A stretch of 64,000 bases of DNA, taken from NCBI GenBank assembly GCA_947454235.1, contig CANGIY010000001.1, positions 1-64,000 of the forward strand. Direction: 5' to 3'. Shown here one piece after another: positions 1 through 64,000 of this stretch. The position numbers and the translations under genes were made by a program. Below the pieces are notes generated by a model, which made no database searches, was not told where the DNA came from, and worked only from the letters and a program-made list of their open reading frames with translations. The stretch comes from Chitinophagaceae bacterium. Lineage in GTDB: Bacteria; Bacteroidota; Bacteroidia; Chitinophagales; Chitinophagaceae. Each line of letters begins with the position of its first letter. The first letter of the stretch is position 1.

Positions 1-174
1 AAAAAAACCTTTGGATGTTAACTTGTTGCCTTTGTATTGCTCAGGTATATCATTGATTTCCTGCAAATAAAAATCAAAGCGTTCTGATGAAGAAGTATGA
101 TTTGTAAGTTCAAAATAGTCCTTGAATGCAGATGGGAAAATAATGTCTAATACAGTTGTGAAGGAAGAATGCAT
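1..174 (-). CDS. ISAon1-family transposase, N-terminal part (runs off left edge)
   Basis: The minus strand opens with ATG at 174 and stays open for 58 codons to the window edge. It begins MHSSFTTVLDIIFPSAF and continues through a YFEL segment, then ERFDFYLQE and SKGFF. This order (short hydrophobic start, YFEL, E-R-F-D-F-Y-L, K-G-F-F) resembles the N-terminal region of ISAon1-family transposases common in Bacteroidota. In that family the region precedes, or is encoded separately from, the DDE catalytic domain, which would lie outside the window. I could not identify the element's terminal inverted repeat between 175 and 270. Family recognition is from memory of the motif pattern. Confidence 0.65.
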   Translation of the reverse strand, partial: MHSSFTTVLDIIFPSAFKDYFELTNHTSSSERFDFYLQEINDIPEQYKGNKLTSKGFF

Positions 175-276
175 GACACTAATTTACAACAACTATTTGT
201 TCTGACCCACAGGTTTTGTTCTTGATCCAGTAAATGTTGGCTGTTTCTTAAATAGACGAAGAAAAGCGAAATAATG

Positions 277-307
277 TTGCATAAATTACACAAAATAGCT
301 AAATTTG
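277..307 (+). promoter_or_regulatory. Promoter of hipBA (Bacteroidota type)
   Basis: TTG at 277-279 and TAAATTTG at 300-307 are separated by 20 bases, matching the Bacteroidota primary-sigma pattern (-33 TTG, -7 TAnnTTTG). Transcription would begin about 313-315, just before the AAGGA at 316-320 that precedes the hipB ATG at 326. The very short leader fits an autoregulated toxin-antitoxin operon, with the HTH protein expected to bind here. Confidence 0.6.
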
Positions 308-325
308 TGTATCATAAGGAACATT

Positions 326-643
326 ATGAAAGAACAAATTGTTGTAATGCCGAAAGGACTGAAAATACTAGCGACCCTTGGCGAAAACATAAAATTAGCC
401 CGTTTACGCCGAAAGCTTGGCACGGAGCAGATCGCTGAACGTGCGGGTATCAGTAGAAAAACGCTTTGGCAAATAGAAAAGGGAGCCCCTTCCGTTGCAA
501 TGGGCGCATATTTCCAGGTGCTATTTGCAATGGGACTGGAAAAGGATTTTTTGAAACTTTCATCAGACGATATTTTTGGACGTAAACTGCAAGATGTCGG
601 ATTGATAACCAAGGAACGTGCCCCGAAAAGAAACAAATCATAA
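326..643 (+). CDS. hipB: HipB-like XRE-family antitoxin/regulator
   Basis: 105-residue protein with a helix-turn-helix of the XRE/Cro type at about residues 20-70 (recognition region TEQIAERAGISRKTLWQIEK). It is expected to bind the operon promoter and neutralise the HipA kinase encoded directly downstream. The frame stays open upstream to a TTG at 305, but ATG 326 is preceded by AAGGA at 316-320, and the TTG lies inside the -7 box, so 326 is the start used here. Its stop codon TAA overlaps the hipA ATG by one base (TAATG at 641-645), so the two are translationally coupled. The Lys/Arg-rich tail is typical of a flexible C-terminus. Function is inferred from fold and pairing. Confidence 0.8.
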   Translation: MKEQIVVMPKGLKILATLGENIKLARLRRKLGTEQIAERAGISRKTLWQIEKGAPSVAMGAYFQVLFAMGLEKDFLKLSSDDIFGRKLQDVGLITKERAPKRNKS

Positions 644-1908
644 TGGCTGTAGCAAACAGAACAATCTATGTTTATGCCGATTGGGCAGGATTGGGAAATA
701 AGCCTATTCTGATGGGAAGGCTGAGTGCAGAATACATAAGGGGCAACGAAATATTTTCATTTGAGTACACCAAAGAGTGGTTGCAATCTGAACAGACACT
801 GGCACTAGACCCCAACCTTCAATTGTTTGGAGGTCCGCAGTATAACAACGATGATAAGCCCAATTTTGGATTGTTTCTAGATTCATCACCAGATAGATGG
901 GGGCGTGTACTTATGCGTCGAAGGGAAGCCCTTGTGGCTAAGAAGAATGAAGGCAAGCCGCGAACATTGTTTGAGTCCGACTATTTGCTGGGTGTATTTG
1001 ATGAACACCGTATGGGAGGGCTAAGGTTCAAAGCAGATACTTTTGGGGATTTTTTAAGCGCAGAAAAAGAACTTGCTGCACCACCATGGACATCATTGAG
1101 AGAGCTGGAATATGCGAGCCTGCAGTTAGAAAACGAAGAATTTGATAGTAATGATGAAGAGCTTAAGTGGTTGAATATGCTGATGGCTCCTGGGTCATCA
1201 CTAGGTGGGGCACGCCCAAAGGCAAGCGTGAAAGATACCGATAGAAATCTCTGGATAGCAAAATTTCCCAGCAGCAGAGATGAACGTAATATTGGGGCCT
1301 GGGAAATGGTAGCATGGCGTATTGCCAGTGCTGCCGGTGTACGCGTAGCACCTGCTATGATACGGCAGTTTTCCAGCAAGCACCATACATTTTTAAGCCA
1401 GCGTTTTGATAGAATTAAGGAACAAAGAATACATTTTGCATCGGCCATGACCCTACTGGGTTACAACGATGGAACAGATAATAAGGATGGGGTAAGTTAT
1501 TTAGAGCTGGCAGAATTTATAACGCAGAACGGCGGTAATGTAAATGAAGACCTGAAAGAGCTTTGGCGGAGAATAGTGCTGAACATCTGTGTGAAAAATA
1601 CCGATGACCATTTGCGTAATCACGGCTTCCTATTGACACCGGCAGGATGGACATTGTCGCCAATTTATGATGTAAATCCATTCCCTGAAGGAACCGGGCT
1701 TACGCTTAACATTTCATTAGATGACAATTCCCTTGACCTTAGTCTTGCCTTATCAGTTATACCATATTTTAGGTTACAGAAAGCCGAAGCCGAAGTAATT
1801 ATTGAAGAAGTGACAACAGCAGTAAGTAAATGGACTAGCATTGCAAAAGAAATAGGTCTCAGCCGTCGCGAACAGGAAAATATGGAAGCCGCCTTTAATT
1901 GTTTTTAG
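643..1908 (+). CDS. hipA: HipA-family serine/threonine kinase toxin
   Basis: 421 residues, normal for HipA. Visible family features: N-terminal HipA domain with SSPDRWGR at 81-88; a glycine-rich nucleotide loop SSLGGARPKA at 185-194; the kinase lysine in IAKFPS near 207; catalytic segment NTDDHLRNHGF at 319-329; and the metal-binding region SPIYDVNP at 339-346. HipA kinases phosphorylate a translation component (glutamyl-tRNA synthetase in Escherichia coli) and induce dormancy; the target here is unknown. The start overlaps the hipB stop, so this is a bicistronic toxin-antitoxin unit. The adjacent transposase fragment suggests it sits in a mobile or recently rearranged stretch. All catalytic motifs look intact. 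Confidence 0.88.
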   Translation: MAVANRTIYVYADWAGLGNKPILMGRLSAEYIRGNEIFSFEYTKEWLQSEQTLALDPNLQLFGGPQYNNDDKPNFGLFLDSSPDRWGRVLMRRREALVAKKNEGKPRTLFESDYLLGVFDEHRMGGLRFKADTFGDFLSAEKELAAPPWTSLRELEYASLQLENEEFDSNDEELKWLNMLMAPGSSLGGARPKASVKDTDRNLWIAKFPSSRDERNIGAWEMVAWRIASAAGVRVAPAMIRQFSSKHHTFLSQRFDRIKEQRIHFASAMTLLGYNDGTDNKDGVSYLELAEFITQNGGNVNEDLKELWRRIVLNICVKNTDDHLRNHGFLLTPAGWTLSPIYDVNPFPEGTGLTLNISLDDNSLDLSLALSVIPYFRLQKAEAEVIIEEVTTAVSKWTSIAKEIGLSRREQENMEAAFNCF

Positions 1909-2106
1909 ACTGAAGCTAGCTTTGGTTTTATTGCATTTTCAATTAATAAACAAATACGGCAGATAAAGACTATTATTTAAGAAGAGTTTTGCACAAAGCC
2001 TGGCAACAAGAAAGCTAAACCCTCCCTTTCTTGTTTTCCCTTGCTCTCGTTCCCTTTCACGCTCAAAAAATTTTCCCTAAATTCGAATACAAAAAAGCCT
2101 TAAAAA

Positions 2107-2742
2107 ATGAACTATAAATTTGAACAGCCTGTTGTTGGGGAAATTGGGGTGCAGAAGTATAAGATTACTATTCAATGGCGTAATGGTCAATTTATAGCCG
2201 ATGAGCCTGAAAAGTCAGGCGGAGGTGATTTGGGTCCCGACCCTTTTACATTGTTATTGTCGTCTCTGGCATCTTGTACATTGGCAACATTGAGAATGTA
2301 CATTGATAAAAAAGGCTGGGATATACCTGAAATAAAGGTGAACGTCAATATGTTTCAGCAAACTAAGAACGAAAAATTACTCACCACCATCGACCGGGAT
2401 ATTCATTTTGGTAATGACATACCCAACGAGCAGAAAGAAAGGCTCCTGGAAATAGCCGGAAATTGTCCTGTTTCAAGATTGTTACAGGCTGATGTTGCCA
2501 TAAGAACTTACGTTTACCACAATGAGGAGGTAGACAAGAAATTGAATTACAGCAATAGCGAGGTAACCGTTGAATGGCGTCCTGACCTTTGTAAGCATTC
2601 GGGCAGGTGTGTTCATGGTTTGCCGGGTGTATTTGATGTCAACAAACGCCCTTGGATCAATATTGAAGGTGCGACAACCGAAGATATAATTTCACAAGTG
2701 AATAAATGCCCTACCGGAGCATTGAAGCACCATAAAAAGTAA
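2107..2742 (+). CDS. OsmC-family protein fused to a mono-cluster 4Fe-4S domain
   Basis: 211 residues in two parts. Residues about 15-140 are an OsmC/Ohr-like peroxiredoxin fold with the two expected redox cysteines, C57 (in LSSLASCTLA) and C120 (in GNCPVS). OsmC proteins reduce organic hydroperoxides. Residues about 152-208 resemble the divergent 4Fe-4S mono-cluster domain, with C162, C168 and C201 plus the RPDLCKHSGRC and KCPTGAL signatures. The fusion suggests an iron-sulfur electron-transfer or sensor module attached to a thiol peroxidase. No signal peptide, so cytoplasmic. A weak -7-like TAAATTCG lies about 24 bases upstream. Downstream is an intergenic repeat starting five bases after the stop. 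Confidence 0.85.
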   Translation: MNYKFEQPVVGEIGVQKYKITIQWRNGQFIADEPEKSGGGDLGPDPFTLLLSSLASCTLATLRMYIDKKGWDIPEIKVNVNMFQQTKNEKLLTTIDRDIHFGNDIPNEQKERLLEIAGNCPVSRLLQADVAIRTYVYHNEEVDKKLNYSNSEVTVEWRPDLCKHSGRCVHGLPGVFDVNKRPWINIEGATTEDIISQVNKCPTGALKHHKK

Positions 2743-2746
2743 TAAA

Positions 2747-2799
2747 ACTGGTCTGAGGATGCCATCAGGCCAGCATTCAGGAAGCATTTGTTTGCGGGC
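2747..2799 (+). repeat. Dispersed hairpin element, copy 1
   Basis: First of four related intergenic elements (others at 5696-5748, 16250-16303, 22951-23003). It shows the 5' hairpin arms GGTCTGA / TCAGGCC (one G-T pair) and the shared downstream block ATTCAGGAAGCATTTG. It begins five bases after the OsmC-fusion stop codon, in the sense orientation. Confidence 0.7.
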
Positions 2800-2861
2800 A
2801 AATCATTAAAGGATAACTGTTTTTGTATCCACCACTGGCGTTAAAAACGCCCTTCCGTCAA

Positions 2862-2905
2862 AACCGTGCATCCCGAGGGCTCTCGGGACGAGGACTAGGG
2901 TGGGC
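2862..2905 (+). repeat. Short dispersed repeat with hairpin (GGACTAG type), copy 1
   Basis: Contains a perfect 7-bp inverted repeat TCCCGAG / CTCGGGA (2871-2877 with 2882-2888, loop GGCT) followed by ACGAGGACTAGGGTGGG. A related block, GGGACGCGGACTAG, occurs at 5794-5807, and a shorter one, CGCGAACTAGGGTG, at 58091-58104. No gene is seen between 2743 and 2986 apart from these repeats and the promoter next to 2987. Confidence 0.5.
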
Positions 2906-2974
2906 GTCTAAGGAAATCCTTACAACAGAGTAATTTAATCTGAATTTAGCATAAAAACGTGTTCTTTTTTTATA

Positions 2975-2982
2975 TATCTTTG
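2975..2982 (+). promoter_or_regulatory. -7 box almost at the start codon (likely leaderless mRNA)
   Basis: TATCTTTG fits TAnnTTTG exactly and ends four bases before the ATG at 2987. With the usual distance from this box, transcription would start at about 2986, so the mRNA would have essentially no 5' leader. No clear -33 TTG is visible. Confidence 0.45.
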
Positions 2983-2986
2983 GAAT

Positions 2987-5686
2987 ATGAAAAAAATATT
3001 CCTATTACTTTGCCTTTTACCGTTTCTTGCACTGGCACAAACAGGCTACATTAGAACTATTGCCGGAAATGGAGTAACCGGACATACCGGTGATGGTGGT
3101 GCGGCGGTCGCTGCCTCTCTTAATCGCCCTACAAGTACAGTTGAAGATACTGCCGGCAATTTATATATCGCTGAATATGAAGGACACGTCATTCGAAAAG
3201 TCACTGCTGCCGGTGTGATTTCTACAATTGCAGGAGATGGGACAATGGGCTACAGCGGTGATGGTGGTCCGGCTACGGCGGCACGCATCAATAATCCGTT
3301 TCAACTGGTTTTAGATACCATAGGTAATTTGTATTTCTGCGAAGAAAATCAACGGATTCGTAAAATTTCTACAGGTGGTATCATTTCTACTATTGCTGGC
3401 ACAGGTGCATATGGTTTTAGCGGCGACGGAGGACCTGCTACTGCGGCAACCATGTGCAGACCAAAGGGGCTTGCGACCGACAACCGTGGAAATTTGTTCT
3501 TTGCAGATTTTGAGAATGGTAAAATTAGAAAAATAGATGCAAGTGGCACTATTACCACCGTTGCCGGAAGGCTAGGTTGGGGTTACTCTGGAGATGGTGG
3601 ACCAGCTACTGCAGCTTATTTTAGGGGACCGAGCTATTTACTCTTCGACCATGCAGGCAATTTGATAGTCACAGATAGTGGGAATTATTGCATTCGAAAA
3701 ATTGACGTCTTCGGAACCATAACAACCATTGGTGGCACCGGGAGCCCGGGATATAGCGGTGATGGTGGGCCGGCGACTGCTGCTCAATTTAATTGTGCTT
3801 TTGGGATTGCCGAAGACGCAGCATATAACCTCTTTATTGCTGATTACGCTAACAGTGTAATTCGTTCTATATCGCCCACGGGCATTGTAAATACCGTTTA
3901 TGGTACAGGTCGGCGAGCCTATAGCGGAGATGGAGGACCAGCTACTGCTGCATGTTTCAACAGACCAAGCGATTGTTATTTCGACCACTTTGGGAAATTG
4001 CTGATTTCAGACTATTACAATAATGCCATCAGGCAGATAGATGTACTTCCCGCCCATGCATCTGATAGTATGGGCGTCAATGTATACCCAGCTTGCACTG
4101 ATGTTCGCTATTCAGTTCAGGTACCAAGGTATATTGCCGGAAGCTCGATTCAAACATATTTTGGAGATGGAACAAACTCTACTGACAGTGTGCCAGCTTC
4201 TGGTATTTTGAATGTGAATCACAGTTACAGATCACCGGGCACATTTAACATCAAGCATATTTACAGGGTGGGAGGAAGATCTGTAGATTCACTAACGTAC
4301 GGTCAGGCATTTTTGTTTTGTAACGTTGTAGATCTAAGTGTATTCTACGACAAAAACGTAAATTGCCGAGTTGACTCAAATGAAACATTGGAAAACTACC
4401 CTTTTAAAGTTTTAGTTGACTCGAATGGAGTAAGAGTTGACACATTGTCAATTATATCAGGAATTTACTATTATCTTTTAGGTTCTTACGGTGATGTATA
4501 TAGTTTTAGACTTTGGGACACTGCCGACCGGATTAACGTTGTGTGCCCGTCTAGTGGGATAATCACTGACACTTTGAACGGCACTGTTACCAAATTTGGA
4601 AATTTCGGAGTTTACTGTTCAACTCCGAGTGCAACTGATTTTGAGTTAGACCGTGTTTATTCTTTAGTGGGTAGACACCACCAATCTGGGTGTTTGGTTG
4701 TAAAAAATAGAAGTTGCGAACCCTCAACCGGCTCACTTGTTTTTAGTTACGATAGAAGATACCGACTATCAAGTGTTTATCCTAGTCCGACAAGTGCTGA
4801 CACAGGATATATAACATGGAATTTTGGGTACCTTGGCTTGGACACTAACAGATTCGGTCTATTTTATTACGACTTGGAAATTACTGGTGCGTGGTTGACA
4901 CCAGGTGATTCCGTGATTTCAAGTGCTGTTACCGTACCAACAATTAGAGACATTGATCTAAGTAATAATTCGGGAAACTACATTGATACAGCCAAAGCAA
5001 GTTATGACCCAAATGAAATGGAAGTCAACACTTCATGTTTTGATGATGGATCTATCCCGCACAAATTAAGGTACACTTTGAAGTTTGAAAATACCGGTAA
5101 TGATACTGCACATAATATACATGTAATGGATACGCTTTCTGACTACTTGAATATGCGTACCATGAATATTGAATTTTCATCGCACCAAATGACGGTTTCT
5201 TATTTTAGAGATTCGGTAGGGCATAACATTGTAAAATTCGATTTCCCCAACATCAATTTGCGCGACTCTTCTCACTTTGGCGAATGTGATGGCTTTCTTG
5301 TTTATACGATCAACACTCGCCCGGGTCTGACGAATGGAACAAATATCAACAGTAAAGCCGGCATCTATTTTGATGATAACGAAGTGGTTATGACAAACAC
5401 AGCTACAACCACAGTTGGTTGTCCTGTTACTACTGTGAAACAAGTTCAAAAGGGGTTTTCAGTGAACATTTATCCAAACCCCACGACTGGCATTTTGAAT
5501 ATTGACATTGACAAAGATGCTTTCGATAGCTACACAATTACCAATGTGTTAGGCAGTGAATTATTCTCAGCTGACATTTCTGGAAACCACAACAGGGTCG
5601 ATATTAATTATCTCCCCAAGGGCGTGTACTTTGCAATACTTCGTGGGAAGAATGGCACTGAGGTGCGTAAATTTGTTAAAGAATAA
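2987..5686 (+). CDS. Secreted NHL-repeat protein with T9SS sorting domain
   Basis: 899 residues. Signal peptide at 1-18 (MKKIFLLLCLLPFLALAQ). Residues about 20-355 hold six NHL-type repeats of roughly 55 residues, each with a near-invariant GYSGDGGPATAA block, giving a predicted six-bladed beta-propeller. A PKD-like stretch follows (about 365-430). Residues about 665-815 match the DUF11/DUF7619-type domain common in T9SS cargo (SYDPNEMEV, LRYTLKFENTGNDTA). The last ~75 residues are a type A T9SS sorting domain (VNIYPNPTTGILNI ... LPKGVYFAIL ... KFVKE). It should be exported and anchored at or released from the cell surface; ligand unknown. The same NHL module recurs in the 1516-residue protein at 47079-51629. 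Confidence 0.88.
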   Translation: MKKIFLLLCLLPFLALAQTGYIRTIAGNGVTGHTGDGGAAVAASLNRPTSTVEDTAGNLYIAEYEGHVIRKVTAAGVISTIAGDGTMGYSGDGGPATAARINNPFQLVLDTIGNLYFCEENQRIRKISTGGIISTIAGTGAYGFSGDGGPATAATMCRPKGLATDNRGNLFFADFENGKIRKIDASGTITTVAGRLGWGYSGDGGPATAAYFRGPSYLLFDHAGNLIVTDSGNYCIRKIDVFGTITTIGGTGSPGYSGDGGPATAAQFNCAFGIAEDAAYNLFIADYANSVIRSISPTGIVNTVYGTGRRAYSGDGGPATAACFNRPSDCYFDHFGKLLISDYYNNAIRQIDVLPAHASDSMGVNVYPACTDVRYSVQVPRYIAGSSIQTYFGDGTNSTDSVPASGILNVNHSYRSPGTFNIKHIYRVGGRSVDSLTYGQAFLFCNVVDLSVFYDKNVNCRVDSNETLENYPFKVLVDSNGVRVDTLSIISGIYYYLLGSYGDVYSFRLWDTADRINVVCPSSGIITDTLNGTVTKFGNFGVYCSTPSATDFELDRVYSLVGRHHQSGCLVVKNRSCEPSTGSLVFSYDRRYRLSSVYPSPTSADTGYITWNFGYLGLDTNRFGLFYYDLEITGAWLTPGDSVISSAVTVPTIRDIDLSNNSGNYIDTAKASYDPNEMEVNTSCFDDGSIPHKLRYTLKFENTGNDTAHNIHVMDTLSDYLNMRTMNIEFSSHQMTVSYFRDSVGHNIVKFDFPNINLRDSSHFGECDGFLVYTINTRPGLTNGTNINSKAGIYFDDNEVVMTNTATTTVGCPVTTVKQVQKGFSVNIYPNPTTGILNIDIDKDAFDSYTITNVLGSELFSADISGNHNRVDINYLPKGVYFAILRGKNGTEVRKFVKE

Positions 5687-5695
5687 GCGTTTTTT

Positions 5696-5748
5696 CAAAA
5701 AGCACATGCTTCCTGAATGGTGGGGTCTAAGGGAATCTTTAGACCAGA
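5696..5748 (-). repeat. Dispersed hairpin element, copy 2
   Basis: Read on the minus strand it has arms GGTCTAA / TTAGACC (perfect, loop AGATTCCC), followed by CATTCAGGAAGCATGTGC. It starts ten bases after the NHL protein stop but in the opposite orientation to that gene. It is followed at about 5780-5810 by a copy of the GGACTAG-type block. Confidence 0.7.
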
Positions 5749-5779
5749 TGTGGCTTATAACACGCTGCACATGCCATGC

Positions 5780-5810
5780 GGGGGAATCCTCTTGGGACGC
5801 GGACTAGTGA
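5780..5810 (+). repeat. Short dispersed repeat (GGACTAG type), copy 2
   Basis: GGGAATCCTCTTGGGACGC followed by GGACTAGTGAG aligns with the block at 2873-2905. The internal hairpin seen there is degraded here. Confidence 0.4.
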
Positions 5811-5856
5811 GTTTCTTTTCTCAGGTACTTTTAATATTCTATTGTCGATAAGTATA

Positions 5857-5864
5857 TAACTTTA
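5857..5864 (+). promoter_or_regulatory. -7-like box next to the start codon
   Basis: TAACTTTA (one mismatch to TAnnTTTG) ends three bases before the ATG at 5868. As at 2975-2982, this predicts transcription starting at or within a base or two of the ATG. Confidence 0.4.
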
Positions 5865-5867
5865 CAA

Positions 5868-6272
5868 ATGCGTTTGTTAATTCTATTTTTGTTTGTAATA
5901 ATGACTAGTTGCACGCACTGGTATAGAAACGACCAAAGTCTAAAACAAAAATATGAACACTCAACTACTCATGAAGACACACTCGTGTGCCAGCACCATG
6001 AATGTACAGAGTGCCTTGATTTATATATCAAAAGTGGCAAATTGACAGTGCCTTCTGAATTCAAAAGACAAGTTTGTAATGATTCATCTTGTGACATAAT
6101 GGTGTGCGGTAATTTTCCTTTGGATTTAATAGACATGACTGCCATTAACTTTAAATCGGGTGAAGTTTTTCAAATTACCGGTAAGGTTATATCCTTAGAT
6201 AGTATCAATGGAAAAAGCGAGGTTCCACTTTTCTATGTAAGTACTTGGCGGGTTTTTCACAAAACTGATTAG
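5868..6272 (+). CDS. Small cysteine-rich lipoprotein, function unknown
   Basis: 134 residues. A signal peptide ends in the lipobox MTSC, so C15 would be lipidated and the protein anchored in an envelope membrane. The mature part is rich in cysteine and histidine (CQHHECTEC near 40-48, then CNDSSCDIMVC near 68-78), which could bind metal or form disulfides; this is inference. I recognise no family. It stands alone between the NHL protein and an exported protein on the same strand. Confidence 0.65.
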   Translation: MRLLILFLFVIMTSCTHWYRNDQSLKQKYEHSTTHEDTLVCQHHECTECLDLYIKSGKLTVPSEFKRQVCNDSSCDIMVCGNFPLDLIDMTAINFKSGEVFQITGKVISLDSINGKSEVPLFYVSTWRVFHKTD

Positions 6273-6419
6273 GTATGTTGATTATTGAAACCTGTAGCAC
6301 AGTCAAATTATCAACAGAACAAAACTAAATCGAAAAGATAAAGTCCTATTTCTATCCTACTAAAACCCAAGTATTTGCCTTAAACTTACGTTTGATTGAA
6401 TGACCTACAATTTAATGTC

Positions 6420-7709
6420 ATGATTCGGCGAGTAGCTGCTTTTATTGTTTTTTTCTTGTGCTGCCATTTAGCAATTGCACAACGCAGCTTTGTGTTTGAA
6501 GGCAAGGTAGAAGATGACCGGGGTGTACTTGGGTATTCGTTTATTTCGTTGAAGGAGCCCAAGCTACAAGGGCTTACTGATTCTTTGGGTTACTTTAAGT
6601 TTATTTTACCCGACAGTTTTGCGACCATAACAGTCACGGTGCGGCTGCCTGGCATAAAGTTCGATACGGTTTTAAAGCCAAGGTATGGAAAGTCGCACAT
6701 CATACACATACCCAATAGTGGTCATAGCCTTGATGAAGTGGTGATTAAAGGTCTTACAGCCAGAGATGTGCTGCTCAAAGCTGTAAAATTGATTCCAGAA
6801 AACTACATGGCTCAAAGCTACTTTTCTTACGGTTATGCCAGAAAATACACCAAAGTCAATAAGCAGGTTTGTAACCTGATGGAGGCATCAATGATTCAGA
6901 TGCGTAAAATGGAAAAAGATAAAACAATTCACGATTTTAAAGACAGTTATGCCATTCGCAATTTGAGGCGAAGCACCTACACAAGTATTTTACCCTTGTC
7001 TGGCGATGGAGAACTGGATGAATTGTTTTTGCAGGATCCGGTTTATTTTCTTGACCGCTCTTCTTTGAATTCATTCAATGTCCGTAAGATGGACTGTTCG
7101 TTTGATACCACACTTAGCGACTCGCTGACTTACGTTATCAGTTATTTAAGAAATGGCTATACAAGTGATTTTCATGGTATAGCCAATTATTGTTCTATAC
7201 TTATTGGCGAGTGTTATGAATATGGTACAATATTTATTGATAGAGCGAGCTTTGCGATTAAGAGAATTACTCGAAAGTCAAAACGGCATCCGGCATATGT
7301 TTATGGCGATTTCAACTATGTTAAGCCGACCGGAAAATACAGGTTTGAATTTGTAGACGGATACACTGAAGTAGACTATTCGCAAGTAGAGGGCAAGTGG
7401 TACCCAAGCCGCATTGTTTATACCTACAGCAATAATTTTATGCTGGCGGCAGATGGGATGTTTTCATTCAATCAGCAAGAATATTTTGAATACTACGGCG
7501 ACTCAGTGTCCAGATTGGTGGATGGCGAATGGGCGAATAAGTTTTACGAAAACTGCTACCTCACCCGTCGCCATTACAAGTACGACCCTCAATATTGGGG
7601 GCAGCAGGACTACCCTTATTTTTTCGACAACCCCGTATCGCTTTACTCCGAACTCGGAAAATACACTAGTCTGTGGCAACAGTTTATCGATGAGGGGAAA
7701 AAAGAGTAG
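6420..7709 (+). CDS. Exported protein with carboxypeptidase-like regulatory domain
   Basis: 429 residues from ATG 6420 (an upstream in-frame TTG at 6396 only adds eight polar residues before the signal peptide). Signal peptide MIRRVAAFIVFFLCCHLAIAQ. Residues about 23-105 form a CarboxypepD_reg-like beta-sandwich (FEGKVEDDRGVLGYSFISLK ... DSLGYFKFILP) ending with SLDEVVIKG, the linker usually seen before SusC-type barrels. Here it is followed by a ~320-residue periplasmic/outer-membrane region rich in Tyr, Phe and Asp with no TonB-dependent barrel. Similar proteins occur in Bacteroidota as uncharacterised surface or periplasmic factors. Substrate unknown. Confidence 0.7.
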   Translation: MIRRVAAFIVFFLCCHLAIAQRSFVFEGKVEDDRGVLGYSFISLKEPKLQGLTDSLGYFKFILPDSFATITVTVRLPGIKFDTVLKPRYGKSHIIHIPNSGHSLDEVVIKGLTARDVLLKAVKLIPENYMAQSYFSYGYARKYTKVNKQVCNLMEASMIQMRKMEKDKTIHDFKDSYAIRNLRRSTYTSILPLSGDGELDELFLQDPVYFLDRSSLNSFNVRKMDCSFDTTLSDSLTYVISYLRNGYTSDFHGIANYCSILIGECYEYGTIFIDRASFAIKRITRKSKRHPAYVYGDFNYVKPTGKYRFEFVDGYTEVDYSQVEGKWYPSRIVYTYSNNFMLAADGMFSFNQQEYFEYYGDSVSRLVDGEWANKFYENCYLTRRHYKYDPQYWGQQDYPYFFDNPVSLYSELGKYTSLWQQFIDEGKKE

Positions 7710-7754
7710 TGGGAATTATCCCGAATGGAAGGAGTATAACTTTAAGTGCATTAA

Positions 7755-8663
7755 CTACACATCATTCTGGTGTCGGAATACTTCCCATGGGTCGCTGCTG
7801 ACGAATACTTTTTTGACTTGGCGCACCTGGTGGTGTTCGTCGTATAGTTGAACAGTGTAACTGCCGTGTGTGTCTTTGTTGGGGTCAAATTCTACTGTGG
7901 TGCTAATGCCGTATTGGTTGTATGTCCAGCCATTATCGATTCTTTTATATACTGTGCCATCTTCTTTGAGTACAACAAGGTACATGTGCCGGTAGCCATC
8001 ATAGCCCCACGAGAAGGGTAGATTTATTCTGTTGTTGCGGCTATCGAAAACCGAGTTGCCACCGAAACAATGCCAGTACTCGTACACTTGCACCTTTGGG
8101 TGTTCCAGATGGAAATGGTCGGCAACTTTACATGCCAGTGTGTATTCCTTGCTGTGCTCATCGCCAATGGCAATTGAATTGGGGCATTGATTGTTGGTAA
8201 AGCACCAAACAGTTCTTTGCACTGCAGATGAGTTAACTCCTTCTTTCTTTGCCCAAACCAACAGTCGGTTGAGCGATGAATCTTGCCTTTTATAGAAATG
8301 AAAGGAGGCATTTTTAAGCGGGCAATGACCGGGCTTCCAGCCACAAAATACATGGACCACCTGGCTGGCGGTGCCATGTGCAGGTATGCTCAGTGTTTCA
8401 CCGCCCCAACATACCATGTGTTGAAATCCTTCAGTTTCAGCCTTAAAGGTGGTACCGGCATCAACTGTAATTGCTATCTCATTGTCGGTAGTATTGGCAT
8501 ATTTGAGTTCCAGCCCTTGTGAAAAATCGCGACCTGTGACTGTGGCCGTGATATTCATCAACTTGCTCAGTAAAGCCCTGGAAAGAGTAGTTTTAAATGT
8601 TGCTGCCTGTGCAACAAATCCGAGGCCTGAGATGATGGCCAAAATCATGCATATTCTTTTCAT
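7755..8663 (-). CDS. Exported protein of unknown function
   Basis: 302 residues with a clear signal peptide (MKRICMILAIISGLGFVAQA). The mature part has no family I recognise. It contains beta-rich segments and several Cys and Trp residues (HVFCGWKPGHC, RTVWCFTNNQC, YEYWHCFGG), suggesting a disulfide-stabilised secreted or periplasmic domain. It lacks a T9SS sorting tail. Convergent with the gene ending at 7709; the promoter side faces hpt. Confidence 0.6.
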   Translation of the reverse strand: MKRICMILAIISGLGFVAQAATFKTTLSRALLSKLMNITATVTGRDFSQGLELKYANTTDNEIAITVDAGTTFKAETEGFQHMVCWGGETLSIPAHGTASQVVHVFCGWKPGHCPLKNASFHFYKRQDSSLNRLLVWAKKEGVNSSAVQRTVWCFTNNQCPNSIAIGDEHSKEYTLACKVADHFHLEHPKVQVYEYWHCFGGNSVFDSRNNRINLPFSWGYDGYRHMYLVVLKEDGTVYKRIDNGWTYNQYGISTTVEFDPNKDTHGSYTVQLYDEHHQVRQVKKVFVSSDPWEVFRHQNDV

Positions 8664-8742
8664 AATCGGGCTGGTTTTCAGTTAATACACCGAAAACCCC
8701 GATTTTATTGCCCTAAAGAGCAAAATAATTTATAAGAATATC

Positions 8743-9279
8743 TTATTGTGTGTCCAGAATGTACAGCTCAGGAATGTTTCTGCCATAGCCGTCATAGTCG
8801 AGTCCGTAGCCTACAACAAATTTATTTTCAATCTCAAATGCACAGTAATCAGCCTTAATGTCATACTTCAATGCCTCAGGCTTGGTGAGGAAGGTAGCGA
8901 TTTTCACCGATGCCGGTCCGCGGCTTAAAAGGTCGGGCATGAACGAAGAAAGTGTTTTGCCCGTATCAATGATGTCTTCCACCAAAATGATGTGGCGGTC
9001 GTGCAGATTTTCTTCTAAACCTATGGCTGTAATTACATTACCGGTTGAGGTTGTACCCTTGTAAGAAGCGAGCTTAATGAAAGATATTTCAGCGTCGGTG
9101 GTGATAGTGCGGAACAGATCGGCAGCAAAAATGAATGAGCCGTTCAATACACCCAAAAACAAAGGCCTTTTTCCTTCGTAGTCTTTACTGATTTGTTCGC
9201 CCAGCGCAGCAACTCTCTCTACAATTTTTTCCTTCGTAATGAACGGCCTGAATTGCAGTTCTCCAACTTTTATCTTCAT
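8743..9279 (-). CDS. hpt: Hypoxanthine phosphoribosyltransferase
   Basis: 178 residues, the usual size. The PRPP-binding loop VEDIIDTGKTL at 100-110 is characteristic, and NGSFIFAADL at 46-55 matches the N-terminal PPi-binding loop of bacterial HPRTs. It converts hypoxanthine (and often guanine) plus PRPP to IMP or GMP in purine salvage, in the cytosol. The ATG at 9279 lies four bases after the stop codon of the upstream glucosaminidase gene, so they share a transcript. Confidence 0.93.
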   Translation of the reverse strand: MKIKVGELQFRPFITKEKIVERVAALGEQISKDYEGKRPLFLGVLNGSFIFAADLFRTITTDAEISFIKLASYKGTTSTGNVITAIGLEENLHDRHIILVEDIIDTGKTLSSFMPDLLSRGPASVKIATFLTKPEALKYDIKADYCAFEIENKFVVGYGLDYDGYGRNIPELYILDTQ

Positions 9280-9283
9280 GTAA

Positions 9284-11389
9284 TTATCTCAATCTTATTT
9301 TTTGACCCAGGTGCAAATGGTCGAGGTCGATATCATTCAACTGCTCCAGTTTTTTAATGGTTGTACCGTTCCTTTTGGCGATATTTGATAGGTTGTCGCC
9401 TTTTCTAACAGTGTACATTTTTGGTTGTGCACGTGGCTCAGGTGCTTCTTTTTTAGGCTTAGGGCTACCCGTTTTTTTATCAGGCAACGGACCATATAAA
9501 GAAGAAGACAGTTTAATTGGTTCTTTCAGTTCTCCGTTCACTGGCGCAGGTGCATTTTTACCATCGGCATAAACCACTTTATCAAGCTTAGATTTCAGCA
9601 CGTCCAGTTCATCAACAGTATCTGTAGTAGCTGTATCAGGTTTAGTAGAAGCCGGGGTAGGAGTAGGGGTAACAGCAACGGTTGGTTGTGGTTCTTGTTT
9701 TGCCGGAGTTGTTGTCGCCACAGTTGGTTTAACAGTTGTAGTTGTTGCTGGAGTTGGTTGCTGTGTAGGTAGTGTTGAAACCGGAGTAGTTGGACCAGAT
9801 ATTGCAGGTGTAGTTGTTGTAGCCGCGTTATCGTAAGCTACCGTCATGCCATGTTTACCGGTATCAGTCTTTTGAAGGTATTTTGGAACCGTCGGTTTTT
9901 CTGGGTCTGCAGGTTGTGGAGCAATAGCAACTACTTTTTTCACCACCGTATCTTTTACAACAACAGGCACCGATAGTGGCGCAGCAGTTGTTACTACTTC
10001 TGGTTTACGAGTAGTATCAACCGGAACATGCACTGTTGTGATTGCAGCGTCATGTTTCATGTCAATTTTGCTTTTTGCAGTATCAGCAGGAGCCTCATGC
10101 ACAACAGGCAAGTAATCGTCTTTCGGAGTAGGTTTAATGTAAGACTGATTAGGTGCTGTGTGTAAGTCAGGGTTAGGGGTTGGTCTTAAAGAAGGTTTAT
10201 GGATAGCGCCTGCCTGCAATTCAACATTTGTACCTACGGCAGGCTCGTCACCCGGCTCAAGCATATTAAGGTCCATGAGTCGTTTCAACACAACGCCTTC
10301 ATCTTGTGCAATGGTGAGCATTGTTTCTCCTTCACGAACGATGTGTTTTGGTCTAAGCCCCGCATTGAGTTTACGTTCAAGGTAAATCACCAGGTCAGTT
10401 GGCAGAGGCGCGTCCTGAAGATCATTGATTTCCAGCAGGTGACCGTAACGAATGTTGTATTTCAAAGCATACTCCAAAAGCACTTCACCCTTTTTTGCAT
10501 AGAATGCTTTGAGTCCGTTGACAATCAGAATTTTACTTGCTTCCACTTCTGGTGATAGCTGTTGCGGAGTGGCTTTTGCTGCTACTGCGGGTGTGCTATC
10601 TATTTTTTTTGCCACTTCAATTGCGGGCCTGGGAGTGTCAATTTTTACAACCGGAGCGGCAGCGGCCACTTTAACAGGAGTATCAACGCGAGCTACAACC
10701 GAGTCTTTTTTCTTTGTGGTATCAGGTAATGCGCCAGCATGAGCGGTAAGTACAGTTGCGGCATAAACCACAGGTGGGTTTTTGGCTGGTGCTATCGCTT
10801 TTGCTGAATCAAGTAAATCTTTACCCGACTCAAAAGCCAGATTAGATAACTTGGTGCTATTACTATCCAACGCCATATTGGTGTACTCCTGAAGTTTGAA
10901 ATCTTCAATGAGTTTAATAAGCCTTTGGGCATATTGCGGATTAGTGGCATAACCACATCTTTTCAAGCCAACAGCCCATGAATGGTAGTCGGTTTGTTTA
11001 TAATCAAATAAGCTGTTGTAACGCTTGTTCCTAATCAGGTAGTCAGAGTGGTCTTTGTAAGACTCCTCAACGCAACGGTACATTTTAAAACACTCCTTTG
11101 GTCTGTCGTCGTCGTGAAAAAACTTTTCTCCGCCATAGTCGCTTTTGCATTTAATGCCAAAGTGGTTGTTCGCCATGCACGCCAGTTCGCTCATTCCCGC
11201 TTCGGTTTCCAGCACACCCTGCGCCAGCGTAATAGAGGCAGGTACACCGCAACGTTGTTGTTCTTTGATGGCTAAAGTGTAGTATTGGGCAATGTACCGT
11301 TGAGCACGCACTGTAAAACTGTCCTGCGCAGCCGATTGCAAGGTTGCGGTAGTAAAAATGACTAAAAAGAACAGTAACAGTTTATTCAT
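9284..11389 (-). CDS. LysM-containing glucosaminidase (GH73 type), peptidoglycan hydrolase
   Basis: 701 residues from ATG 11389. Signal peptide MNKLLLFFLVIFTTATLQSAA. Residues about 20-170 are a glycoside-hydrolase-73 glucosaminidase domain (SITLAQGVLETEAGMSELA with the catalytic Glu, NNHFGIKC, SYKDHSDYL, GYATNPQYAQRL). Two LysM-like regions follow at about 285-385, then a long Pro/Thr/Val-rich linker (about 400-640, low complexity), and a clear C-terminal LysM at about 658-701 (YTVRKGDNLSNIAKRNGTTI). It should cut glycan strands in the periplasm, tethered by LysM. The frame continues upstream to TTG 11437, but that codon lies inside the -7 box at 11435-11442, so 11389 is preferred. Operon with hpt. 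Confidence 0.88.
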   Translation of the reverse strand: MNKLLLFFLVIFTTATLQSAAQDSFTVRAQRYIAQYYTLAIKEQQRCGVPASITLAQGVLETEAGMSELACMANNHFGIKCKSDYGGEKFFHDDDRPKECFKMYRCVEESYKDHSDYLIRNKRYNSLFDYKQTDYHSWAVGLKRCGYATNPQYAQRLIKLIEDFKLQEYTNMALDSNSTKLSNLAFESGKDLLDSAKAIAPAKNPPVVYAATVLTAHAGALPDTTKKKDSVVARVDTPVKVAAAAPVVKIDTPRPAIEVAKKIDSTPAVAAKATPQQLSPEVEASKILIVNGLKAFYAKKGEVLLEYALKYNIRYGHLLEINDLQDAPLPTDLVIYLERKLNAGLRPKHIVREGETMLTIAQDEGVVLKRLMDLNMLEPGDEPAVGTNVELQAGAIHKPSLRPTPNPDLHTAPNQSYIKPTPKDDYLPVVHEAPADTAKSKIDMKHDAAITTVHVPVDTTRKPEVVTTAAPLSVPVVVKDTVVKKVVAIAPQPADPEKPTVPKYLQKTDTGKHGMTVAYDNAATTTTPAISGPTTPVSTLPTQQPTPATTTTVKPTVATTTPAKQEPQPTVAVTPTPTPASTKPDTATTDTVDELDVLKSKLDKVVYADGKNAPAPVNGELKEPIKLSSSLYGPLPDKKTGSPKPKKEAPEPRAQPKMYTVRKGDNLSNIAKRNGTTIKKLEQLNDIDLDHLHLGQKIRLR

Positions 11390-11434
11390 GCAGCTTGTTT
11401 GATATGTAAAATATTTAATTATAAATTCCAGCCG

Positions 11435-11442
11435 CAAAATTA
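11435..11442 (-). promoter_or_regulatory. -7 box of the glucosaminidase-hpt operon
   Basis: On the minus strand TAATTTTG, followed by CGGC, fits TAnnTTTG. The start codon at 11389 lies about 46 bases downstream. No convincing -33 element is seen. Confidence 0.45.
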
Positions 11443-11533
11443 CTCTTATTACGGCTAAATACCATGAAAACTTGCACTAAAAATATGCCAAAATTTCGGG
11501 GACATTAAAATGTATGAAAACCTTGATGCTGCG

Positions 11534-11567
11534 TTTGTTGGGCTGAAAACTGAAATGACTATCTTTG
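11534..11567 (+). promoter_or_regulatory. Promoter of fabI
   Basis: TTTGTTG at 11534-11540 and TATCTTTG at 11560-11567, with 19 bases between the TTG and the TA, match the Bacteroidota -33/-7 consensus. Predicted start about 11571-11573, giving a leader of about 16 bases before ATG 11589. This is the best promoter match in the window. Confidence 0.65.
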
Positions 11568-11588
11568 AGCCCGCTAAACAATTATTTT

Positions 11589-12413
11589 ATGTCGCATCAA
11601 TTGCTGAAAGGAAAAAAAGGTATCATTTTCGGAGCGCTGGACGAACGCTCAATAGCCTGGAAAACTGCTCTAGAAGCGGTTGCTCAGGGAGCTGAAATCA
11701 CACTCACTAATGCACCTATCGCTTTGCGTATGGGTAAAATCAACCAACTGGCTGAAATGTGCAATGCTAAAGTGATTCCTGCCGATGCTACCAGCATGAC
11801 CGACCTTGAAACCCTTGTGCAACAGTCGATGGAATCACTGGGCGGAAAGCTTGATTTCGTGTTGCACTCAATTGGTATGTCGCCAAACGTGCGTAAGAGC
11901 ATTCCTTACACAGGCACCAACTACGACAATTTTTTAAAAACACTTGATATTTCTGCGCTTTCGTTTCATAGGGTGTTACAAACACTCATGACCAAAGATG
12001 CGATGAATGAATGGGGTTCGGTAGTAGCATTGAGCTACATTGCTGCTCAACGTACATTCCCCGGTTACAACGATATGGCTGATGCTAAAGCATTGCTGGA
12101 AAGCATTGCAAGGGGCTTCGGTTATCACTACGGCTTCGCGAAAAAAGTACGCGTTAATACAGTTTCTCAGTCACCAACAGTAACAACTGCAGGTTCTGGG
12201 GTGTCGGGATTCGACGCATTCCTTGACTATGCTGAAAAAATGTCGCCATTGGGTAATGCATCAGCTGATGATTGTGCTAAATTCTGTGCTTTATTGTTCA
12301 GTGATTACACACGTATGGTTACAATGCAAAACCTGTTCCACGACGGTGGTTTCTCATTCACGGGTGTAAGTACGCCACTGGTTGAGGCGCTCACTGCCAA
12401 CCATCAGGGTTAA
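11589..12413 (+). CDS. fabI: Enoyl-[acyl-carrier-protein] reductase (FabI type)
   Basis: 274 residues, a short-chain dehydrogenase. N-terminal nucleotide-binding segment KKGIIFGALDERSIAW. The catalytic residues have the FabI spacing Y150-x9-Y160-x6-K167 (SYIAAQRTFPGYNDMADAK), and LHSIGMSP and the SQSPTVTTAGSGVSGF loop follow family order. It reduces trans-2-enoyl-ACP in the last step of type II fatty-acid elongation, using NADH, and is the classic triclosan-sensitive form. ATG 11589 is preferred over TTG 11565, which lies within the -7 box. A strong terminator follows at 12423-12460. Confidence 0.93.
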   Translation: MSHQLLKGKKGIIFGALDERSIAWKTALEAVAQGAEITLTNAPIALRMGKINQLAEMCNAKVIPADATSMTDLETLVQQSMESLGGKLDFVLHSIGMSPNVRKSIPYTGTNYDNFLKTLDISALSFHRVLQTLMTKDAMNEWGSVVALSYIAAQRTFPGYNDMADAKALLESIARGFGYHYGFAKKVRVNTVSQSPTVTTAGSGVSGFDAFLDYAEKMSPLGNASADDCAKFCALLFSDYTRMVTMQNLFHDGGFSFTGVSTPLVEALTANHQG

Positions 12414-12422
12414 TATATTTCT

Positions 12423-12460
12423 AACGGTTCCGCAGCAATGCGGAACCGTTTTTCTTTTTT
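12423..12460 (+). terminator. Rho-independent terminator after fabI
   Basis: Perfect 11-bp stem AACGGTTCCGC / GCGGAACCGTT (12423-12433 and 12440-12450, loop AGCAAT) followed by TTTTCTTTTTT. It also shows that the porQ gene must start downstream. Confidence 0.9.
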
Positions 12461-12528
12461 CTTCAGCAAATCAAACATTAATGACTATTATCAGTGCAAT
12501 ATTTCAGGCTTCAGGGCGTTTTGGTAAC

Positions 12529-13635
12529 ATGCGTCGGATTTTGCCATTTGTTGCATTGTGTACACTAGCAGCTTCTAGTTCGTTCGGTCAGGTTACCGGC
12601 GGGCAATTTGCGTTTGATTTTCTGGAAATGGCTACGTCTCCGCACCTTTCGGCACTTGGGGGCGTTTCGGTTGCCAACCCCGATAGAGATATTTCTCTGG
12701 CTATGCAGAACCCGGCACTCATGCGTCCATCACTGCACAACGATCTTAGCCTGAACTACAATGCCTTTTACGGCGATATTTCAATTTCAAATTTGCAATA
12801 CGGCTACTACATACCCAGGTTAAACACAGCGTTTTTCTGCGGATTGCAGTACATCAATTACGGAACTATAGCGCAAACTGATGCCTTGGGTAATGTAAAT
12901 GGCGACTTTAAAGCGGTTGACCATGCATTTACGCTCGGTTTTTCGAGAGAATACGGAGAACATTGGCGTTACGGAGCTTCAATGAAGTATGCTGTTTCAA
13001 AGTTAGCAGGCATTTACGCTAATGCTGTTTTGATGGATGTGGGTATCAATTATTACGATACTGCCAATTTGTTGGATTTTGGCGCAACGGCAACCAATAT
13101 GGGCTCAATGATTAGCCTTTACAATCCTGGTAACTCGGCAGAGCCGTTGCCGTTTGATTTACGTTTGGGTGTTTCAAAGCGTTTCAAGCATTTACCACTC
13201 CGCCTGTTCATGACCATTCACCATTTGTACGAGTGGGACATCAGATACAACAACCCTGCCGACCTAAGTACTAATTCACTCCTTGGAACAGTCGATTCAT
13301 CTTCACTTACCAAGTCTTATTTTAGCGATAAGTTGTTCAGGCATTTTATTTTTGGTGCTGAATTGGCGTTGAGCAAAGCACTTTCATTTACTGTATCCTA
13401 CAATACGCTCAGGCGCAAGGAGATGATTATTACTACAAAGCCCGGAATTGCAGGTTTTGCATTCGGACTTAATCTGGCGCTAAAGAAATTTGATGTGCAT
13501 TATGCACGTTCTTATTTCCATGTATCGGGTGCCTACAACGAGTTTGGACTTACAATGTCTATGAATAAACTCGTGAAAGCGCGACCGAAAGCAGATGAAA
13601 AAATGCATTGGAACGCCGAATACACTGACTTTTAA
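12529..13635 (+). CDS. porQ: Type IX secretion system protein PorQ
   Basis: 368 residues from ATG 12529 with signal peptide MRRILPFVALCTLAASSSFG; an alternative ATG at 12481 would extend the N-terminus by 16 residues. The mature protein is a PorV/PorQ-type outer-membrane beta-barrel: GGQFAFDFLEMATSPHLSAL and LGGVSVANPDRDISLAMQNP near the N-terminus, followed by alternating aromatic strands to the C-terminal FGLTMSMNKL. In Porphyromonas gingivalis PorQ is an outer-membrane part of the T9SS attachment machinery. This fits the several T9SS cargo proteins in the window. The frame is open further upstream, but that would run through the fabI terminator. Confidence 0.88.
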   Translation: MRRILPFVALCTLAASSSFGQVTGGQFAFDFLEMATSPHLSALGGVSVANPDRDISLAMQNPALMRPSLHNDLSLNYNAFYGDISISNLQYGYYIPRLNTAFFCGLQYINYGTIAQTDALGNVNGDFKAVDHAFTLGFSREYGEHWRYGASMKYAVSKLAGIYANAVLMDVGINYYDTANLLDFGATATNMGSMISLYNPGNSAEPLPFDLRLGVSKRFKHLPLRLFMTIHHLYEWDIRYNNPADLSTNSLLGTVDSSSLTKSYFSDKLFRHFIFGAELALSKALSFTVSYNTLRRKEMIITTKPGIAGFAFGLNLALKKFDVHYARSYFHVSGAYNEFGLTMSMNKLVKARPKADEKMHWNAEYTDF

Positions 13636-13719
13636 CGGGCTAATTGCTTACCGCCTTACTTTTTAGTTCTTTTTTGTGCACAGTAAGTGCTATTTCATTT
13701 TCGGTTCAAAAATCCTGAA

Positions 13720-13727
13720 TATCTTTA
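13720..13727 (+). promoter_or_regulatory. -7-like box next to the rnz start codon
   Basis: TATCTTTA (one mismatch to TAnnTTTG) ends three bases before ATG 13731, predicting a leaderless or near-leaderless rnz transcript. No RBS is visible. Confidence 0.4.
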
Positions 13728-13730
13728 AGC

Positions 13731-14642
13731 ATGGATTTGAGTGTAACCATACTTGGTAACAATTCTGCATTGCCCGGTTTTGGACGCCACCCAACGGCTC
13801 AGGCTGTTTCAGTGGGTAATGAAACTTTTTTATTCGATTGTGGCGAAGGAACTCAAATTCAAATGCAACGCTTCAATGTTCGTTGGAAACGCATCAGGCA
13901 TATTTTCATCAGCCACCTGCACGGCGATCATTATTTTGGTTTGGCAGGCTTGCTAAATAGTATGAGCCTGATGGGGCGCACTGACGCTGTACATCTTTAT
14001 GCCCCTGCAACGCTTGAAATCATGATTCAGCAAATGCTTGATGTAGCCGATGCTGTATTGTCTTACCCCTTGGTGTTTCACAATTTGATTGAAGGGGAAG
14101 CAAAGACACTCGCTGAGTCCAGCCTTTTTGAAGTGAGCTGTTTCCCGGTTGAACATCGCATTCAATGCCATGGCTTTAAGGTAAAAACCAAGCCTCGCGA
14201 ACGTAAGATACTCGCTGAAGCATGTTTGGCTAACGGTGTCCCACACAACTTTTACGCTAAATTGAGAACAGGAATTGATTTTGTCAATGCTGAAGGTGAA
14301 ACAATACCTAATAGCTTGCTTACAGAAAAAGGCCCTGAGCCAAAAATGTATGCATATAGTGCCGATACAATATTCACTGAGTCATACCTGCCTTACATTG
14401 CCGGTGCCGATTTGTTATACAACGAAAGCACCTATTTGCAGGACAACGCTGATAAGGCTGCCGCAAGATTTCATTGTACTTCGGTACAGGCGGCAGAAAT
14501 TGCTTTGAAGGCAGGCGTGAAAAAACTGCTTCTAGGGCACTTCTCATCAAAATACCGGGACTTGAAACCATTTGAGGCAGAAGCACGAACTATATTCCCC
14601 GAAAGCTATGTGAGCGAAGAGGGGCAAACATATACAATATAG
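13731..14642 (+). CDS. rnz: Ribonuclease Z
   Basis: 303 residues, the typical short-form length. Metallo-beta-lactamase fold with the zinc motif HLHGDH at 62-67 (SHLHGDHYFGLAGLL), FDCGEGTQIQMQR at 35-47, a C-terminal YSADT and the late histidine in LLLGHFSSKY. The insertion around ERKILAEACLANGVPHNFY corresponds to the exosite that docks tRNA. It removes the 3' trailer of tRNA precursors in the cytoplasm. Sits alone on the plus strand after porQ. Confidence 0.93.
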   Translation: MDLSVTILGNNSALPGFGRHPTAQAVSVGNETFLFDCGEGTQIQMQRFNVRWKRIRHIFISHLHGDHYFGLAGLLNSMSLMGRTDAVHLYAPATLEIMIQQMLDVADAVLSYPLVFHNLIEGEAKTLAESSLFEVSCFPVEHRIQCHGFKVKTKPRERKILAEACLANGVPHNFYAKLRTGIDFVNAEGETIPNSLLTEKGPEPKMYAYSADTIFTESYLPYIAGADLLYNESTYLQDNADKAAARFHCTSVQAAEIALKAGVKKLLLGHFSSKYRDLKPFEAEARTIFPESYVSEEGQTYTI

Positions 14643-14682
14643 ATTTGGCACGGAAGTTGTATTACCATCAACCAATTGTAAT

Positions 14683-14690
14683 TATATTTG
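14683..14690 (+). promoter_or_regulatory. -7 box of the FKBP gene
   Basis: TATATTTG exactly fits TAnnTTTG, with a TTG at 14657-14659 (23-base spacing, slightly long). The leader to ATG 14720 would be about 25 bases. Confidence 0.45.
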
Positions 14691-14719
14691 TCACTAAACA
14701 GAAAAAAAACAAGTAAAAA

Positions 14720-15184
14720 ATGAGAAACCTACTTTTGATTCTTGCTGTGTTCTTCGGAATACAATCATTTGCACAAACCCAATTGCAGAAAGATGATAAG
14801 ATTCTGCAAGAATATTTCAAAAAGAACAACCTGAGCCCTAAGAAAACGCCATCGGGTATGTACTATGTAATTACCAAGGCTGGTAGCGGACCAAATGCAA
14901 AAAATGGTCAGAAAGTGTCAATGGGTTACAACGGTAAATTCCTGAATGGTCAAAAGTTTGATGGAAACATCAATGATGCGGGCAAAGTAACGCGTCCATT
15001 CGAGTTTACATTGGGTACTGGTCAGGTAATCAGGGGTTGGGATGAAGGAGTTTCTTTCCTCAACAAAGGTTGTAAAGCTATTTTGTTTCTGCCTAGCGAC
15101 CTCGGTTATGGCGCAAATGGTATCGGACCTATTCCACCAAACTCAGTTTTGATGTTTGATGTGCAAGTAGAAGATATTCACTAG
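14720..15184 (+). CDS. Exported FKBP-type peptidyl-prolyl cis-trans isomerase
   Basis: 154 residues. Signal peptide MRNLLLILAVFFGIQSFAQ, then a short helical lead and one FKBP domain at about 45-153 with the family signatures GTGQVIRGWDEGV, LFLPSDLGYGANG and PPNSVLMFDVQVEDI. It speeds proline isomerisation during folding of envelope proteins, in the periplasm. Followed by a strong terminator at 15211-15233. Confidence 0.92.
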   Translation: MRNLLLILAVFFGIQSFAQTQLQKDDKILQEYFKKNNLSPKKTPSGMYYVITKAGSGPNAKNGQKVSMGYNGKFLNGQKFDGNINDAGKVTRPFEFTLGTGQVIRGWDEGVSFLNKGCKAILFLPSDLGYGANGIGPIPPNSVLMFDVQVEDIH

Positions 15185-15210
15185 TACCTGCTACAAAATA
15201 TTAAGTAAAG

Positions 15211-15233
15211 GGCTGCCTTCGGGCAGCTTTTTT
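15211..15233 (+). terminator. Rho-independent terminator after the FKBP gene
   Basis: GCTGCC-TTCG-GGCAGC stem-loop (15212-15227) with the stable TTCG tetraloop, followed by TTTTTT. Confidence 0.88.
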
Positions 15234-15310
15234 AATTTGGTCAATTCGGCCCCAAAGGCAATTCTTACATGATTAAATGCGTTAACTTTATACTAGTTTG
15301 AACTGTAACC

Positions 15311-15802
15311 ATGAATACCAAAATGACAATCAAAATTAAAACTCCATGTATGGAAGCCATGGAGAATATGAACCCAACCGAGCAGGGTTGGTTTTGCCTT
15401 GCTTGTCAGAAAGAGGTCGTTGACTTTAGGCATTACAGCGATGAACAGTTAATTGATTTTTTTACCAATAGCGCACCCGGCACTTGTGGTATGTATACTC
15501 CGCAGCAACTGGGCCGCCCTTTGTACAGTGGCGACTCCGTAACTGCATTTAGTGCCTCGTGGAGAAAGGGTATGGCGGCAGGACTCATATTGCTCACGAT
15601 ATTTGGTAGTGAACAATCATTTGCACAGGCACCTCAACGCCCGGCCAGAAAAGTGACAACTGAAATAAAACACAAGGGAGTCAAAGGAAAATCTCTTGCG
15701 CATGACACCCATCCAAGGATAGATACCGCCAAGCGCATGCCACCCCAAAAACCTCACCCCTTGGGTGATACAGTTTTAATTTTTGATAACGGGAAGAAAT
15801 AG
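15311..15802 (+). CDS. Membrane protein with Bacteroidota Cys-motif N-terminal domain
   Basis: 163 residues. Residues about 12-72 show the conserved motif found at the N-terminus of many Bacteroidota TonB-like and carboxypeptidase-regulatory membrane proteins: C-x3-M-x2-M-x4-GWFCLACQKEVVDF, then SDEQLIDFF and CGMYTPQQLGRP. A single transmembrane helix follows (about 86-106). Normally a TonB or other extracytoplasmic domain comes next, but here only a short basic, Pro/His-rich tail remains (to LGDTVLIFDNGKK). It may be a minimal version or a truncated relative. Role unknown; the Cys motif could bind metal. Confidence 0.65.
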   Translation: MNTKMTIKIKTPCMEAMENMNPTEQGWFCLACQKEVVDFRHYSDEQLIDFFTNSAPGTCGMYTPQQLGRPLYSGDSVTAFSASWRKGMAAGLILLTIFGSEQSFAQAPQRPARKVTTEIKHKGVKGKSLAHDTHPRIDTAKRMPPQKPHPLGDTVLIFDNGKK

Positions 15803-15829
15803 AGGGATTAACCAATACCAGAGCCATAA

Positions 15830-16218
15830 ATGAAGAAGGTCATTTGCATACTATTACTCTCCCTTTTGCACGCGTGCAATTTCACCGATGAAACACGGGA
15901 TTTAAGCGGGGGCTGGGAGTTTGTGGATGAAGGGCACGCTTATAAAGTGCTTGATGGCGGTTCTGTTTTTATTCCTTGGGAAGTAATTGAATATGGCGAT
16001 AACAATGATTTTATCATTGCAGCTCAAAAGCCAATCGAAGATTGCTTTTTGGGGGAAGGTATACGTTCACGTATAAATATGGAAAGAACCAGACGTATTA
16101 TTGGATCATCGGGCACGCGAAAAAATTATTCCTGGGCCCAATGAGTAAGCCGGAATTTGAGTATGCAAGAAAGAAATATAAGGTTCCTGATGACTTAGAA
16201 CTTGAACCGGTATACTAA
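15830..16218 (+). pseudogene. Lipoprotein gene with frameshift (DUF3997-like)
   Basis: The opening frame (15830-16144) encodes a lipoprotein: signal MKKVICILLLSLLHAC with lipobox, then DLSGGWEFVDEGHAY and NNDFIIAAQKPIED. After the run TTTTTGGGGG at 16046-16055 the reading frame changes. The -1 frame continues with YTFTYKYGKNQTYYWIIGHA and ends VPDDLELEPVY at 16218, which is the expected end of this family (YYWII, GPM, VPDDL). A one-base deletion in the homopolymer, real or a sequencing error, explains both halves. Family assignment is tentative. Confidence 0.7.
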
Positions 16219-16249
16219 ATTCTATAGGGTAGTTTTGCTATATTCCACT

Positions 16250-16303
16250 ACTGGTCTGAGGATTCCCTCGGACCCCGCTTTCAGGAAGCATTTGCTTTCG
16301 GGC
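16250..16303 (+). repeat. Dispersed hairpin element, copy 3
   Basis: Arms GGTCTGAGG / CCTCGGACC (9 bp including one T-G pair, loop ATTC), then CTTTCAGGAAGCATTTGC with a second small hairpin GGAAGC-ATTT-GCTTTC. Lies 32 bases after the frameshifted lipoprotein gene, in sense orientation. Confidence 0.75.
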
Positions 16304-16349
16304 TACCCTAAGATTAGAGCAGGTATTTTTTCATTTGTGCTCAAAATTC

Positions 16350-16373
16350 AGGCAGTCTTTTAGACTGCCGAAG
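16350..16373 (+). repeat. Hairpin next to second repeat family
   Basis: Perfect inverted repeat GGCAGTC-TTTTA-GACTGCC. The same GGCAGTC word precedes the related repeat near 58114-58120, so it probably belongs to that element. Confidence 0.5.
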
Positions 16374-16400
16374 GCCATTTTAAAACATTATTATAGCCGT

Positions 16401-16455
16401 AAAAAAGACCGATATAATGCGCAACAAAAGTGAAAAACATTTGCGCTAGCGGGAG
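16401..16455 (+). repeat. Second dispersed repeat family, copy 1
   Basis: AAAAAAGACCGATATAATGC, GCAACAAAAGTGAAAAACAT and TTGCGCTAGCGGGAG, aligning almost base for base with 58121-58176. Arms GCGCAA / TTGCGC pair across an A-rich loop of 16 bases. Confidence 0.65.
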
Positions 16456-16485
16456 AAAAAAACGATGTTTTACTCAAAGTAGTAC

Positions 16486-16917
16486 ATGAAAAGTAGCAAA
16501 TCTTTTATTTACTTTGCGATTAAAAGTGCTTTTATGTTTCGATTTAGTAGTCGGTATTTCATACTCACATTGGTTTTGTTTGTACTGGAAGTGCTCATAG
16601 CTGCTTTTATGCACGACGACTTCATACGCCCTACCTTTGGTGACTTTCTGGTGGTGATACTCAAGTCTTGTAGGTTGAAGACTTTAATTAATGCCCTTTA
16701 CCAGCCCATAGCTATTGCAGCGCTGCTTATCTCTTAAACCATTGAGATTACACAATACTTTCACCTTATTGTACGCCTTGGTTTACAACATTCGCGGGTT
16801 GCGCAATAGATATTAGGTTCCGGCTATTCATGAGGTGATATGTTACAATATACATTTGGTGTGGCTTTTGTATGGTTCGTTGAGCGTTATGGGGAAATGA
16901 AAAAGGCTGGTCGTTGA
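16486..16917 (+). pseudogene. DUF2809 family membrane protein, nonsense-mutated
   Basis: In one unbroken frame the region reads as a DUF2809-type small membrane protein: FRFSSRYFILTLVLFVLEVL and HDDFIRPTFGDFLVVIL, then TIEITQYFHLIVRLGLQHSR, GDMLQYTFGVAFVWFVERYG. The frame is broken by three in-frame stops: TAA 16735-16737, TAG 16807-16809, TGA 16831-16833. The family residues flanking each stop are conserved, so these are point nonsense mutations (the TGA probably replaces a Trp codon). The intact protein would be about 143 residues with four membrane helices. Function of DUF2809 is unknown. The flanking repeats suggest a decaying region. Confidence 0.75.
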
Positions 16918-17055
16918 ACTAACCTCAAACCTAAATTTCAACTCTCTCAAACTTACACCGGCGGACACACAAATAAACTAAACACTTGCTTACGCCCTCG
17001 CAGATTCCGCTTACTACTCTTGTGAGGAAAAGTTTTTGTGGTGGTAGTACAAATA

Positions 17056-17802
17056 TTACCTCCCAAACACCTTCGATATTCCAAAACTAAAATCGAACGG
17101 TGCGACTCCTGAAGTAAACTCATCTCTTTGAAAACTTACTGGGAGAAATGAAGATTGCTGTATAGAAACCTTGAAACCATAAGGTAGCTTAACGAAAAAA
17201 GTAGCTGCGCAGCCCACCAAAAAGTAGTATTTGTTTATGTCCATAGGCGCGGAATTGTTTGTAGCAGTATTGAATTGCAAGTACTGAATATTAGGTGAAA
17301 TTAAGAAGCCCAAATGTTTGCGAGATTTACCGAAATTAAATTGAGCTGTAATGCGTGTAAAGTCTGCCTTCTTTGATTCAAGACCTTTTTTTACCGAAGC
17401 AACGTTAGAAAGTGTATAACCCCTTCCGCCTAATAAATAAAATTCATTAGTCCAATTCGACGAATCTTTTTGAAAATACCCTAGCCCAAATTCATAAAAT
17501 TCTTCTTTGAAATCGGTGTAGTTTGAATCAGAATAAGTGAACTTAGACGGATATCCCACCATTGCCTTTCCTAATACCGCAAAATGTTGACTAAAAGCGT
17601 ATCCTGCATGGGCATTCCAGCCACCCGCATTACCTGAAAAGGAGGTGTACACCTGACCTTTGTGCTGAAATTGAGGAACTACAACGTCGTTTGTTCTGTA
17701 AATACCGCACGATTGAATACTCAAAATCACGAAACATATAAATACATATTTCGGAAACACTCGGTGAAAATTTTGAACTAGACAAAGACTAACACCTCCC
17801 AT
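17056..17802 (-). CDS. Lipoprotein with predicted outer-membrane beta-barrel-like fold
   Basis: 248 residues. The hydrophobic stretch ends in the lipobox LSIQSC, making C32 the likely lipidation site; the n-region is long, so the true start may be further in. The rest is alternating hydrophobic/polar strands with many Tyr, Phe and Gly residues, ending FDFSFGISKVFGR (aromatic C-terminus), like small Bacteroidota barrels. No specific family recognised. Sits between pseudogenes and the amino-sugar genes. Confidence 0.55.
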   Translation of the reverse strand: MGGVSLCLVQNFHRVFPKYVFICFVILSIQSCGIYRTNDVVVPQFQHKGQVYTSFSGNAGGWNAHAGYAFSQHFAVLGKAMVGYPSKFTYSDSNYTDFKEEFYEFGLGYFQKDSSNWTNEFYLLGGRGYTLSNVASVKKGLESKKADFTRITAQFNFGKSRKHLGFLISPNIQYLQFNTATNNSAPMDINKYYFLVGCAATFFVKLPYGFKVSIQQSSFLPVSFQRDEFTSGVAPFDFSFGISKVFGR

Positions 17803-17904
17803 TTTTGCATGTTTGTTGAAATAAAAATAAGAAAATTTCTAATCATTTCAAACAAATACCGTAATGCTCCCGATAAAGGTGCCAGGCAAAGTCAAAAAGC
17901 ACAC

Positions 17905-17939
17905 AAAAAAACTCCCGATAACCTAGGCTACCGGGAGTT
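17905..17939 (-). terminator. Terminator after the aminotransferase gene
   Basis: On the minus strand AACTCCCG / CGGGAGTT (17932-17939 with 17910-17917) form a stem, with the partly self-complementary CCTAGG region inside the loop, followed by a T run (minus strand of 17905-17911). Confidence 0.75.
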
Positions 17940-17960
17940 GAAGAAATTGTATCAATGAAA

Positions 17961-19094
17961 TTACTTTTTCAGCATTGTATCCATGATCGCGAAAACCCTG
18001 TCGAGATCGGCATCGGTGAGGTTAGACCCCGATGGCAGGCATAGACCGTTTTCAAACAGCATTTCTGATACACCGTTTCCATAAAAAGGAGTGCCGGCAA
18101 ATACAGGTTGCATGTGCATTGGTTTCCACAATGGGCGGGACTCAATATTGTCTTTATCTAATGCAAGCCTTAAGTCTTCTCTTGTATAGCCCGCCTGTTT
18201 AGGGTGAATGAGTATAGTAGTCAACCAACGATTGCTGAAATAGCCCTGTGGTTCAGCCACAAATGTGATACCCTTTGCGCCATTGTAGCGTTGTACGTAT
18301 TTATCATATACAGCCCTACGCTGACTGATGCGAAGGTCGAGTACTTCCATTTGTCCACGGCCAATACCGGCACAAATGTTACTCATGCGGTAGTTGTAAC
18401 CAATTTTAGAGTGCTGGTAGTGCGGTGCAGCATCGCGCGCCTGCGTAGAAAGGAAACGTGCTTGTTCAACGAGTGCAGCATCATCGGCAACCAAAGCACC
18501 GCCACCCGAAGTAGTGATGATTTTATTGCCGTTGAACGATAAAACACCTATTTTCCCGTAAGTGCCACATTGTTTGCCATTGATATGCGAGCCCAAACCT
18601 TCAGCAGCATCTTCCAATACTGGAATCTCGTAGCGAGCCGCAATCTCCATTATCTCGTGCATTTTTGCAGGCATGCCATACAAATGCACAGGTATAATGG
18701 CTTTTGGCTTTTTACCCTTAGCTATGCGGTCTTTAATTGCTTGTTCAAGTAGCTCGGGCGACATGTTCCATGTGTCGGTCTCGCTGTCTACAAAAACAGG
18801 CGTAGCGCCCTGGTAAGCAATCGGATTGGCCGATGCGGAAAATGTCATGCTTTGACAAATAACCTCATCACCCGCTTTCACATCGAGCAAAATAAGTCCC
18901 AGATGCAAGCCTGCTGTACCCGAGCTGAGTGCCGCAACGTGCGAAACACCACCCATGTATTTCGATAAATCTTGCTCAAAGCCATTCACGTTCGGCCCCA
19001 GTGGTGCCACCCAATTGGTATCGAAAGCCTCCTTTACAAAAACCTCTTCTCTGCCACCCATGTGAGGTGAGGATAACCAAATTTTCGGATTCAT
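17961..19094 (-). CDS. DegT/DnrJ/EryC1/StrS-family PLP aminotransferase (nucleotide-sugar)
   Basis: 377 residues. Typical sugar aminotransferase features: WLSSPHMGGREEVFVKEAFD at the start, LSSGTAGLHLGL (phosphate-binding), D162 in VLEDAAEGLG, and the PLP lysine K191 in SFNGNKIITTSGGG. The closest named relatives I would expect are PglE-type enzymes that aminate UDP-4-keto sugars to UDP-4-amino sugars (bacillosamine pathway). The upstream acetyltransferase gene, 21 bases away on the same strand, would then N-acetylate the product. No dehydratase or sugar transferase gene is in the window, so the pathway is only partly encoded here. Confidence 0.87.
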   Translation of the reverse strand: MNPKIWLSSPHMGGREEVFVKEAFDTNWVAPLGPNVNGFEQDLSKYMGGVSHVAALSSGTAGLHLGLILLDVKAGDEVICQSMTFSASANPIAYQGATPVFVDSETDTWNMSPELLEQAIKDRIAKGKKPKAIIPVHLYGMPAKMHEIMEIAARYEIPVLEDAAEGLGSHINGKQCGTYGKIGVLSFNGNKIITTSGGGALVADDAALVEQARFLSTQARDAAPHYQHSKIGYNYRMSNICAGIGRGQMEVLDLRISQRRAVYDKYVQRYNGAKGITFVAEPQGYFSNRWLTTILIHPKQAGYTREDLRLALDKDNIESRPLWKPMHMQPVFAGTPFYGNGVSEMLFENGLCLPSGSNLTDADLDRVFAIMDTMLKK

Positions 19095-19115
19095 TGTTGT
19101 GTTATTTAGTAGTTT

Positions 19116-19718
19116 TTATTGTTTTGTTTTAATCACTTTTGCAGGGCAACCTACCGCAGTAGCATAGTCGGGTATATCCCTAATTACTGCGGCGCCTGCA
19201 CCTATTGTACACCATTTACCTATTTTAATACCTTGTATCACTGATGCCCCTGCACCTACATGCGTTCCTTCGCCCACTGTAACATTACCGCTCAGGGTAG
19301 CATTGGGTGATATATGGACAAAATCTTCCAGCACACAGTCGTGGTCAATTGAAGCGCAGGTATTTACAATGCAGTGTTTACCTACAGTTACATCGGGGTT
19401 AATGCGAACCCCCGCCATTACAACAGTTCCTTCGGCAATTGTGGCACGTTTTGAAATAAAAGCATCGGCGTGTATTGCCGTCCCAAAGCTTACCTGAGGT
19501 GCAAGCCGCTCTGCCACGCGCTTTCTGGTTGCATTAGCACCTATACTTATCACAAGTTTATCTTCTACAGGCGTACCTGCCGGAGCAGGCTTCTGTATTT
19601 TATATTCCCACATGTTCGCTTTGTCGCCATCGTCCCACACTTGAATATTCGGTTCACTCATGCTCTCCAATATTTCCAGAATCACTTTCCCATGCCCACT
19701 GGCTCCGTACATTATCAT
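19116..19718 (-). CDS. PglD-type sugar acetyltransferase (left-handed beta-helix)
   Basis: 200 residues. N-terminal Rossmann-like part MIMYGASGHGKVILEILE, then hexapeptide-repeat strands from about residue 85 (ISKRATIAEGTVVMAG, INPDVTVGKHCIVNTCASI). H126-D127 in ASIDHDC matches the catalytic His of PglD-type acetyltransferases, and the C-terminal acetyl-CoA site appears as GIKIGKWCTIGAGAAVIRDI. It likely N-acetylates a UDP-4-amino sugar made by the aminotransferase encoded just downstream. Preceded by a sigma-54-type regulator gene 60 bases upstream on the same strand. Confidence 0.85.
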   Translation of the reverse strand: MIMYGASGHGKVILEILESMSEPNIQVWDDGDKANMWEYKIQKPAPAGTPVEDKLVISIGANATRKRVAERLAPQVSFGTAIHADAFISKRATIAEGTVVMAGVRINPDVTVGKHCIVNTCASIDHDCVLEDFVHISPNATLSGNVTVGEGTHVGAGASVIQGIKIGKWCTIGAGAAVIRDIPDYATAVGCPAKVIKTKQ

Positions 19719-19778
19719 TGCTCGATGCTTGTATTTTGTTGGTGCTGCAAATTTCGGTATTAAATAAATGCGTTGCTG

Positions 19779-20939
19779 TTATCTTAAAATATACATCTGT
19801 ACATCTTTCGCAGTAATGTTGCTATCAGAAAGTATCACCAGTCGCTCAACCGCATTCCTGAGTTCCCTGATATTGCCTGTCCAGTTGTGTTGCTGCAACG
19901 CTTCTATGGCTGCTTTGTCAATTGTTTTCAATGGCTGTTTGTAATCGTCGCACAAATCTTGCAAAAACTTATTGACCAATGCCGGAATATCGCTGCGCCT
20001 GTTATTCAGCGAAGGTACATGAATGAGAATGACGCTCAACCTGTGGTACAAGTCGAGCCTGAATTTCTTCGCTTCAACTTCTTCGAGCAGGTTTTTGTTG
20101 GTAGCGGCTATTACGCGCACATCTACCTTGATTTCCTTTTCACCGCCAACGCGCGTTATTTTTCCCTCCTGCAATGCGCGCAACATTTTGGCTTGCGCAT
20201 CTAGGCTCATATCACCAATTTCGTCCAAAAACAGAGTGCCGCCCGATGCTTGTTCGAACTTGCCAAGGCGTTGTTTTATGGCTGATGTAAACGACCCTTT
20301 CTCGTGTCCGAATAGCTCACTTTCTATCAACTCAGATGGGATAGCTGCGCAGTTCACTTCAATGATTGGACCATTGGCTCTGTTACTGAGCTGGTGTAAC
20401 TGACGTGCTACCATTTCCTTACCCACACCGTTTTCTCCGGTTATAAGTACACGTGCATCGGTAGGTGCAACCTTGGCAATGGTCGTGCGTATTTCGCCCA
20501 TACCCTCACTCTCACCTATCATCTCCGATTCCTTGTTCACTTTTTTACGAAGCTGTTTGGTCTCGGTCACCAGCGATTTTTTATCCATTGCATTCCTAAT
20601 GGTAATCAAAAGGCGGTTCAGATCGGGGGGTTTTGATATATAGTCGAAGGCTCCTTTTTTCACTGCTTCAACAGCAGTATCAATATTTCCGTGCCCTGAT
20701 ATTACGATAAAAGGGGTATCAGGCTTTTCTTCTTTCGCAAATTGAAGAACTTCGATACCGTCTTTTTTTGGCATTTTAATATCGCAGAGTATGCAATCGT
20801 AGTTGTTGTCTTTTATTTTTTTCATTCCCTCTTCACCATCCGCTGCCTCTTCTACCACAAAACCCTCGAAACTCAAAATCTCACCCAGCGTTCTTCTTAT
20901 CGCGCGCTCATCATCTATAACTAAAATTGTTTGTGCCAT
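19779..20939 (-). CDS. NtrC-type response regulator with AAA+ domain, no DNA-binding domain
   Basis: 386 residues. Receiver domain 1-120 with phosphoacceptor D53 (ILCDIKMPKKDG) and K103. AAA+ sigma-54-interaction domain about 140-375: Walker A GENGVGKE at 168-175, Walker B TLFLDEIGD at 235-243. The sigma-54 contact loop reads GSFTSA at 215-220 instead of the usual GAFTGA. After the lid (WTGNIRELRNAVERLVIL) the protein stops at ITAKDVQMYILR, so the C-terminal Fis-type helix-turn-helix is missing. Such short forms may activate from solution or through partners. The partner kinase is not in the window. It is followed by the two amino-sugar genes. Confidence 0.87.
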   Translation of the reverse strand: MAQTILVIDDERAIRRTLGEILSFEGFVVEEAADGEEGMKKIKDNNYDCILCDIKMPKKDGIEVLQFAKEEKPDTPFIVISGHGNIDTAVEAVKKGAFDYISKPPDLNRLLITIRNAMDKKSLVTETKQLRKKVNKESEMIGESEGMGEIRTTIAKVAPTDARVLITGENGVGKEMVARQLHQLSNRANGPIIEVNCAAIPSELIESELFGHEKGSFTSAIKQRLGKFEQASGGTLFLDEIGDMSLDAQAKMLRALQEGKITRVGGEKEIKVDVRVIAATNKNLLEEVEAKKFRLDLYHRLSVILIHVPSLNNRRSDIPALVNKFLQDLCDDYKQPLKTIDKAAIEALQQHNWTGNIRELRNAVERLVILSDSNITAKDVQMYILR

Positions 20940-21033
20940 CTTTTAATAAGCTTTAGCCTTTTGCAGCATAATTCATGCCAAAGTAAGCAAAAAATGAGTT
21001 GTGGAGTATCATGAATTTACGCCCAAACCCCTC

Positions 21034-22095
21034 TCAATCTTCCTTTAAACCTGTTTCCTGGTACAACGTTTTATCTTCAGCATCGCCCATTTTACGGTGA
21101 AGGAACACTGTTGGGTGCCGCAAATAGGTGAAAGCCTTCTGATGCTTCAACGCATACTCCATCTTTGTCAGTTGTGCTGAATGGGGTAGTAAACCAAGCC
21201 TCAATCGATTGCTGTCAATTGAAACAGCCATTGCACTATCATGTATTGGTGTGTAGTATTTTTTATCGTCTCCAAGTACCAATACATCATATTCCCCAAA
21301 ACCTGCACCTTGTTTGTAGATACCCGCCTTGTCATTGAGCCATGCGAATGCTTCAGGGTGCAGTGTGCCCTTTGTTATGCCTTCGGACAGTAACTGTGTA
21401 TAGTCGTGCCATTTTCTAGTGGTGTCTGTGAGTCCGATGGTGTCATATTTGCCATAATTGTGGGCTAGCACAGGAAGCAGTGGATCTTCGGTTGCAATTG
21501 TGGTATCATCGCGCATAAAAACACCGTAGTCGTATTCGTTTGGGTAACCATTTTTGAATAAACGATCGAGTGTCTCCCGCACAGTGTCGTCACCTGTATA
21601 ATTCGATTTGTTGGCTTGTGCTTGAATGACATTTAGCTCATCGGTTGCTACCAGAAGTTCAATCTGGGTGCGCATATTCCAGTTGTTCTTGTGGGTGAAT
21701 TCGGGCCTGAACTTGCTGTACTCCCAAATCAGTATTTTGAAATAACGGGTATTCCTGAAACCGTTTAAATATGTAGGTTTTACAAAAAACGAGAGCGGGC
21801 ACCCCAAGTGAATCAATTTCCTTGCACAATAGTGTACCGATGCATAATCAGAGTCGTGACTGGCACATATCAACTGATTAACAAGGTCTTGCGCAAAGGG
21901 ATGTGTCCACACAATAAGCGCTGAATCGTAGTACTTACTTGCTACTTTGAAATGCTCACCCATCAGTTCAGCCTCTGCTTTATTGATATAGTAAAGGTAT
22001 TTTTCAAAGCTCCTTTGTGCACATTGAGCTGGCTGCAAACAACTGAAGCAACCAACCAACAACAGTAATATTAATCTTCTCAACCCCACAAACAT
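21034..22095 (-). CDS. Exported protein with TPR-like N-terminus, function unknown
   Basis: 353 residues. Hydrophobic leader (RRLILLLLVGCFSCL), followed by helical segments with a TPR-like rhythm (YYINKAEAELMGEHFKVASK, YYDSALIV, VHYCARKLIHLGC). The C-terminal half (RLRLGLLPHSAQLTKMEYAL, TVFLHRKMGD) resembles the tail of uncharacterised Bacteroidota proteins of this layout, including conserved D-x2-R-x-GL-type motifs. No enzymatic motif. The 320 bases upstream (22096-22415) hold no gene, only the probable DoxX promoter region. Confidence 0.55.
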   Translation of the reverse strand: MFVGLRRLILLLLVGCFSCLQPAQCAQRSFEKYLYYINKAEAELMGEHFKVASKYYDSALIVWTHPFAQDLVNQLICASHDSDYASVHYCARKLIHLGCPLSFFVKPTYLNGFRNTRYFKILIWEYSKFRPEFTHKNNWNMRTQIELLVATDELNVIQAQANKSNYTGDDTVRETLDRLFKNGYPNEYDYGVFMRDDTTIATEDPLLPVLAHNYGKYDTIGLTDTTRKWHDYTQLLSEGITKGTLHPEAFAWLNDKAGIYKQGAGFGEYDVLVLGDDKKYYTPIHDSAMAVSIDSNRLRLGLLPHSAQLTKMEYALKHQKAFTYLRHPTVFLHRKMGDAEDKTLYQETGLKED

Positions 22096-22385
22096 AATTC
22101 GTGAATTTACGGCAAATGGATGAATGTGCGATCACTTATTAGCAAACGCGTAAAATAACTGGGTTAGATTCATTCAATAGGCATACAAGGATTTAATTTG
22201 ACAAAATGTGAAAAGAATAGCAAAATTTCACTTGTTTAAAGTTCTCTGAAACACTTTGCAGTACAGGGTTACATGGTTTTTACCAACTATTTTTCAGTAC
22301 ATTTGATTGTAAGGAATTGATTTTGCGATACCCACCAGGAGGTCAGCTATTGTTATAGCTTTACACCCTCTATCTTAAGCTATAA

Positions 22386-22393
22386 TACATTTG
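22386..22393 (+). promoter_or_regulatory. -7 box of the DoxX gene
   Basis: TACATTTG fits TAnnTTTG, and TTTA at 22360-22363 could be a weak -33. Leader about 18 bases. Just upstream, AGCTAT-TGTT-ATAGCT (22345-22360) is a short palindrome, possibly a regulator site. Confidence 0.4.
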
Positions 22394-22415
22394 AATTACC
22401 TAACAACCATTTGAC

Positions 22416-22787
22416 ATGAATACCATGCTTTGGATTTTGCAAGTGTGCCTTGCAGTAGTATTTATTGTACCCGGTTTTGGGAAAATAGCCAGCAGTAAGC
22501 AACAACACATAGCTGACGGGCATATTAAACCCGATGGGTCTATTGTTCCCATTCGAATTCTTGGCATCTTAGAATGGCTGGGTTGTATTGGTATCATACT
22601 GCCATGGTTGTCGGGAATTTCCCCGGTGTTAACACCGATTGCAGCTTCCGGATTTAGTGCAATAATGGTAGGCGGACTTATTGTTCATATTCAAAAAAAG
22701 GAATACAAAATGTTACCCTTGCTGCTAACAATATTGTTAGTCTCCACCTTTGTTGCTTACTTTAGGTTCAGGCAGTTATCTAACTGA
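22416..22787 (+). CDS. DoxX-family membrane protein
   Basis: 123 residues with four predicted membrane helices: residues about 4-24, 48-65, 70-92 and 100-117. The first helix ends PGFGKIASS, and ILGILEWLGCIGIILPWLSG in the middle is typical of small DoxX/DoxD-like proteins. These inner-membrane proteins are linked to quinone or redox metabolism in some bacteria; the role here is unknown. Single gene with its own promoter; copy 4 of the dispersed hairpin element lies downstream. Confidence 0.75.
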   Translation: MNTMLWILQVCLAVVFIVPGFGKIASSKQQHIADGHIKPDGSIVPIRILGILEWLGCIGIILPWLSGISPVLTPIAASGFSAIMVGGLIVHIQKKEYKMLPLLLTILLVSTFVAYFRFRQLSN

Positions 22788-22950
22788 CCAAAAAGATTTG
22801 AAAACGCCTATTTGCTTTAAAATACCTTGCGCCTAAAGGCAATATTAATGGTGGTTCTTTTAAAAAATTCATTAAGTAGCTTCTACACTAGTCAAATAAA
22901 CAACCATCATACCCGGCATTGGAGAAAATATCATATACTTTTATCCACCA

Positions 22951-23003
22951 ACCCGGAAGCAAATCTGCCTGAAAATGGGGTCCAAGGGAATCCTTGAACC
23001 AGA
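22951..23003 (-). repeat. Dispersed hairpin element, copy 4
   Basis: Read on the minus strand: arms GGTTCAAGG / CCTTGGACC (9 bp, one T-G pair, loop ATTC), then CATTTTCAGGCAGATTTGC. It ends 20 bases past the stop of the propeller gene in the sense orientation for that gene. Confidence 0.7.
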
Positions 23004-23022
23004 ACTCAGACCAGAATTTACA

Positions 23023-24399
23023 TTATTCGGTGTACTTATTGAGTTTATCGGCTTTAATACCAAACAAGCCGAGGTTCCACGTTCCAAACCAAATGTTCCC
23101 GGTTTTATCACTTACGATTGAATAGATATGGCTTTCGTCCATCCCATCTGCTTTTTCTAGTGTTTTTATAACTGGTCTTTTACCTTTTTCAGGGTATTTT
23201 GCAAAGAAACTAAGCCCCGCATCACCCGCTACCCAAATTTTACCATTCCCGTCTTCGGCAATGCAGGTAACGACGTTGTTACTAAAAGGCAAACCGCTCA
23301 ACAGCCCATCTGCTTTATCAAAGTTCTGTAGCTGGTGAGTCGTTGTATTATAGAAATAAACGCCTTTGCCTTCGAAATTCATGCCCTCAGCGGTACCAAA
23401 CCATAGGTTGCCTTTAGAGTCCTGAAATAGTTTTGTAATGATGTCTTTATCTAGCTCAGTGCTACTCATTACTGATACGAATTGTCCGTTCACCAACTTG
23501 TTTAAACCCTGACCCGCATAATAAATCTCACCACTTCGCATTTTAAAGCTGGAATAAAATGCAACTGACTTATCTGTTCCCTTCACTTTCACAAGGTGAA
23601 AGATCTTTTCAAGGTTATTTTTATGTTGATCTTTTTCTTTGGCGTTTGAGAGGTTGTGATTGCATTTTAAAGTGAAACACGGATTGTATTTATCTGCCTT
23701 ATGAATCAGGTAAGTTGCCTGCTCCCCTTCACAAGCAGCTTCAGCTACCAGAAAATTGCCCTCTGCATCTTCCTGCATACCTTGAAAGCCAAAGTCGTCA
23801 ATATTGCCCCTTCCCGCTTTTTTCCTTTTATCGTACTGAAAGCCACCAAAAGCAGTCTCTATAATTTTTTTGGTTGTTACATCGAGGTAGTACAATTTGT
23901 AACCAGAGCCAAACCATGCAGTACCATCCATGCCTATGTAAATATTATGCACAAAATCGTTGCCTGGAGGCTCACTTGTCCATATTCCGGAACTGTTCCG
24001 CGCTGTTGTTGTAGGTTTTGCATAACCTGCCAATTTCGGAGTTGTACCTTCAATCGAAACCTTTACGAGTCCACCTTTTGCACCCACCCAAATGTTGCCG
24101 TCTTTGTCCTGTACCAAATCAACCGCTCCTACTAAAGAAAGCCCTTCAACTTCCTTGTAGTTTCGAAACGCGTTACCGTCGTACATATACAACCCTTCGG
24201 TTGAGGTGAACCAAAGATGCCCCAATTTATCTGTTGCAAGCTCTTTGATTGCATGACCGTAGGGAAAAGGAGTATTTTTTTCGGGGTTGACAAGCTTTGA
24301 GCTGGTTGTAAATTGGCTCTGCTCCTTCAATGCAGTTCCCTGATTGTGCCCTCGTACTGAAACAAGCAACATGATCCCGATAGCGATTGTCTTTTTCAT
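23023..24399 (-). CDS. Periplasmic two-component-regulator-type beta-propeller protein
   Basis: 458 residues from ATG 24399, which gives the leader MKKTIAIGIMLLVSVRGHNQ; the longer frame to 24498 has no signal character. Propeller repeats of the reg_prop type recur: DKLGHLWFTSTEGLYMYDG, DKDGNIWVGAKGGLVKVS, DSKGNLWFGTAEGMNF, DGNGKIWVAGDAGLSFF, DKTGNIWFGTWNLGLFGI. In hybrid two-component systems this propeller is the sensor, but here it is a stand-alone exported protein with no kinase. It lies 99 bases downstream of the M56/BlaR1-like gene in the BlaI operon and could be a regulated effector or an accessory sensor. Confidence 0.75.
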   Translation of the reverse strand: MKKTIAIGIMLLVSVRGHNQGTALKEQSQFTTSSKLVNPEKNTPFPYGHAIKELATDKLGHLWFTSTEGLYMYDGNAFRNYKEVEGLSLVGAVDLVQDKDGNIWVGAKGGLVKVSIEGTTPKLAGYAKPTTTARNSSGIWTSEPPGNDFVHNIYIGMDGTAWFGSGYKLYYLDVTTKKIIETAFGGFQYDKRKKAGRGNIDDFGFQGMQEDAEGNFLVAEAACEGEQATYLIHKADKYNPCFTLKCNHNLSNAKEKDQHKNNLEKIFHLVKVKGTDKSVAFYSSFKMRSGEIYYAGQGLNKLVNGQFVSVMSSTELDKDIITKLFQDSKGNLWFGTAEGMNFEGKGVYFYNTTTHQLQNFDKADGLLSGLPFSNNVVTCIAEDGNGKIWVAGDAGLSFFAKYPEKGKRPVIKTLEKADGMDESHIYSIVSDKTGNIWFGTWNLGLFGIKADKLNKYTE

Positions 24400-24498
24400 G
24401 ATTTTTCGATTTTTTTGGTTCGTGAAGGCATGCCAATACCATGTACAGTCATGCTGTAATATATTCAATAATTTCCTGTTAATTTGTTTTAGTTGCAC

Positions 24499-26109
24499 CT
24501 ATTTAACCTGAACGGGCAGTTGATTCGTTTGTTCGCAGGCAGGTTTTACACTTTGAGACCCCAGACTTTTCAATTTCATTCCGACCAATGCATTTGCGCC
24601 AAGCTTAGAATCATATTGTTGATTGATTGCTTCGGCTATGCCATTGAGCATCGCACTACACACTTTTTCTATTTCGGCATCATCGGTGAACCGGTTTCTT
24701 AGTGCCGTATTGTTGATGTTGCCAATCACAAACAATATACCCGGGGTGTGCGTTCGACCCAATTGCGCCAATTGGTGTTGCTGGCGGGGGGGTACATGTG
24801 CAATAGTCGCAGCTCCACACCTGGCACACTGCTCGCCCGAAGGGTGATTGCAGGGGGCACCATGAGGTGCGGTACATCCTATAGTTGCCAGTTGGTTGAA
24901 TATTTTGGCACCAAAAAAGCTACTTACATCGGCATTCTCACTGCCATCAGCAACCATTATTTCAAAGTCCCGCTTTTCGGGTAAAGTGCCGGGAAGGTTG
25001 GTTAGTTGCAGCCCAATCGCAAATGCTGGTTGAACACCATTGTTGTCATTCGATAATCTTAAATCCAGATTTCGTTGTACACCCAGACGTTTGAGCACCC
25101 TCGCATACTTCAAACAGACTGATGACTCACTTAAAACACCAGAATTAAGGCTTTCTTGGGGCAGCGAAACAACTATTGTTTTCTTTTCTACTGACCTTTC
25201 GGCACCCAGTTTATTTGTCGTAACCCCACTAAACGAGAACATAAACATTACTGCAACAACAATTGTACAGGTAAACAACACCCTGAATTTCAAACCACGT
25301 TGAGCTTCTCTCCTCCTCAACATCGCTATACGCCGTTTAATATCTGACGCTGAAAACGAACTCACGTGACTCAACATAACACCATTTTGATAAGTGGCGA
25401 GTACCATAGACGCGAACTGCTCTACATTACAGTCGCTGATTGCTGCTTCGTCGGCGAGATATTCATGAATTAATTCCAATTCGCGTTTAGCCAGCCAAAA
25501 AAACGGATTGAACCAAAATATACGAGTAAATACCTGAGTCAACAGCTTATCGATAGTATGTAGTTGCTGAACGTGGGCTTTTTCATGGGCAAATATGGTG
25601 TTGCCGGGATTTTCATCCAAAGGAAGACTGCGATTCCAGAAAATACTCCTGAAAAAAGTAAATGGAGCTTGCTTATAATCGGTCATCACAACTTCAACAC
25701 CACCCACCTCGTATGATTCATGTTTTGACTTGAGGCGTACAATACAAATTACTTTTACTAAGAGCCTAAACAACAAAACAACACTAAAACAACCTCCAAT
25801 TATTAGACCAATTAATGGCATCGATAATGTAGAAGCCGATGGGACAGTCGTATACTCTCCAACATATAAAGTGCCAGTTTGGGCTGCATTTATCAATGGC
25901 GAAAGCCCAGATTGTACCGTAACCGGTATTTGAAAAAGATGAAAATTGGTAAATGGCACAACAATGCTCAACAGAAACAGCGCATTGATGTACCACCGGT
26001 TTAAGACATGCATTTTCCTGCCGCGCAGCACTGCAAAATACCAACCAAATAAAATGGCCGATACAACGAAACTTTTCGATAAAAACAAAAACAATGCTGC
26101 CATACCCAT
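24499..26109 (-). CDS. BlaR1/M56-family membrane metalloprotease with C-terminal amidase-like domain
   Basis: 536 residues. Four membrane helices (about 8-28, 40-56, 97-122, 276-294). The M56 protease domain has zinc motif HEKAH at 175-179 and the downstream Glu ligand in ELIHEYLADEAA (E216). BlaR1/MecR1 proteins cleave the BlaI repressor when their extracellular sensor binds a ligand. Instead of a penicillin-binding sensor, residues about 310-500 resemble an N-acetylmuramoyl-L-alanine amidase (Amidase_3): KTIVVSLPQES where DAGHGG is expected, and PGILFVIGNINN where PxVLVExGFxSN is expected. Both the zinc His and the catalytic Glu appear lost. A Cys-rich insert sits at 412-431. Starts one base after the blaI stop. 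Confidence 0.85.
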   Translation of the reverse strand: MGMAALFLFLSKSFVVSAILFGWYFAVLRGRKMHVLNRWYINALFLLSIVVPFTNFHLFQIPVTVQSGLSPLINAAQTGTLYVGEYTTVPSASTLSMPLIGLIIGGCFSVVLLFRLLVKVICIVRLKSKHESYEVGGVEVVMTDYKQAPFTFFRSIFWNRSLPLDENPGNTIFAHEKAHVQQLHTIDKLLTQVFTRIFWFNPFFWLAKRELELIHEYLADEAAISDCNVEQFASMVLATYQNGVMLSHVSSFSASDIKRRIAMLRRREAQRGLKFRVLFTCTIVVAVMFMFSFSGVTTNKLGAERSVEKKTIVVSLPQESLNSGVLSESSVCLKYARVLKRLGVQRNLDLRLSNDNNGVQPAFAIGLQLTNLPGTLPEKRDFEIMVADGSENADVSSFFGAKIFNQLATIGCTAPHGAPCNHPSGEQCARCGAATIAHVPPRQQHQLAQLGRTHTPGILFVIGNINNTALRNRFTDDAEIEKVCSAMLNGIAEAINQQYDSKLGANALVGMKLKSLGSQSVKPACEQTNQLPVQVK

Positions 26110-26110
26110 G

Positions 26111-26467
26111 CTATTTGTTTTTTAATTGATTGAGTAATGTCTCCAAATCTTCAACTGAAAGGTTTTGCTCATCGACCATAAAAGACACTACGCTACTGAA
26201 CGACCCGTCAAAATATCCGCGAACAACATTTACCAATGAACTTTTAGAATACGCTTGCTTGCTTACCAGTGGCAGGTATTTGTGAAATCGACCTATTGGT
26301 TCAATGCCTACAAACTCTTTTTCAACCAGTGTTTTTAAAATAGTCGCGACGGTGTTTTTGTGGGGTTGTGGCTGCGGCATATTTTCTACTATGTCCATCA
26401 ACATACCACCATCAAGCTCCCAAACCACCTTCATAATTTGCTCTTCTGCGCGCGTCAAAGATTTCAT
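26111..26467 (-). CDS. blaI: BlaI/MecI/CopY-family repressor
   Basis: 118 residues from ATG 26467 (an upstream in-frame ATG adds seven residues over the operator and is less likely). N-terminal winged helix LTRAEEQIMKVVWELDGGM, with HKNTVATILKTLVEKEFVG as the recognition helix and wing; the C-terminal half (VRGYFDGSFSSVVSFMVDE) is the dimerisation and protease-cleavage region. It should repress its own operon by binding the two palindromes at 26469-26511, released when the adjacent M56 protease cleaves it. The stop is one base before the M56 gene starts. Target genes besides this operon are unknown. Confidence 0.9.
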   Translation of the reverse strand: MKSLTRAEEQIMKVVWELDGGMLMDIVENMPQPQPHKNTVATILKTLVEKEFVGIEPIGRFHKYLPLVSKQAYSKSSLVNVVRGYFDGSFSSVVSFMVDEQNLSVEDLETLLNQLKNK

Positions 26468-26468
26468 T

Positions 26469-26486
26469 GAACTATTTTTATAGTTC
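26469..26486. promoter_or_regulatory. BlaI operator 1
   Basis: GAACTAT-TTTT-ATAGTTC, a perfect 7-bp palindrome two bases upstream of the blaI ATG. Confidence 0.75.
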
Positions 26487-26493
26487 AAATGTA

Positions 26494-26511
26494 GAACTAC
26501 TTTTGTAGTTC
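26494..26511. promoter_or_regulatory. BlaI operator 2
   Basis: GAACTAC-TTTT-GTAGTTC, a perfect palindrome of the same length and spacing as operator 1. The ACTAC/GTAGT core matches known BlaI/MecI-type half-sites. Centre-to-centre distance to operator 1 is 25 bases. Confidence 0.78.
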
Positions 26512-26696
26512 AGCAAATTTTTTTGTGGTTTTATGATTTTATTTTGAACGTAGGCATTGATTTAGCCGAAAAGAGAAATGTCAACAATTGCTCTATTCTT
26601 TTCTAACGATTTCCTCAGGACCCAACACCCGGGGAGCGTCTGCTTTGAAAAAATGCAGAAACTTACCCTTATCAGCCAAGTTTTCAAGCCCTATTC

Positions 26697-26734
26697 AAAA
26701 AACAAAGGGTACCACCAAGCGGCAGTACCCTTTG
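26697..26734 (-). terminator. Terminator of the giant T9SS gene
   Basis: Minus strand CAAAGGGTAC / GTACCCTTTG (26725-26734 with 26703-26712), a perfect 10-bp stem, followed by a T6 run. Confidence 0.88.
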
Positions 26735-26756
26735 CAGATAAAATTTTAGCTTTCCA

Positions 26757-29700
26757 TTATTCTTTGATGAAACGAGTCACATATTTGCCCGATGGTGCAA
26801 CAATTGTAACATTGTACATGCCATTTTCAAGCGGTGCATCTATGTTCATTGGAGTGCCCGCAACAATAGTATTGCTGTAAACTGTTTGACCCAGCACATT
26901 GCTGATAATGATTTGTGCTTTAGAAGTTGTTACATCTTCAAACTGAACAGAGAATTGACCATTGTTAGGGTTTGGAGCAACTGATAACATTGCTTCACCT
27001 GCTGCATTTACGTTAACAACACTTGTAGGCACAATGTAGTATGACTTTTGAGTACAGCCATATTTGCTCGTCATCACCCAGTAATATTTGTTATAGTTGA
27101 TTGTAGGGCAATAGTAAGCTTGGTTAGTCTCGCCGAATAACAATGTTGAATCAAGTGTGTTTTTATCGTCGTACCCCCATTGGTAGGTGTCCATTTCGTT
27201 GTTCTTACAAATAAAGTTACCGCCAAACCAAATTACTTCCTGAGTTGGGTTATTACCCGGAGTAACATTCACAATATAATCAGAACTTGTAGTACAACTG
27301 CTTCCCGGATAATATGCTGACAAATGAATTACAGCAGTGCCTTCATTATTGAAATTCACAAGGCAGTATTGTGCACCGATGCCTTTTGCATAAATATCAG
27401 CGTTGGTTGCTGACCAGTTGTAATAAACGCCTGCCGTCGCCGGGCTATCTGTACCAAAGTTAAATGCAAGACTTCCCTGACATACTGTAGCCTGGCAGTG
27501 TGTTGAAATGTTAGGTTGACCCGGGCTAGGATTTACCACCACATACATATTTTCGGTGTTAGAACATCCATTGAAGGTCAATGAATAAATGTACATTACC
27601 GATGCAGAAGACGCGCCCGAAAGCGTAAGTATATCGTTGATGTTACCTGAACCACTTGAAGCTGAAGCTGAGATAGTACTTGGTGCGACCATAGTCCACG
27701 TTGCCGCAGTACCGGCACCTGTGTTGGTAGAGTCGTAGAACAGGAATGCCTCGCCGCTGCAAATTGTATCATACAGCGAACCTAACAAACGTGGGACAGG
27801 TTTCACACCTACTGTTATTGAATCGCTTCTTGTACAGCCATGGTAACTTAATGTGACATAGTACTTTGTATTTGCCTGCGTATTTGAGGTCAAATCGAGG
27901 TATTCGTTAATGGCACCAGTACCCGAATCGGTCACGTTAGCGATATTAGGAACTGCATAACGAATCCATTTTGCAGAAACAGGTGTTGAGTCTGAATTCA
28001 AAGCTAAATTGAACAACAAACTATCACAGATGGGAGCAGGTGTAAGTGAAGAAGTAAAATTAGGCTTACCATAAACCCTAACTACTTTACTCGCGACCCC
28101 TGTGCCACAAGAGTTAGAGAGTGTATATGTAATAGTAGCTGCTCCCGCTCTGTTGGCTGCAGCAATACCGGTCATCGAATCTATGGTAACCACCGTCGTA
28201 TTTGAAGAATACCAGTGACCTCCACTTACAGAATCTAAATAGGTTGCACCATTGCCTAAACATAAAGTATCATTGCCATAAATAATTCCTGCGTAAGGTG
28301 CACCAATTCTGATGGTCATAGGGAAAAATGCTGTATCAGAATTACAACCCACCACTGAATCAACTATGTAAATAGTCACCGAACCCACACCCGTACCAGT
28401 AACATCGCCTGAAGTAGGGTCAACTCTTGCAATCGAAGTATCAGAACTATACCAGGTCATAGAGAAACCACCGCTTCCATCTGATAACGTAGTAGTTCCA
28501 CCCGGACAAAGCGTATCAGTACCAGTAATAGAACCTGCATAAGCGCGGTTGTCAATCCTGATAACTAGTGTTGCTGTATCTAGACCACAATAAGTACTCG
28601 ATGCGATGTAATAAACAGTTCCATAGCCAGATGCGAACGTCGTAATTGCACCATCAGGATAAAGAATCATCCTTAATGTACTTGGAGAATACCACCTGCC
28701 ACCTGCTGCGGTATCAGTTACAGTAGCGGTGTCACCCACACACAAGTGAGTAGGGCCTACAATTGTACCAGCATCAGGCAAAGCCCTCACATTGATGATT
28801 TTTCCTGCTGAAGTGTCGGTTCCGCAAATGTTGCGGGCAATATAATAAACGGTATCAGCTGCTACTGTAATACCTGTAACATTAATTGAATCGAATGTTG
28901 AAGTAGCTCCGTGACCACTAAGCGATACATTGCTGTGGGCGCTGTACCAGCTACCGCTACCAACAGGAGTTGCCTTCAATGTAGTAACAGCATTGCGGCA
29001 CAAATTGATTGCCGCAGTGCTACCAACAAGGGTAGCCACAGGCACATCAAGTATAGACATTGAGTTGACAGCAGAGAACGATCCGCAGACAGTACGAATG
29101 GTATAAGAGATATTAACCGCACCTGTTGATACTCCGGTAACACTACCTGTGTTACTGTCAACTGTTGCTACAGTAGGGCTTCCTGAATACCATTTACCCC
29201 CTGTAGCTGTTTCTGTAAGCGTAGTTGATGCATGTACACAAATATTTGAAGCACCTGAAATTGTACCTGTTGCTGGTAATCGTTGCACTGTTATTGGGAA
29301 TGTTGCTGTATCGCTGCCGCAGGTATTTGTAACAACGTATAAAATAGTATCAGCACCACCTGTAACAGTAACTGCAGATACACGACCAGTCGCACTCACA
29401 GTTGCAATTGCCGTATTTGTGCTTATCCAGTTACCGCCGCTTCCGGTAGTTGAAAGACCTACAGGTATACCAGGACAAACATAGTTCTGCCCTGAAATAG
29501 TGCCGGCATCAGGAACTGAGTTAATTGTAAGCACCAAGCGCGCAACGGCTGTTGAACAAGCATTACTAACTGTGTATAAAAGTGTATCTGTTCCGGCACT
29601 TAGTCCTGTAACAACACCTGCAGCGCTCACTGAGGCAAGAGTGCTGTCAGAAACGCTCCACGAGCCACTGGTTCCGGTAGTAGTATATGTTGATGATGTT

Positions 29701-32417
29701 CCTACGCAAAGTGTTGAAGAACCGCTGATGGTACCAGCTACTGGTGTTGTTGCAACTGTAACAGCTTTTACTGCCGTATCAGAACCGCATGCGTTAGTTA
29801 CGATGTACCTGATGTTAACCGAACCTGCTGCGACGCCACGAACAACTCCGCCTGTAGTAACAGTTGCAATTGAAGTATTTGAACTGCTCCAGCTACCTGT
29901 ATGCGACGTGTCAGATAAAGAAATATTACTGCCCACGCACACACTGCTTGCACCTGCAATAGGGCGACCTGCTACAGGTAGCGGATTAACTGTAATGCCT
30001 TTAATTGCAACTGCTGATGCACCACAAGAACTTGTTACAGTGTAACTAATTATTGTAGAGCCACCACCAACACCACGAACAACACCTGTTGAACTGACTG
30101 TTGCTATCGTAGCATCATCAGAAGACCAAACTCCGCCTGCTGAAGCATCGGTGAAGGTGGTGTTTGCACCTTGACAAACTGAAGTACTACCCGAAATAAC
30201 ACCTGCAACCGGAGTATTAGCAACTACTACCGACCTTGATGCAGAGCTTGTGCCGCAAATGGTACTGTAACTGTAAACAATAGTCGCAGAGCCAGTTCTA
30301 ACTGCACGAACAACCCCTGTGGAAGATACAGTAGCAATAGTTGTATCGGAGCTAGACCACGAACCACCAGAAAGACTATCGGACAACAACACTGAATCAC
30401 CCACACACAAAGGAGCGGCTGAACCCGATATTGAAGGCACTACAATAACTGTGGTGACGTGGAAACTATCGGTAGTAGAATCTCTACCACACACATTAAT
30501 GAGCCTATAAGTAATTAATGAACCACCAACCGCAACACCCGTTGTTACACCCGTAACGCTATCAATGGTAACAACTGAAGAATTCGAGCTGTACCATTTA
30601 CCACCCGATGCGGTATCAGAAAGCGTTGTATGACCACCAGGGCAGGTTACCAAGGTGCCGGAGATTGCCGAAACATGTGGAAGCCCATCAATTCTTACCA
30701 CCTTATAAACGCGGTTAGTGTCACCGCCTTTAGTGACAGTATAGTATATAGTATCTATACCCGGTGTGATGAAAGTTAAATGCCCGGTTGCATTGATTGT
30801 TGCAACTGTTGTGTTAGACAAATACCAGTATCCGCCGGTTATCGAATCAGTGTAATCACTTGAACCTGCAGAAAAGCAAAAAGATGTATCTCCAACAATA
30901 GGCGCAATTACCGGAATTGGGTAGTTTACAAGAATACTCACTTTTCCGGTTCCAGCAATATTTCTATTACCAACAATTAAGTCAGGGTAACCATCGTTGT
31001 TTACGTCACCGGCTGTAACTCCGATCGGTACTGTTCCAGCAATAACTTGTGTATTTAGACTAAAATAAGAAGTTGAGATTGTACCTCCAGGAGTACCAAT
31101 ATTTTCATAAACACTTACCTGACCGAGTACTGTATTGGTTACAGCAAAATCCAGTTTCCCGTCTCCATTCAAGTCGCAAATTGCAGCACCAACCGGATAT
31201 TGGGTGTGAAAACTAACTCTTGAGGCGAATGAAATAGTACCTGTGCTAGAATTATTTTGAAACAAACTGACACTATCAGAAAGTGAATTAGTAACAATCA
31301 AATCCATTTTACCATCACCATTTAAGTCTCCTGCCTGAATATCGACAGGGTTATTACCGCTATTGAATTGCACCGGACTTGCAAAAGCCAATGTGCCACC
31401 AGAGCTAATATTTCTATAAATCGAAATTAGCTTTGAAGTAGAATCCACCACTGCGAAATCTGGTTTAAGATCGCCGTCAAAATCGGCTGTAACCATACTT
31501 ATGTTCGCACTACCTATATTGAAGTAATTCCCCGAATCAAAAGCGCTTGTACCCCATGTACCGCCAGAATAGTGATTTAGCATGATGGCGACATTGCCTG
31601 TGTCATTGCTTGATACTGCTATGTCCATTTTGCCATCGGCGTTATAGTCAGCATAGTTTACTACTGATGGGCCATTCAGGAAAGGACCATAGTAAAAATT
31701 GCCTGCATCAAATGAAATGGAACCTACAGAGGATGTATTTCTTAATACAGCCAAACGACGCGAACCTTTCATTGAAAAGAGCAAGTCAAGCTTCCCGTCA
31801 CCATCTAAATCAACCATTTTGATATTAGTGGGAAAGTTACCCAGAGTACCACCCGTACTGATAATAGTTGGAGCACTGAAAGAAGACGCTGTGATACCTC
31901 CACCTGAGTAGTTGTTTTTGTAAATGTAAATGGCACCATCCGTTGCACCTGTCCCCTTGCAGTTCACCACTACATCAGCTAGTCCATCGCCATCTAGGTC
32001 GCCTGCAAGTGCGGTGTAAGGCTGTGTGCCCGAATTTAAAACGACGTTCATATTGGTGAACGTAATGCTATCGTAGTAAAAATAGTTATGAACGAATGTG
32101 GGATTGAAGTACTTGGTATATAACATACCAGTCAAGCCGCTGCTGACATTGGTTACAGAAATGGCCCCATATACTGAACCTGTATCAGAAGTAACAGTGA
32201 GCGAGGTAGAAGATGCAGCAACAATATTTGCTTTGGCATTTCCGATACGCACAACATTAGAACTAGATCCTAGATTCGAGCCAGTGATATTGATAGTTGT
32301 ACCTAAGAGCCCACTATCAATACTGATACCAGAAATAAAAGGGGCTTGTGCGAACACGAAAGAAGTTGAAAGGGTCAAGAGCACAAAAAGTACTCTGGTT
32401 AGGTTACGTGTATTCAT
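26757..32417 (-). CDS. Giant T9SS protein: IPT, FG-GAP propeller and 12 Ig-like repeats
   Basis: 1886 residues from ATG 32417, with signal peptide MNTRNLTRVLFVLLTLSTSF. Domains in order: an IPT/TIG-like domain (about 27-100, SGISIDSGLLGTTINITGSN); an FG-GAP/VCBS propeller (about 130-500) with repeated Ca-binding motifs such as GDLDGDGLADVVV and DLDGDGKLDLLFS; twelve BIG2/Ig-like repeats of about 75-80 residues (about 515-1450), with the pattern S-x-VC-x-G...GGxWSSSNTSIATV...GxVRGVAAG...V-x-CGSDTA; two or three further Ig-like modules; and the T9SS sorting domain (LSVAPNPNNGQFSVQFED ... YVTRFIKE). Likely a long surface adhesin or carbohydrate-contacting fibre. The upstream in-frame ATG at 32462 adds 15 non-signal residues. 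Confidence 0.87.
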   Translation of the reverse strand: MNTRNLTRVLFVLLTLSTSFVFAQAPFISGISIDSGLLGTTINITGSNLGSSSNVVRIGNAKANIVAASSTSLTVTSDTGSVYGAISVTNVSSGLTGMLYTKYFNPTFVHNYFYYDSITFTNMNVVLNSGTQPYTALAGDLDGDGLADVVVNCKGTGATDGAIYIYKNNYSGGGITASSFSAPTIISTGGTLGNFPTNIKMVDLDGDGKLDLLFSMKGSRRLAVLRNTSSVGSISFDAGNFYYGPFLNGPSVVNYADYNADGKMDIAVSSNDTGNVAIMLNHYSGGTWGTSAFDSGNYFNIGSANISMVTADFDGDLKPDFAVVDSTSKLISIYRNISSGGTLAFASPVQFNSGNNPVDIQAGDLNGDGKMDLIVTNSLSDSVSLFQNNSSTGTISFASRVSFHTQYPVGAAICDLNGDGKLDFAVTNTVLGQVSVYENIGTPGGTISTSYFSLNTQVIAGTVPIGVTAGDVNNDGYPDLIVGNRNIAGTGKVSILVNYPIPVIAPIVGDTSFCFSAGSSDYTDSITGGYWYLSNTTVATINATGHLTFITPGIDTIYYTVTKGGDTNRVYKVVRIDGLPHVSAISGTLVTCPGGHTTLSDTASGGKWYSSNSSVVTIDSVTGVTTGVAVGGSLITYRLINVCGRDSTTDSFHVTTVIVVPSISGSAAPLCVGDSVLLSDSLSGGSWSSSDTTIATVSSTGVVRAVRTGSATIVYSYSTICGTSSASRSVVVANTPVAGVISGSTSVCQGANTTFTDASAGGVWSSDDATIATVSSTGVVRGVGGGSTIISYTVTSSCGASAVAIKGITVNPLPVAGRPIAGASSVCVGSNISLSDTSHTGSWSSSNTSIATVTTGGVVRGVAAGSVNIRYIVTNACGSDTAVKAVTVATTPVAGTISGSSTLCVGTSSTYTTTGTSGSWSVSDSTLASVSAAGVVTGLSAGTDTLLYTVSNACSTAVARLVLTINSVPDAGTISGQNYVCPGIPVGLSTTGSGGNWISTNTAIATVSATGRVSAVTVTGGADTILYVVTNTCGSDTATFPITVQRLPATGTISGASNICVHASTTLTETATGGKWYSGSPTVATVDSNTGSVTGVSTGAVNISYTIRTVCGSFSAVNSMSILDVPVATLVGSTAAINLCRNAVTTLKATPVGSGSWYSAHSNVSLSGHGATSTFDSINVTGITVAADTVYYIARNICGTDTSAGKIINVRALPDAGTIVGPTHLCVGDTATVTDTAAGGRWYSPSTLRMILYPDGAITTFASGYGTVYYIASSTYCGLDTATLVIRIDNRAYAGSITGTDTLCPGGTTTLSDGSGGFSMTWYSSDTSIARVDPTSGDVTGTGVGSVTIYIVDSVVGCNSDTAFFPMTIRIGAPYAGIIYGNDTLCLGNGATYLDSVSGGHWYSSNTTVVTIDSMTGIAAANRAGAATITYTLSNSCGTGVASKVVRVYGKPNFTSSLTPAPICDSLLFNLALNSDSTPVSAKWIRYAVPNIANVTDSGTGAINEYLDLTSNTQANTKYYVTLSYHGCTRSDSITVGVKPVPRLLGSLYDTICSGEAFLFYDSTNTGAGTAATWTMVAPSTISASASSGSGNINDILTLSGASSASVMYIYSLTFNGCSNTENMYVVVNPSPGQPNISTHCQATVCQGSLAFNFGTDSPATAGVYYNWSATNADIYAKGIGAQYCLVNFNNEGTAVIHLSAYYPGSSCTTSSDYIVNVTPGNNPTQEVIWFGGNFICKNNEMDTYQWGYDDKNTLDSTLLFGETNQAYYCPTINYNKYYWVMTSKYGCTQKSYYIVPTSVVNVNAAGEAMLSVAPNPNNGQFSVQFEDVTTSKAQIIISNVLGQTVYSNTIVAGTPMNIDAPLENGMYNVTIVAPSGKYVTRFIKE

Positions 32418-32491
32418 TTTAAAATTATTTAATAAGGTTTTATTAAACGCCTGCTGATGCAATGCAAATACCTTTGATTCAATTCAGTGTG

Positions 32492-32499
32492 CAAAGTTA
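32492..32499 (-). promoter_or_regulatory. -7 box of the giant T9SS gene
   Basis: Minus strand TAACTTTG followed by CACA. Leader about 67 bases. Confidence 0.45.
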
Positions 32500-32653
32500 C
32501 ATAAACGATGACTGAACCCATTGAAGGCATTCACGCATTAACAGAATTTAAATTAATCGTATGATTCTTAATTAAATCTAATGCAAGGTATAACGGGAAG
32601 TTCGAAAACAGCCTGAAAAATTCACTATCGGTCGTTTTTCTTCACCAACGGCA

Positions 32654-32692
32654 ATTACTATCCCTAGTTTTTTGCTGATTAGGGATAGTAAT
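32654..32692. other. 13-bp perfect inverted repeat downstream of glycosyltransferase
   Basis: ATTACTATCCCTA (32654-32666) pairs perfectly with TAGGGATAGTAAT (32680-32692) across a 13-base loop. It lies 21 bases past the stop of the minus-strand gene ending at 32713. No T-run follows on that strand, so it may be an RNA 3' hairpin or a protein-binding palindrome rather than a classic terminator. The rest of 32500-32712 shows nothing else. Confidence 0.6.
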
Positions 32693-32712
32693 TTCAAGAC
32701 CTGAATAAATCT

Positions 32713-33702
32713 CTATTTCCCGTGTTTGTCGATGATATTTTTGATGATATCGGCAGTCATGTCAGGGTAGTCAACCTTTATGGCTTGTCCATTGCGCAGC
32801 CAGTCACCCAACTTTTCCATTGATGGTCCATTGAGCGATTTTATGATTGAAGCTCCCATCATTTGGGCTCCCAGAGCATTGCATTGCTGCTCGTATTGTG
32901 CCTGCATAGGTACTACACACACTTTTTTCCCAAGGAACATCGCTTCAGCAGGACCTTCAAAACCCGCTCCTAACAATACGCCTGCACTGCTTGCCATGCT
33001 TTCCACAAAGGCTTTGTTGTTCACCTTTTTAATTGAGATGTTTTGATGAACGTAGTCTTCCTTCGCATGCTTGGAAAACACCTGCCATTGCACATCTGGG
33101 AATTGCGTGAAGTATTTCATGAAAATCTCATCGCCATAAGCAGGCAGATAAACAGTATAATGTCCCTCGTTGGTAGGCTCAACACTCCTTATCTCTTTCC
33201 TGATAACAGGCGTGAAGATATTTTTATCAAGCGCCTTAAAATGAAAACCATATTCAGCGGTTACTGGTGCATACCTGCTCAGGACAAGCTCTCCTAGTAT
33301 ATCCTTTTTTTCAGGCCTGGGAGAAAGTGGGTGAAGCACTGCACATTGGTGGCTCAGCGAGATGCAAGGAAGTTTTTTGCGGTGGCAAGCCCATGCTGTA
33401 ACGGGCTCAAAATCATTAATGACGAGGTCGTATTGCTCGACGGGCATGTCTTTCACTTCTCTCGAAACACGAAACAGTTTCAATTTTTTGGCCGTTCCTA
33501 CAAAGTCGATACCACCTTTTTTACCAAATATGAAACTCAGTCCGTATTTCTTGTATTTAACCGGGAAGGGGGTATCTACATCAGCCTGAATGCCGCTAAT
33601 GAGTACATCAACATCGCCATATTTTGCCAATTCCGGATAAATATCTCTGGCACGGCTCAGGTGTCCATTGCCGGTTCCTTGTATTGCTAATAGTATTTTC
33701 AA
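32713..33702 (-). CDS. MurG-like glycosyltransferase (GT-B), target unknown
   Basis: 329 residues. N-terminal glycine motif MKILLAIQGTGNGHLSRARD, as in GT-B enzymes; C-terminal donor-site region LLGAGFEGPAEAMFLGKKV and MQAQYEQQCNA resembles the GT28/UDPGT signature that grips the nucleotide sugar (G-x-EGP-x-EA). Acceptor unknown. Lies seven bases after the LpxH-like phosphoesterase gene on the same strand, so the pair is co-transcribed, suggesting work on a lipid-linked sugar in the envelope. A related enzyme is encoded at 37133-38224. Confidence 0.8.
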   Translation of the reverse strand: MKILLAIQGTGNGHLSRARDIYPELAKYGDVDVLISGIQADVDTPFPVKYKKYGLSFIFGKKGGIDFVGTAKKLKLFRVSREVKDMPVEQYDLVINDFEPVTAWACHRKKLPCISLSHQCAVLHPLSPRPEKKDILGELVLSRYAPVTAEYGFHFKALDKNIFTPVIRKEIRSVEPTNEGHYTVYLPAYGDEIFMKYFTQFPDVQWQVFSKHAKEDYVHQNISIKKVNNKAFVESMASSAGVLLGAGFEGPAEAMFLGKKVCVVPMQAQYEQQCNALGAQMMGASIIKSLNGPSMEKLGDWLRNGQAIKVDYPDMTADIIKNIIDKHGK

Positions 33703-33709
33703 TTTTTTT

Positions 33710-34588
33710 CTATGCTACTTTAACTTCTTTGATATCGAAAGAAGGCTGTTGAGTCATGTTCAGTTCAAGTAACAAACTTGCCATGAGCTCTTTGGCACTT
33801 TCTTTTTTCTGCTTTTTCTTTTCAATATCAACTGCTTGAGCAACAGGGTCTTCCGCATATCGGTACACACTCCACGAGCCGGCTGTGTATTCAAGGGCTG
33901 ATAAATTTTCAATCCAGTCGCCGGAGTTAAGGTAGGTGACTCGTCCTTTTTCGGTCACAACCTCTTTTAGTTCGGGGTGATGGATATGCCCGCAAATTAC
34001 ATAATCATATCCGTTTTCAATAGCTATACTACAAACCGTATCTTCAAAATTATTGATGAATTTTACTGCGCTTTTGACACTGTTCTTTACTTTCTTCGAT
34101 AGGGAAATCTTACCGCGCCCCATTTTATTCGACACCCAGTTCACCAGACTATTGATTAAAATAAGAGCATCGTAGCCAACAGCGCCCAGTTTTGCCAGCC
34201 ATCTCGAGTGTTGCATCACCACGTCAAATACATCGCCATGAAAAACCCACACCTTTTTGTTGTCAATTTTTAATGAAAGCTTGTTGGTAATGGCAAGCGA
34301 ACCCAAAGAAAATCCTTTAAATTTTCGCAGCATTTCATCGTGGTTGCCTGGAATGAAATAAACAGGAACATCTTTTGCAACCCAACCCACTAAATGCTTG
34401 ATAACCAGCATGTGGTACGCAGGCCAATATCTTTTACTGAACTGCCAGATGTCTATGATGTCGCCATTGAGTACTACAGCTTTAGGCTTGATGGTTTTGA
34501 GGTATTGAAGAAGCTCTTTTGCATGACAGCCATAGGTACCCAGATGCACATCTGAAATCACCACTATATCTACTTCCCTCTTTGCCAT
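33710..34588 (-). CDS. LpxH-like metallophosphoesterase (UDP-2,3-diacylglucosamine diphosphatase family)
   Basis: 292 residues from ATG 34588. Calcineurin-like metal motifs are all present: SDVHLG (D13, H15), NGDIID, GNHDE, a VFHGD motif and GHIHHPEL. Bacteroidota members with this order are usually named LpxH-like and hydrolyse a lipid A precursor pyrophosphate, but the lysine-rich C-terminal extension (EKKKQKKESAKELMASLLLE) and pairing with a glycosyltransferase leave the substrate open. The track to an upstream ATG (34630) adds 14 residues without signal or motif. Membrane-associated or cytosolic. Confidence 0.82.
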   Translation of the reverse strand: MAKREVDIVVISDVHLGTYGCHAKELLQYLKTIKPKAVVLNGDIIDIWQFSKRYWPAYHMLVIKHLVGWVAKDVPVYFIPGNHDEMLRKFKGFSLGSLAITNKLSLKIDNKKVWVFHGDVFDVVMQHSRWLAKLGAVGYDALILINSLVNWVSNKMGRGKISLSKKVKNSVKSAVKFINNFEDTVCSIAIENGYDYVICGHIHHPELKEVVTEKGRVTYLNSGDWIENLSALEYTAGSWSVYRYAEDPVAQAVDIEKKKQKKESAKELMASLLLELNMTQQPSFDIKEVKVA

Positions 34589-34683
34589 CGGCGTAAGTTT
34601 GAATGAGTTGTTGTGCAAAACTACCCACACACTATGACGGCATCGTTAAGAAAATATTACCGAAATGCAAATAAATCATTCCA

Positions 34684-35139
34684 TTAAAAAATAAGAGTCA
34701 GCCAAGGGCGAGCAACTACAGGCGAAAAGGGCCAGGGAACATTCACAAAAATTAGGATCAGAATGACCAGATACCACCGGAACTGCTTTTTATACTTACC
34801 AACAGTTGGCTTATGTAAAAGATTGAATAGAATCATTGCCAGCAAGCTCATGAACATTACTGTACTGTGTTCCATACTAAAAAATCTTGCAGGCCTTACA
34901 TGCAATGTCTCGGGGTAACTGGCGTAGAAATACCTGATGAGCGGACTTTGGGCGTATAACGCCACACCGACTGCGAGCTGAATCAAAGCACTCCATGTAA
35001 GCAGATGTGTCAATCTGATATCAAGGTGGGAATATTTTTCGGCATTCCTCATTCGCCTGCATCTCACTAGCATCACAATGAGCAACACTAATACGATGTA
35101 GCGATTAAGCGAGTGAACCGAAAGCAGATAACCAAACAT
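34684..35139 (-). CDS. Four-helix membrane protein (cytochrome b-like layout)
   Basis: 151 residues with four predicted membrane helices (about 10-27, 44-63, 90-108, 122-145). Conserved-looking histidines occur near or in the helices (VHSLNRY at the start, LTHLLTWSALIQLAVGVALY, MEHSTVMFMSLLAMILFNLL). That pattern is seen in small Bacteroidota heme- or quinone-linked membrane proteins, but no heme role can be claimed. Single gene, divergent from the DUF2256 gene. Confidence 0.6.
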   Translation of the reverse strand: MFGYLLSVHSLNRYIVLVLLIVMLVRCRRMRNAEKYSHLDIRLTHLLTWSALIQLAVGVALYAQSPLIRYFYASYPETLHVRPARFFSMEHSTVMFMSLLAMILFNLLHKPTVGKYKKQFRWYLVILILIFVNVPWPFSPVVARPWLTLIF

Positions 35140-35226
35140 ATTTTTTCAGACTTGTTGTTTGCGCTAAATTGCAGAGCTTTTATGGCGCGGCAATGTACGC
35201 AACTGCACCGTTAAGATTTATGACCA

Positions 35227-35373
35227 ATGAAAGCTATTAAGAAAGAATTTTTGCCGTCAAAGGTTTGCATTGTTTGTAACAGACCGTTTACGTGGCGTAA
35301 AAAGTGGGAGAAAAACTGGGACGAAGTAAAATATTGCAGCGATGCCTGCCGGAAGAAAAAAGGTGCCCGCTAA
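35227..35373 (+). CDS. DUF2256 zinc-ribbon-like small protein
   Basis: 48 residues. It has the full DUF2256 signature: [19 protein letters not shown] followed by [15 protein letters not shown]. Two CxxC/CxxxC pairs (C14/C17 and C37/C41) probably bind zinc. Function unknown; often found alone in Bacteroidota and Proteobacteria. Stops two bases before the convergent nucleoside-recognition gene ends (35377). Confidence 0.88.
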
Positions 35374-35376
35374 AAA

Positions 35377-36627
35377 TTAGTGGAAGAAGATATACCCGAC
35401 TATGATGGCCGCAATTAACCCCAGTACATCAGCTAGTAACCCTGCCGCAAGTGCGTAACGGGTATTCTTGATTTGCACACTACCAAAATATACAGCAAGC
35501 ACATAAAAAGTCGTTTCTGTTGAACCCTGTATAATCGCTGCAACTTTTCCGGGGAAGGACGCCACACCGTAGTGTTTCATTACATCAACCATCAGTCCGC
35601 GCGCACCACCACCACTCAGGGGCTTCATAAACGCAACCGGTAATGCAGGTACAAAATCGGTATTGAGTCCGCACATTGCACATAAATTACTGATTCCGTT
35701 CACCATGAAATCCATACAGCCCGATGCGCGAAACACGCTGATACCAGCAAGCATAGCAACCAAGTAAGGTATTATGCGTGTGGCTACCTGAAACCCTTCT
35801 TTTGCACCCTCAATAAAGTTTTCGTAGACGTTTTGTCGCTTAATGGCTCCTGCAATCAGGAAGAGGCATATAATGGTTAGTATCACTCCGCTGCCAATTG
35901 CCCCCATGGTCGCGCTCACTTTTTCTGCGGGCAGGTGCGAAAGACTGTAGTGCATAATTGCAATTAGCCCTGCAAAAAATCCAACGAACAGCAACACAGG
36001 TAATTTGAAAATATTGATGCGCTGAAAAGCTGAAACAATTAAAATACCTGAAATGAATGCGATGAATGTAGCAATGAGGGTAGGTAAAAAGATATCGGCA
36101 GCATTGAAGTTGGCGACTTTTTGCTCTAAAGCAATGGTTTGCCGCATCACGATTACAGAAGTTGGAATGAGCGTAATTCCTGCCGTATTCAACACCAGGA
36201 ACATGATTTGAGCGTTTGAAGCGCTTTCCTTCTCGGGATTTAGGGCTTGCAGGTCGTTCATGGCTTTTAGCCCAAGCGGCGTTGCTGCATTGTCGAGCCC
36301 CAGCATATTTGCCGATAGATTCATGACAATATTGCCGTGTGCGGCATCGCCTGCAGGCACATCTTTAAACAACACCCGGAACAATGGCGCTACCAGTTTT
36401 GCTAAATAATTAATGGCGCCCGCCTTTTCCCCTATCTTCATGATTCCAAGCCACAACGTCATAACACCGGTAAGACCCAGTGAAATTTCGAAACCGTTTT
36501 TAGCTGCCTCGAAGAGTGCTTTTTGCATGTTGGAAAGCAGCGTAAAATCTCCTGTGATGAACACATTAATCAATGCGACCACAAAGCCGATCACAAAAAA
36601 GCCGATCCAAACATAATTGAGTACCAT
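35377..36627 (-). CDS. SpmA-SpmB fusion, nucleoside-recognition membrane protein
   Basis: 416 residues, a fusion of two Gate/nucleoside-recognition domains (SpmA-like about 1-205, SpmB-like about 210-416). Signature segments: NMLGLDNAATPLGLKAM, NTAGITLIPTSVIVMRQ, PVAFMKPLSGGGARGLM, and QGSTETTFYVLAVYFG. About ten membrane helices. In Bacillus, SpmA/B affect spore cores; in non-sporing bacteria the fusion is thought to be a transporter or permease-like inner membrane protein of unknown substrate. Stands alone on the minus strand. Confidence 0.85.
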   Translation of the reverse strand: MVLNYVWIGFFVIGFVVALINVFITGDFTLLSNMQKALFEAAKNGFEISLGLTGVMTLWLGIMKIGEKAGAINYLAKLVAPLFRVLFKDVPAGDAAHGNIVMNLSANMLGLDNAATPLGLKAMNDLQALNPEKESASNAQIMFLVLNTAGITLIPTSVIVMRQTIALEQKVANFNAADIFLPTLIATFIAFISGILIVSAFQRINIFKLPVLLFVGFFAGLIAIMHYSLSHLPAEKVSATMGAIGSGVILTIICLFLIAGAIKRQNVYENFIEGAKEGFQVATRIIPYLVAMLAGISVFRASGCMDFMVNGISNLCAMCGLNTDFVPALPVAFMKPLSGGGARGLMVDVMKHYGVASFPGKVAAIIQGSTETTFYVLAVYFGSVQIKNTRYALAAGLLADVLGLIAAIIVGYIFFH

Positions 36628-36697
36628 AACCTGAACTGGAACAAGTTACGCATTTTGTACAAACACAACGGGGAAAATGGAACCGTAAATGCGCTTT

Positions 36698-36937
36698 TTA
36701 ATTTTTGCCTATAAAAAAAACAAATGGCGTTCGACCATCAACCTGCAACGATTTACGCACTTTTTGCCACTTAGTAATAAGCTTGTAACTGTTGAGATCG
36801 GCAACTTCTAAATTTTCAAGATATTTTTTTGAAAGCAAATTTTTCTTCATAAAAGCATCTAAAAACAATGCCGACGTGACATCTGTTGCCAGAATATTCT
36901 TTACATATTTGAAGTGAAAATTTTTCTCTTTCCACAT
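36698..36937 (-). CDS. Small hypothetical protein
   Basis: 79-residue open frame (MWKEKNFHFKYVKNILATDV ... TPFVFFIGKN), basic, no signal peptide, no recognised domain. It starts 13 bases downstream of the small lipoprotein-like gene on the same strand, which favours it being real, but homology is needed. Confidence 0.4.
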   Translation of the reverse strand: MWKEKNFHFKYVKNILATDVTSALFLDAFMKKNLLSKKYLENLEVADLNSYKLITKWQKVRKSLQVDGRTPFVFFIGKN

Positions 36938-36950
36938 AATGCGTACTATT

Positions 36951-37103
36951 TTAACGTCTTCTGTATTTTGCTTTCCTGTAATGTTTAGAAAGATCGCTAT
37001 CGCAACCGCAACGTTTGCTTTCTGAAATACACCCTGCCAAAAATTCTAAAGCAAAAAGACTTAAACAAATATAAGCAATAAACCTACCCGTTCTTTTTCT
37101 CAT
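36951..37103 (-). CDS. Short lipoprotein-like protein
   Basis: 50 residues from ATG 37103. MRKRTGRFIAYICLSLFALE leads to the lipobox-like FLAGC, then a basic Cys-rich tail SESKRCGCDSDLSKHYRKAK. Similar short proteins with GC-x-ESKRCGCG occur in Bacteroidota. The start lies 29 bases from the divergent glycosyltransferase start at 37133, so they share a promoter region. Confidence 0.6.
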   Translation of the reverse strand: MRKRTGRFIAYICLSLFALEFLAGCISESKRCGCDSDLSKHYRKAKYRRR

Positions 37104-37132
37104 AACTTTTACTTTTGTAAAAATAGGAATAA

Positions 37133-38224
37133 TTGGCAAAATCCAAATTAAAACGGGCACTTGTTGCACCCCTTGATTGGGGTATGGGTCATACTGCCCG
37201 TTGTGTTCCTATTATCAGATACCTGATTGAAAGCCATGTACATGTAGTGTTTGCCGGCAACAAAAACCAGCAGGCCTATATCAGCAGCCGATTCCCGCAA
37301 CTGGAGTTGGTGGATTTAGATGGTTATGATATCGTTTACGGCACATCAAAGCTGGGCAATAAACTCACTATTGCAGCCCAACTCACGCAGTTGGGTAAGA
37401 AAATAAAAACCGAGCATGAGTGGCTCAAGAAAAATGTTACGACAATACAACCCGATTTAATCATAAGTGACAACAGGTATGGTTTGTACGCCAGCGATAT
37501 AAATAGCGTTATTCTCACGCACCAGTTGCAAATTATGACTGGTGTTGGCGCACTGGGCGATATGGTGGTTCAAAAGTATCATTACAGTTTGCTGAACAAG
37601 TTTTCAGAGGTTTGGGTGCCTGATGTGGCTACCGCTCCCGGACTTGCAGGTAAGTTAGCGCATCCCGGTTCTTTGCCTTCAAACATGAAATACATTGGGT
37701 TGTTGAGCAGGTATGCAGACCAACCTGTGACGAACGAAGGCAACTTTACTCTCGCGCTCCTTTCGGGGCCAGAACCGCAGCGGTCTATATTTGAGCAAGA
37801 ATTGAGGGAGCAGTTTAAAGCTGGCGGTAAGCATATCACTATTGTAGGTGGTACATGGAGTAAGGATGCTGCATTGCCCGAAGAAGGGGGTATTACATAT
37901 TATTCCCAGCCTGATGAAACGACATTGTTTGACTTAATAGCCAAAGCAAAGGTGGTTATTTCACGAAGCGGGTATTCAACCCTAATGGATCTGGTAGCCA
38001 TGGGCAAAAAAGCCATTGTTGTACCTACACCCGGACAAACAGAGCAAGAATACCTTGCCAAAAGCCTTGCTGAAAATGGAACGTTTATGGCTGGTGAGCA
38101 GGGTAAGTCTAACTTCCCATCTCTTGTAGAACGAAGTCAAAATTTTGTTCCAAAGTTTCCTTTTTCTAACGCTGATTTTATGGGTTTCAAATCAGTTGTA
38201 GATGAAGCGATAGGAGGTGTTTAG
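37133..38224 (+). CDS. MurG-like glycosyltransferase (GT-B)
   Basis: 363 residues. GT-B fold: N-terminal VAPLDWGMGHTARCVPIIRY, C-terminal donor-site segments ISRSGYSTLMDLVAMGKK and PTPGQTEQEYLAKSL, matching the GT28/MurG arrangement. The start is TTG at 37133, supported by AGGAA at 37124-37128 four bases upstream and by the usual homologue start; the first ATG would cut into the glycine motif. Acceptor unknown. Convergent with the TIGR01777 gene (four-base gap). Confidence 0.83.
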   Translation: MAKSKLKRALVAPLDWGMGHTARCVPIIRYLIESHVHVVFAGNKNQQAYISSRFPQLELVDLDGYDIVYGTSKLGNKLTIAAQLTQLGKKIKTEHEWLKKNVTTIQPDLIISDNRYGLYASDINSVILTHQLQIMTGVGALGDMVVQKYHYSLLNKFSEVWVPDVATAPGLAGKLAHPGSLPSNMKYIGLLSRYADQPVTNEGNFTLALLSGPEPQRSIFEQELREQFKAGGKHITIVGGTWSKDAALPEEGGITYYSQPDETTLFDLIAKAKVVISRSGYSTLMDLVAMGKKAIVVPTPGQTEQEYLAKSLAENGTFMAGEQGKSNFPSLVERSQNFVPKFPFSNADFMGFKSVVDEAIGGV

Positions 38225-38228
38225 AGGG

Positions 38229-39158
38229 CTACTTGTGCGTCAAGTTTTTTAATGCACTTTCCAGTGTCGGGTATTTGAATTGATAGCCTTCCTTAAGTGC
38301 GTGAGTTGGCAGTACCCATCTGCTTTTAAGCACTAGCTCCGTTTCAGTGCCAATTAATAATGCTCCCAGTTCCATCATCCAATTTGGTGCAGGTAGTCCA
38401 AATTTTACACGGAGTGCCTTTCTGAACAATGCCATAAATTCTGTATTCTTAATGGGGTTTGGAGCAGTGCAGTTGAATACGCCATTGAGATTTGGATTAT
38501 TGAGCAGCCAATCAATTATTCCAGTTACATCATCTTCGTGAATCCAGCTTACCCATTGGCGGCCATTGCCTTGCCTGCCACCCAGCCCCCATTTTGCCAT
38601 ATTCTTCAATCTCGGAAACACGCCTTCGTTTTTGCTGAGTACCAGACTGGTGCGTAAGACGATATTGCGCGTCCCGGAGCATTTTGCTATTGCTTCATTG
38701 TATGTTTGCTCCCATTGTCTGCACACCTGTTCTGAAAAACCAAAGCCCAGTTCGCCGTCAAATTCATCCATCGTTCTATCTTCAGCATGGCGGTAGATAG
38801 TTGCAGAGGCAAGTTGCACCCATAGTTTAGGGGGATTTTTACAACCACTGATTGCTGCCCCTAGTGCGTTGACTGAATGAACTCTTGAAGCTATAATTTC
38901 GGTTGTATTTTGCTCATTGTAACGGCAATTTACGTTCTTACCTGTCAGGTTTATCAGCATATCTGCGCCTTCAAGAGCTTTAGTCCACGTGCCTTGAGTG
39001 GCACCATCCCATACAATAGTTTTAGTATTGCCCTTATCGGGTTTGGCTGTCCGGCTGAGAATAATGATTTCCTGTGCTTTGTTTTTGTAAAATTCAGCAA
39101 GCGCTTTTCCTATCTGACCTGTGCCGCCCGCCAATACTATTTTGTTGATTGGTTTCAT
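38229..39158 (-). CDS. TIGR01777-family NAD-dependent epimerase-like protein
   Basis: 309 residues. Rossmann start KIVLAGGTGQIGKALAEFY (GxxGxxG), WDG and ADMLINLTGKNVNCRY typical of the family, and the C-terminal DUF1731-like end (LVLKSRWVLPTHALKEGYQF, KYPTLESALKNL). Extended SDR fold, without the classical YxxxK catalytic context clear. Function of the family is not established (yfcH-like). Its start overlaps the DCC gene stop by four bases (ATGA), so they form an operon. Confidence 0.87.
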   Translation of the reverse strand: MKPINKIVLAGGTGQIGKALAEFYKNKAQEIIILSRTAKPDKGNTKTIVWDGATQGTWTKALEGADMLINLTGKNVNCRYNEQNTTEIIASRVHSVNALGAAISGCKNPPKLWVQLASATIYRHAEDRTMDEFDGELGFGFSEQVCRQWEQTYNEAIAKCSGTRNIVLRTSLVLSKNEGVFPRLKNMAKWGLGGRQGNGRQWVSWIHEDDVTGIIDWLLNNPNLNGVFNCTAPNPIKNTEFMALFRKALRVKFGLPAPNWMMELGALLIGTETELVLKSRWVLPTHALKEGYQFKYPTLESALKNLTHK

Positions 39159-39970
39159 AATGTGATGATGATTAAGACAATGATTCTATAAACAACCCAC
39201 CCCAATGATGCCAAAAGTGGCAGGTGCAACAATTTCATGCGGCGTAGGTGTTCGAGCAACATCAATCCTGCTGTGCCCATAAAAATGGCAGCGTAAACCA
39301 GCGGGCTTGTTACATGGCATAAGCGACATACACCCTCACCAACCAGCAGCACTAAGCTACCCGCCAATGATATTGTCATCATATTACCCAGATAGTCGAG
39401 TGTTATAGGCTTAGCGATAAAGTTCATTAGAACACCCTGAAAAAGAATTTGACCGCCACATATCATAAACTCCCTAAAGAAGCGGCTGACAGGAATAAGA
39501 CCAGCAAGGTGCGCAGAATAATGCGTAAGTACCAATGAGGTAACAAGCCAGGCAAATACGATGAATACCCAGCGGTATTTTACATTCACATCAGGTATGC
39601 ACCTGTCCGTGTTGGCATCGGTGGGTATAATTACTTTTCGGTTGAAAGAAATGAACTTATACAGCCTTCTAAAAAACCATTGAAAAGCACTTGTTTCAAA
39701 AACAGGTTTAAGTAAAGGGATGCCATTGCCTACTATTTTCAAAAGACTGTCAAGCCCATAAGTTACTTCACCAGTTTGGGTGTTAACTAGGGCGATTTCA
39801 TTTCTTGCACGGTCAAGGTCAAGCTGGGTATAGTTTTCGCCCTCAATTTCGTTATAGGGTTTGAGCCCCTTGGATTCCAGCAGCCCCGCCTTAATAAAAA
39901 CACCCGTGTAAGTCTTACACAAGGGACATTGGTGGTCGAAAATCAACACATGATGAAACAGCGTTTTCAT
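39155..39970 (-). CDS. DCC-family thiol-disulfide-type protein with membrane helices
   Basis: 271 residues. N-terminal DUF393/DCC motif FDHQCPLCKTY with C15-x-x-C18, a thioredoxin-like start, followed by a multi-helix membrane region (about 140-270). DCC proteins are presumed thiol-disulfide oxidoreductases. The gene is directly upstream of the TIGR01777 gene, with a 4-base overlap, a pairing known in several bacteria. Confidence 0.82.
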   Translation of the reverse strand: MKTLFHHVLIFDHQCPLCKTYTGVFIKAGLLESKGLKPYNEIEGENYTQLDLDRARNEIALVNTQTGEVTYGLDSLLKIVGNGIPLLKPVFETSAFQWFFRRLYKFISFNRKVIIPTDANTDRCIPDVNVKYRWVFIVFAWLVTSLVLTHYSAHLAGLIPVSRFFREFMICGGQILFQGVLMNFIAKPITLDYLGNMMTISLAGSLVLLVGEGVCRLCHVTSPLVYAAIFMGTAGLMLLEHLRRMKLLHLPLLASLGWVVYRIIVLIIITL

Positions 39971-40086
39971 AGCCTTTCGATTAATTCACCACAAAGCTAC
40001 AAAATCTTCCTGTATTTTCAATATTTTTTGAAAATACAGGAAGAAAAGAATCAGACACTTAGAAAATCATCCCCCCCAACAACACA

Positions 40087-40110
40087 ACAGCCCCGCTTTC
40101 GCGAGGCTGT
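40087..40110 (-). terminator. Hairpin after typA
   Basis: Minus strand ACAGCCTCGC-GAAA-GCGGGGCTGT, a 10-bp stem with a GAAA tetraloop, 25 bases past the typA stop. No strong T run follows, so termination is plausible but not certain. Confidence 0.55.
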
Positions 40111-40134
40111 CATTCAAAAAATATCAATTAAAGA

Positions 40135-41943
40135 CTATGCTTCGGTTTTAAGCATTTTAGCGTATTTCTTACGGTCTTCTTCGTCAAGCATAATTTTACG
40201 CAAACGGATGTTTTGAGGAGTTACCTCAATGCACTCGTCAGGTTGAATGTATTCCATGCACTCTTCAAGTGTCATAAGTATTTTTGGAACGATACGAACT
40301 GAGTCATCGCTACCACTTGCACGCATGTTGGTGAGTTTTTTAGCTTCTACAACATTCACAACCAGATCTCCCGGTTTAATGTGTTCACCAATGATCTGAC
40401 CACCATATACTTCTTGCATTGGGTCAACGAAGAATGCACCCCTGTCTTGTAATTTGTCGATAGAGTATGCTGTTGCAAGTCCGTTTAGTTTTGACACCAA
40501 TACACCATTGCTTCTGCCCGGAATGAAACCTTTGTAAGGTTTGTATTCTGCGAAACGGTGTGCCATTACAGCCTCACCTTGTGTGTTGGTCAACATTTGG
40601 CTACGCAAACCAATCAAACCACGTGAAGGAATATCAAACTCAAGGTGTTGCATCATGCCCTTAGTTTCCATGATGTGCATTTCACCTTTACGTTGTGTTA
40701 CAAGGTCAATTACTTTACCACTGAATTCAGCAGGCACGTCAACTACGAGAATCTCGTATGGTTCACATTTTTTGCCGTCGATTTCTTTGATAATTACTTG
40801 CGGCTGACCAACAGTTAACTCGTAACCCTCACGCCTCATTGTTTCAACAAGTACGCTCAAGTGAAGGATACCACGACCATACACAAGGAATTTATCAGCG
40901 TCGTCGGTTTCATGCACCCTCAATGCGAGGTTTTTCTCCAACTCCTTCATTAACCTGTCGCGAATGTGGCGGCTGGTAACGAATTTTCCTTCTTTACCGA
41001 AGAAAGGTGAGTTGTTGATTGAGAACTGCATGTTCATTGTTGGTTCGTCAATCGGAATCACTGGAACTGCTTCAGGTGTTTCGAAGTCAGCGATTGTTTC
41101 ACCAATCTGGAAGCCTTCGATACCTACTACAGCGCAAATGTCACCGCAATTTACCGAATCAACACGTTTTTTACCCATGTCAACGAACACATACAGTTCT
41201 TTTACTTTGCTGCGCACCATAGTGCCGTCTTGTTTGCAAAGCATCACCTGTTGGTTTTCGCGAATAGTACCGCGGGTAACTTTACCAATTGCGATACGAC
41301 CGAGGAACGAACTATAGTCGAGTGATGTTACTTGTAACTGTAACGGACCTTCAACCACATTTGGCGGCGGCACTTTCTCGAGGATAGTGTCTAACACCGG
41401 AGTGATATCTTCAGTTGGCGTGAGTGATGTATTGAACCAGCCTTGTTTTGAAGAACCGTACAATGTCGGGAAGTCAAGTTGTTCTTCAGTAGCATCAAGC
41501 TGGAAGAACAATTCGAAAACTGCATCATGCACTTCTTCAGGGCGGCAGTTTGGCTTATCTACTTTGTTAATTACAACAATTGGGTGCAGGTTTAGGGCTA
41601 GTGCCTTTTGCAACACGAAACGTGTTTGCGGCATAGGACCTTCAAATGCATCGACCAACAACAAAACGCCGTCAGCCATTTTCAATACCCTTTCCACCTC
41701 ACCACCGAAGTCGGCGTGGCCCGGAGTATCGATTACATTGATTTTAACACCTTTGTACGTTACAGAAACGTTTTTAGCAAGAATGGTGATACCTCTTTCC
41801 CTTTCAAGCTCGTTATTGTCCATGATGAGTTCACCAGTTTCCTGATTATCTCTGAACACATTTGTAGAATGGAGGATTTTGTCTACTAGAGTGGTTTTGC
41901 CATGGTCAACGTGCGCGATAATGGCAATATTGCGAATATCCAT
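40135..41943 (-). CDS. typA: Ribosome-associated GTPase TypA/BipA
   Basis: 602 residues. Translational GTPase motifs: G1 AHVDHGKT at 10-17, G2 ERGITI, G3 DTPGHADFGGEV at 72-83, G4 NKVDKP. The C-terminal part (FIPGRSNGVLVSKLNGLATA, GGQIIGEHIKPGDLVVNV) is the TypA-specific domain. It binds the 70S ribosome near the A site and aids ribosome assembly, notably in cold or stress. The predicted -7 box at 42046-42053 gives a leader of about 95 bases that contains a hairpin. Confidence 0.95.
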   Translation of the reverse strand: MDIRNIAIIAHVDHGKTTLVDKILHSTNVFRDNQETGELIMDNNELERERGITILAKNVSVTYKGVKINVIDTPGHADFGGEVERVLKMADGVLLLVDAFEGPMPQTRFVLQKALALNLHPIVVINKVDKPNCRPEEVHDAVFELFFQLDATEEQLDFPTLYGSSKQGWFNTSLTPTEDITPVLDTILEKVPPPNVVEGPLQLQVTSLDYSSFLGRIAIGKVTRGTIRENQQVMLCKQDGTMVRSKVKELYVFVDMGKKRVDSVNCGDICAVVGIEGFQIGETIADFETPEAVPVIPIDEPTMNMQFSINNSPFFGKEGKFVTSRHIRDRLMKELEKNLALRVHETDDADKFLVYGRGILHLSVLVETMRREGYELTVGQPQVIIKEIDGKKCEPYEILVVDVPAEFSGKVIDLVTQRKGEMHIMETKGMMQHLEFDIPSRGLIGLRSQMLTNTQGEAVMAHRFAEYKPYKGFIPGRSNGVLVSKLNGLATAYSIDKLQDRGAFFVDPMQEVYGGQIIGEHIKPGDLVVNVVEAKKLTNMRASGSDDSVRIVPKILMTLEECMEYIQPDECIEVTPQNIRLRKIMLDEEDRKKYAKMLKTEA

Positions 41944-41998
41944 ATTTATTTTTAATGCCCCTGACAGCCGAAATTAGGGCTGCTTTTGCAACAAATAA

Positions 41999-42026
41999 CC
42001 CTTCCCAACGGAGCGATCAGGAAGGG
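41999..42026 (-). other. Hairpin in the predicted typA 5' leader
   Basis: CCCTTCC / GGAAGGG, perfect 7-bp arms with a 14-base loop, about 56 bases before the typA start. The open frame at 41955-42149 on the plus strand is not convincing. Confidence 0.45.
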
Positions 42027-42045
42027 CGATCTTTATTTCAGGGTG

Positions 42046-42053
42046 CAAAGGTA
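42046..42053 (-). promoter_or_regulatory. -7 box of typA
   Basis: Minus strand TACCTTTG followed by CACC. A TTG lies 15 bases upstream of the box, shorter than the usual spacing. Confidence 0.45.
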
Positions 42054-42227
42054 AGTATTATACAAATACAACATACACACAAATCAGAAAAAGGTGTTAT
42101 TAAAAGATTAAAAAGTGCCCTTTTGAGACATTTGGTTGCTGCTTGGTGAGAAATCAGCACTTTTTTGTTGAAATAATGGTACATTAGCTAGGTTAATATT
42201 AGACATTCTTGCAAAACCTGAAGTGTT

Positions 42228-42809
42228 ATGTTACAAAGCCTGATGCAGTTTCTCAATAGTTTCTACCCGCTCAACGAGCAATTGGCAGAGACTATCGAAA
42301 AAAATTTAGAAGTAATTGAGGTGCCCAAGCAGACTTTACTTTTAAAAGACGGTGAACGTTGCGACTACGTATTTGTTGTGCTCAAAGGTATAGCAAGAAT
42401 GTACTATCTGAAAGATGGCGAAGAAGTTTGTTCCCGCTTTTCGGAAGAAAACCAGATGATACTTTCTGTAAAAAGTTTCTTTGCACGGGTGCCGGGCTAC
42501 GAGTATATAGAAACCATTGAAAACTGCACCATTGCACGCATTCATCACGATAATTTGCAGAAGATTTATCGCGAATTCATTGAATTCAACTTTGTTGCCA
42601 GAATTATTACCGAACAATATTTTATGCGCAGCGAAGACCGTCTATACCTTCTGCGCCGCCAAAGTGCTGAAGAAAGGTACGTTTACCTTACCGAACATCA
42701 TGCATCGTTGGTACTTCGGGTGCCGTTGAAGTATATCGCTTCTTACCTGGGTATAAATATGGAAACTCTTAGCCGAATCAGGAAAAAACTAGCTACCAGC
42801 AAACACTAA
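42228..42809 (+). CDS. Crp/Fnr-family transcriptional regulator
   Basis: 193 residues. Cyclic-nucleotide-binding-type beta-roll about 20-125 (KQTLLLKDGERCDYVFVVLK), then a dimer helix and winged-helix DNA-binding domain with recognition segment VPLKYIASYLGINMETLSRI at about 165-185. The effector-pocket residues do not let me say which ligand it senses; no Fe-S cysteine cluster is seen. The exported-protein gene starts 13 bases downstream and is probably co-transcribed. Confidence 0.9.
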   Translation: MLQSLMQFLNSFYPLNEQLAETIEKNLEVIEVPKQTLLLKDGERCDYVFVVLKGIARMYYLKDGEEVCSRFSEENQMILSVKSFFARVPGYEYIETIENCTIARIHHDNLQKIYREFIEFNFVARIITEQYFMRSEDRLYLLRRQSAEERYVYLTEHHASLVLRVPLKYIASYLGINMETLSRIRKKLATSKH

Positions 42810-42821
42810 TTTATTTTAAGA

Positions 42822-43445
42822 ATGAAGACAACTACCCTAGTAAAAACGTTGGCAACATTGGCTTTGATGTCTATATCATTACAGTCGAATGCTATTGGTA
42901 AAAACACCAAGCCCATGACCTTTGAAAAAAAGACACACTCCCTGTCTTTGAGCTATGGCGCACCCAGTATTTTATTCCCGATAGGCAAAACTTTTGGACC
43001 CATAAATTTTGGTTACGAGTACCAATTGACCAGAATGTTTGGTGTGGGCGGACTTATTTCATACAGTTCGGCAAAGGCAAACACAGAAACTTATTACGAT
43101 AATGGTTCTCCATTATTCAATTATGCTTGGCATGGTTCTTACTATTTTGTGGGTGCCCATGGTACTGTTTACTGGATGAACAGGAGCAACTGGGCATTAT
43201 ACAGTGGTTTGAGCGTTGGTTATATGAAAGTAACCTTGGGAGTAGATTTAACTGATATTCAGTACAGGTATCGTGTTCCTAGCATTGATGTGAGCGCATC
43301 GGGCCCAATGGTTGTTATAGATTTATTTGGTGCCAAGTACAAAGTCTCGAAAGAAGTTTCCATTTTTAGTGAATTCGGTCTGCTTACTAAAGGTATTGTG
43401 TGCGGGGGAATTCAATATTCATTCCCGTCACCGGGTTACAAATAA
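42822..43445 (+). CDS. Outer-membrane beta-barrel-like protein
   Basis: 207 residues. Signal peptide (TLVKTLATLALMSISLQSNA). The mature region alternates Tyr/Gly-rich strands (HSLSLSYGAPSILFPIG, INFGYEYQLTRMFGVGGLIS, GLSVGYMKVTLGVDL), consistent with a small outer-membrane barrel. No named family. Just downstream of the Crp/Fnr gene, so probably the same transcript. Confidence 0.65.
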   Translation: MKTTTLVKTLATLALMSISLQSNAIGKNTKPMTFEKKTHSLSLSYGAPSILFPIGKTFGPINFGYEYQLTRMFGVGGLISYSSAKANTETYYDNGSPLFNYAWHGSYYFVGAHGTVYWMNRSNWALYSGLSVGYMKVTLGVDLTDIQYRYRVPSIDVSASGPMVVIDLFGAKYKVSKEVSIFSEFGLLTKGIVCGGIQYSFPSPGYK

Positions 43446-43462
43446 TACCCTGCTTACTCCTC

Positions 43463-44050
43463 TTAAGGCAGGTAGGGAATTTCATTGGGTTTACCCTTGT
43501 AGTGTTGAACGATTATTTTTTGTTGCGGGGCAGTGAGCAACAGCACGTGCAAATCGTTACCGCCGTACAACAGATAAAAAGTTTCCGGCAATTGGGCATT
43601 GTGCAATTGAAGATTGACCTCTTTGAAAAAATTGCGTGGGGCAGTTTCCCAGAATGCGCTGCTTTTCAGATCTTGCTCGGTGTATAGCTGCACTACTGTA
43701 CCATTGATGGACACTTTGTAGCTTTTTTGGTAGTCGGGGGCTGATTTTACCGATAGTTTAAAATTTCTCTTTTCCAGAATACTATTCAAAGCGGGCATAA
43801 ACGTTTCAAAGCTAAACTCGGCAAGCTCTTCGGCGTCAATGTGTGCTATTTTGAAATTGGCATCGTCGTAAATATCGAACGAGTCTATTAAAGCAGTTTT
43901 TAAGGCATCTATTTTGTGTGTATCAGCAAATTTCAGGAACCCACTTTCATACAAAGCCAAGCCCGGTTTTTTGCCTTGCTGTGCCTGGCTCTTTTGTCCA
44001 AAGCTTCCCGTCGTCAGAAACGACACTATCAACAACCAAAAACCTCTCAT
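43463..44050 (-). CDS. Exported protein of unknown function
   Basis: 195 residues with signal peptide (MRGFWLLIVSFLTTGSFGQ). The mature part is mixed alpha/beta (SFETFMPALNSILEKRNFKL, TFYLLYGGNDLHVLLLT); no motif recognised. Convergent with the barrel gene (17-base gap), so it is a separate unit. Confidence 0.55.
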   Translation of the reverse strand: MRGFWLLIVSFLTTGSFGQKSQAQQGKKPGLALYESGFLKFADTHKIDALKTALIDSFDIYDDANFKIAHIDAEELAEFSFETFMPALNSILEKRNFKLSVKSAPDYQKSYKVSINGTVVQLYTEQDLKSSAFWETAPRNFFKEVNLQLHNAQLPETFYLLYGGNDLHVLLLTAPQQKIIVQHYKGKPNEIPYLP

Positions 44051-44120
44051 AAAACCATTTTAACCTATACTAATAATCAACTGGTTATGTAAATGTAGTG
44101 ATTTTTGGGGTGGGGATGGG

Positions 44121-44564
44121 GTGTTTCGAATTGCTACCGATTCGGTAGGGTTGAAAACGCTTGCATGGGGTTGCCCTTATATGGATGGCAATGCGGCGAT
44201 TGATGCACGGGTATTGTACCGCTTGGTGTTTCAGGATGACACCACTATTTTTGGAGATTCTTGCACCGATGCGACTGATATTGCCAACCGACGATACCGA
44301 AAGCTGGATAAAACAATACAACAGGCATACGAACTGTTCCCGAACCCCGCTACTGACCAAATTACTGTAAAACAAAAATTTGCGAGTGCAGAAAACTTAG
44401 AAATAGCCATTTACGACCAGATAGGACAACTCATAAGTGATGAAAAAGTAGATTTTATAGGAAAATATACATTTTCTACCAACAATTTGAATAATGGTGT
44501 ATATTTGATGGTTTTAAAGGGTTTGAAAGGCAATAGCGCAACAATAAAATTCATAAAACAATAG
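44121..44564 (+). pseudogene. 5'-truncated T9SS cargo gene (C-terminal remnant)
   Basis: Only the end of a T9SS cargo protein is left: KTLAWGCPYMDGNAAIDARV and a DDTTIFGDSC segment (the membrane-distal pattern common before the sorting domain), then LFPNPATDQITVKQ ... LNNGVYLMVLKG ... TIKFIKQ. There is no signal peptide or credible start (GTG 44121 is the first candidate codon, and the frame is open upstream to about 44067). The lost N-terminus indicates a deletion or recombination. Ends two bases before the next T9SS gene. Confidence 0.7.
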
Positions 44565-44566
44565 CC

Positions 44567-45811
44567 ATGCAGAAATTCATATTCATTTTCTGCGCGCTAT
44601 TAATACGTGTAGGAGTAAGCCACGCGCAATATAATCTTGTGCTGAACCCAAGTTTTGAAGAACACACTCATTGCCCTGATAACGACGACGAAGCAAAATA
44701 CTGTACTTATTGGAGTAGTTTAGATACATCTTGGTCGCCCCCAGACTGGTCACACGACTTGGCAGGGGTACCGGAATATTGCCACATTTGTGCAACTGAT
44801 GTAGTTACTCGTCCTCCATTTGGATATTCGCGAGGTCACTATGCTAGAACAGGAGATGGATTGATGCGACTACAAACATACTGGAGTATGTCTAATTACG
44901 GTTATGCAAGAGACTATGTTCAAGGGCATTTAAGCCAATTTTTGTTAGCCGGCACAACCTATTATCTATCATTTTATGTTGCACTAACTACTAACAGGAT
45001 TTGTGCGAATGATAAAATTGGTGCCTATGTAGATGATGGTACCATTGATACTACAAGACACCCCGGTTGGGTACAGAGCCAGTTTACGCCACAGGTGTAT
45101 TGTAATTCTATAATAACCGACACTGTTAACTGGGTACGTGTACAAGGTGTTTTTACAGCCCATGGGGGTGAAAAACTCATTACCATTGGTAATTTCTTCG
45201 ATAAAGAACATACCAATCTTGAAATGTATGTAGATACGCCTTTAGCGGGTGCAACAGGTTTTTACTCATACTACCTTGTTGATGATGTAAGCTTGCTTGA
45301 TTGCGATACACAGCCGTTTGCAGGTAATGACACTACCATTGTTCCCGGTGATACAATTACACTTGGTAGAACTGAGCAGGTGCCTTTTTACTGGTATGTA
45401 TTGGGCGGCACTACTCCCATTGACTCCGGCGGTAGCATACGCGTACACCCTACTGTGCGCACCACTTATGTTGTAAAACAAGCAATGTGTGGCGACCGCA
45501 TTCACTACGATACCATTGTTGTGAGTATGGTGGGCGATACTGTTGCAGCAGTAGGCAATGTGGCGGGCGTAAACAACAATTACAGTGTTTATCCTAATCC
45601 TGCGAAAGGTTTTGTGAGCATAGCAAATGCACAAGGTTGCACGGCTACTCTTATAAAACCTGACGGCGGCGTTGTGTTACAACAACCACTCAGCAACAAA
45701 ACCGAAACAGTATCAATAAGTGGTATTGCAGCAGGCGTGTACGAGTTACTCATCACCGAACCCACCACTGGCTACCGCACAGTTCAAAGGTTGGTAGTGA
45801 TGGAGCAATAA
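44567..45811 (+). CDS. Secreted T9SS protein
   Basis: 414 residues. Signal peptide MQKFIFIFCALLIRVGVSHA. The mature N-terminus YNLVLNPSFEEHTHCPDND (NPSFEE motif) marks a Bacteroidota family of secreted jelly-roll-like proteins. Residues about 20-245 form this domain, then a short Ig-like region (PFAGNDTTIVPGDTITLG), then a T9SS sorting domain (YSVYPNPAKGFVSIANAQ ... VYELLITEP ... QRLVVMEQ). Substrate unknown. Confidence 0.82.
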   Translation: MQKFIFIFCALLIRVGVSHAQYNLVLNPSFEEHTHCPDNDDEAKYCTYWSSLDTSWSPPDWSHDLAGVPEYCHICATDVVTRPPFGYSRGHYARTGDGLMRLQTYWSMSNYGYARDYVQGHLSQFLLAGTTYYLSFYVALTTNRICANDKIGAYVDDGTIDTTRHPGWVQSQFTPQVYCNSIITDTVNWVRVQGVFTAHGGEKLITIGNFFDKEHTNLEMYVDTPLAGATGFYSYYLVDDVSLLDCDTQPFAGNDTTIVPGDTITLGRTEQVPFYWYVLGGTTPIDSGGSIRVHPTVRTTYVVKQAMCGDRIHYDTIVVSMVGDTVAAVGNVAGVNNNYSVYPNPAKGFVSIANAQGCTATLIKPDGGVVLQQPLSNKTETVSISGIAAGVYELLITEPTTGYRTVQRLVVMEQ

Positions 45812-45868
45812 TGGTTTTTATTACCTTCCCAAATTAAAAACACTTGCGCTAACGTTCAAAAAATCTCC

Positions 45869-46849
45869 TTAAGGTCTATTCCCCAGCACCGCGTCAATAC
45901 GCGCCATAACAGCTTCATCGAGCAGAGAAACGACTTCGAGTGCTTTTAGGTTTTCGGCGAGTTGCGATTCCTTGGTGGCACCGAGTATGGTTGTCGTTAC
46001 GTGCGGGTTTTTGAGTGTCCATGCAACAGAAAGCGTTGAAAGTGGCACATTGAGGTCGTCGGCAATCGTTTTGAGGGACTTTACTTTTTCCAGTTTCTCA
46101 GGGTCCATCATGCGCTCTTTCAGCCAGCCATATTTTTCAATCGAAAGCCTTGAACCCTCAGGTATTTCATTGATATATTTACCCGTCAGCAAGCCCGAAG
46201 CCAGCGGACTCCAAATGGTGGTGCCCATGCCGTGGGTATTAAAAATATTCAGGTAGTCGGACTCCATTTTTTGTCGCTCGAACATATTGTACTGCGGTTG
46301 TTCCATAGCCGGAGGAATCAAAGACAGTGCCTTTGCAGTGGCGTGTGCTGCCTCAATCTCTTCGGCACTCCATTCGCTGGTGCCCCAGTAAAGTATTTTA
46401 CCCTGCTGAATGAGTATGTTCATCGTCCATACGATTTCTTCCATGGGCGTATCGGGGTCGGGGCGGTGACAGAAAAACAAATCGAGGTACTCCATACCCA
46501 TGCGCCTGAGCGAATGGTTGCAGGCCTCAGTGAGGTGCTTGCGGCTCAGTCCGCGCTGCGTAGGCTTATTATCTTTTCCGTACAACCCGAAAAATGCCTT
46601 GCTGGATACAGTATAGGTGGTGCGGTCCCAGTTTTTGTTCTTCAGAATTCTGCCCATCACTTCTTCTGCTCTACCGCCTTCGTAGGCTTCGGCATTATCG
46701 AAAAAGTTCACACCTGCATCGTATGCCATACCCATCAGTCTGTCGCCCAACTGGTCATCGACCTGATGATGAAAAGTGACCCAAGAGCCATAACTGAGTG
46801 CGCTGAGGAACAACCCCGTGTTGCCCATTTTCCTGTATTCCATGTCCAT
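45869..46849 (-). CDS. Aldo/keto reductase (Kv-beta-like)
   Basis: 326 residues. AKR catalytic tetrad visible: D51 and Y56 in FDNAEAYEGG, K84 in VSSKAF, H128 in LFFCHRPDPDTP. The order and the TTIWSPLASGLLTGKY and TTTILGATKESQL segments match the AKR6/Kv-beta-type family of NADPH-dependent aldehyde/ketone reductases. Substrate unknown, cytosolic. An alternative start two codons in is possible. Confidence 0.9.
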   Translation of the reverse strand: MDMEYRKMGNTGLFLSALSYGSWVTFHHQVDDQLGDRLMGMAYDAGVNFFDNAEAYEGGRAEEVMGRILKNKNWDRTTYTVSSKAFFGLYGKDNKPTQRGLSRKHLTEACNHSLRRMGMEYLDLFFCHRPDPDTPMEEIVWTMNILIQQGKILYWGTSEWSAEEIEAAHATAKALSLIPPAMEQPQYNMFERQKMESDYLNIFNTHGMGTTIWSPLASGLLTGKYINEIPEGSRLSIEKYGWLKERMMDPEKLEKVKSLKTIADDLNVPLSTLSVAWTLKNPHVTTTILGATKESQLAENLKALEVVSLLDEAVMARIDAVLGNRP

Positions 46850-47078
46850 TTTTAATACGTATTAGTTGGTATTAAACAATGGTGCTACCCGTAATGCATT
46901 GTTTTCGGTCCCTACATTAAGGGATTTCATTAACTTTGCCAATCGGTCTAAATTCGACTGTTGCAGGGTAAAACCCATTGATATTGCATGCAATTTAATG
47001 GCTAACCTAATTCGTTGCAATAAAAAGAACTATACCGACCGATAAAGGATTTCAATACTGCCGTACCGAAGGGTGTCT

Positions 47079-50000
47079 ATGACTAGAAAACTACTACCAT
47101 TTTTATTGATTGTATTGCTGCCGGTGGCGCTCTTTGGGCAAATTGGCGTAATACGAACTGTAGGCGGTAATGGCACAACGGGATATAATGGCGATGGAGG
47201 TGCAGCAACAGCAGCACGCATGAGCACGGTGGGCTACCCGTGGGTTGACTACAACGGCAATATCATTTTCGCCGACCAGGGCAATCATGTCATCAGAAAA
47301 ATAAACAGGGCGGGTTTCATAACAACCATAGCGGGTACAGGCACCGCAGGGTTTTCGGGTGATGGAGGCAATGCCACTAACGCAACACTGAATACACCGG
47401 GGCAGGTAGTAACCGACCGCGCGGGCAACTTGTACATTTGCGATATCGCCAATAACCGGGTGAGGAAAGTAACTACCGATGGTACAATAACCACCGTTGC
47501 AGGTACAAGTACTTCGGGCTTTAACGGCGATGGCATTGCGGCTTCAACAGCGCAGTTGAACAATCCGCATGGTATAGCACTTGATACCGCCGGCAACCTC
47601 ATTATCTCCGATGCCGGCAATCACAGGGTAAGAAAAGTAAGTACTTCGGGCATCATTACAACACTGGCAGGTACCGGCACCAGCGGCTATTCCGGCGACT
47701 TTGGTGTTGCGACGGGTGCAAGACTGGCTTTCCCCCACAACTTAACTGCTGACACACGCGGACTGATTTATTTCACCGATAGCGGCAATAATGTTGTGCG
47801 CTTCGTGAATCCGTATGGTATTATCAATACTATTGCAGGTAACGGTAGCACCGGGTATTCTGGCGATGGTGGTGCAGCAACAACAGCAGCCCTCAACAAC
47901 CCTGAAGGCATTGCTACCGATGATGTAGGTAATCTGTTTATCTGCGACCGCGGCAATCAGCGTATTCGGTTTGTTGATACCGCCCGTCATATTAAAACCA
48001 TTGCAGGTGCAGGAACAGCCGGATTTTCGGGCGATGGTGGCAGCGCCACAAGTGCACAAATCAACACACCTCAGGGCATAGCCCACGACCGCGCAGGGAA
48101 TACTTTGTTTTTTGACGGCAACAACAATCGCATCAGGCATGTAAGACTGAATTCAGTGCCGTATTTCACACTGGGAGATACTGCTCATTTGTTTGTTTGC
48201 CAAAATGCCACCAACATTGGATTCGATTCTTTATTGCCTGCGCTCGATTCTAATTCAAATCAATTTCTGACATGGACAGTCGCTGTACCGCCTATTCATG
48301 GTAGTATTACAGGTGTAGGCGCAGCCGGCGCAACAGTTGCTTCGGCGGGTGCGCGCATTTACCCTTTGGGGTTGAAGTACACGCCAGTTTATTACTATTC
48401 GGGCGAAGACACATTTCATATACAAGTGAGCGATGGCAATGTTTTTGACACTATCGAGATTCATGTTCACGTTGACCCATTGCCCAATGGTGGGCACGTT
48501 ACAGGCGCCGATAGCGTTTGCCCGGGTGGCAGAGATACCCTCGCCGATATAGCAGCTACTCCGGGTGGTGTGTGGAGCCATACAGATACTTTCATTGTCC
48601 TCGATACATTACCGGGTGCATTCCTGGGCGTTAGTCCGGGTTCAGAATATGTCGTTTATACGGTTACTACTGTTTGCGGTACTGCTTCTTCAAGCCTGAG
48701 GATAACAGTGAATACAGCCCCTCGCTCGGGTGCAATCACAGGTCGTGACAGTATTTGCATTGGTGAAACCATTACACTGAACAATCCTACAGCCACACCT
48801 TGGGGCGCATGGACATCAACCGATACCACAAGAGCTACAGTGCGTGCTACCGATTCTACTACCGCCCAAATGACTTCAATTTCGGGTGGTCCGGTGACAA
48901 TTTACTATAATGCTTATACCAACTGTGGCAGCTCACCGGCGTACCATGCCGTTTATATTTCTCCCTATGCCGGCGTCATTGATGGTGCCGATAGTGTTTG
49001 TGTGGGTGAATCGACGTTTATGGCAGACTACATTGCAGGTGGGGTTTGGTCGTTGAGTTCAACCACCTTGGCTACCGTTGCAACATGGGGCGAAGTGTAC
49101 ACGATACGTGTGGGTGTCGATACCGTAAAATTCACTGTGCCAAGCGCACACTGCGGTAGCGCGACTGCCGTTCACCCATTGAAGATATTGGCACACGCGG
49201 TGGCAGGGCATATCTCTGGTGCCGACTCGGTGTGTGTGGGTAGCACAATAACTATGTCTTGTACAGCAACGGGTGGCAAATGGCTTGTTTCCGATACCTC
49301 TCTGGCTTCTATCGACTCGGTAACAGGTGTGTTAAGTGGCAGGGCTCTGGGCACTGTTTCGGTGTACAACCGCATTGCTAATTATTGCAATACAGCTTAC
49401 GATACTTTCAGGGTGCGTATAATGGGTGCTCCTGCAGTGCCTGTAATAACGGGCCCCGATTCTATTTGCCTTACTGTTGGTTCATTGTTCAGGAGCGCAC
49501 CACACGGTACATGGTCACTCACCAACGCACTTGCGATTGTAACTGCCTCAACCGATACCAGCGCAACCATAGCTGGTGCAACCTTAGGCATTGATACCAT
49601 TGTGTTCCATGCAATAACAGCATGTGGTTCTACCGATGGCTTTAAACCCATTGTCATTCGTACTACACTTGCTGCAAGCACGGTCACAGGTCGCACTACG
49701 GTATGTAACCTTGATACCTTGCACCTGGCAGCCGATGTTACAGGCGGCACTTGGAGTGTTGCTACAGGTGCAATTGGCACAATAGAAGCAAGTACTGGCG
49801 TTTTTCATGGCACGGGGGCAGGCATTGATACCATCTTGTACACGCTGCACAACAGTTGTGGCAACACCATCACCAATTACCCAATTACAATTTTACCACT
49901 TTCTGATGCAGGTACTATCACTGGCAACGATACTGTTTGTTTGGGTGGTAGGGGAACTTATACTTCAACTGTCCGTGGTGGCATATTTACGGCATCGAGC

Positions 50001-51629
50001 ACAATAATTAGTGTCACAGACTCTACAATAACGGGGCTTTCACTGGGTGTAGATACACTGCATTACAGCGTCACAAATAGCTGCGGAAGTGCCTCGACTT
50101 ACAAATTGCTGAGGGTGGCTACATTACCTACGGTGGCTACCATAACAGGTGCCGATAGCATATGCCCTCGCGGTATTATTGCAATGGCCGATAGCACCAC
50201 AGGAGGTAAATGGCGTACTGTGGTCCCTGCTATTGGCTCAATTGACTCGGTGACAGGCAGGTACGTGGCTGCACTTACAGGTTTTGACACTGTGCGGTAC
50301 TCGGTGCGCAATTTCTGTGGCACTACAACGGTAACTCACCCGGTGAGGGTGCTCCCTTTGCCACATGCAGGGCGCATTATTGCCGACTCATTGTTATGCC
50401 CGGGTACATCAACTGTTTTGTACGATTCGGTAGCAGGTGGCGTATGGACAACCATAACGGGCAATGTAGCCCTTGCGGGAGACACAATTACAGGCGTAAA
50501 TGCTGGTCTCGATACCATTGTTTATACCTACAACAACAGTTGCGGCACCGATGTAGCACATTTCATTGTTCGTGTTCGTGCATTGCCCGATGCTGGACAT
50601 ATTACAGGCAGTACACTGGTTTGTCCCGGAGGTACTGGTCGTGAAACCGCGAGTGTGACTGGCGGTGTGTGGGCAACAAAGAATGGTAATATTACAATTT
50701 CATCGTCGGGAAATATTACAGGTGTTGCCCTGGGCACCGATTCTGTGTTATACATGGTTTCCAATGCTTGTGGCACTGATACTGCTTATTATGCTATTAC
50801 TATTGCTCCGTTTTTGTTGCCATCGGTTTCTTTTAGCCTGATGCCTGACACCAATATTTGTTCTGGCAGCCGAGCATACTTCAGTGCGCACACAACCAAC
50901 GGCGGTAGTGCACCGTTCATAGCATGGAAACGTGGTGCAACCACACTGGCAACAGGCACCACATTGGCCTACCTACCTACCGAAGGCGATAGAATACATT
51001 GTGTAATGGTGAGCAATTCTTCGTGTGCTTTGGCTGATACAATTGCTTCTGATACGGTTCTATTGCACGTAGTAGAAAATGTAACTCCGGTGGTAGGCAT
51101 CACCGTGAATGTGGGTGATACTCTGGTACAGATCGGCACAAACTTGACGTTTACTTCCACAGCAACCAATTGCGGTACAGGCACTACGTATCAATGGGTT
51201 CACAATGGCGTTGCAATTCCCGGAGCTACCAATGCAACATATAGTGTTTTTGCCGGTGGCACCGATGCGGTTTATTGTGTTGTAAGCTGCGCGGGTGCTT
51301 GTGTAACAACACCTTACAACCACACTAACACCATTGTTGTGCGCAGCGGCCGATTGGGTGTATATAATATCAATGAGCAGGAGTGGAGTTTGTACCCCAA
51401 TCCTGCCCAAGGACAATTGTTTATTAATGGTTTGAATACTGTAGAAACTGTACGCCTACAACTAACTGATATCGCCGGAAAATTGGTAATGATTGAACCA
51501 GTCAACTATCGTTTTATCGCATCTGGCGATTTATTGTTCTCGTTGCCAGTAACATGCACAAAAGGAACTTACCTGCTCACAATTTCGCAAAATGGTTACA
51601 GCCGCTCATTCCGTATAGTGGTGGAATAG
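47079..51629 (+). CDS. Giant T9SS protein: NHL propeller plus Ig-like repeats
   Basis: 1516 residues from ATG 47079 (GTG 47073 would add two residues). Signal peptide MTRKLLPFLLIVLLPVALFG. About 20-355: six NHL-like repeats with GYSGDGGAATTAA-type blocks, the same module as in the protein at 2987-5686. About 360-470: a cadherin/Ig-like domain with TFHIQVSDGNVFDTIEIHV. Then about ten BIG2-like repeats (ISGADSVCVGSTITMSCTAT, GGKWLVSDTSLASIDS, etc.), like those in the 1886-residue protein. Sorting domain YNINEQEWSLYPNPAQGQLF ... GYSRSFRIVVE. A modular surface protein assembled from pieces also found elsewhere in the window. Confidence 0.87.
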   Translation: MTRKLLPFLLIVLLPVALFGQIGVIRTVGGNGTTGYNGDGGAATAARMSTVGYPWVDYNGNIIFADQGNHVIRKINRAGFITTIAGTGTAGFSGDGGNATNATLNTPGQVVTDRAGNLYICDIANNRVRKVTTDGTITTVAGTSTSGFNGDGIAASTAQLNNPHGIALDTAGNLIISDAGNHRVRKVSTSGIITTLAGTGTSGYSGDFGVATGARLAFPHNLTADTRGLIYFTDSGNNVVRFVNPYGIINTIAGNGSTGYSGDGGAATTAALNNPEGIATDDVGNLFICDRGNQRIRFVDTARHIKTIAGAGTAGFSGDGGSATSAQINTPQGIAHDRAGNTLFFDGNNNRIRHVRLNSVPYFTLGDTAHLFVCQNATNIGFDSLLPALDSNSNQFLTWTVAVPPIHGSITGVGAAGATVASAGARIYPLGLKYTPVYYYSGEDTFHIQVSDGNVFDTIEIHVHVDPLPNGGHVTGADSVCPGGRDTLADIAATPGGVWSHTDTFIVLDTLPGAFLGVSPGSEYVVYTVTTVCGTASSSLRITVNTAPRSGAITGRDSICIGETITLNNPTATPWGAWTSTDTTRATVRATDSTTAQMTSISGGPVTIYYNAYTNCGSSPAYHAVYISPYAGVIDGADSVCVGESTFMADYIAGGVWSLSSTTLATVATWGEVYTIRVGVDTVKFTVPSAHCGSATAVHPLKILAHAVAGHISGADSVCVGSTITMSCTATGGKWLVSDTSLASIDSVTGVLSGRALGTVSVYNRIANYCNTAYDTFRVRIMGAPAVPVITGPDSICLTVGSLFRSAPHGTWSLTNALAIVTASTDTSATIAGATLGIDTIVFHAITACGSTDGFKPIVIRTTLAASTVTGRTTVCNLDTLHLAADVTGGTWSVATGAIGTIEASTGVFHGTGAGIDTILYTLHNSCGNTITNYPITILPLSDAGTITGNDTVCLGGRGTYTSTVRGGIFTASSTIISVTDSTITGLSLGVDTLHYSVTNSCGSASTYKLLRVATLPTVATITGADSICPRGIIAMADSTTGGKWRTVVPAIGSIDSVTGRYVAALTGFDTVRYSVRNFCGTTTVTHPVRVLPLPHAGRIIADSLLCPGTSTVLYDSVAGGVWTTITGNVALAGDTITGVNAGLDTIVYTYNNSCGTDVAHFIVRVRALPDAGHITGSTLVCPGGTGRETASVTGGVWATKNGNITISSSGNITGVALGTDSVLYMVSNACGTDTAYYAITIAPFLLPSVSFSLMPDTNICSGSRAYFSAHTTNGGSAPFIAWKRGATTLATGTTLAYLPTEGDRIHCVMVSNSSCALADTIASDTVLLHVVENVTPVVGITVNVGDTLVQIGTNLTFTSTATNCGTGTTYQWVHNGVAIPGATNATYSVFAGGTDAVYCVVSCAGACVTTPYNHTNTIVVRSGRLGVYNINEQEWSLYPNPAQGQLFINGLNTVETVRLQLTDIAGKLVMIEPVNYRFIASGDLLFSLPVTCTKGTYLLTISQNGYSRSFRIVVE

Positions 51630-51652
51630 TTACTGCAACCCTGGGTAACCGA

Positions 51653-52054
51653 TTACTTGACTTTCACCGAATAGATAATGCTTTTGTTGGTGACTGTTTT
51701 AGCACCCTTTTTAACGTGAATGTTCTCAATGAAAATTCTCCCGTTCTGCATTTCCTTCAAATCGGCTACCACGTTATCAGTAAATTTTGCTCCTCCCACA
51801 TGGAAAGGGCCCTTGTAGATACCCTCACGCTTTCCGTCTTTGTAGGTGTAAGAAATATCGTAATCCACAATAGTAGCGTCATTGTCTTTTATAGTCAAAG
51901 TCGGACTTGACAGCACTTCTTGTATTGAAGTATTCCCACCATTTATAGCACCAATACGAATGTCGAATTCAGAGTACTTGATCTCATTTTTATTTTGGGA
52001 ATTACCAAAAACGCTGAGCATCAAAGCTCCTGATAAGAAAACTACTTTTTTCAT
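51653..52054 (-). CDS. Exported protein resembling the GldM C-terminal domain
   Basis: 133 residues. Signal peptide MKKVVFLSGALMLSVFG. The C-terminal part (FTDNVVADLKEMQNGRIFIE, NIHVKKG) has the F-x-x-x-M...LK-x-G-x-(I/V)-x-(I/F)EN-I pattern of the terminal GldM beta domain of T9SS/gliding complexes. This could be a stand-alone relative; assignment is tentative. Convergent with the giant T9SS gene. Confidence 0.45.
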   Translation of the reverse strand: MKKVVFLSGALMLSVFGNSQNKNEIKYSEFDIRIGAINGGNTSIQEVLSSPTLTIKDNDATIVDYDISYTYKDGKREGIYKGPFHVGGAKFTDNVVADLKEMQNGRIFIENIHVKKGAKTVTNKSIIYSVKVK

Positions 52055-52099
52055 TATTGATGTATTTAGAGGTGAATATTACCAATTGCGTAGCCGTTA

Positions 52100-52498
52100 C
52101 TAGCTGGCAATAGGTTGCAATATACCAAATATATTGTTTTCTGGGTCAAGTATGTAGGCAAGCGTACCCACACCCGGAACGTCCATTTTATCAAGGGCAA
52201 TGGTGCCACCCGCTGTAGCGATTTTACCTAATGTTTCATCGACATTAGCAACCTCAATGGTACACACAAATGCGTTTACTGCCTGCCCGAGTTGTGGCAA
52301 CGCTCCGCGGCGGGGTGTCATACCGCCATTAATGCCCGGCCACTGCTTGCCTGCTGCATCGGCACCTGTGTTGATGATGCGATAGTTTCCCATCATAGCA
52401 CCTAAGTCTTTAATATCCCAACCGAAAACCGACTGGTAAAATTCCTGCATTTTGTCGGCATCAGCCGCATGGATCTCGAAGTGTACAACCCTGTTCAT
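52100..52498 (-). CDS. VOC-family protein (glyoxalase fold)
   Basis: 132 residues. Starts MNRVVHFEIHAADADKMQEF and ends VPGVGTLAYILDPENNIFGI, the two halves of a VOC/glyoxalase-type beta-alpha-beta fold with the expected metal-side residues H6/E8 near the start and D-PENN near the end. Such small proteins often bind metal or small electrophiles; function unknown. Confidence 0.78.
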   Translation of the reverse strand: MNRVVHFEIHAADADKMQEFYQSVFGWDIKDLGAMMGNYRIINTGADAAGKQWPGINGGMTPRRGALPQLGQAVNAFVCTIEVANVDETLGKIATAGGTIALDKMDVPGVGTLAYILDPENNIFGILQPIAS

Positions 52499-52684
52499 GT
52501 GATTATGTTTTTCCCAAATGTAAAGGGTTTTGTTGTGAAAAAAAGGGTGATTTTTATAGAAAAATTAAACGAAAAAGCCGCATTTATATTGCGCCTGGTT
52601 ATACCAGCATTTCAACGATTAGAATACTGACAGGTAGCAACGAATTTAATTGATGTTTATTTTTGTACCCAAAATCGGTCAAAG

Positions 52685-53059
52685 ATGCCTGTTACTACTA
52701 TTCTGGGATTGTTATTGGTTGGGTTGATTGCGGGTGTCGTGAGCAGTGTAGTAGGCATTGGCGGCGGAATCGTCATTGTACCCACGTTGGTGTATTTTTT
52801 TGCTGTCAGTCAAAAAACAGCACAAGGCACATCACTGGCTATGTTGTTGCCACCCATCGGCATATTAGGGGTGATGAATTATTACAAACAAGGCTACGTC
52901 GATTTTAAGATTGCAGCAGTTTTATGTGTGGCATTTATATTGGGCAGCTATGCCGGTAGCGCAGTGGCTGTAAAGCTCGATGATGCCATCCTGAAAAAGG
53001 TTTTTGGGGTGTTGCTGGTAGCGTTGGGGGCGAAGTACCTGTTCTTCGAAAAACGCTAA
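52685..53059 (+). CDS. Half-size TauE/SafE (TSUP) transporter
   Basis: 124 residues, about half of usual TSUP permeases. Three to four membrane helices: GLLLVGLIAGVVSSVVGIGG with the GxGGGxxxxP motif (GGGIVIVPTLV), QGTSLAMLLPPIGI, AAVLCVAFILGSYAGSAVAV and KVFGVLLVALGAKYLFF. TSUP proteins export sulfite, sulfoacetate and similar anions; half-size forms presumably dimerise. A -7-like TATTTTTG lies about 25 bases before the start. Confidence 0.82.
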   Translation: MPVTTILGLLLVGLIAGVVSSVVGIGGGIVIVPTLVYFFAVSQKTAQGTSLAMLLPPIGILGVMNYYKQGYVDFKIAAVLCVAFILGSYAGSAVAVKLDDAILKKVFGVLLVALGAKYLFFEKR

Positions 53060-53114
53060 AGTGTAGCTTTTCTAATCTTTGTGTAATTTATCATTTCCTT
53101 TCGGGCAAACCTGT

Positions 53115-53122
53115 TAATTTTG
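53115..53122 (+). promoter_or_regulatory. -7 box of asnS
   Basis: TAATTTTG followed by CACC. Start about 53127; leader about 50 bases. No -33 TTG at proper spacing. Confidence 0.5.
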
Positions 53123-53177
53123 CACCCTGTTTCACTTGCTGTAACGGCAGCGAAACTATACTATTGAACAATAAGCT

Positions 53178-54605
53178 ATGCGTACCAAGATAAAAGATAT
53201 TCTCTTAAGCGAAAAGACAGATTACGCTGTAAACATAAAAGGTTGGGTAAGGTCGTTCAGGAACAACCAGTTCATTGCATTGAACGACGGTTCTTGCATG
53301 GCAAGCATCCAGGCTGTTATTGGCCTCGATACCGATGAAGCCATTGTAAAGAAAATAACCAATGGTGCTTGTTTGAGCATTGACGGTGTGGTTAAGGCAT
53401 CGTTGGGTAAGGGTCAGAAAGTAGAAGTAGTGGCTGAAAAAGTGACTATTCTCGGCGAGTGCGACCCTGAACAGTTCCCACTGCAATTGAAAAACCGCCC
53501 GAGTCTGGAATACCTGAGGGAAATAGCTCACCTGCGTTTCCGTACCAATACTTTTGGTGCTGTGTTCAGGGTGCGCCATACACTGGCTTACGCTATCCAT
53601 AAGTTCTTCAACGACAGGGGCTTTGTGTACCTCCATACGCCTATCATCACAGCATCAGATGCTGAAGGTGCCGGTGAAATGTTCAGGGTGAGTACCTTGC
53701 CTGCCGACAATCCACCAAAAAATGAAGATGGTTCTATCAACTACACCGAAGATTTCTTCGGTCGTTGTACTAACCTTACTGTAAGCGGACAGCTTGAAGC
53801 TGAACTGGGTGCTATGGCGTTGAGCGACGTGTACACATTCGGACCAACATTCCGCGCTGAAAACTCAAATACTGCCCGCCACCTTGCCGAGTTCTGGATG
53901 ATAGAACCAGAAGTGGCGTTCAATGATATCGTAGATAACATGAACCTCGCTGAAGATTTCATTAAGTATGTGATCAAGTATGCGATGGACAATAACCGTG
54001 AAGACCTCGAATTCCTCTCTCAAAGACTGGCTGAAGAAGAAAAGCAGAAGCCAATGAACGAGCGAAGTGAAATGGGACTCATGGAAAAACTAGAGTTTGT
54101 GGTGAACAACAGTTTTGAACGTATCACCTATACCGATGCCATCAATATCTTACTAGACTCTCCGGCTTACAAGAAGAAAAAATTCCAGTATGAGGTGAAA
54201 TGGGGTATTGACTTACAAAGCGAACATGAGCGTTACCTCGTTGAAAAGCACTTCAAAAAACCGGTGATTGTAACGGGCTACCCTAAAGACATCAAGGCGT
54301 TTTATATGCGCATGAACGACGACGGTAAAACCGTTGCTGCGATGGACATCCTCGCGCCGGGCATTGGTGAAATCGTGGGTGGTTCGCAAAGGGAAGAAAG
54401 GCTTGATATGCTCACCCGCCGTATGGAGGAGATGCACATACCAACAGAAGAGATGTATTGGTACCTCGATACCCGCCGCTTCGGTGCCTGCCCGCACGCC
54501 GGCTTCGGACTCGGTTTTGAAAGGCTGGTACTCTTCGTTTCCGGCATGACCAACATCCGCGACGTTATCCCATTCCCAAGAACCCCCAAGAACGCCGAAT
54601 TCTAA
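53178..54605 (+). CDS. asnS: Asparaginyl-tRNA synthetase
   Basis: 475 residues. Class II synthetase with an N-terminal OB-fold anticodon-binding domain ([20 protein letters not shown]). Class II motif 2 lies in [15 protein letters not shown] and motif 3 in GFGLGFERL at 442-450. [13 protein letters not shown] and [17 protein letters not shown] are AsnRS-typical active-site segments. It charges tRNA-Asn with asparagine in the cytosol. A strong terminator follows. Confidence 0.95.
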
Positions 54606-54630
54606 TCAGCGATTTTGATATACATATTTG

Positions 54631-54655
54631 CAGCCGCCTTCGGGCGGCTGTTTTT
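54631..54655 (+). terminator. Rho-independent terminator after asnS
   Basis: CAGCCGCC-TTCG-GGCGGCTG stem-loop followed by TTTTT. Confidence 0.92.
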
Positions 54656-54669
54656 GTTGGTGGGGGGAG

Positions 54670-57186
54670 TTAAATAAAAATATTTTGGATTGTTTCTACA
54701 TCAAAGTGTTTCCTAAACCTCTTTTGGTATTCTTGAATTATTGCATTGTCATTGTCTTCAAATAAAAAGGGAGACCCAGATTGAACGTGCTTTACAAGCT
54801 TACCTACTAACGGTTTAATTGATTCCATTTCGACGTAATCCATTTCCAGTAGGGATGCTATCATTTCGTCATCAGACAATTCAAAAGTTTTAATAAAAAA
54901 CCTGGTTGTCTGATCTAATTCGTCAATGTACTTTGTACATTCATAGACTACACCAAGCTTTAAGTATGTGTTGTATTGTAAAGATTGCTTTAATGCCTCA
55001 TTAATTAATTTGACTCCTTCTTCTGATATTTGGTTGGCTACCGAGAGATTATAAACTCGTTTCCAAATCGAAAAAACGGATTGCTTGTTTTTCGGGATAT
55101 TAGATGTAACTAGAATATCTTTTATAGACTCAGCAAGTCGTTTTGATAAATCCTTAATATAAAATTGACTATTTGCAGTGTAATGTTTCCAATTTTCAAG
55201 AACTAATAATTGAAGGCTAAGTTCTAGTTTGACTTCATTTAGTACTTCTTTGTCGATAAATACCGTTGATACTAAATTGTCAAAATATGTGCTTGGTTTC
55301 GATTCCTCGAAAAAGTGATTTTTGAACGAAGATGATGATAGAAGACTTGCAATTACAAAGGGGAAGAATTGAAATTCACCAATTAAATCACTTTGTTTCA
55401 GGAATAGGTGAAATATTTTTATGAAATTTTGGGGTTCTATCCAAGATGACATTCCCACCATTTCAACTATTATATTTAAAGAATTATCCAGTCGATATTG
55501 ATGAACTAACTTCTCTTTAACAGAATTATCTGCGGAACAAAAAAGCCTAAACTTTTGCAGACTTGGTTTGTCATAAATATCATAGCAAAAGTAGATTTCC
55601 TTGTTATAATCGATTTCAAAAGCTCTTATATTTCCATCGCCTTCAGTCCATAGACTTTTTACAAAGAAGTTTAAATATTGTCTATTCGGCAAATCGGTTC
55701 TAATATTTGAAAGATATAATTCGATAGTGTCAGTTTTCTGTTTGATAAAGTTATTCATGACTTTACCTTGTTTTAAATCAATATAAATTTCGTTGAAATA
55801 GTTACGTACCAACTCTACAAATATCAAATCTTTCAAATAAGTTTCTTGTTTTAAATACTGGTAAACAGTTTTAAAATTGTTTATAAAGAGGTTCATTTCT
55901 CTTATATCAGAGAGGATTTCAACAAGTGCATCATCGATGCTACAATGTCTCGAATTTCCTTCGTCAGACATATAGTGGAATTCGCCTGCAAATTTCTCAA
56001 AAAGAACAAAATCATCATTGTCTAAAAAGCTCTTAAATTTTGCGTTCAATTCTTTTTTGAAAATTGCTTTAGTTACGTTAGGCAGTGAAATTCTGGATTG
56101 GAAATTTTTCTTAAGGTACTTATCGGGATTAGGGATTTTTTTTGCTTGTTCGAGAGCATCAATTAAATAGTTATTATCGAAAGCGACAACGTAGAATGTA
56201 TTAGGAAAACTACCTGTATTTCGTATCAACCGCAATATTTCAAAAATTTCATTGCTTTCAAGTCGATCGACATCATCAACAAAAACGCAAATTTTCAAAT
56301 TTGATCCTTTCAGCATTTCGAACACTTCTTTTCTTATAGACATCAAACTGACTTCGTCAAAAAAGAAACTTAAAATTTTCTCTGCGATGAAACTTTTAGG
56401 CTCGTCTGCTTTCTTCAACAGTTTCTCAGCGTAACGTTTAAAAAGTGCTGTTTGATATTGCGGTAAAGCAGAAAGATTCTCAACAAGAATTTCAAAAAAA
56501 TCTTCAACTAAATTAGTCGTAGTTTTATAAATCCACGGATTGAAATCAATACAAACAACATTTTGTTCGATCAGATTTTCCTTAATCCTATTTAAAAAGT
56601 CTGTTTTGCCACTTCCCCACGCGCCATTAATCGCTACTCCAAACGAAGTCTCGGGTGTTGTTCCAAGTATGAATTTTGAAACATGTTGTGCAAATGGGCT
56701 TCTATTGAATGAATCATCTTTGTCAAGTGACGGTTGGTCGTCGAACCACTCAAATTCAGCATTTTTAGCACTCTGTTTCTTTGTGGTTTTGGGGTGTATA
56801 AGAAGCCTAGCCACCGTAAAAAATATTATCACATCTGCATATGTGAAAAATGTACAGATGGCGAATGTCTGGAAGTGTATTTCGCTTCTTAGTACAATGT
56901 AACTCAGAAATACTGTACCAGCAGTCAGATTTTTTTTGTCGGCTTTTACTTCAAACCCTTTCTTAAAGTTGCTGAAGAACCAAATAAATATACCTAATGG
57001 AAAAAGTAAAACAATGAAATCTGTCAATGGTCTTTCGTCAAAGTGCAATAGATTTTTTTGACTATTCACTAATGTACTTAATTGATGTTTGCTCACAAAA
57101 ACAATACACAGTAAAATAAAGCAAACCCAAATGTTGTGTTTTAGGGGTTCAATTGTATCAGGGATACTTTTGATTGACTTTTTCAT
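54670..57186 (-). CDS. KAP-family P-loop NTPase with N-terminal membrane helices
   Basis: 838 residues. Four predicted membrane helices near the N-terminus (about 19-32, 57-71, 90-101, 107-128), then a KAP P-loop domain: Walker A GAWGSGKT at 188-195, the NPW motif at 216-218, Walker B ICVFVDDVDRLE at 299-310, and a downstream VVAFDNNYLIDAL. The long C-terminal region (about 400-838) is helical and not recognised. KAP NTPases (named after Kidins220/ARMS and PifA) include the phage-exclusion protein PifA; many are membrane-associated and cluster with defence genes. The DNA is visibly AT-rich compared with asnS next door, suggesting transfer. No partner gene is seen. Confidence 0.8.
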   Translation of the reverse strand: MKKSIKSIPDTIEPLKHNIWVCFILLCIVFVSKHQLSTLVNSQKNLLHFDERPLTDFIVLLFPLGIFIWFFSNFKKGFEVKADKKNLTAGTVFLSYIVLRSEIHFQTFAICTFFTYADVIIFFTVARLLIHPKTTKKQSAKNAEFEWFDDQPSLDKDDSFNRSPFAQHVSKFILGTTPETSFGVAINGAWGSGKTDFLNRIKENLIEQNVVCIDFNPWIYKTTTNLVEDFFEILVENLSALPQYQTALFKRYAEKLLKKADEPKSFIAEKILSFFFDEVSLMSIRKEVFEMLKGSNLKICVFVDDVDRLESNEIFEILRLIRNTGSFPNTFYVVAFDNNYLIDALEQAKKIPNPDKYLKKNFQSRISLPNVTKAIFKKELNAKFKSFLDNDDFVLFEKFAGEFHYMSDEGNSRHCSIDDALVEILSDIREMNLFINNFKTVYQYLKQETYLKDLIFVELVRNYFNEIYIDLKQGKVMNNFIKQKTDTIELYLSNIRTDLPNRQYLNFFVKSLWTEGDGNIRAFEIDYNKEIYFCYDIYDKPSLQKFRLFCSADNSVKEKLVHQYRLDNSLNIIVEMVGMSSWIEPQNFIKIFHLFLKQSDLIGEFQFFPFVIASLLSSSSFKNHFFEESKPSTYFDNLVSTVFIDKEVLNEVKLELSLQLLVLENWKHYTANSQFYIKDLSKRLAESIKDILVTSNIPKNKQSVFSIWKRVYNLSVANQISEEGVKLINEALKQSLQYNTYLKLGVVYECTKYIDELDQTTRFFIKTFELSDDEMIASLLEMDYVEMESIKPLVGKLVKHVQSGSPFLFEDNDNAIIQEYQKRFRKHFDVETIQNIFI

Positions 57187-57310
57187 CTTGCAATTTACAG
57201 ATACTATCGGTTAAAAAATGTAAAATATAAATTTCAAAATTTGTTTTCCCGCTGCTAGACAAAATATCTTCCTTGCACGAGAGAAGCCTAGCTGGCCCAA
57301 AAACAGCTTG

Positions 57311-57331
57311 TCCCGAACCTTTCTTTCGGGA
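57311..57331. repeat. Small inverted repeat in noncoding spacer
   Basis: TCCCGAA-CCTTTCT-TTCGGGA hairpin in the 387-base noncoding spacer 57187-57573 upstream of the KAP gene. It is the first of two hairpins in a Bacteroidota-type spacer repeat. Confidence 0.5.
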
Positions 57332-57386
57332 GCGGCCGTGTGTTAGCCTTGAGCGTGGAGCGTTTTTTTTGGCTAGGGTTTTTTGC

Positions 57387-57417
57387 TCCACTTTTTTGGC
57401 CAATGCAAAAAAGTGGA
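57387..57417. repeat. Spacer hairpin with A/T-run arms
   Basis: TCCACTTTTTT-GGCCAATGC-AAAAAAGTGGA, a perfect 11-bp inverted repeat. It belongs to the GCTCCACTTTTTT-type spacer sequence common between genes in this group. No gene in the spacer; the short plus-strand frames here are not supported. Confidence 0.55.
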
Positions 57418-57573
57418 AAATGCACGATGCGGTTAGGAGTTATTTTTGTTTGTATCAAGGATTTCGGGGATATTCATTCTATTGTGGATTTCAGGGTAGG
57501 GGTGAACCCTGTACGTACAGATGCCCACGCCTGTGCGCATGCTCTGTCTTCCAAGGGTGAAATATTGTTTACG

Positions 57574-57969
57574 CTATAGAATGTAGCATAGAATTCCCAC
57601 TGCGATTACGGCACCACCTGCATAAAAAAGAGTGCTCCCTTTTGAGGCTGTTGACTTATCAGACGAACCTCGCATAATGCCTCCAAGTATACCCATAACA
57701 GCACCAGCTCCCATAACAACTCCCCCTACAACCCTGAGTGGTCTTTTGCTTTCATTATCTTTATATGCGCTCAAAGCAGCAGCATTCAGCGGCAATGGCA
57801 TCATTGTTTTGGGCAGCGTAGTCGCAACTAAAAGACCAAAATCTGCTTTTGGTGCCATTGATGTTGTAGCTATCTGGTGTTTGACTTCACCAATTGATTG
57901 GTGTTGGGCTTTTACCAGCGTCGGAGCTATTAAAAATGCAACACACGCTGCAATGCTTTTAAGTTTCAT
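57574..57969 (-). CDS. Exported membrane-associated protein, function unknown
   Basis: 131 residues. Signal peptide MKLKSIAACVAFLIAPTLVK; C-terminal half has two glycine-rich helices (RVVGGVVMGAGAVMGILGG and STLFYAGGAVIAVGILCYIL) like small Bacteroidota proteins with a membrane anchor pair. No family recognised. Confidence 0.55.
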   Translation of the reverse strand: MKLKSIAACVAFLIAPTLVKAQHQSIGEVKHQIATTSMAPKADFGLLVATTLPKTMMPLPLNAAALSAYKDNESKRPLRVVGGVVMGAGAVMGILGGIMRGSSDKSTASKGSTLFYAGGAVIAVGILCYIL

Positions 57970-58090
57970 ATTAAGGTATTTAATACAAAGCTAATCAATT
58001 GACTTGTAAGTCCAAATATGGAAAATGAGTAGGTTGGGGCGCAATGCTTTTAGCACTGCATGGGCGTTGTAAATGCCCTACTACTGAATC

Positions 58091-58104
58091 CGCGAACTAG
58101 GGTG
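58091..58104 (+). repeat. GGACTAG-type block, degenerate copy 3
   Basis: CGCGAACTAGGGTG shares the ending of the blocks at 2882-2902 and 5790-5810. Confidence 0.35.
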
Positions 58105-58120
58105 TGTTGTTTCGGCAGTC

Positions 58121-58176
58121 AAAAAGACCGCTACGATGCGCAGCACAAGAGAAAAAACACTTGCGCTAGCTGGGAG
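58121..58176 (+). repeat. Second dispersed repeat family, copy 2
   Basis: AAAAAGACCGCTACGATGCG, CAGCACAAGAGAAAAAACAC and TTGCGCTAGCTGGGAG; matches 16401-16455. Arms GCGCAG / TTGCGC keep pairing (G-T). Preceded by GGCAGTC as in copy 1. Confidence 0.65.
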
Positions 58177-58192
58177 GTAAACACCCACCCAC

Positions 58193-58224
58193 AAAAAAAC
58201 CGACAGCCATCGCCGTCGGTTTTT
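58193..58224 (-). terminator. Terminator after fumC
   Basis: Minus strand ACCGAC / GTCGGT stem (58215-58220 with 58199-58204), flanked by A and T runs, 26 bases past the fumC stop. Confidence 0.75.
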
Positions 58225-58245
58225 CTATTATAAGTTGGTTGTAGA

Positions 58246-59646
58246 TTATTTCATTTCACCCACCATGTCGCCAGGAATTACCCATTCGTCAAATTGTTCA
58301 GGGGTAACGTAGCCGAGGGCTACAGCTTCGTGTTTGAGGGTGGTGCCGTTTTTGTGGGCTGTTTGTGCAATTTCTGCAGCTTTATAGTAACCAATTTTGG
58401 TGTTCAAGGCTGTAACCAGCATAAGGCTGTTGGCTACGTGCTTAGCGATGTTCGCTTCAATTGGTTCAATACCTACTGCGCATTTGTCGTTGAAAGAAAC
58501 GCAACCTTCACCAATCAGGCGGGCACTGTGCAGGAAGTTATAAATCATCATTGGTTTGAACACATTCAGTTCGAAGTGACCTGTTGCACCACCAATGTTG
58601 ATCGCTACGTCGTTACCCATTACCTGTGCAGCAATCATTGTTAACGCTTCGCACTGAGTAGGGTTTACTTTACCCGGCATGATAGAGCTACCCGGTTCGT
58701 TATCAGGGATATGGATTTCACCAATTCCTGCGCGCGGACCAGAACTCAACATCCTGATGTCGTTAGCGATTTTCATAAGGCTAACAGCAACAGTTTTCAA
58801 AGCACCATGTGCTTCTACAATCGCATCGTGCGCAGCCAGGCTTTCGAATTTGTTTTCAGCAGTTACAAATGGCAAACCGGTGAGTTGTGCAATAGTTTCA
58901 GCCACTTTTACAGCATATCCTTTCGGAGTGTTGATGCCTGTACCTACCGCAGTGCCACCCAAAGCCAGTTCGCTGAGGTGAGCTAAAGTATTATTAATTG
59001 CTTTCAGTCCGTGATCGAGCTGAGACACATAACCGCTCAATTCCTGACCCAGTGTAAGCGGCGTAGCGTCCATGAAGTGCGTACGGCCAATTTTCACCAC
59101 GTGCATGTATTCTTTTGACTTTGCAGCCAAAGTATCTCTCAGCTTTTTAATACCCGGAATGGTAACATCAACCAGCATTTTGTATGCTGCGATGTGCATT
59201 GCTGTCGGGAAAGTATCGTTCGAAGACTGTGATTTATTGACATCGTCGTTAGGTGCCAGAAACTTGTCTTTGTCGTTCAGGTCGCCGCCTTTAAGTACGT
59301 GCCCGCGATAAGCAACAACTTCGTTCACATTCATATTCGATTGTGTACCCGAACCGGTTTGCCATACTACCAATGGGAATTCAGCATCCAGTTTGCCTTC
59401 CAGAATTTCGTCACAAACAATACCAATGAGGTCGCTTTTTTCTTGTGGTAAAACACCCAAAGCGCAGTTAGTGATCGCTGCCGCTTTTTTCAGGTATGCA
59501 AATGCGCGAATAATTTCTTTCGGCATTTTGTTGGTGTCCTGAGCGATTTTGAAGTTGTCAATCGAACGCTGAGTTTGCGCTCCGTAATAGGCTGAAGCAG
59601 GTACTTCCACATAGCCCATTGTGTCTTTTTCTGTCCTGAATTGCAT
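58246..59646 (-). CDS. fumC: Class II fumarate hydratase
   Basis: 466 residues from ATG 59646 (the frame continues to 59736 but that part is leader sequence and holds the promoter). Fumarase/aspartase superfamily: [49 protein letters not shown] and signature [15 protein letters not shown] at around residue 320. Converts fumarate to malate in the TCA cycle, cytosolic. Confidence 0.94.
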
Positions 59647-59681
59647 AGTTATATTGTAAAGTTTTATTCCTTTTTCGGGCG

Positions 59682-59689
59682 CAAAGATA
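59682..59689 (-). promoter_or_regulatory. -7 box of fumC
   Basis: Minus strand TATCTTTG followed by CGCC; leader about 30 bases. Confidence 0.5.
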
Positions 59690-59914
59690 ACCATTAATGC
59701 AACCTTTTTAAGATGTTTTAAGTCAGGTGAAAACAATGTGCAGAGGTGCTGATTTTAGTGTAATCGAGCGCACTGCTGCACTAACATTTGGCGTGAATAA
59801 AACGATTCAAAATTTTTTAATCGTAATTTTTATGATTTCAAAAAATGTTCATTTATATTTACCTTCATAACATTAATTTCAACTTGTTCGTGTGGCTTTT
59901 TTAATACTTACAAC

Positions 59915-59941
59915 ATGAGCGATTTAAAAACTAAAAAATGA
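59915..59941 (+). CDS. 8-codon leader ORF coupled to the oxidoreductase operon
   Basis: ATG 59915 encodes MSDLKTKK and stops at TGA 59939-59941, which overlaps the ATG (59938) of the next gene as ATGA. No RBS is needed for the downstream start if ribosomes re-initiate. May be chance; the overlap is the only evidence. Confidence 0.35.
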   Translation: MSDLKTKK

Positions 59942-60375
59942 GAAACACAGAAAGATTAAAGCTATTTGCGAAAATCTCGGCGGTGCTCACAGGTTTCAAT
60001 GTAATGGAGCTTTGGGGAACCAGTATGATGGAGACATACTTTTATTGGGTGAATGCGCAAACGAAGGGCGCAGAGCTGGACAGCTTTTATGCTGAATTTG
60101 AAAAAGTATTTACTTACAACGTTACAGATGAAGCTATTGACAGAGCTGTTGCTGATTCAATAATGCCTAAAGAGTCATTTGGCGGACTTGCTAACGCAAT
60201 CATCACGCTGTGGTACCTCGGGCAATGGACGTGTGGAGAAGGTGAAAAAGCGAAGACATACATTCCAACTCCTGAGGCGTATCAGCAAGGTTTAATATGG
60301 CTAATTGGTCAGACTCACCCGCCGGGCGCCAAACAACCGGGCTATGGTTCATGGGCTACAACTCCCGATAAATAA
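59938..60375 (+). CDS. FAD-sorbitol-dehydrogenase-like small subunit
   Basis: 145 residues. The C-terminal half (LANAIITLWYLGQW, YIPTPEAYQQGLIWLIGQ, then GYGSWATTP) follows the pattern of the membrane-bound D-sorbitol/fructose dehydrogenase small-subunit family (conserved I-x2-WYLG, PEA-YxxGLxW, WA-x-P). The usual Tat signal peptide is absent, so this version is probably cytoplasmic. It lies 34 bases upstream of the GMC flavoprotein gene, as expected for a partner subunit. First gene of a three-gene unit. Confidence 0.72.
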   Translation: MRNTERLKLFAKISAVLTGFNVMELWGTSMMETYFYWVNAQTKGAELDSFYAEFEKVFTYNVTDEAIDRAVADSIMPKESFGGLANAIITLWYLGQWTCGEGEKAKTYIPTPEAYQQGLIWLIGQTHPPGAKQPGYGSWATTPDK

Positions 60376-60409
60376 ACTCTTTCTAACAACCAACTAAACA
60401 GATAATAAA

Positions 60410-62284
60410 ATGAGTGATAAAAAACAATATGACGTAGTGATAGTAGGTTCCGGCATTGCGGGAGCTATTATTGCTAAAACACTTACCCATGCGGGTAAGA
60501 GCGTGCTGATACTTGAAGCCGGGCTGGAACAAGGCATGGATTTAGACCCTACAGGTGCTGCCGCCAACTACCAAAACTACCTCAATACTTATTATACCAA
60601 CCCAATTAAGGTGCCTAACTCACCATACCCTAATTTAAAGGTTGCGCCTTCGGCTGATGTGATTGATATCAAAGCCGACACTCCTTACGATACGGGATAT
60701 CTGGTTCAAAAGGGTCCTGTGCCTTTTGCAAGCGACAATTTCAGGGGGCCGGGTGGTACCACATTGCACTGGCTCGGCACCACACTGCGTATGCTACCCA
60801 ACGATTTCAAAATGAAATCGAAATACGGTGTCGCCGTCGATTGGCCATTTGAATATGAAACCATGAAACGTTTCTACGAAATGGCTGAGTTTGAAATCGG
60901 CGTTTCGGGCAATGTAGGCGAGCAAGTGTTGCCGAACGTAGATAAAGACTTCTTTGGCAGCAAGTATGTTTTCCCGATGGAAAAGATACCTCAAAGCTAT
61001 ATGGACGGTGTAATCATGAGAAATACAGACAACCTGAAAGTAAAACTGAACGGTTCGGAATATAAAATACGTTGCACCAGTACACCACAAGGTCGTAATT
61101 CTGACCCCAACATCAAGTATAAGAGGAAAGGTGTTAAGTGGGATAAGCGCGAGGGCGCACTTAAAATGTACAATGGCGGCGAAAGGTATGAATACCAACC
61201 AGTTCCTTCAGTTTTTGACCCATATCAGGGCGAAAGGTGCGAGGGTAACGCAAGTTGCGTTCCTATTTGCCCGGTGCAGGCAAAGTATAACGCGCTAAAA
61301 ACCATTAAGAGTGCAGAATCGAAAAACTTGACCATCTATGTTCAATCGGTGGTTTCGAAAGTGAAGCTTGATAAGACAAAAAAGCACATTACCGGAATAG
61401 AATACAAAAGATACACTCGTCCTGATAAATCGGAATATACCGAGCATACGATTGAGGGAGAGATATATGTGCTGGCAGGTAGCGCCATCGAGAATGCTAA
61501 AATGTTGCTGGCTTCAGGTGCAGCAAACTCCAGCGATCAAGTGGGTAGAAACCTGATGGATCACATGGTAATGCTTACCTGGGGGTTAACACCTGAAAAG
61601 GTTTATCCGTACCGCGGTCCGGGTTCAACTACCAATATCCCGACTTTCCGTGATGGTGTTTTCAGGAAAGACCATACTGCGTGGATTTCTCCGCTCGATA
61701 ACTGGGGTTGGGCTTGGCCAACAGGTGCACCTGCAACAACACTTTCTGATTGTTTAGCGAAAGGGCAATTTGGGAAGCATTTAAGGGCTTCGATTCATGA
61801 AAACATGACACGTCAGTTTTTACTGCACTTTGAGTGTGAGCAAACCCCTGACCCGAATAACCGTGTGACGATTGATGAAAAGTATAAGGACATACTGGGC
61901 AACTACAGGCCTGTTATCAGCTACAACATTACCGATTACGTTAGAAAAGCTTTCGAAGCTTCGATGACTGTGTCAAAACAGATTTTTGAAGCATCAGGCA
62001 TTAAAGATGAAACAAAATACAACCCTACAGACCCTGATTGCGTTGAATACAACGGTGTATTTTATAAATTCAACGGTGCTGGTCACATAGTAGGCACACA
62101 CCGCATGGGCTCGAGTCCTAAAGATTCGGTAGTTGACCCTGACATGCGCTGCTGGGATCATAAAAACCTATTCCTTGCCGGTTGTGGTAACATGCCAACA
62201 CTAGGCACTTCTAATCCAACACTTACTATGGCAGCACTTGCTTTCAAATCGGCGGAAGCTATTCTTAAACAATTAGAATCATAA
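60410..62284 (+). CDS. GMC-family FAD oxidoreductase (sorbitol/gluconate dehydrogenase-like)
   Basis: 624 residues. FAD Rossmann start YDVVIVGSGIAGAIIAKTLT (G13-x-G15-x-x-G18), FRGPGGTTLHWLGTTLRM near 110-127 (FAD/substrate loop), the Cys motif CEGNASCVPICPVQA near 277-291, and C-terminal HIVGTHRMGSSPKDSVV and TSNPTLTMAALAF, matching the GMC active-site His and closing helix. Large-subunit type of FAD sugar/alcohol dehydrogenases, but without a signal peptide. Substrate unknown. Operon with the small subunit and the ferritin-like protein (4-base gap). Confidence 0.85.
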   Translation: MSDKKQYDVVIVGSGIAGAIIAKTLTHAGKSVLILEAGLEQGMDLDPTGAAANYQNYLNTYYTNPIKVPNSPYPNLKVAPSADVIDIKADTPYDTGYLVQKGPVPFASDNFRGPGGTTLHWLGTTLRMLPNDFKMKSKYGVAVDWPFEYETMKRFYEMAEFEIGVSGNVGEQVLPNVDKDFFGSKYVFPMEKIPQSYMDGVIMRNTDNLKVKLNGSEYKIRCTSTPQGRNSDPNIKYKRKGVKWDKREGALKMYNGGERYEYQPVPSVFDPYQGERCEGNASCVPICPVQAKYNALKTIKSAESKNLTIYVQSVVSKVKLDKTKKHITGIEYKRYTRPDKSEYTEHTIEGEIYVLAGSAIENAKMLLASGAANSSDQVGRNLMDHMVMLTWGLTPEKVYPYRGPGSTTNIPTFRDGVFRKDHTAWISPLDNWGWAWPTGAPATTLSDCLAKGQFGKHLRASIHENMTRQFLLHFECEQTPDPNNRVTIDEKYKDILGNYRPVISYNITDYVRKAFEASMTVSKQIFEASGIKDETKYNPTDPDCVEYNGVFYKFNGAGHIVGTHRMGSSPKDSVVDPDMRCWDHKNLFLAGCGNMPTLGTSNPTLTMAALAFKSAEAILKQLES

Positions 62285-62288
62285 AACA

Positions 62289-63416
62289 ATGAATAAACAA
62301 TATCTACAGGATACGGACAATAACAAAAAACGTCAGATACTTTTCAATGAAGAGCTACAGGAAGCCGTGTTGCTACAGGCTGACGCTAGTAAATCAGCAG
62401 GTGAGCCCATTAGAACGCTCGATGAACTGAAGGAAGCTTTGCAGCAGGCTATAGAGCTAGAACACACTACTATTCCTGCCTACCTTTCAGCATTGTATTC
62501 AATTAAAGATGGCACGAATCCCGAATCGATAAAAAATATCCGTGGTGTTGCTGTGGAAGAGATGCTGCACATGGTGTTGGCTGCCAACTTGCTCAATGCA
62601 ATTGGTGGTGCTCCGGTTATCAACAAACCGGGCTTTATACCAAAGTACCCATACAAAATGGAGCTTTCAGATGAACCATTCGAAGTAAACTTAGACTATT
62701 TCAGTCCTGATTCAATCAGTGTGTTCATGCACATTGAAAAACCACAGCCAACCAATAAACCACCGGCACCGGGCGTTTACCACTCTATCGGGCAATTTTA
62801 TACCGCCATATACCGCGCTATGCACAGGCTAGACAAACATACTCCGGGTGGCATTTTTGTGGGCGACCATTCTAAACAAATTACAAGCGAGCATTACTAT
62901 GGCAGTGGTGGAAAGCTAATTGGTGTTTACGATATGAAATCAGCCCACATTGCTATACTTGAAATCATAGGTCAGGGTGAGGGTGTAGACGGTTCCATCA
63001 TTGACTCTGATTCTGTACTGTTTGGTGAAGATGTAGAACTCGCGCATTATTTCAGGTTTTCTGAGATTTATTATGAACGGCATTATCGCGAAGACGACAA
63101 CTCGTCTCAGCCACCAACGGGTAAGCCACTACCCGTGAATTGGAGTGCTGTTCAGAAATTTAAGAAGAACATGAAAATGAATGATTATGAGCAAGGTTCG
63201 GCCTTGTGGAGGGCAGCGTTGGATTTCAACATCACTTACAATCAGTTGTTGAACAACATTCACATTGCCTGCAACGGTAATCCTGCTCATATTTCAAAAG
63301 GCATCGGACTTATGTACGACCTAAAGTATAAAGCAGTTGCCTTAATGAACATGCCAATGGGCGATGGCTGGTATGCCGCACCTACCTTTGAATACGTTCC
63401 ACTCGATCAAATCTAA
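62289..63416 (+). CDS. VioB-like ferritin-fold protein (iminophenylpyruvate dimer synthase type)
   Basis: 375 residues. The N-terminal half matches the ferritin-like domain of VioB/StaD-type enzymes: IELEHTTIPAYLSALYSI (E58/H59), then VAVEEMLHMVLAANLLNAIG (E90/E91/H94), GGAPVINKPGFIPKYPYKM, followed by LEIIGQGEGVDGS and LAHYFRFSEIYYERHY, the second pair of expected metal ligands. VioB dimerises the imine form of oxidised tryptophan in violacein synthesis. Here it may process a product of the GMC oxidase encoded four bases upstream; this is inference. A terminator follows at 63427-63457. Confidence 0.82.
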   Translation: MNKQYLQDTDNNKKRQILFNEELQEAVLLQADASKSAGEPIRTLDELKEALQQAIELEHTTIPAYLSALYSIKDGTNPESIKNIRGVAVEEMLHMVLAANLLNAIGGAPVINKPGFIPKYPYKMELSDEPFEVNLDYFSPDSISVFMHIEKPQPTNKPPAPGVYHSIGQFYTAIYRAMHRLDKHTPGGIFVGDHSKQITSEHYYGSGGKLIGVYDMKSAHIAILEIIGQGEGVDGSIIDSDSVLFGEDVELAHYFRFSEIYYERHYREDDNSSQPPTGKPLPVNWSAVQKFKKNMKMNDYEQGSALWRAALDFNITYNQLLNNIHIACNGNPAHISKGIGLMYDLKYKAVALMNMPMGDGWYAAPTFEYVPLDQI

Positions 63417-63426
63417 TAATTTAGCG

Positions 63427-63457
63427 ATGCGCCTGCCGAAAAAGCAGGCGCATTTTT
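63427..63457 (+). terminator. Rho-independent terminator of the oxidoreductase operon
   Basis: Perfect 10-bp stem ATGCGCCTGC / GCAGGCGCAT (63427-63436 and 63444-63453) followed by TTTT, just beyond the stop at 63416. Confidence 0.9.
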
Positions 63458-64000
63458 ATTTCAATTCTCCACCCAGAAAATACCTTACTTCATTCACCGC
63501 ATAGGTTATCCTATCTGGGTGTTCGTAGTAGGGAAGCCCTATCCTTACGATGTGGTAAATAGTATCGCCGAATGGCTGGTTTTTAATGCATTTGGTATGA
63601 ATGCCGCATTGGTTGAGGTAGGCATACAATGGGTAAGGGTCGTACTCCGTGAACCCTAATGAAATCATCGGACTATCGCAGTCTTCATTCAAGAATACAT
63701 AGTGGTGCGGGAAAGCGTCCAAAACACCTTTGAGCTGTTGCTGCATCAGTTTCCCGAGGTATTTTGAGCGGTTAAGAATGTTCGCTTTTCCGGTATCTCT
63801 ATAAAGTTTCAATGCCTCGCACATAGATGCGTACATAGAAAAGTCTTGCCCACCGTGTTGTTTGAAAGATCCTATCTGGTCGGTAGTGGCATTTTGCAGC
63901 ACGTCCCAAAAAATACCTTCCAGCCATCGCGCGCACGATTGCCTTATCCACATCAATCCACCTCCATGAGGTCCGTGCAGCCACTTGTGCGCACTGCTCA
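63456..64000 (-). CDS. Class V PLP-dependent enzyme, C-terminal part (runs off right edge)
   Basis: 181 codons are visible up to the window edge. The PLP lysine is seen in SSAHKWLHGPHGGG, the typical class V aminotransferase/desulfurase/epimerase context, read from 63998 down. Then SFKQHGGQDFSMYASMCEAL and the small domain with HIVRIGLPYYEHPDR. No start in the window. Could be a cysteine desulfurase-like or isopenicillin-epimerase-like enzyme; too little is visible to choose. Confidence 0.78.
   Translation of the reverse strand, partial: SSAHKWLHGPHGGGLMWIRQSCARWLEGIFWDVLQNATTDQIGSFKQHGGQDFSMYASMCEALKLYRDTGKANILNRSKYLGKLMQQQLKGVLDAFPHHYVFLNEDCDSPMISLGFTEYDPYPLYAYLNQCGIHTKCIKNQPFGDTIYHIVRIGLPYYEHPDRITYAVNEVRYFLGGELK

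Follow-up and report, generated by a model that had tools for sequence, protein, structure and literature searches.

What reaction, if a common one, would be carried out by a GMC-type flavoenzyme, a small protein and a ferritin-like protein encoded side by side? The question arises from three adjacent genes near the end of the window, a stretch of 64,000 nucleotides from a Chitinophagaceae bacterium, for which a sequence-only reading had proposed that the flavoenzyme makes an oxidised intermediate that the ferritin-fold protein dimerises or further converts. Comparison of sequences or structures establishes the identity of the subunits, their cofactor residues and their conserved adjacency, and we propose, tentatively and at somewhat short of an even chance, that the operon encodes a single oxidation unit of the cytosol, in which the ferritin-like protein is the electron acceptor of the other two.

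Organization and conservation of the operon

The three open reading frames all lie on the forward strand, in the order small subunit (SS; 59938..60375, 145 aa), flavoenzyme (GMC; 60410..62284, 624 aa) and ferritin-like protein (FER; 62289..63416, 375 aa). The gaps of 34 and 4 bases agree with the tight spacing described earlier, the title of which had placed the flavoenzyme ahead of the small subunit. The terminator described at the operon end corresponds to a hairpin with a T-rich tail (63426..63454, forward strand), which has 11 base pairs (7 G-C), the highest count among seven terminator-like sites found, shuffled sequences yielding 4.5 on average; since it sits between convergent genes, it may serve both. 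An eight-codon mini-ORF (ATG...TGA, 59915..59941, forward strand), read straight from the sequence, ends in a stop that shares bases with the SS start codon (ATGA), and is a possible leader that may also have occurred by chance. In G+C content the trio (0.442) is close to the window as a whole (0.428), with no indication of recent transfer. With its own genome counted, a GMC match is present in only two of 11 same-genus genomes, as is the downstream neighbour of the trio.

Conservation of the trio, on which the sequence-only reading depended, was found well beyond this genome: SS, GMC and FER are adjacent in 39 of the 54 loci opened for bearing a close FER or a close GMC, in three phyla, a count that includes the doubtful L118 (GMC spread over several ORFs) and L109 (FER only 30% identical). 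Given these 39 other loci with the same three neighbours, the adjacency is more than chance. Among the 27 loci with the closest FER (L007-L033), 26 have both SS and GMC, compared with none of the other 53 loci kept, as judged by tblastn at E 1e-3 on fetched stretches of unequal length. Gene order varies among trio loci (SS-GMC-FER, GMC-FER-SS, S-G-G-F-S), and the GMC and FER distance matrices correlate at r 0.884 over 16 loci, with kinship ignored. For FER of L115 and L117, the nearest-start rule gives overlaps with GMC, where the deposited starts fall about 150 and 98 bases past it, respectively. The 15 opened loci without the trio comprise FER lacking GMC (L032; L102, with two FER frames), FER with a c8-like or unnamed long gene (L088, L110), with c8 (L099, L107), with CDGSH (L090, L106) or with a GMC fragment (L089, L103), and SS-GMC lacking FER, either by itself (L113, L116) or with a CxxCH lipoprotein (G984, L147, L148).

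The dehydrogenase pair

The FAD-enzyme motifs reported for GMC were recovered as Pfam GMC_oxred_C (4.2e-21) and GMC_oxred_N (1.6e-11), and its best PDB matches were the FAD-dependent glucose dehydrogenase FAD-GDH (6a2u, 1.2e-76) and fructose dehydrogenase (7.8e-72), making sugar dehydrogenases its closest solved relatives. An assignment as pyranose oxidase (TIGR02462) was rejected, at 76.5 bits against a curated cut-off of 544.9. According to the available text on Burkholderia cepacia FAD-GDH (BcGDH; PMC6719666), His105 links the FAD, Cys212, Cys218 and Cys222 ligate a [3Fe-4S] cluster whose electrons are handed to the cytochrome subunit, and Cys213 makes an inter-subunit disulfide. GMC H120, a putative covalent FAD-linking His, aligns with His105, C277/C283/C287 with the three cluster cysteines and H559/N602 with the His/Asn pair, all being invariant in 17/17 aligned GMCs and common to the enzymes of B. 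cepacia and Gluconobacter japonicus (fructose dehydrogenase, 7w2j/8jej/9jqa). GMC would therefore be, to judge from these alignments, the catalytic subunit of an FAD/[3Fe-4S] dehydrogenase-like enzyme, and the retention of these residues, among them the cluster cysteines that the earlier reading had missed, suggests electron export to a protein partner.

For SS, the profile search gave a weak result, the score against PF12318 was sub-threshold (15.6 against 24.2 bits), a sequence search against the PDB returned no real match, and Foldseek, taken alone, had no small subunit among the matches listed. Later re-alignment was decisive, and settled SS as a homolog of the hitchhiker subunit, with a fold like that of the small subunit in the FAD-glucose and fructose dehydrogenase complexes. 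The pairing of GMC with a small subunit, as originally read, is therefore supported by the PDB matches, the conserved GMC residues and this re-alignment.

The known enzymes pass their electrons to an extracytosolic cytochrome c subunit, whereas the operon has no such subunit and carries FER instead. The 13 kb that precede the trio contain no CxxCH ORF of at least 80 aa, and the sole one in the next 16 kb downstream, a forward frame of 109 aa (contig 65550-65879), lies roughly opposite an 807-aa aminotransferase frame and is thus probably no gene, leaving no convincing cytochrome c gene near the trio over this span. Immediately upstream of SS in three Bacteroidota SS-GMC loci lacking FER (G984, G497, G445) is encoded a lipoprotein-like protein of 445-496 aa with one CxxCH, as if FER took the place of a cytochrome in trio loci; the idea that loci without FER have no partner at all is refuted by the same three cases. 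Other observations count against a single oxidation unit. Of 38 trio stretches scanned, 8 contain CxxCH ORFs, as a downstream lipoprotein (L016, L023), as a two-motif ORF on the opposite strand (L010, L013, L018 and L020, the last a CCP_MauG peroxidase) or as short frames inside the GMC region (L101, L111). Moreover, Streptomyces L116 and Rhizobium L113 have SS-GMC but lack both FER and any convincing CxxCH gene; L113, where a second GMC is broken, is probably a decayed locus.

Regarding location, a simple scan, in place of a signal-peptide predictor, found no RRx[hydrophobic] pattern in the first 60 residues of SS, GMC or FER, in line with the missing signal peptides claimed earlier; in SS, this absence of a twin-arginine motif is a difference from the glucose and fructose dehydrogenases. 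The highest mean hydropathy over 15 residues in that region was 1.49 for SS, 0.62 for FER and 2.03 for GMC, where it falls on the GxGxxG strand. The disulfide cysteine of the Burkholderia enzyme is missing, no Cys occupying the position of Cys213 in 17/17 aligned GMCs, and only 2 of 43 SS proteins have a Cys within the last 60 residues, which would fit a reducing compartment, although these cysteines are unconserved in exported relatives as well, in the available text of PMC6719666. Action in the cytosol, as first suggested, is plausible in that no export signal was seen, but is weakened by the related SS of FER-less loci, which have no visible signal beside exported-looking, lipoprotein-like CxxCH proteins and make the absence of a signal an insecure guide. 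By eye, the N-termini of the FMP, ADC-like, Dabb and BBE proteins encoded near other trios look unexported.

The ferritin-like protein

FER matches PF12902 (1.2e-60; 205.5 bits against a gathering score of 22.3), in agreement with the ferritin-like domain first noticed. Its putative diiron site comprises E58, E91xxH94, E231 and E250xxH253, with E150 and Y171 also invariant; as judged by residue conservation, the ferritin-type metal motif required by the earlier reading is retained, and the site would bind two irons and activate O2. Across 42 wider relatives, however, only 33 retain E250, a point against the oxidation unit. The term VioB-type, by contrast, fails in a functional sense: FER is the PF12902 part only, 375 aa against a VioB model of 1003 positions, without the N-terminal ~600 residues, and as a VioB candidate (TIGR04492) it was rejected at 32.9 bits (model positions 672-844) against a curated cut-off of 1250 bits. 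Its identity to one true VioB is 27% (242 aa). The PF12902 part and its E/ExxH/QGEG/ExxH residues are common to FER and VioB L126, with E58, E91, H94, E231, E250 and H253 all matching. The same part and residues occur in the iminophenyl-pyruvate dimer synthases StaD and RebD. The partner of VioB is the amino-acid oxidase VioA, that of FER a GMC dehydrogenase. For imine coupling or dimerisation there is no evidence: the nearest solved GMCs are sugar dehydrogenases, and five proteobacterial copies adjoin GH15, IolE-type and sugar-epimerase genes. An identity as storage ferritin was disfavoured.

Other PF12902 proteins include Caulobacter CC_0557 (3hl1; 28% identity), a structure entitled just 'ferritin like protein', and fungal genes that adjoin lodA/lodB-like genes; in the available text of PMC4417212, these stand beside a redox enzyme pair, as in the trio, but the pair is a quinoprotein oxidase and a LodB-like protein rather than GMC-SS.

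Electron acceptor or second enzyme

In the arrangement that we infer, located in the cytosol, SS would hold and shield GMC in the manner of the small subunit of FAD-glucose and fructose dehydrogenases, while GMC would remove two electrons from the hydroxyl of a small molecule (sugar, cyclitol or other alcohol). The electrons would exit the FAD via the surface [3Fe-4S] cluster of GMC and be accepted by FER, the diiron site of which would react with O2, FER acting either as terminal oxidase or as oxygenase within the same pathway. Transfer from GMC to FER is favoured by the iron-sulfur partners of FER relatives, one of which (L106, 44% identical to FER) is fused to CDGSH and Fer4_19, while another (Streptomyces L090) adjoins an iron-sulfur gene of this kind. 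Counted against the oxidation unit is the FER tree, in which CDGSH- and c8-paired forms fall among trio branches; the trio label there requires three changes, at least two by well-supported branches. A further point against it is that some FER relatives have no obvious electron donor, namely those paired with c8, those alone or with a second FER (L032, L102) and those of MNIO-type loci. A bolder version, to which we give well below an even chance, is a new bacterial oxidase, a soluble FAD/[3Fe-4S] GMC dehydrogenase wired directly to the ferritin-like diiron protein, in which electrons from a sugar or cyclitol hydroxyl would activate O2 without a respiratory chain and FER could draw on different donors (GMC cluster, CDGSH domain) in different lineages.

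VioB and related enzymes act on substrates, so FER may instead be a sequential enzyme: GMC-SS would make a carbonyl compound using another acceptor, and FER, as a diiron oxidase or oxygenase similar to other PF12902 enzymes, would convert the product by decarboxylation, ring opening, hydroxylation or coupling. We consider this possible, at well below an even chance. Besides the metal-site residues shared with a true VioB, it draws on the 39% identity of FER to an Azospirillum FER paired with a VioB-N-like protein of 670 aa, and on trio neighbours that resemble a metabolic pathway, namely an FMP heme gene in 28 of 39 trio loci, ADC-like, BBE, Dabb and Cupin_5 genes at others, and IolE above cut-off in L087, L111, L114 and L117, alongside GH15 and a sugar epimerase. 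These accessory genes nevertheless vary by group, with none beside the window trio and no shared downstream chemistry visible, and two steps would leave unexplained both the [3Fe-4S] cysteines retained with no cytochrome gene nearby and the CxxCH protein of the three FER-less Bacteroidota loci. The scheme is the idea of the sequence-only reading, broadened past dimerisation.

A protective FER, storing iron or clearing peroxide or Fe(II) near the flavoenzyme in the manner of Dps or ferritin, together with the FMP heme protein, appears improbable. Still less probable is that GMC-SS is an ordinary FAD-dependent sugar dehydrogenase and FER a passenger unconnected with it, retained through operon inheritance: SS-GMC pairs without FER do occur, but passive inheritance is unlikely to maintain adjacency in three phyla and across changes of order.

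Among the papers listed by a literature search whose scope excluded most subscription journals, none was found to describe an SS-GMC-FER module, and the trio looks like an oxidation system absent from the literature searched and present in several bacterial phyla. If FER does accept the electrons of GMC, this would provide the first function class for a little-studied PF12902 branch, and would mean that a diiron protein has replaced the cytochrome as the partner wired to the glucose/fructose dehydrogenase core, which serves in glucose sensors. The trio offers a simple three-protein test system, for which FER loci, CxxCH-lipoprotein loci and the FER-CDGSH fusion form a comparison set. MNIO loci (MbnB/TglH/ChrH) have the PF12902 family in common with FER and different partners; among the 10 sampled, their PF12902 proteins form a separate, fully supported clade, and one locus of this type, with its PF12902 protein, lies on contig C28 of the window genome itself.

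The window operon and its catalytic subunit

Within the window, the hitchhiker-like small subunit (SS; 59938-60375), the FAD/[3Fe-4S] dehydrogenase-like catalytic subunit (GMC; 60410-62284) and the PF12902 ferritin-like protein (FER; 62289-63416) are encoded side by side on the forward strand, 34 and 4 bases apart, and a terminator-like hairpin lies 3' of FER (63426-63454). Since both flanking genes, a fumarase-like lyase upstream (58246-59736) and a piece of a class V aminotransferase downstream (63456-63998), are on the opposite strand, the transcript probably comprises SS, GMC and FER alone. A mini-ORF of eight codons (59915-59941) has a TGA overlapping the ATG of SS.

Among solved proteins, GMC comes closest to the Burkholderia FAD-glucose dehydrogenase 6a2u (E 1.2e-76) and to fructose dehydrogenase (E 7.8e-72). 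H120, C277, C283, C287, H559 and N602 were invariant in all 17 GMCs of an alignment chosen among the loci at hand. By pairwise alignment with the Burkholderia enzyme, with residue roles taken from the available text of PMC6719666, H120 corresponds to the FAD-linking His105, C277/C283/C287 to the [3Fe-4S] residues Cys212/Cys218/Cys222, and H559/N602 to the His/Asn pair. According to the same text, Cys213 of that enzyme forms a disulfide with its small subunit, and its exported relatives are likewise devoid of a conserved inter-subunit disulfide; none of the 17 aligned GMCs carries a cysteine at this position.

Conservation and distribution of the gene trio

Eighty loci were kept from a scan for FER relatives. 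GMC and SS were detected in 26 of the 27 loci closest to FER (L007-L033, the exception being L032) and in none of the remaining 53 (tblastn, E 1e-3, within the fetched stretches). The three genes were adjacent in 39 of 54 opened loci that bear a FER or GMC near to those of the window, plasmid and genome loci included, which is not an unbiased rate because these loci were found via FER or GMC. In Bacteroidota the hosts are mainly Chryseobacterium, plus Chitinophagaceae and one Maribacter; beyond this phylum they include Magnetococcales, Rhizobium, Agrobacterium, Pararhizobium, Ruegeria, Cupriavidus, Pseudoalteromonas and Gloeothece. Gene order is mostly SS-GMC-FER, and elsewhere GMC-FER-SS or with an extra GMC or SS copy. 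No more than 10 nt separate the GMC stop from the nearest in-frame FER start in 34 of the 39 trios; taking the nearest start is biased to small gaps, and the deposited FER starts lie about 150 (L115) and 98 (L117) bases off. Distance matrices of SS, GMC and FER correlate across 16 loci (r 0.85-0.88, kinship uncorrected).

The module is rare, with GMC matches (E<=1e-40) in 4 of 395 Bacteroidota genomes and FER matches (E<=1e-20) in 3 of 296; in the window's genus the distribution is patchy, GMC occurring in 2 of 11 genomes (own genome counted throughout). Two Rhizobium plasmids typed as conjugative (L089, L103) bear FER adjoining a mere GMC fragment, with an IS3 transposase nearby, and are probably decaying copies of the module.

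Proposed electron transfer and possible role of the ferritin-like protein

All statements on the function of SS, GMC and FER derive from comparison. Conservation of the [3Fe-4S] cysteines implies that electrons exit GMC to another protein, and FER is the sole further redox-type protein present in every trio. On these grounds we tentatively favour a route in which electrons would pass from GMC-SS to FER and end at O2. Ranked second, and somewhat less probable, is that FER acts as a sequential enzyme on the GMC product. Both readings take FER as a putative O2-active diiron protein and would be mutually compatible. The sequence-only reading had FER, as a VioB-like protein, dimerising or converting an oxidised intermediate made by the flavoenzyme; imine dimerisation found no support.

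Loci devoid of FER suggest that it stands in for a cytochrome. Within the window's family, a profile of GMCs matched 6 of 294 genomes. A FER-type gene adjoins GMC in G000, G409, G485 and G391 (the last copy merely 30% identical); none was found beside GMC in G497 and G445, or in two fetched contig ends of G984, from the window's genus. In these three genomes the gene directly 5' of SS encodes a protein of 445-496 aa that begins like a lipoprotein and carries one cytochrome c-type motif (CxxCH) near its end, whereas around the window trio no CxxCH ORF occurs within 13 kb upstream, and the sole such ORF in 16 kb downstream is a 109-aa frame antisense to that of the aminotransferase. Some caution is nevertheless required: SS of the three genomes likewise has no visible signal, L116 and L113 have SS-GMC but lack both FER and a convincing cytochrome, and some CxxCH ORF appeared in 8 of 38 trio stretches scanned. 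In L016 and L023 the ORF encodes a same-strand lipoprotein 3' of FMP-type and ADC-like genes; four of the eight stretches have a two-motif ORF on the other strand (the one tested is a CCP_MauG peroxidase), and two have short frames inside the GMC region. Lipoprotein-like proteins with one CxxCH and a length of 445-496 aa adjoin GMC-SS or the trio in L139 (2575-3921), L147 (9186-10523, reverse strand), L148 (4422-5912) and L016 (11879-13339); they matched no Pfam family. In L037 a homologue of those in L139 and L147 is encoded divergently from an MNIO-type FER.

Other partners and neighbouring genes

Among FER relatives outside the trio, two are again coupled to an iron-sulfur protein, one being fused to CDGSH and Fer4_19 domains in L106 (5276-7075, reverse strand) and one followed by a separate CDGSH and Fer4_19 gene in L090 (7842-9742). 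Elsewhere a protein of about 670 aa is encoded directly upstream (L088, 5927-7939; L099, 8279-10261, and L107, 8996-11047, both reverse strand); that of L107 had no Pfam match, L088 being searched in NCBIfam alone. Likeness to the N-terminal part of VioB is weak and colinear (22.6 bits for the Azospirillum protein, 31.7 for a three-member profile), so that by sequence these pairs look like a split, two-gene VioB version in Azospirillum and Bacteroidota. The trio label requires three changes on the FER tree, at least two by well-supported branches, and the CDGSH-type and 670-aa-paired forms sit among trio branches; FER partners have thus been swapped or lost. The second PF12902 gene of the window genome, accompanied by MbnB/TglH/ChrH (PF05114) and DUF2063 (L133, contig C28, 9602-13509), belongs to an MNIO-type peptide-modification locus; among the 54 non-trio PF12902 loci from the scan for FER relatives, 49 have an MbnB-type and 47 a DUF2063 homologue.

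In 28 of the 39 trio loci, 21 of the 28 being Chryseobacterium, the fetched stretch also encodes a heme protein named 'FMP-type' by NCBI (NF040571/NF040572), usually directly after FER, as judged with a profile built from some of these same loci; it is absent beside the window trio, and three copies occur elsewhere in that genome. ADC-like genes turned up in 11 of the 41 loci scanned, including three beyond Bacteroidota (L112, L116, L118). GH15, IolE-type and sugar epimerase neighbours in five proteobacterial loci point to sugar or cyclitol chemistry there, IolE scoring above cut-off in all four tested (L087, L111, L114, L117); substrates of the Bacteroidota trios may differ. In these four loci the genes form one cluster with GMC, FER and SS, which in L114 and L117 also holds MBL-fold and TPP-dependent decarboxylase-like enzymes, and in L117 (R. 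etli p42f) lies near AHL synthase and LuxR genes.
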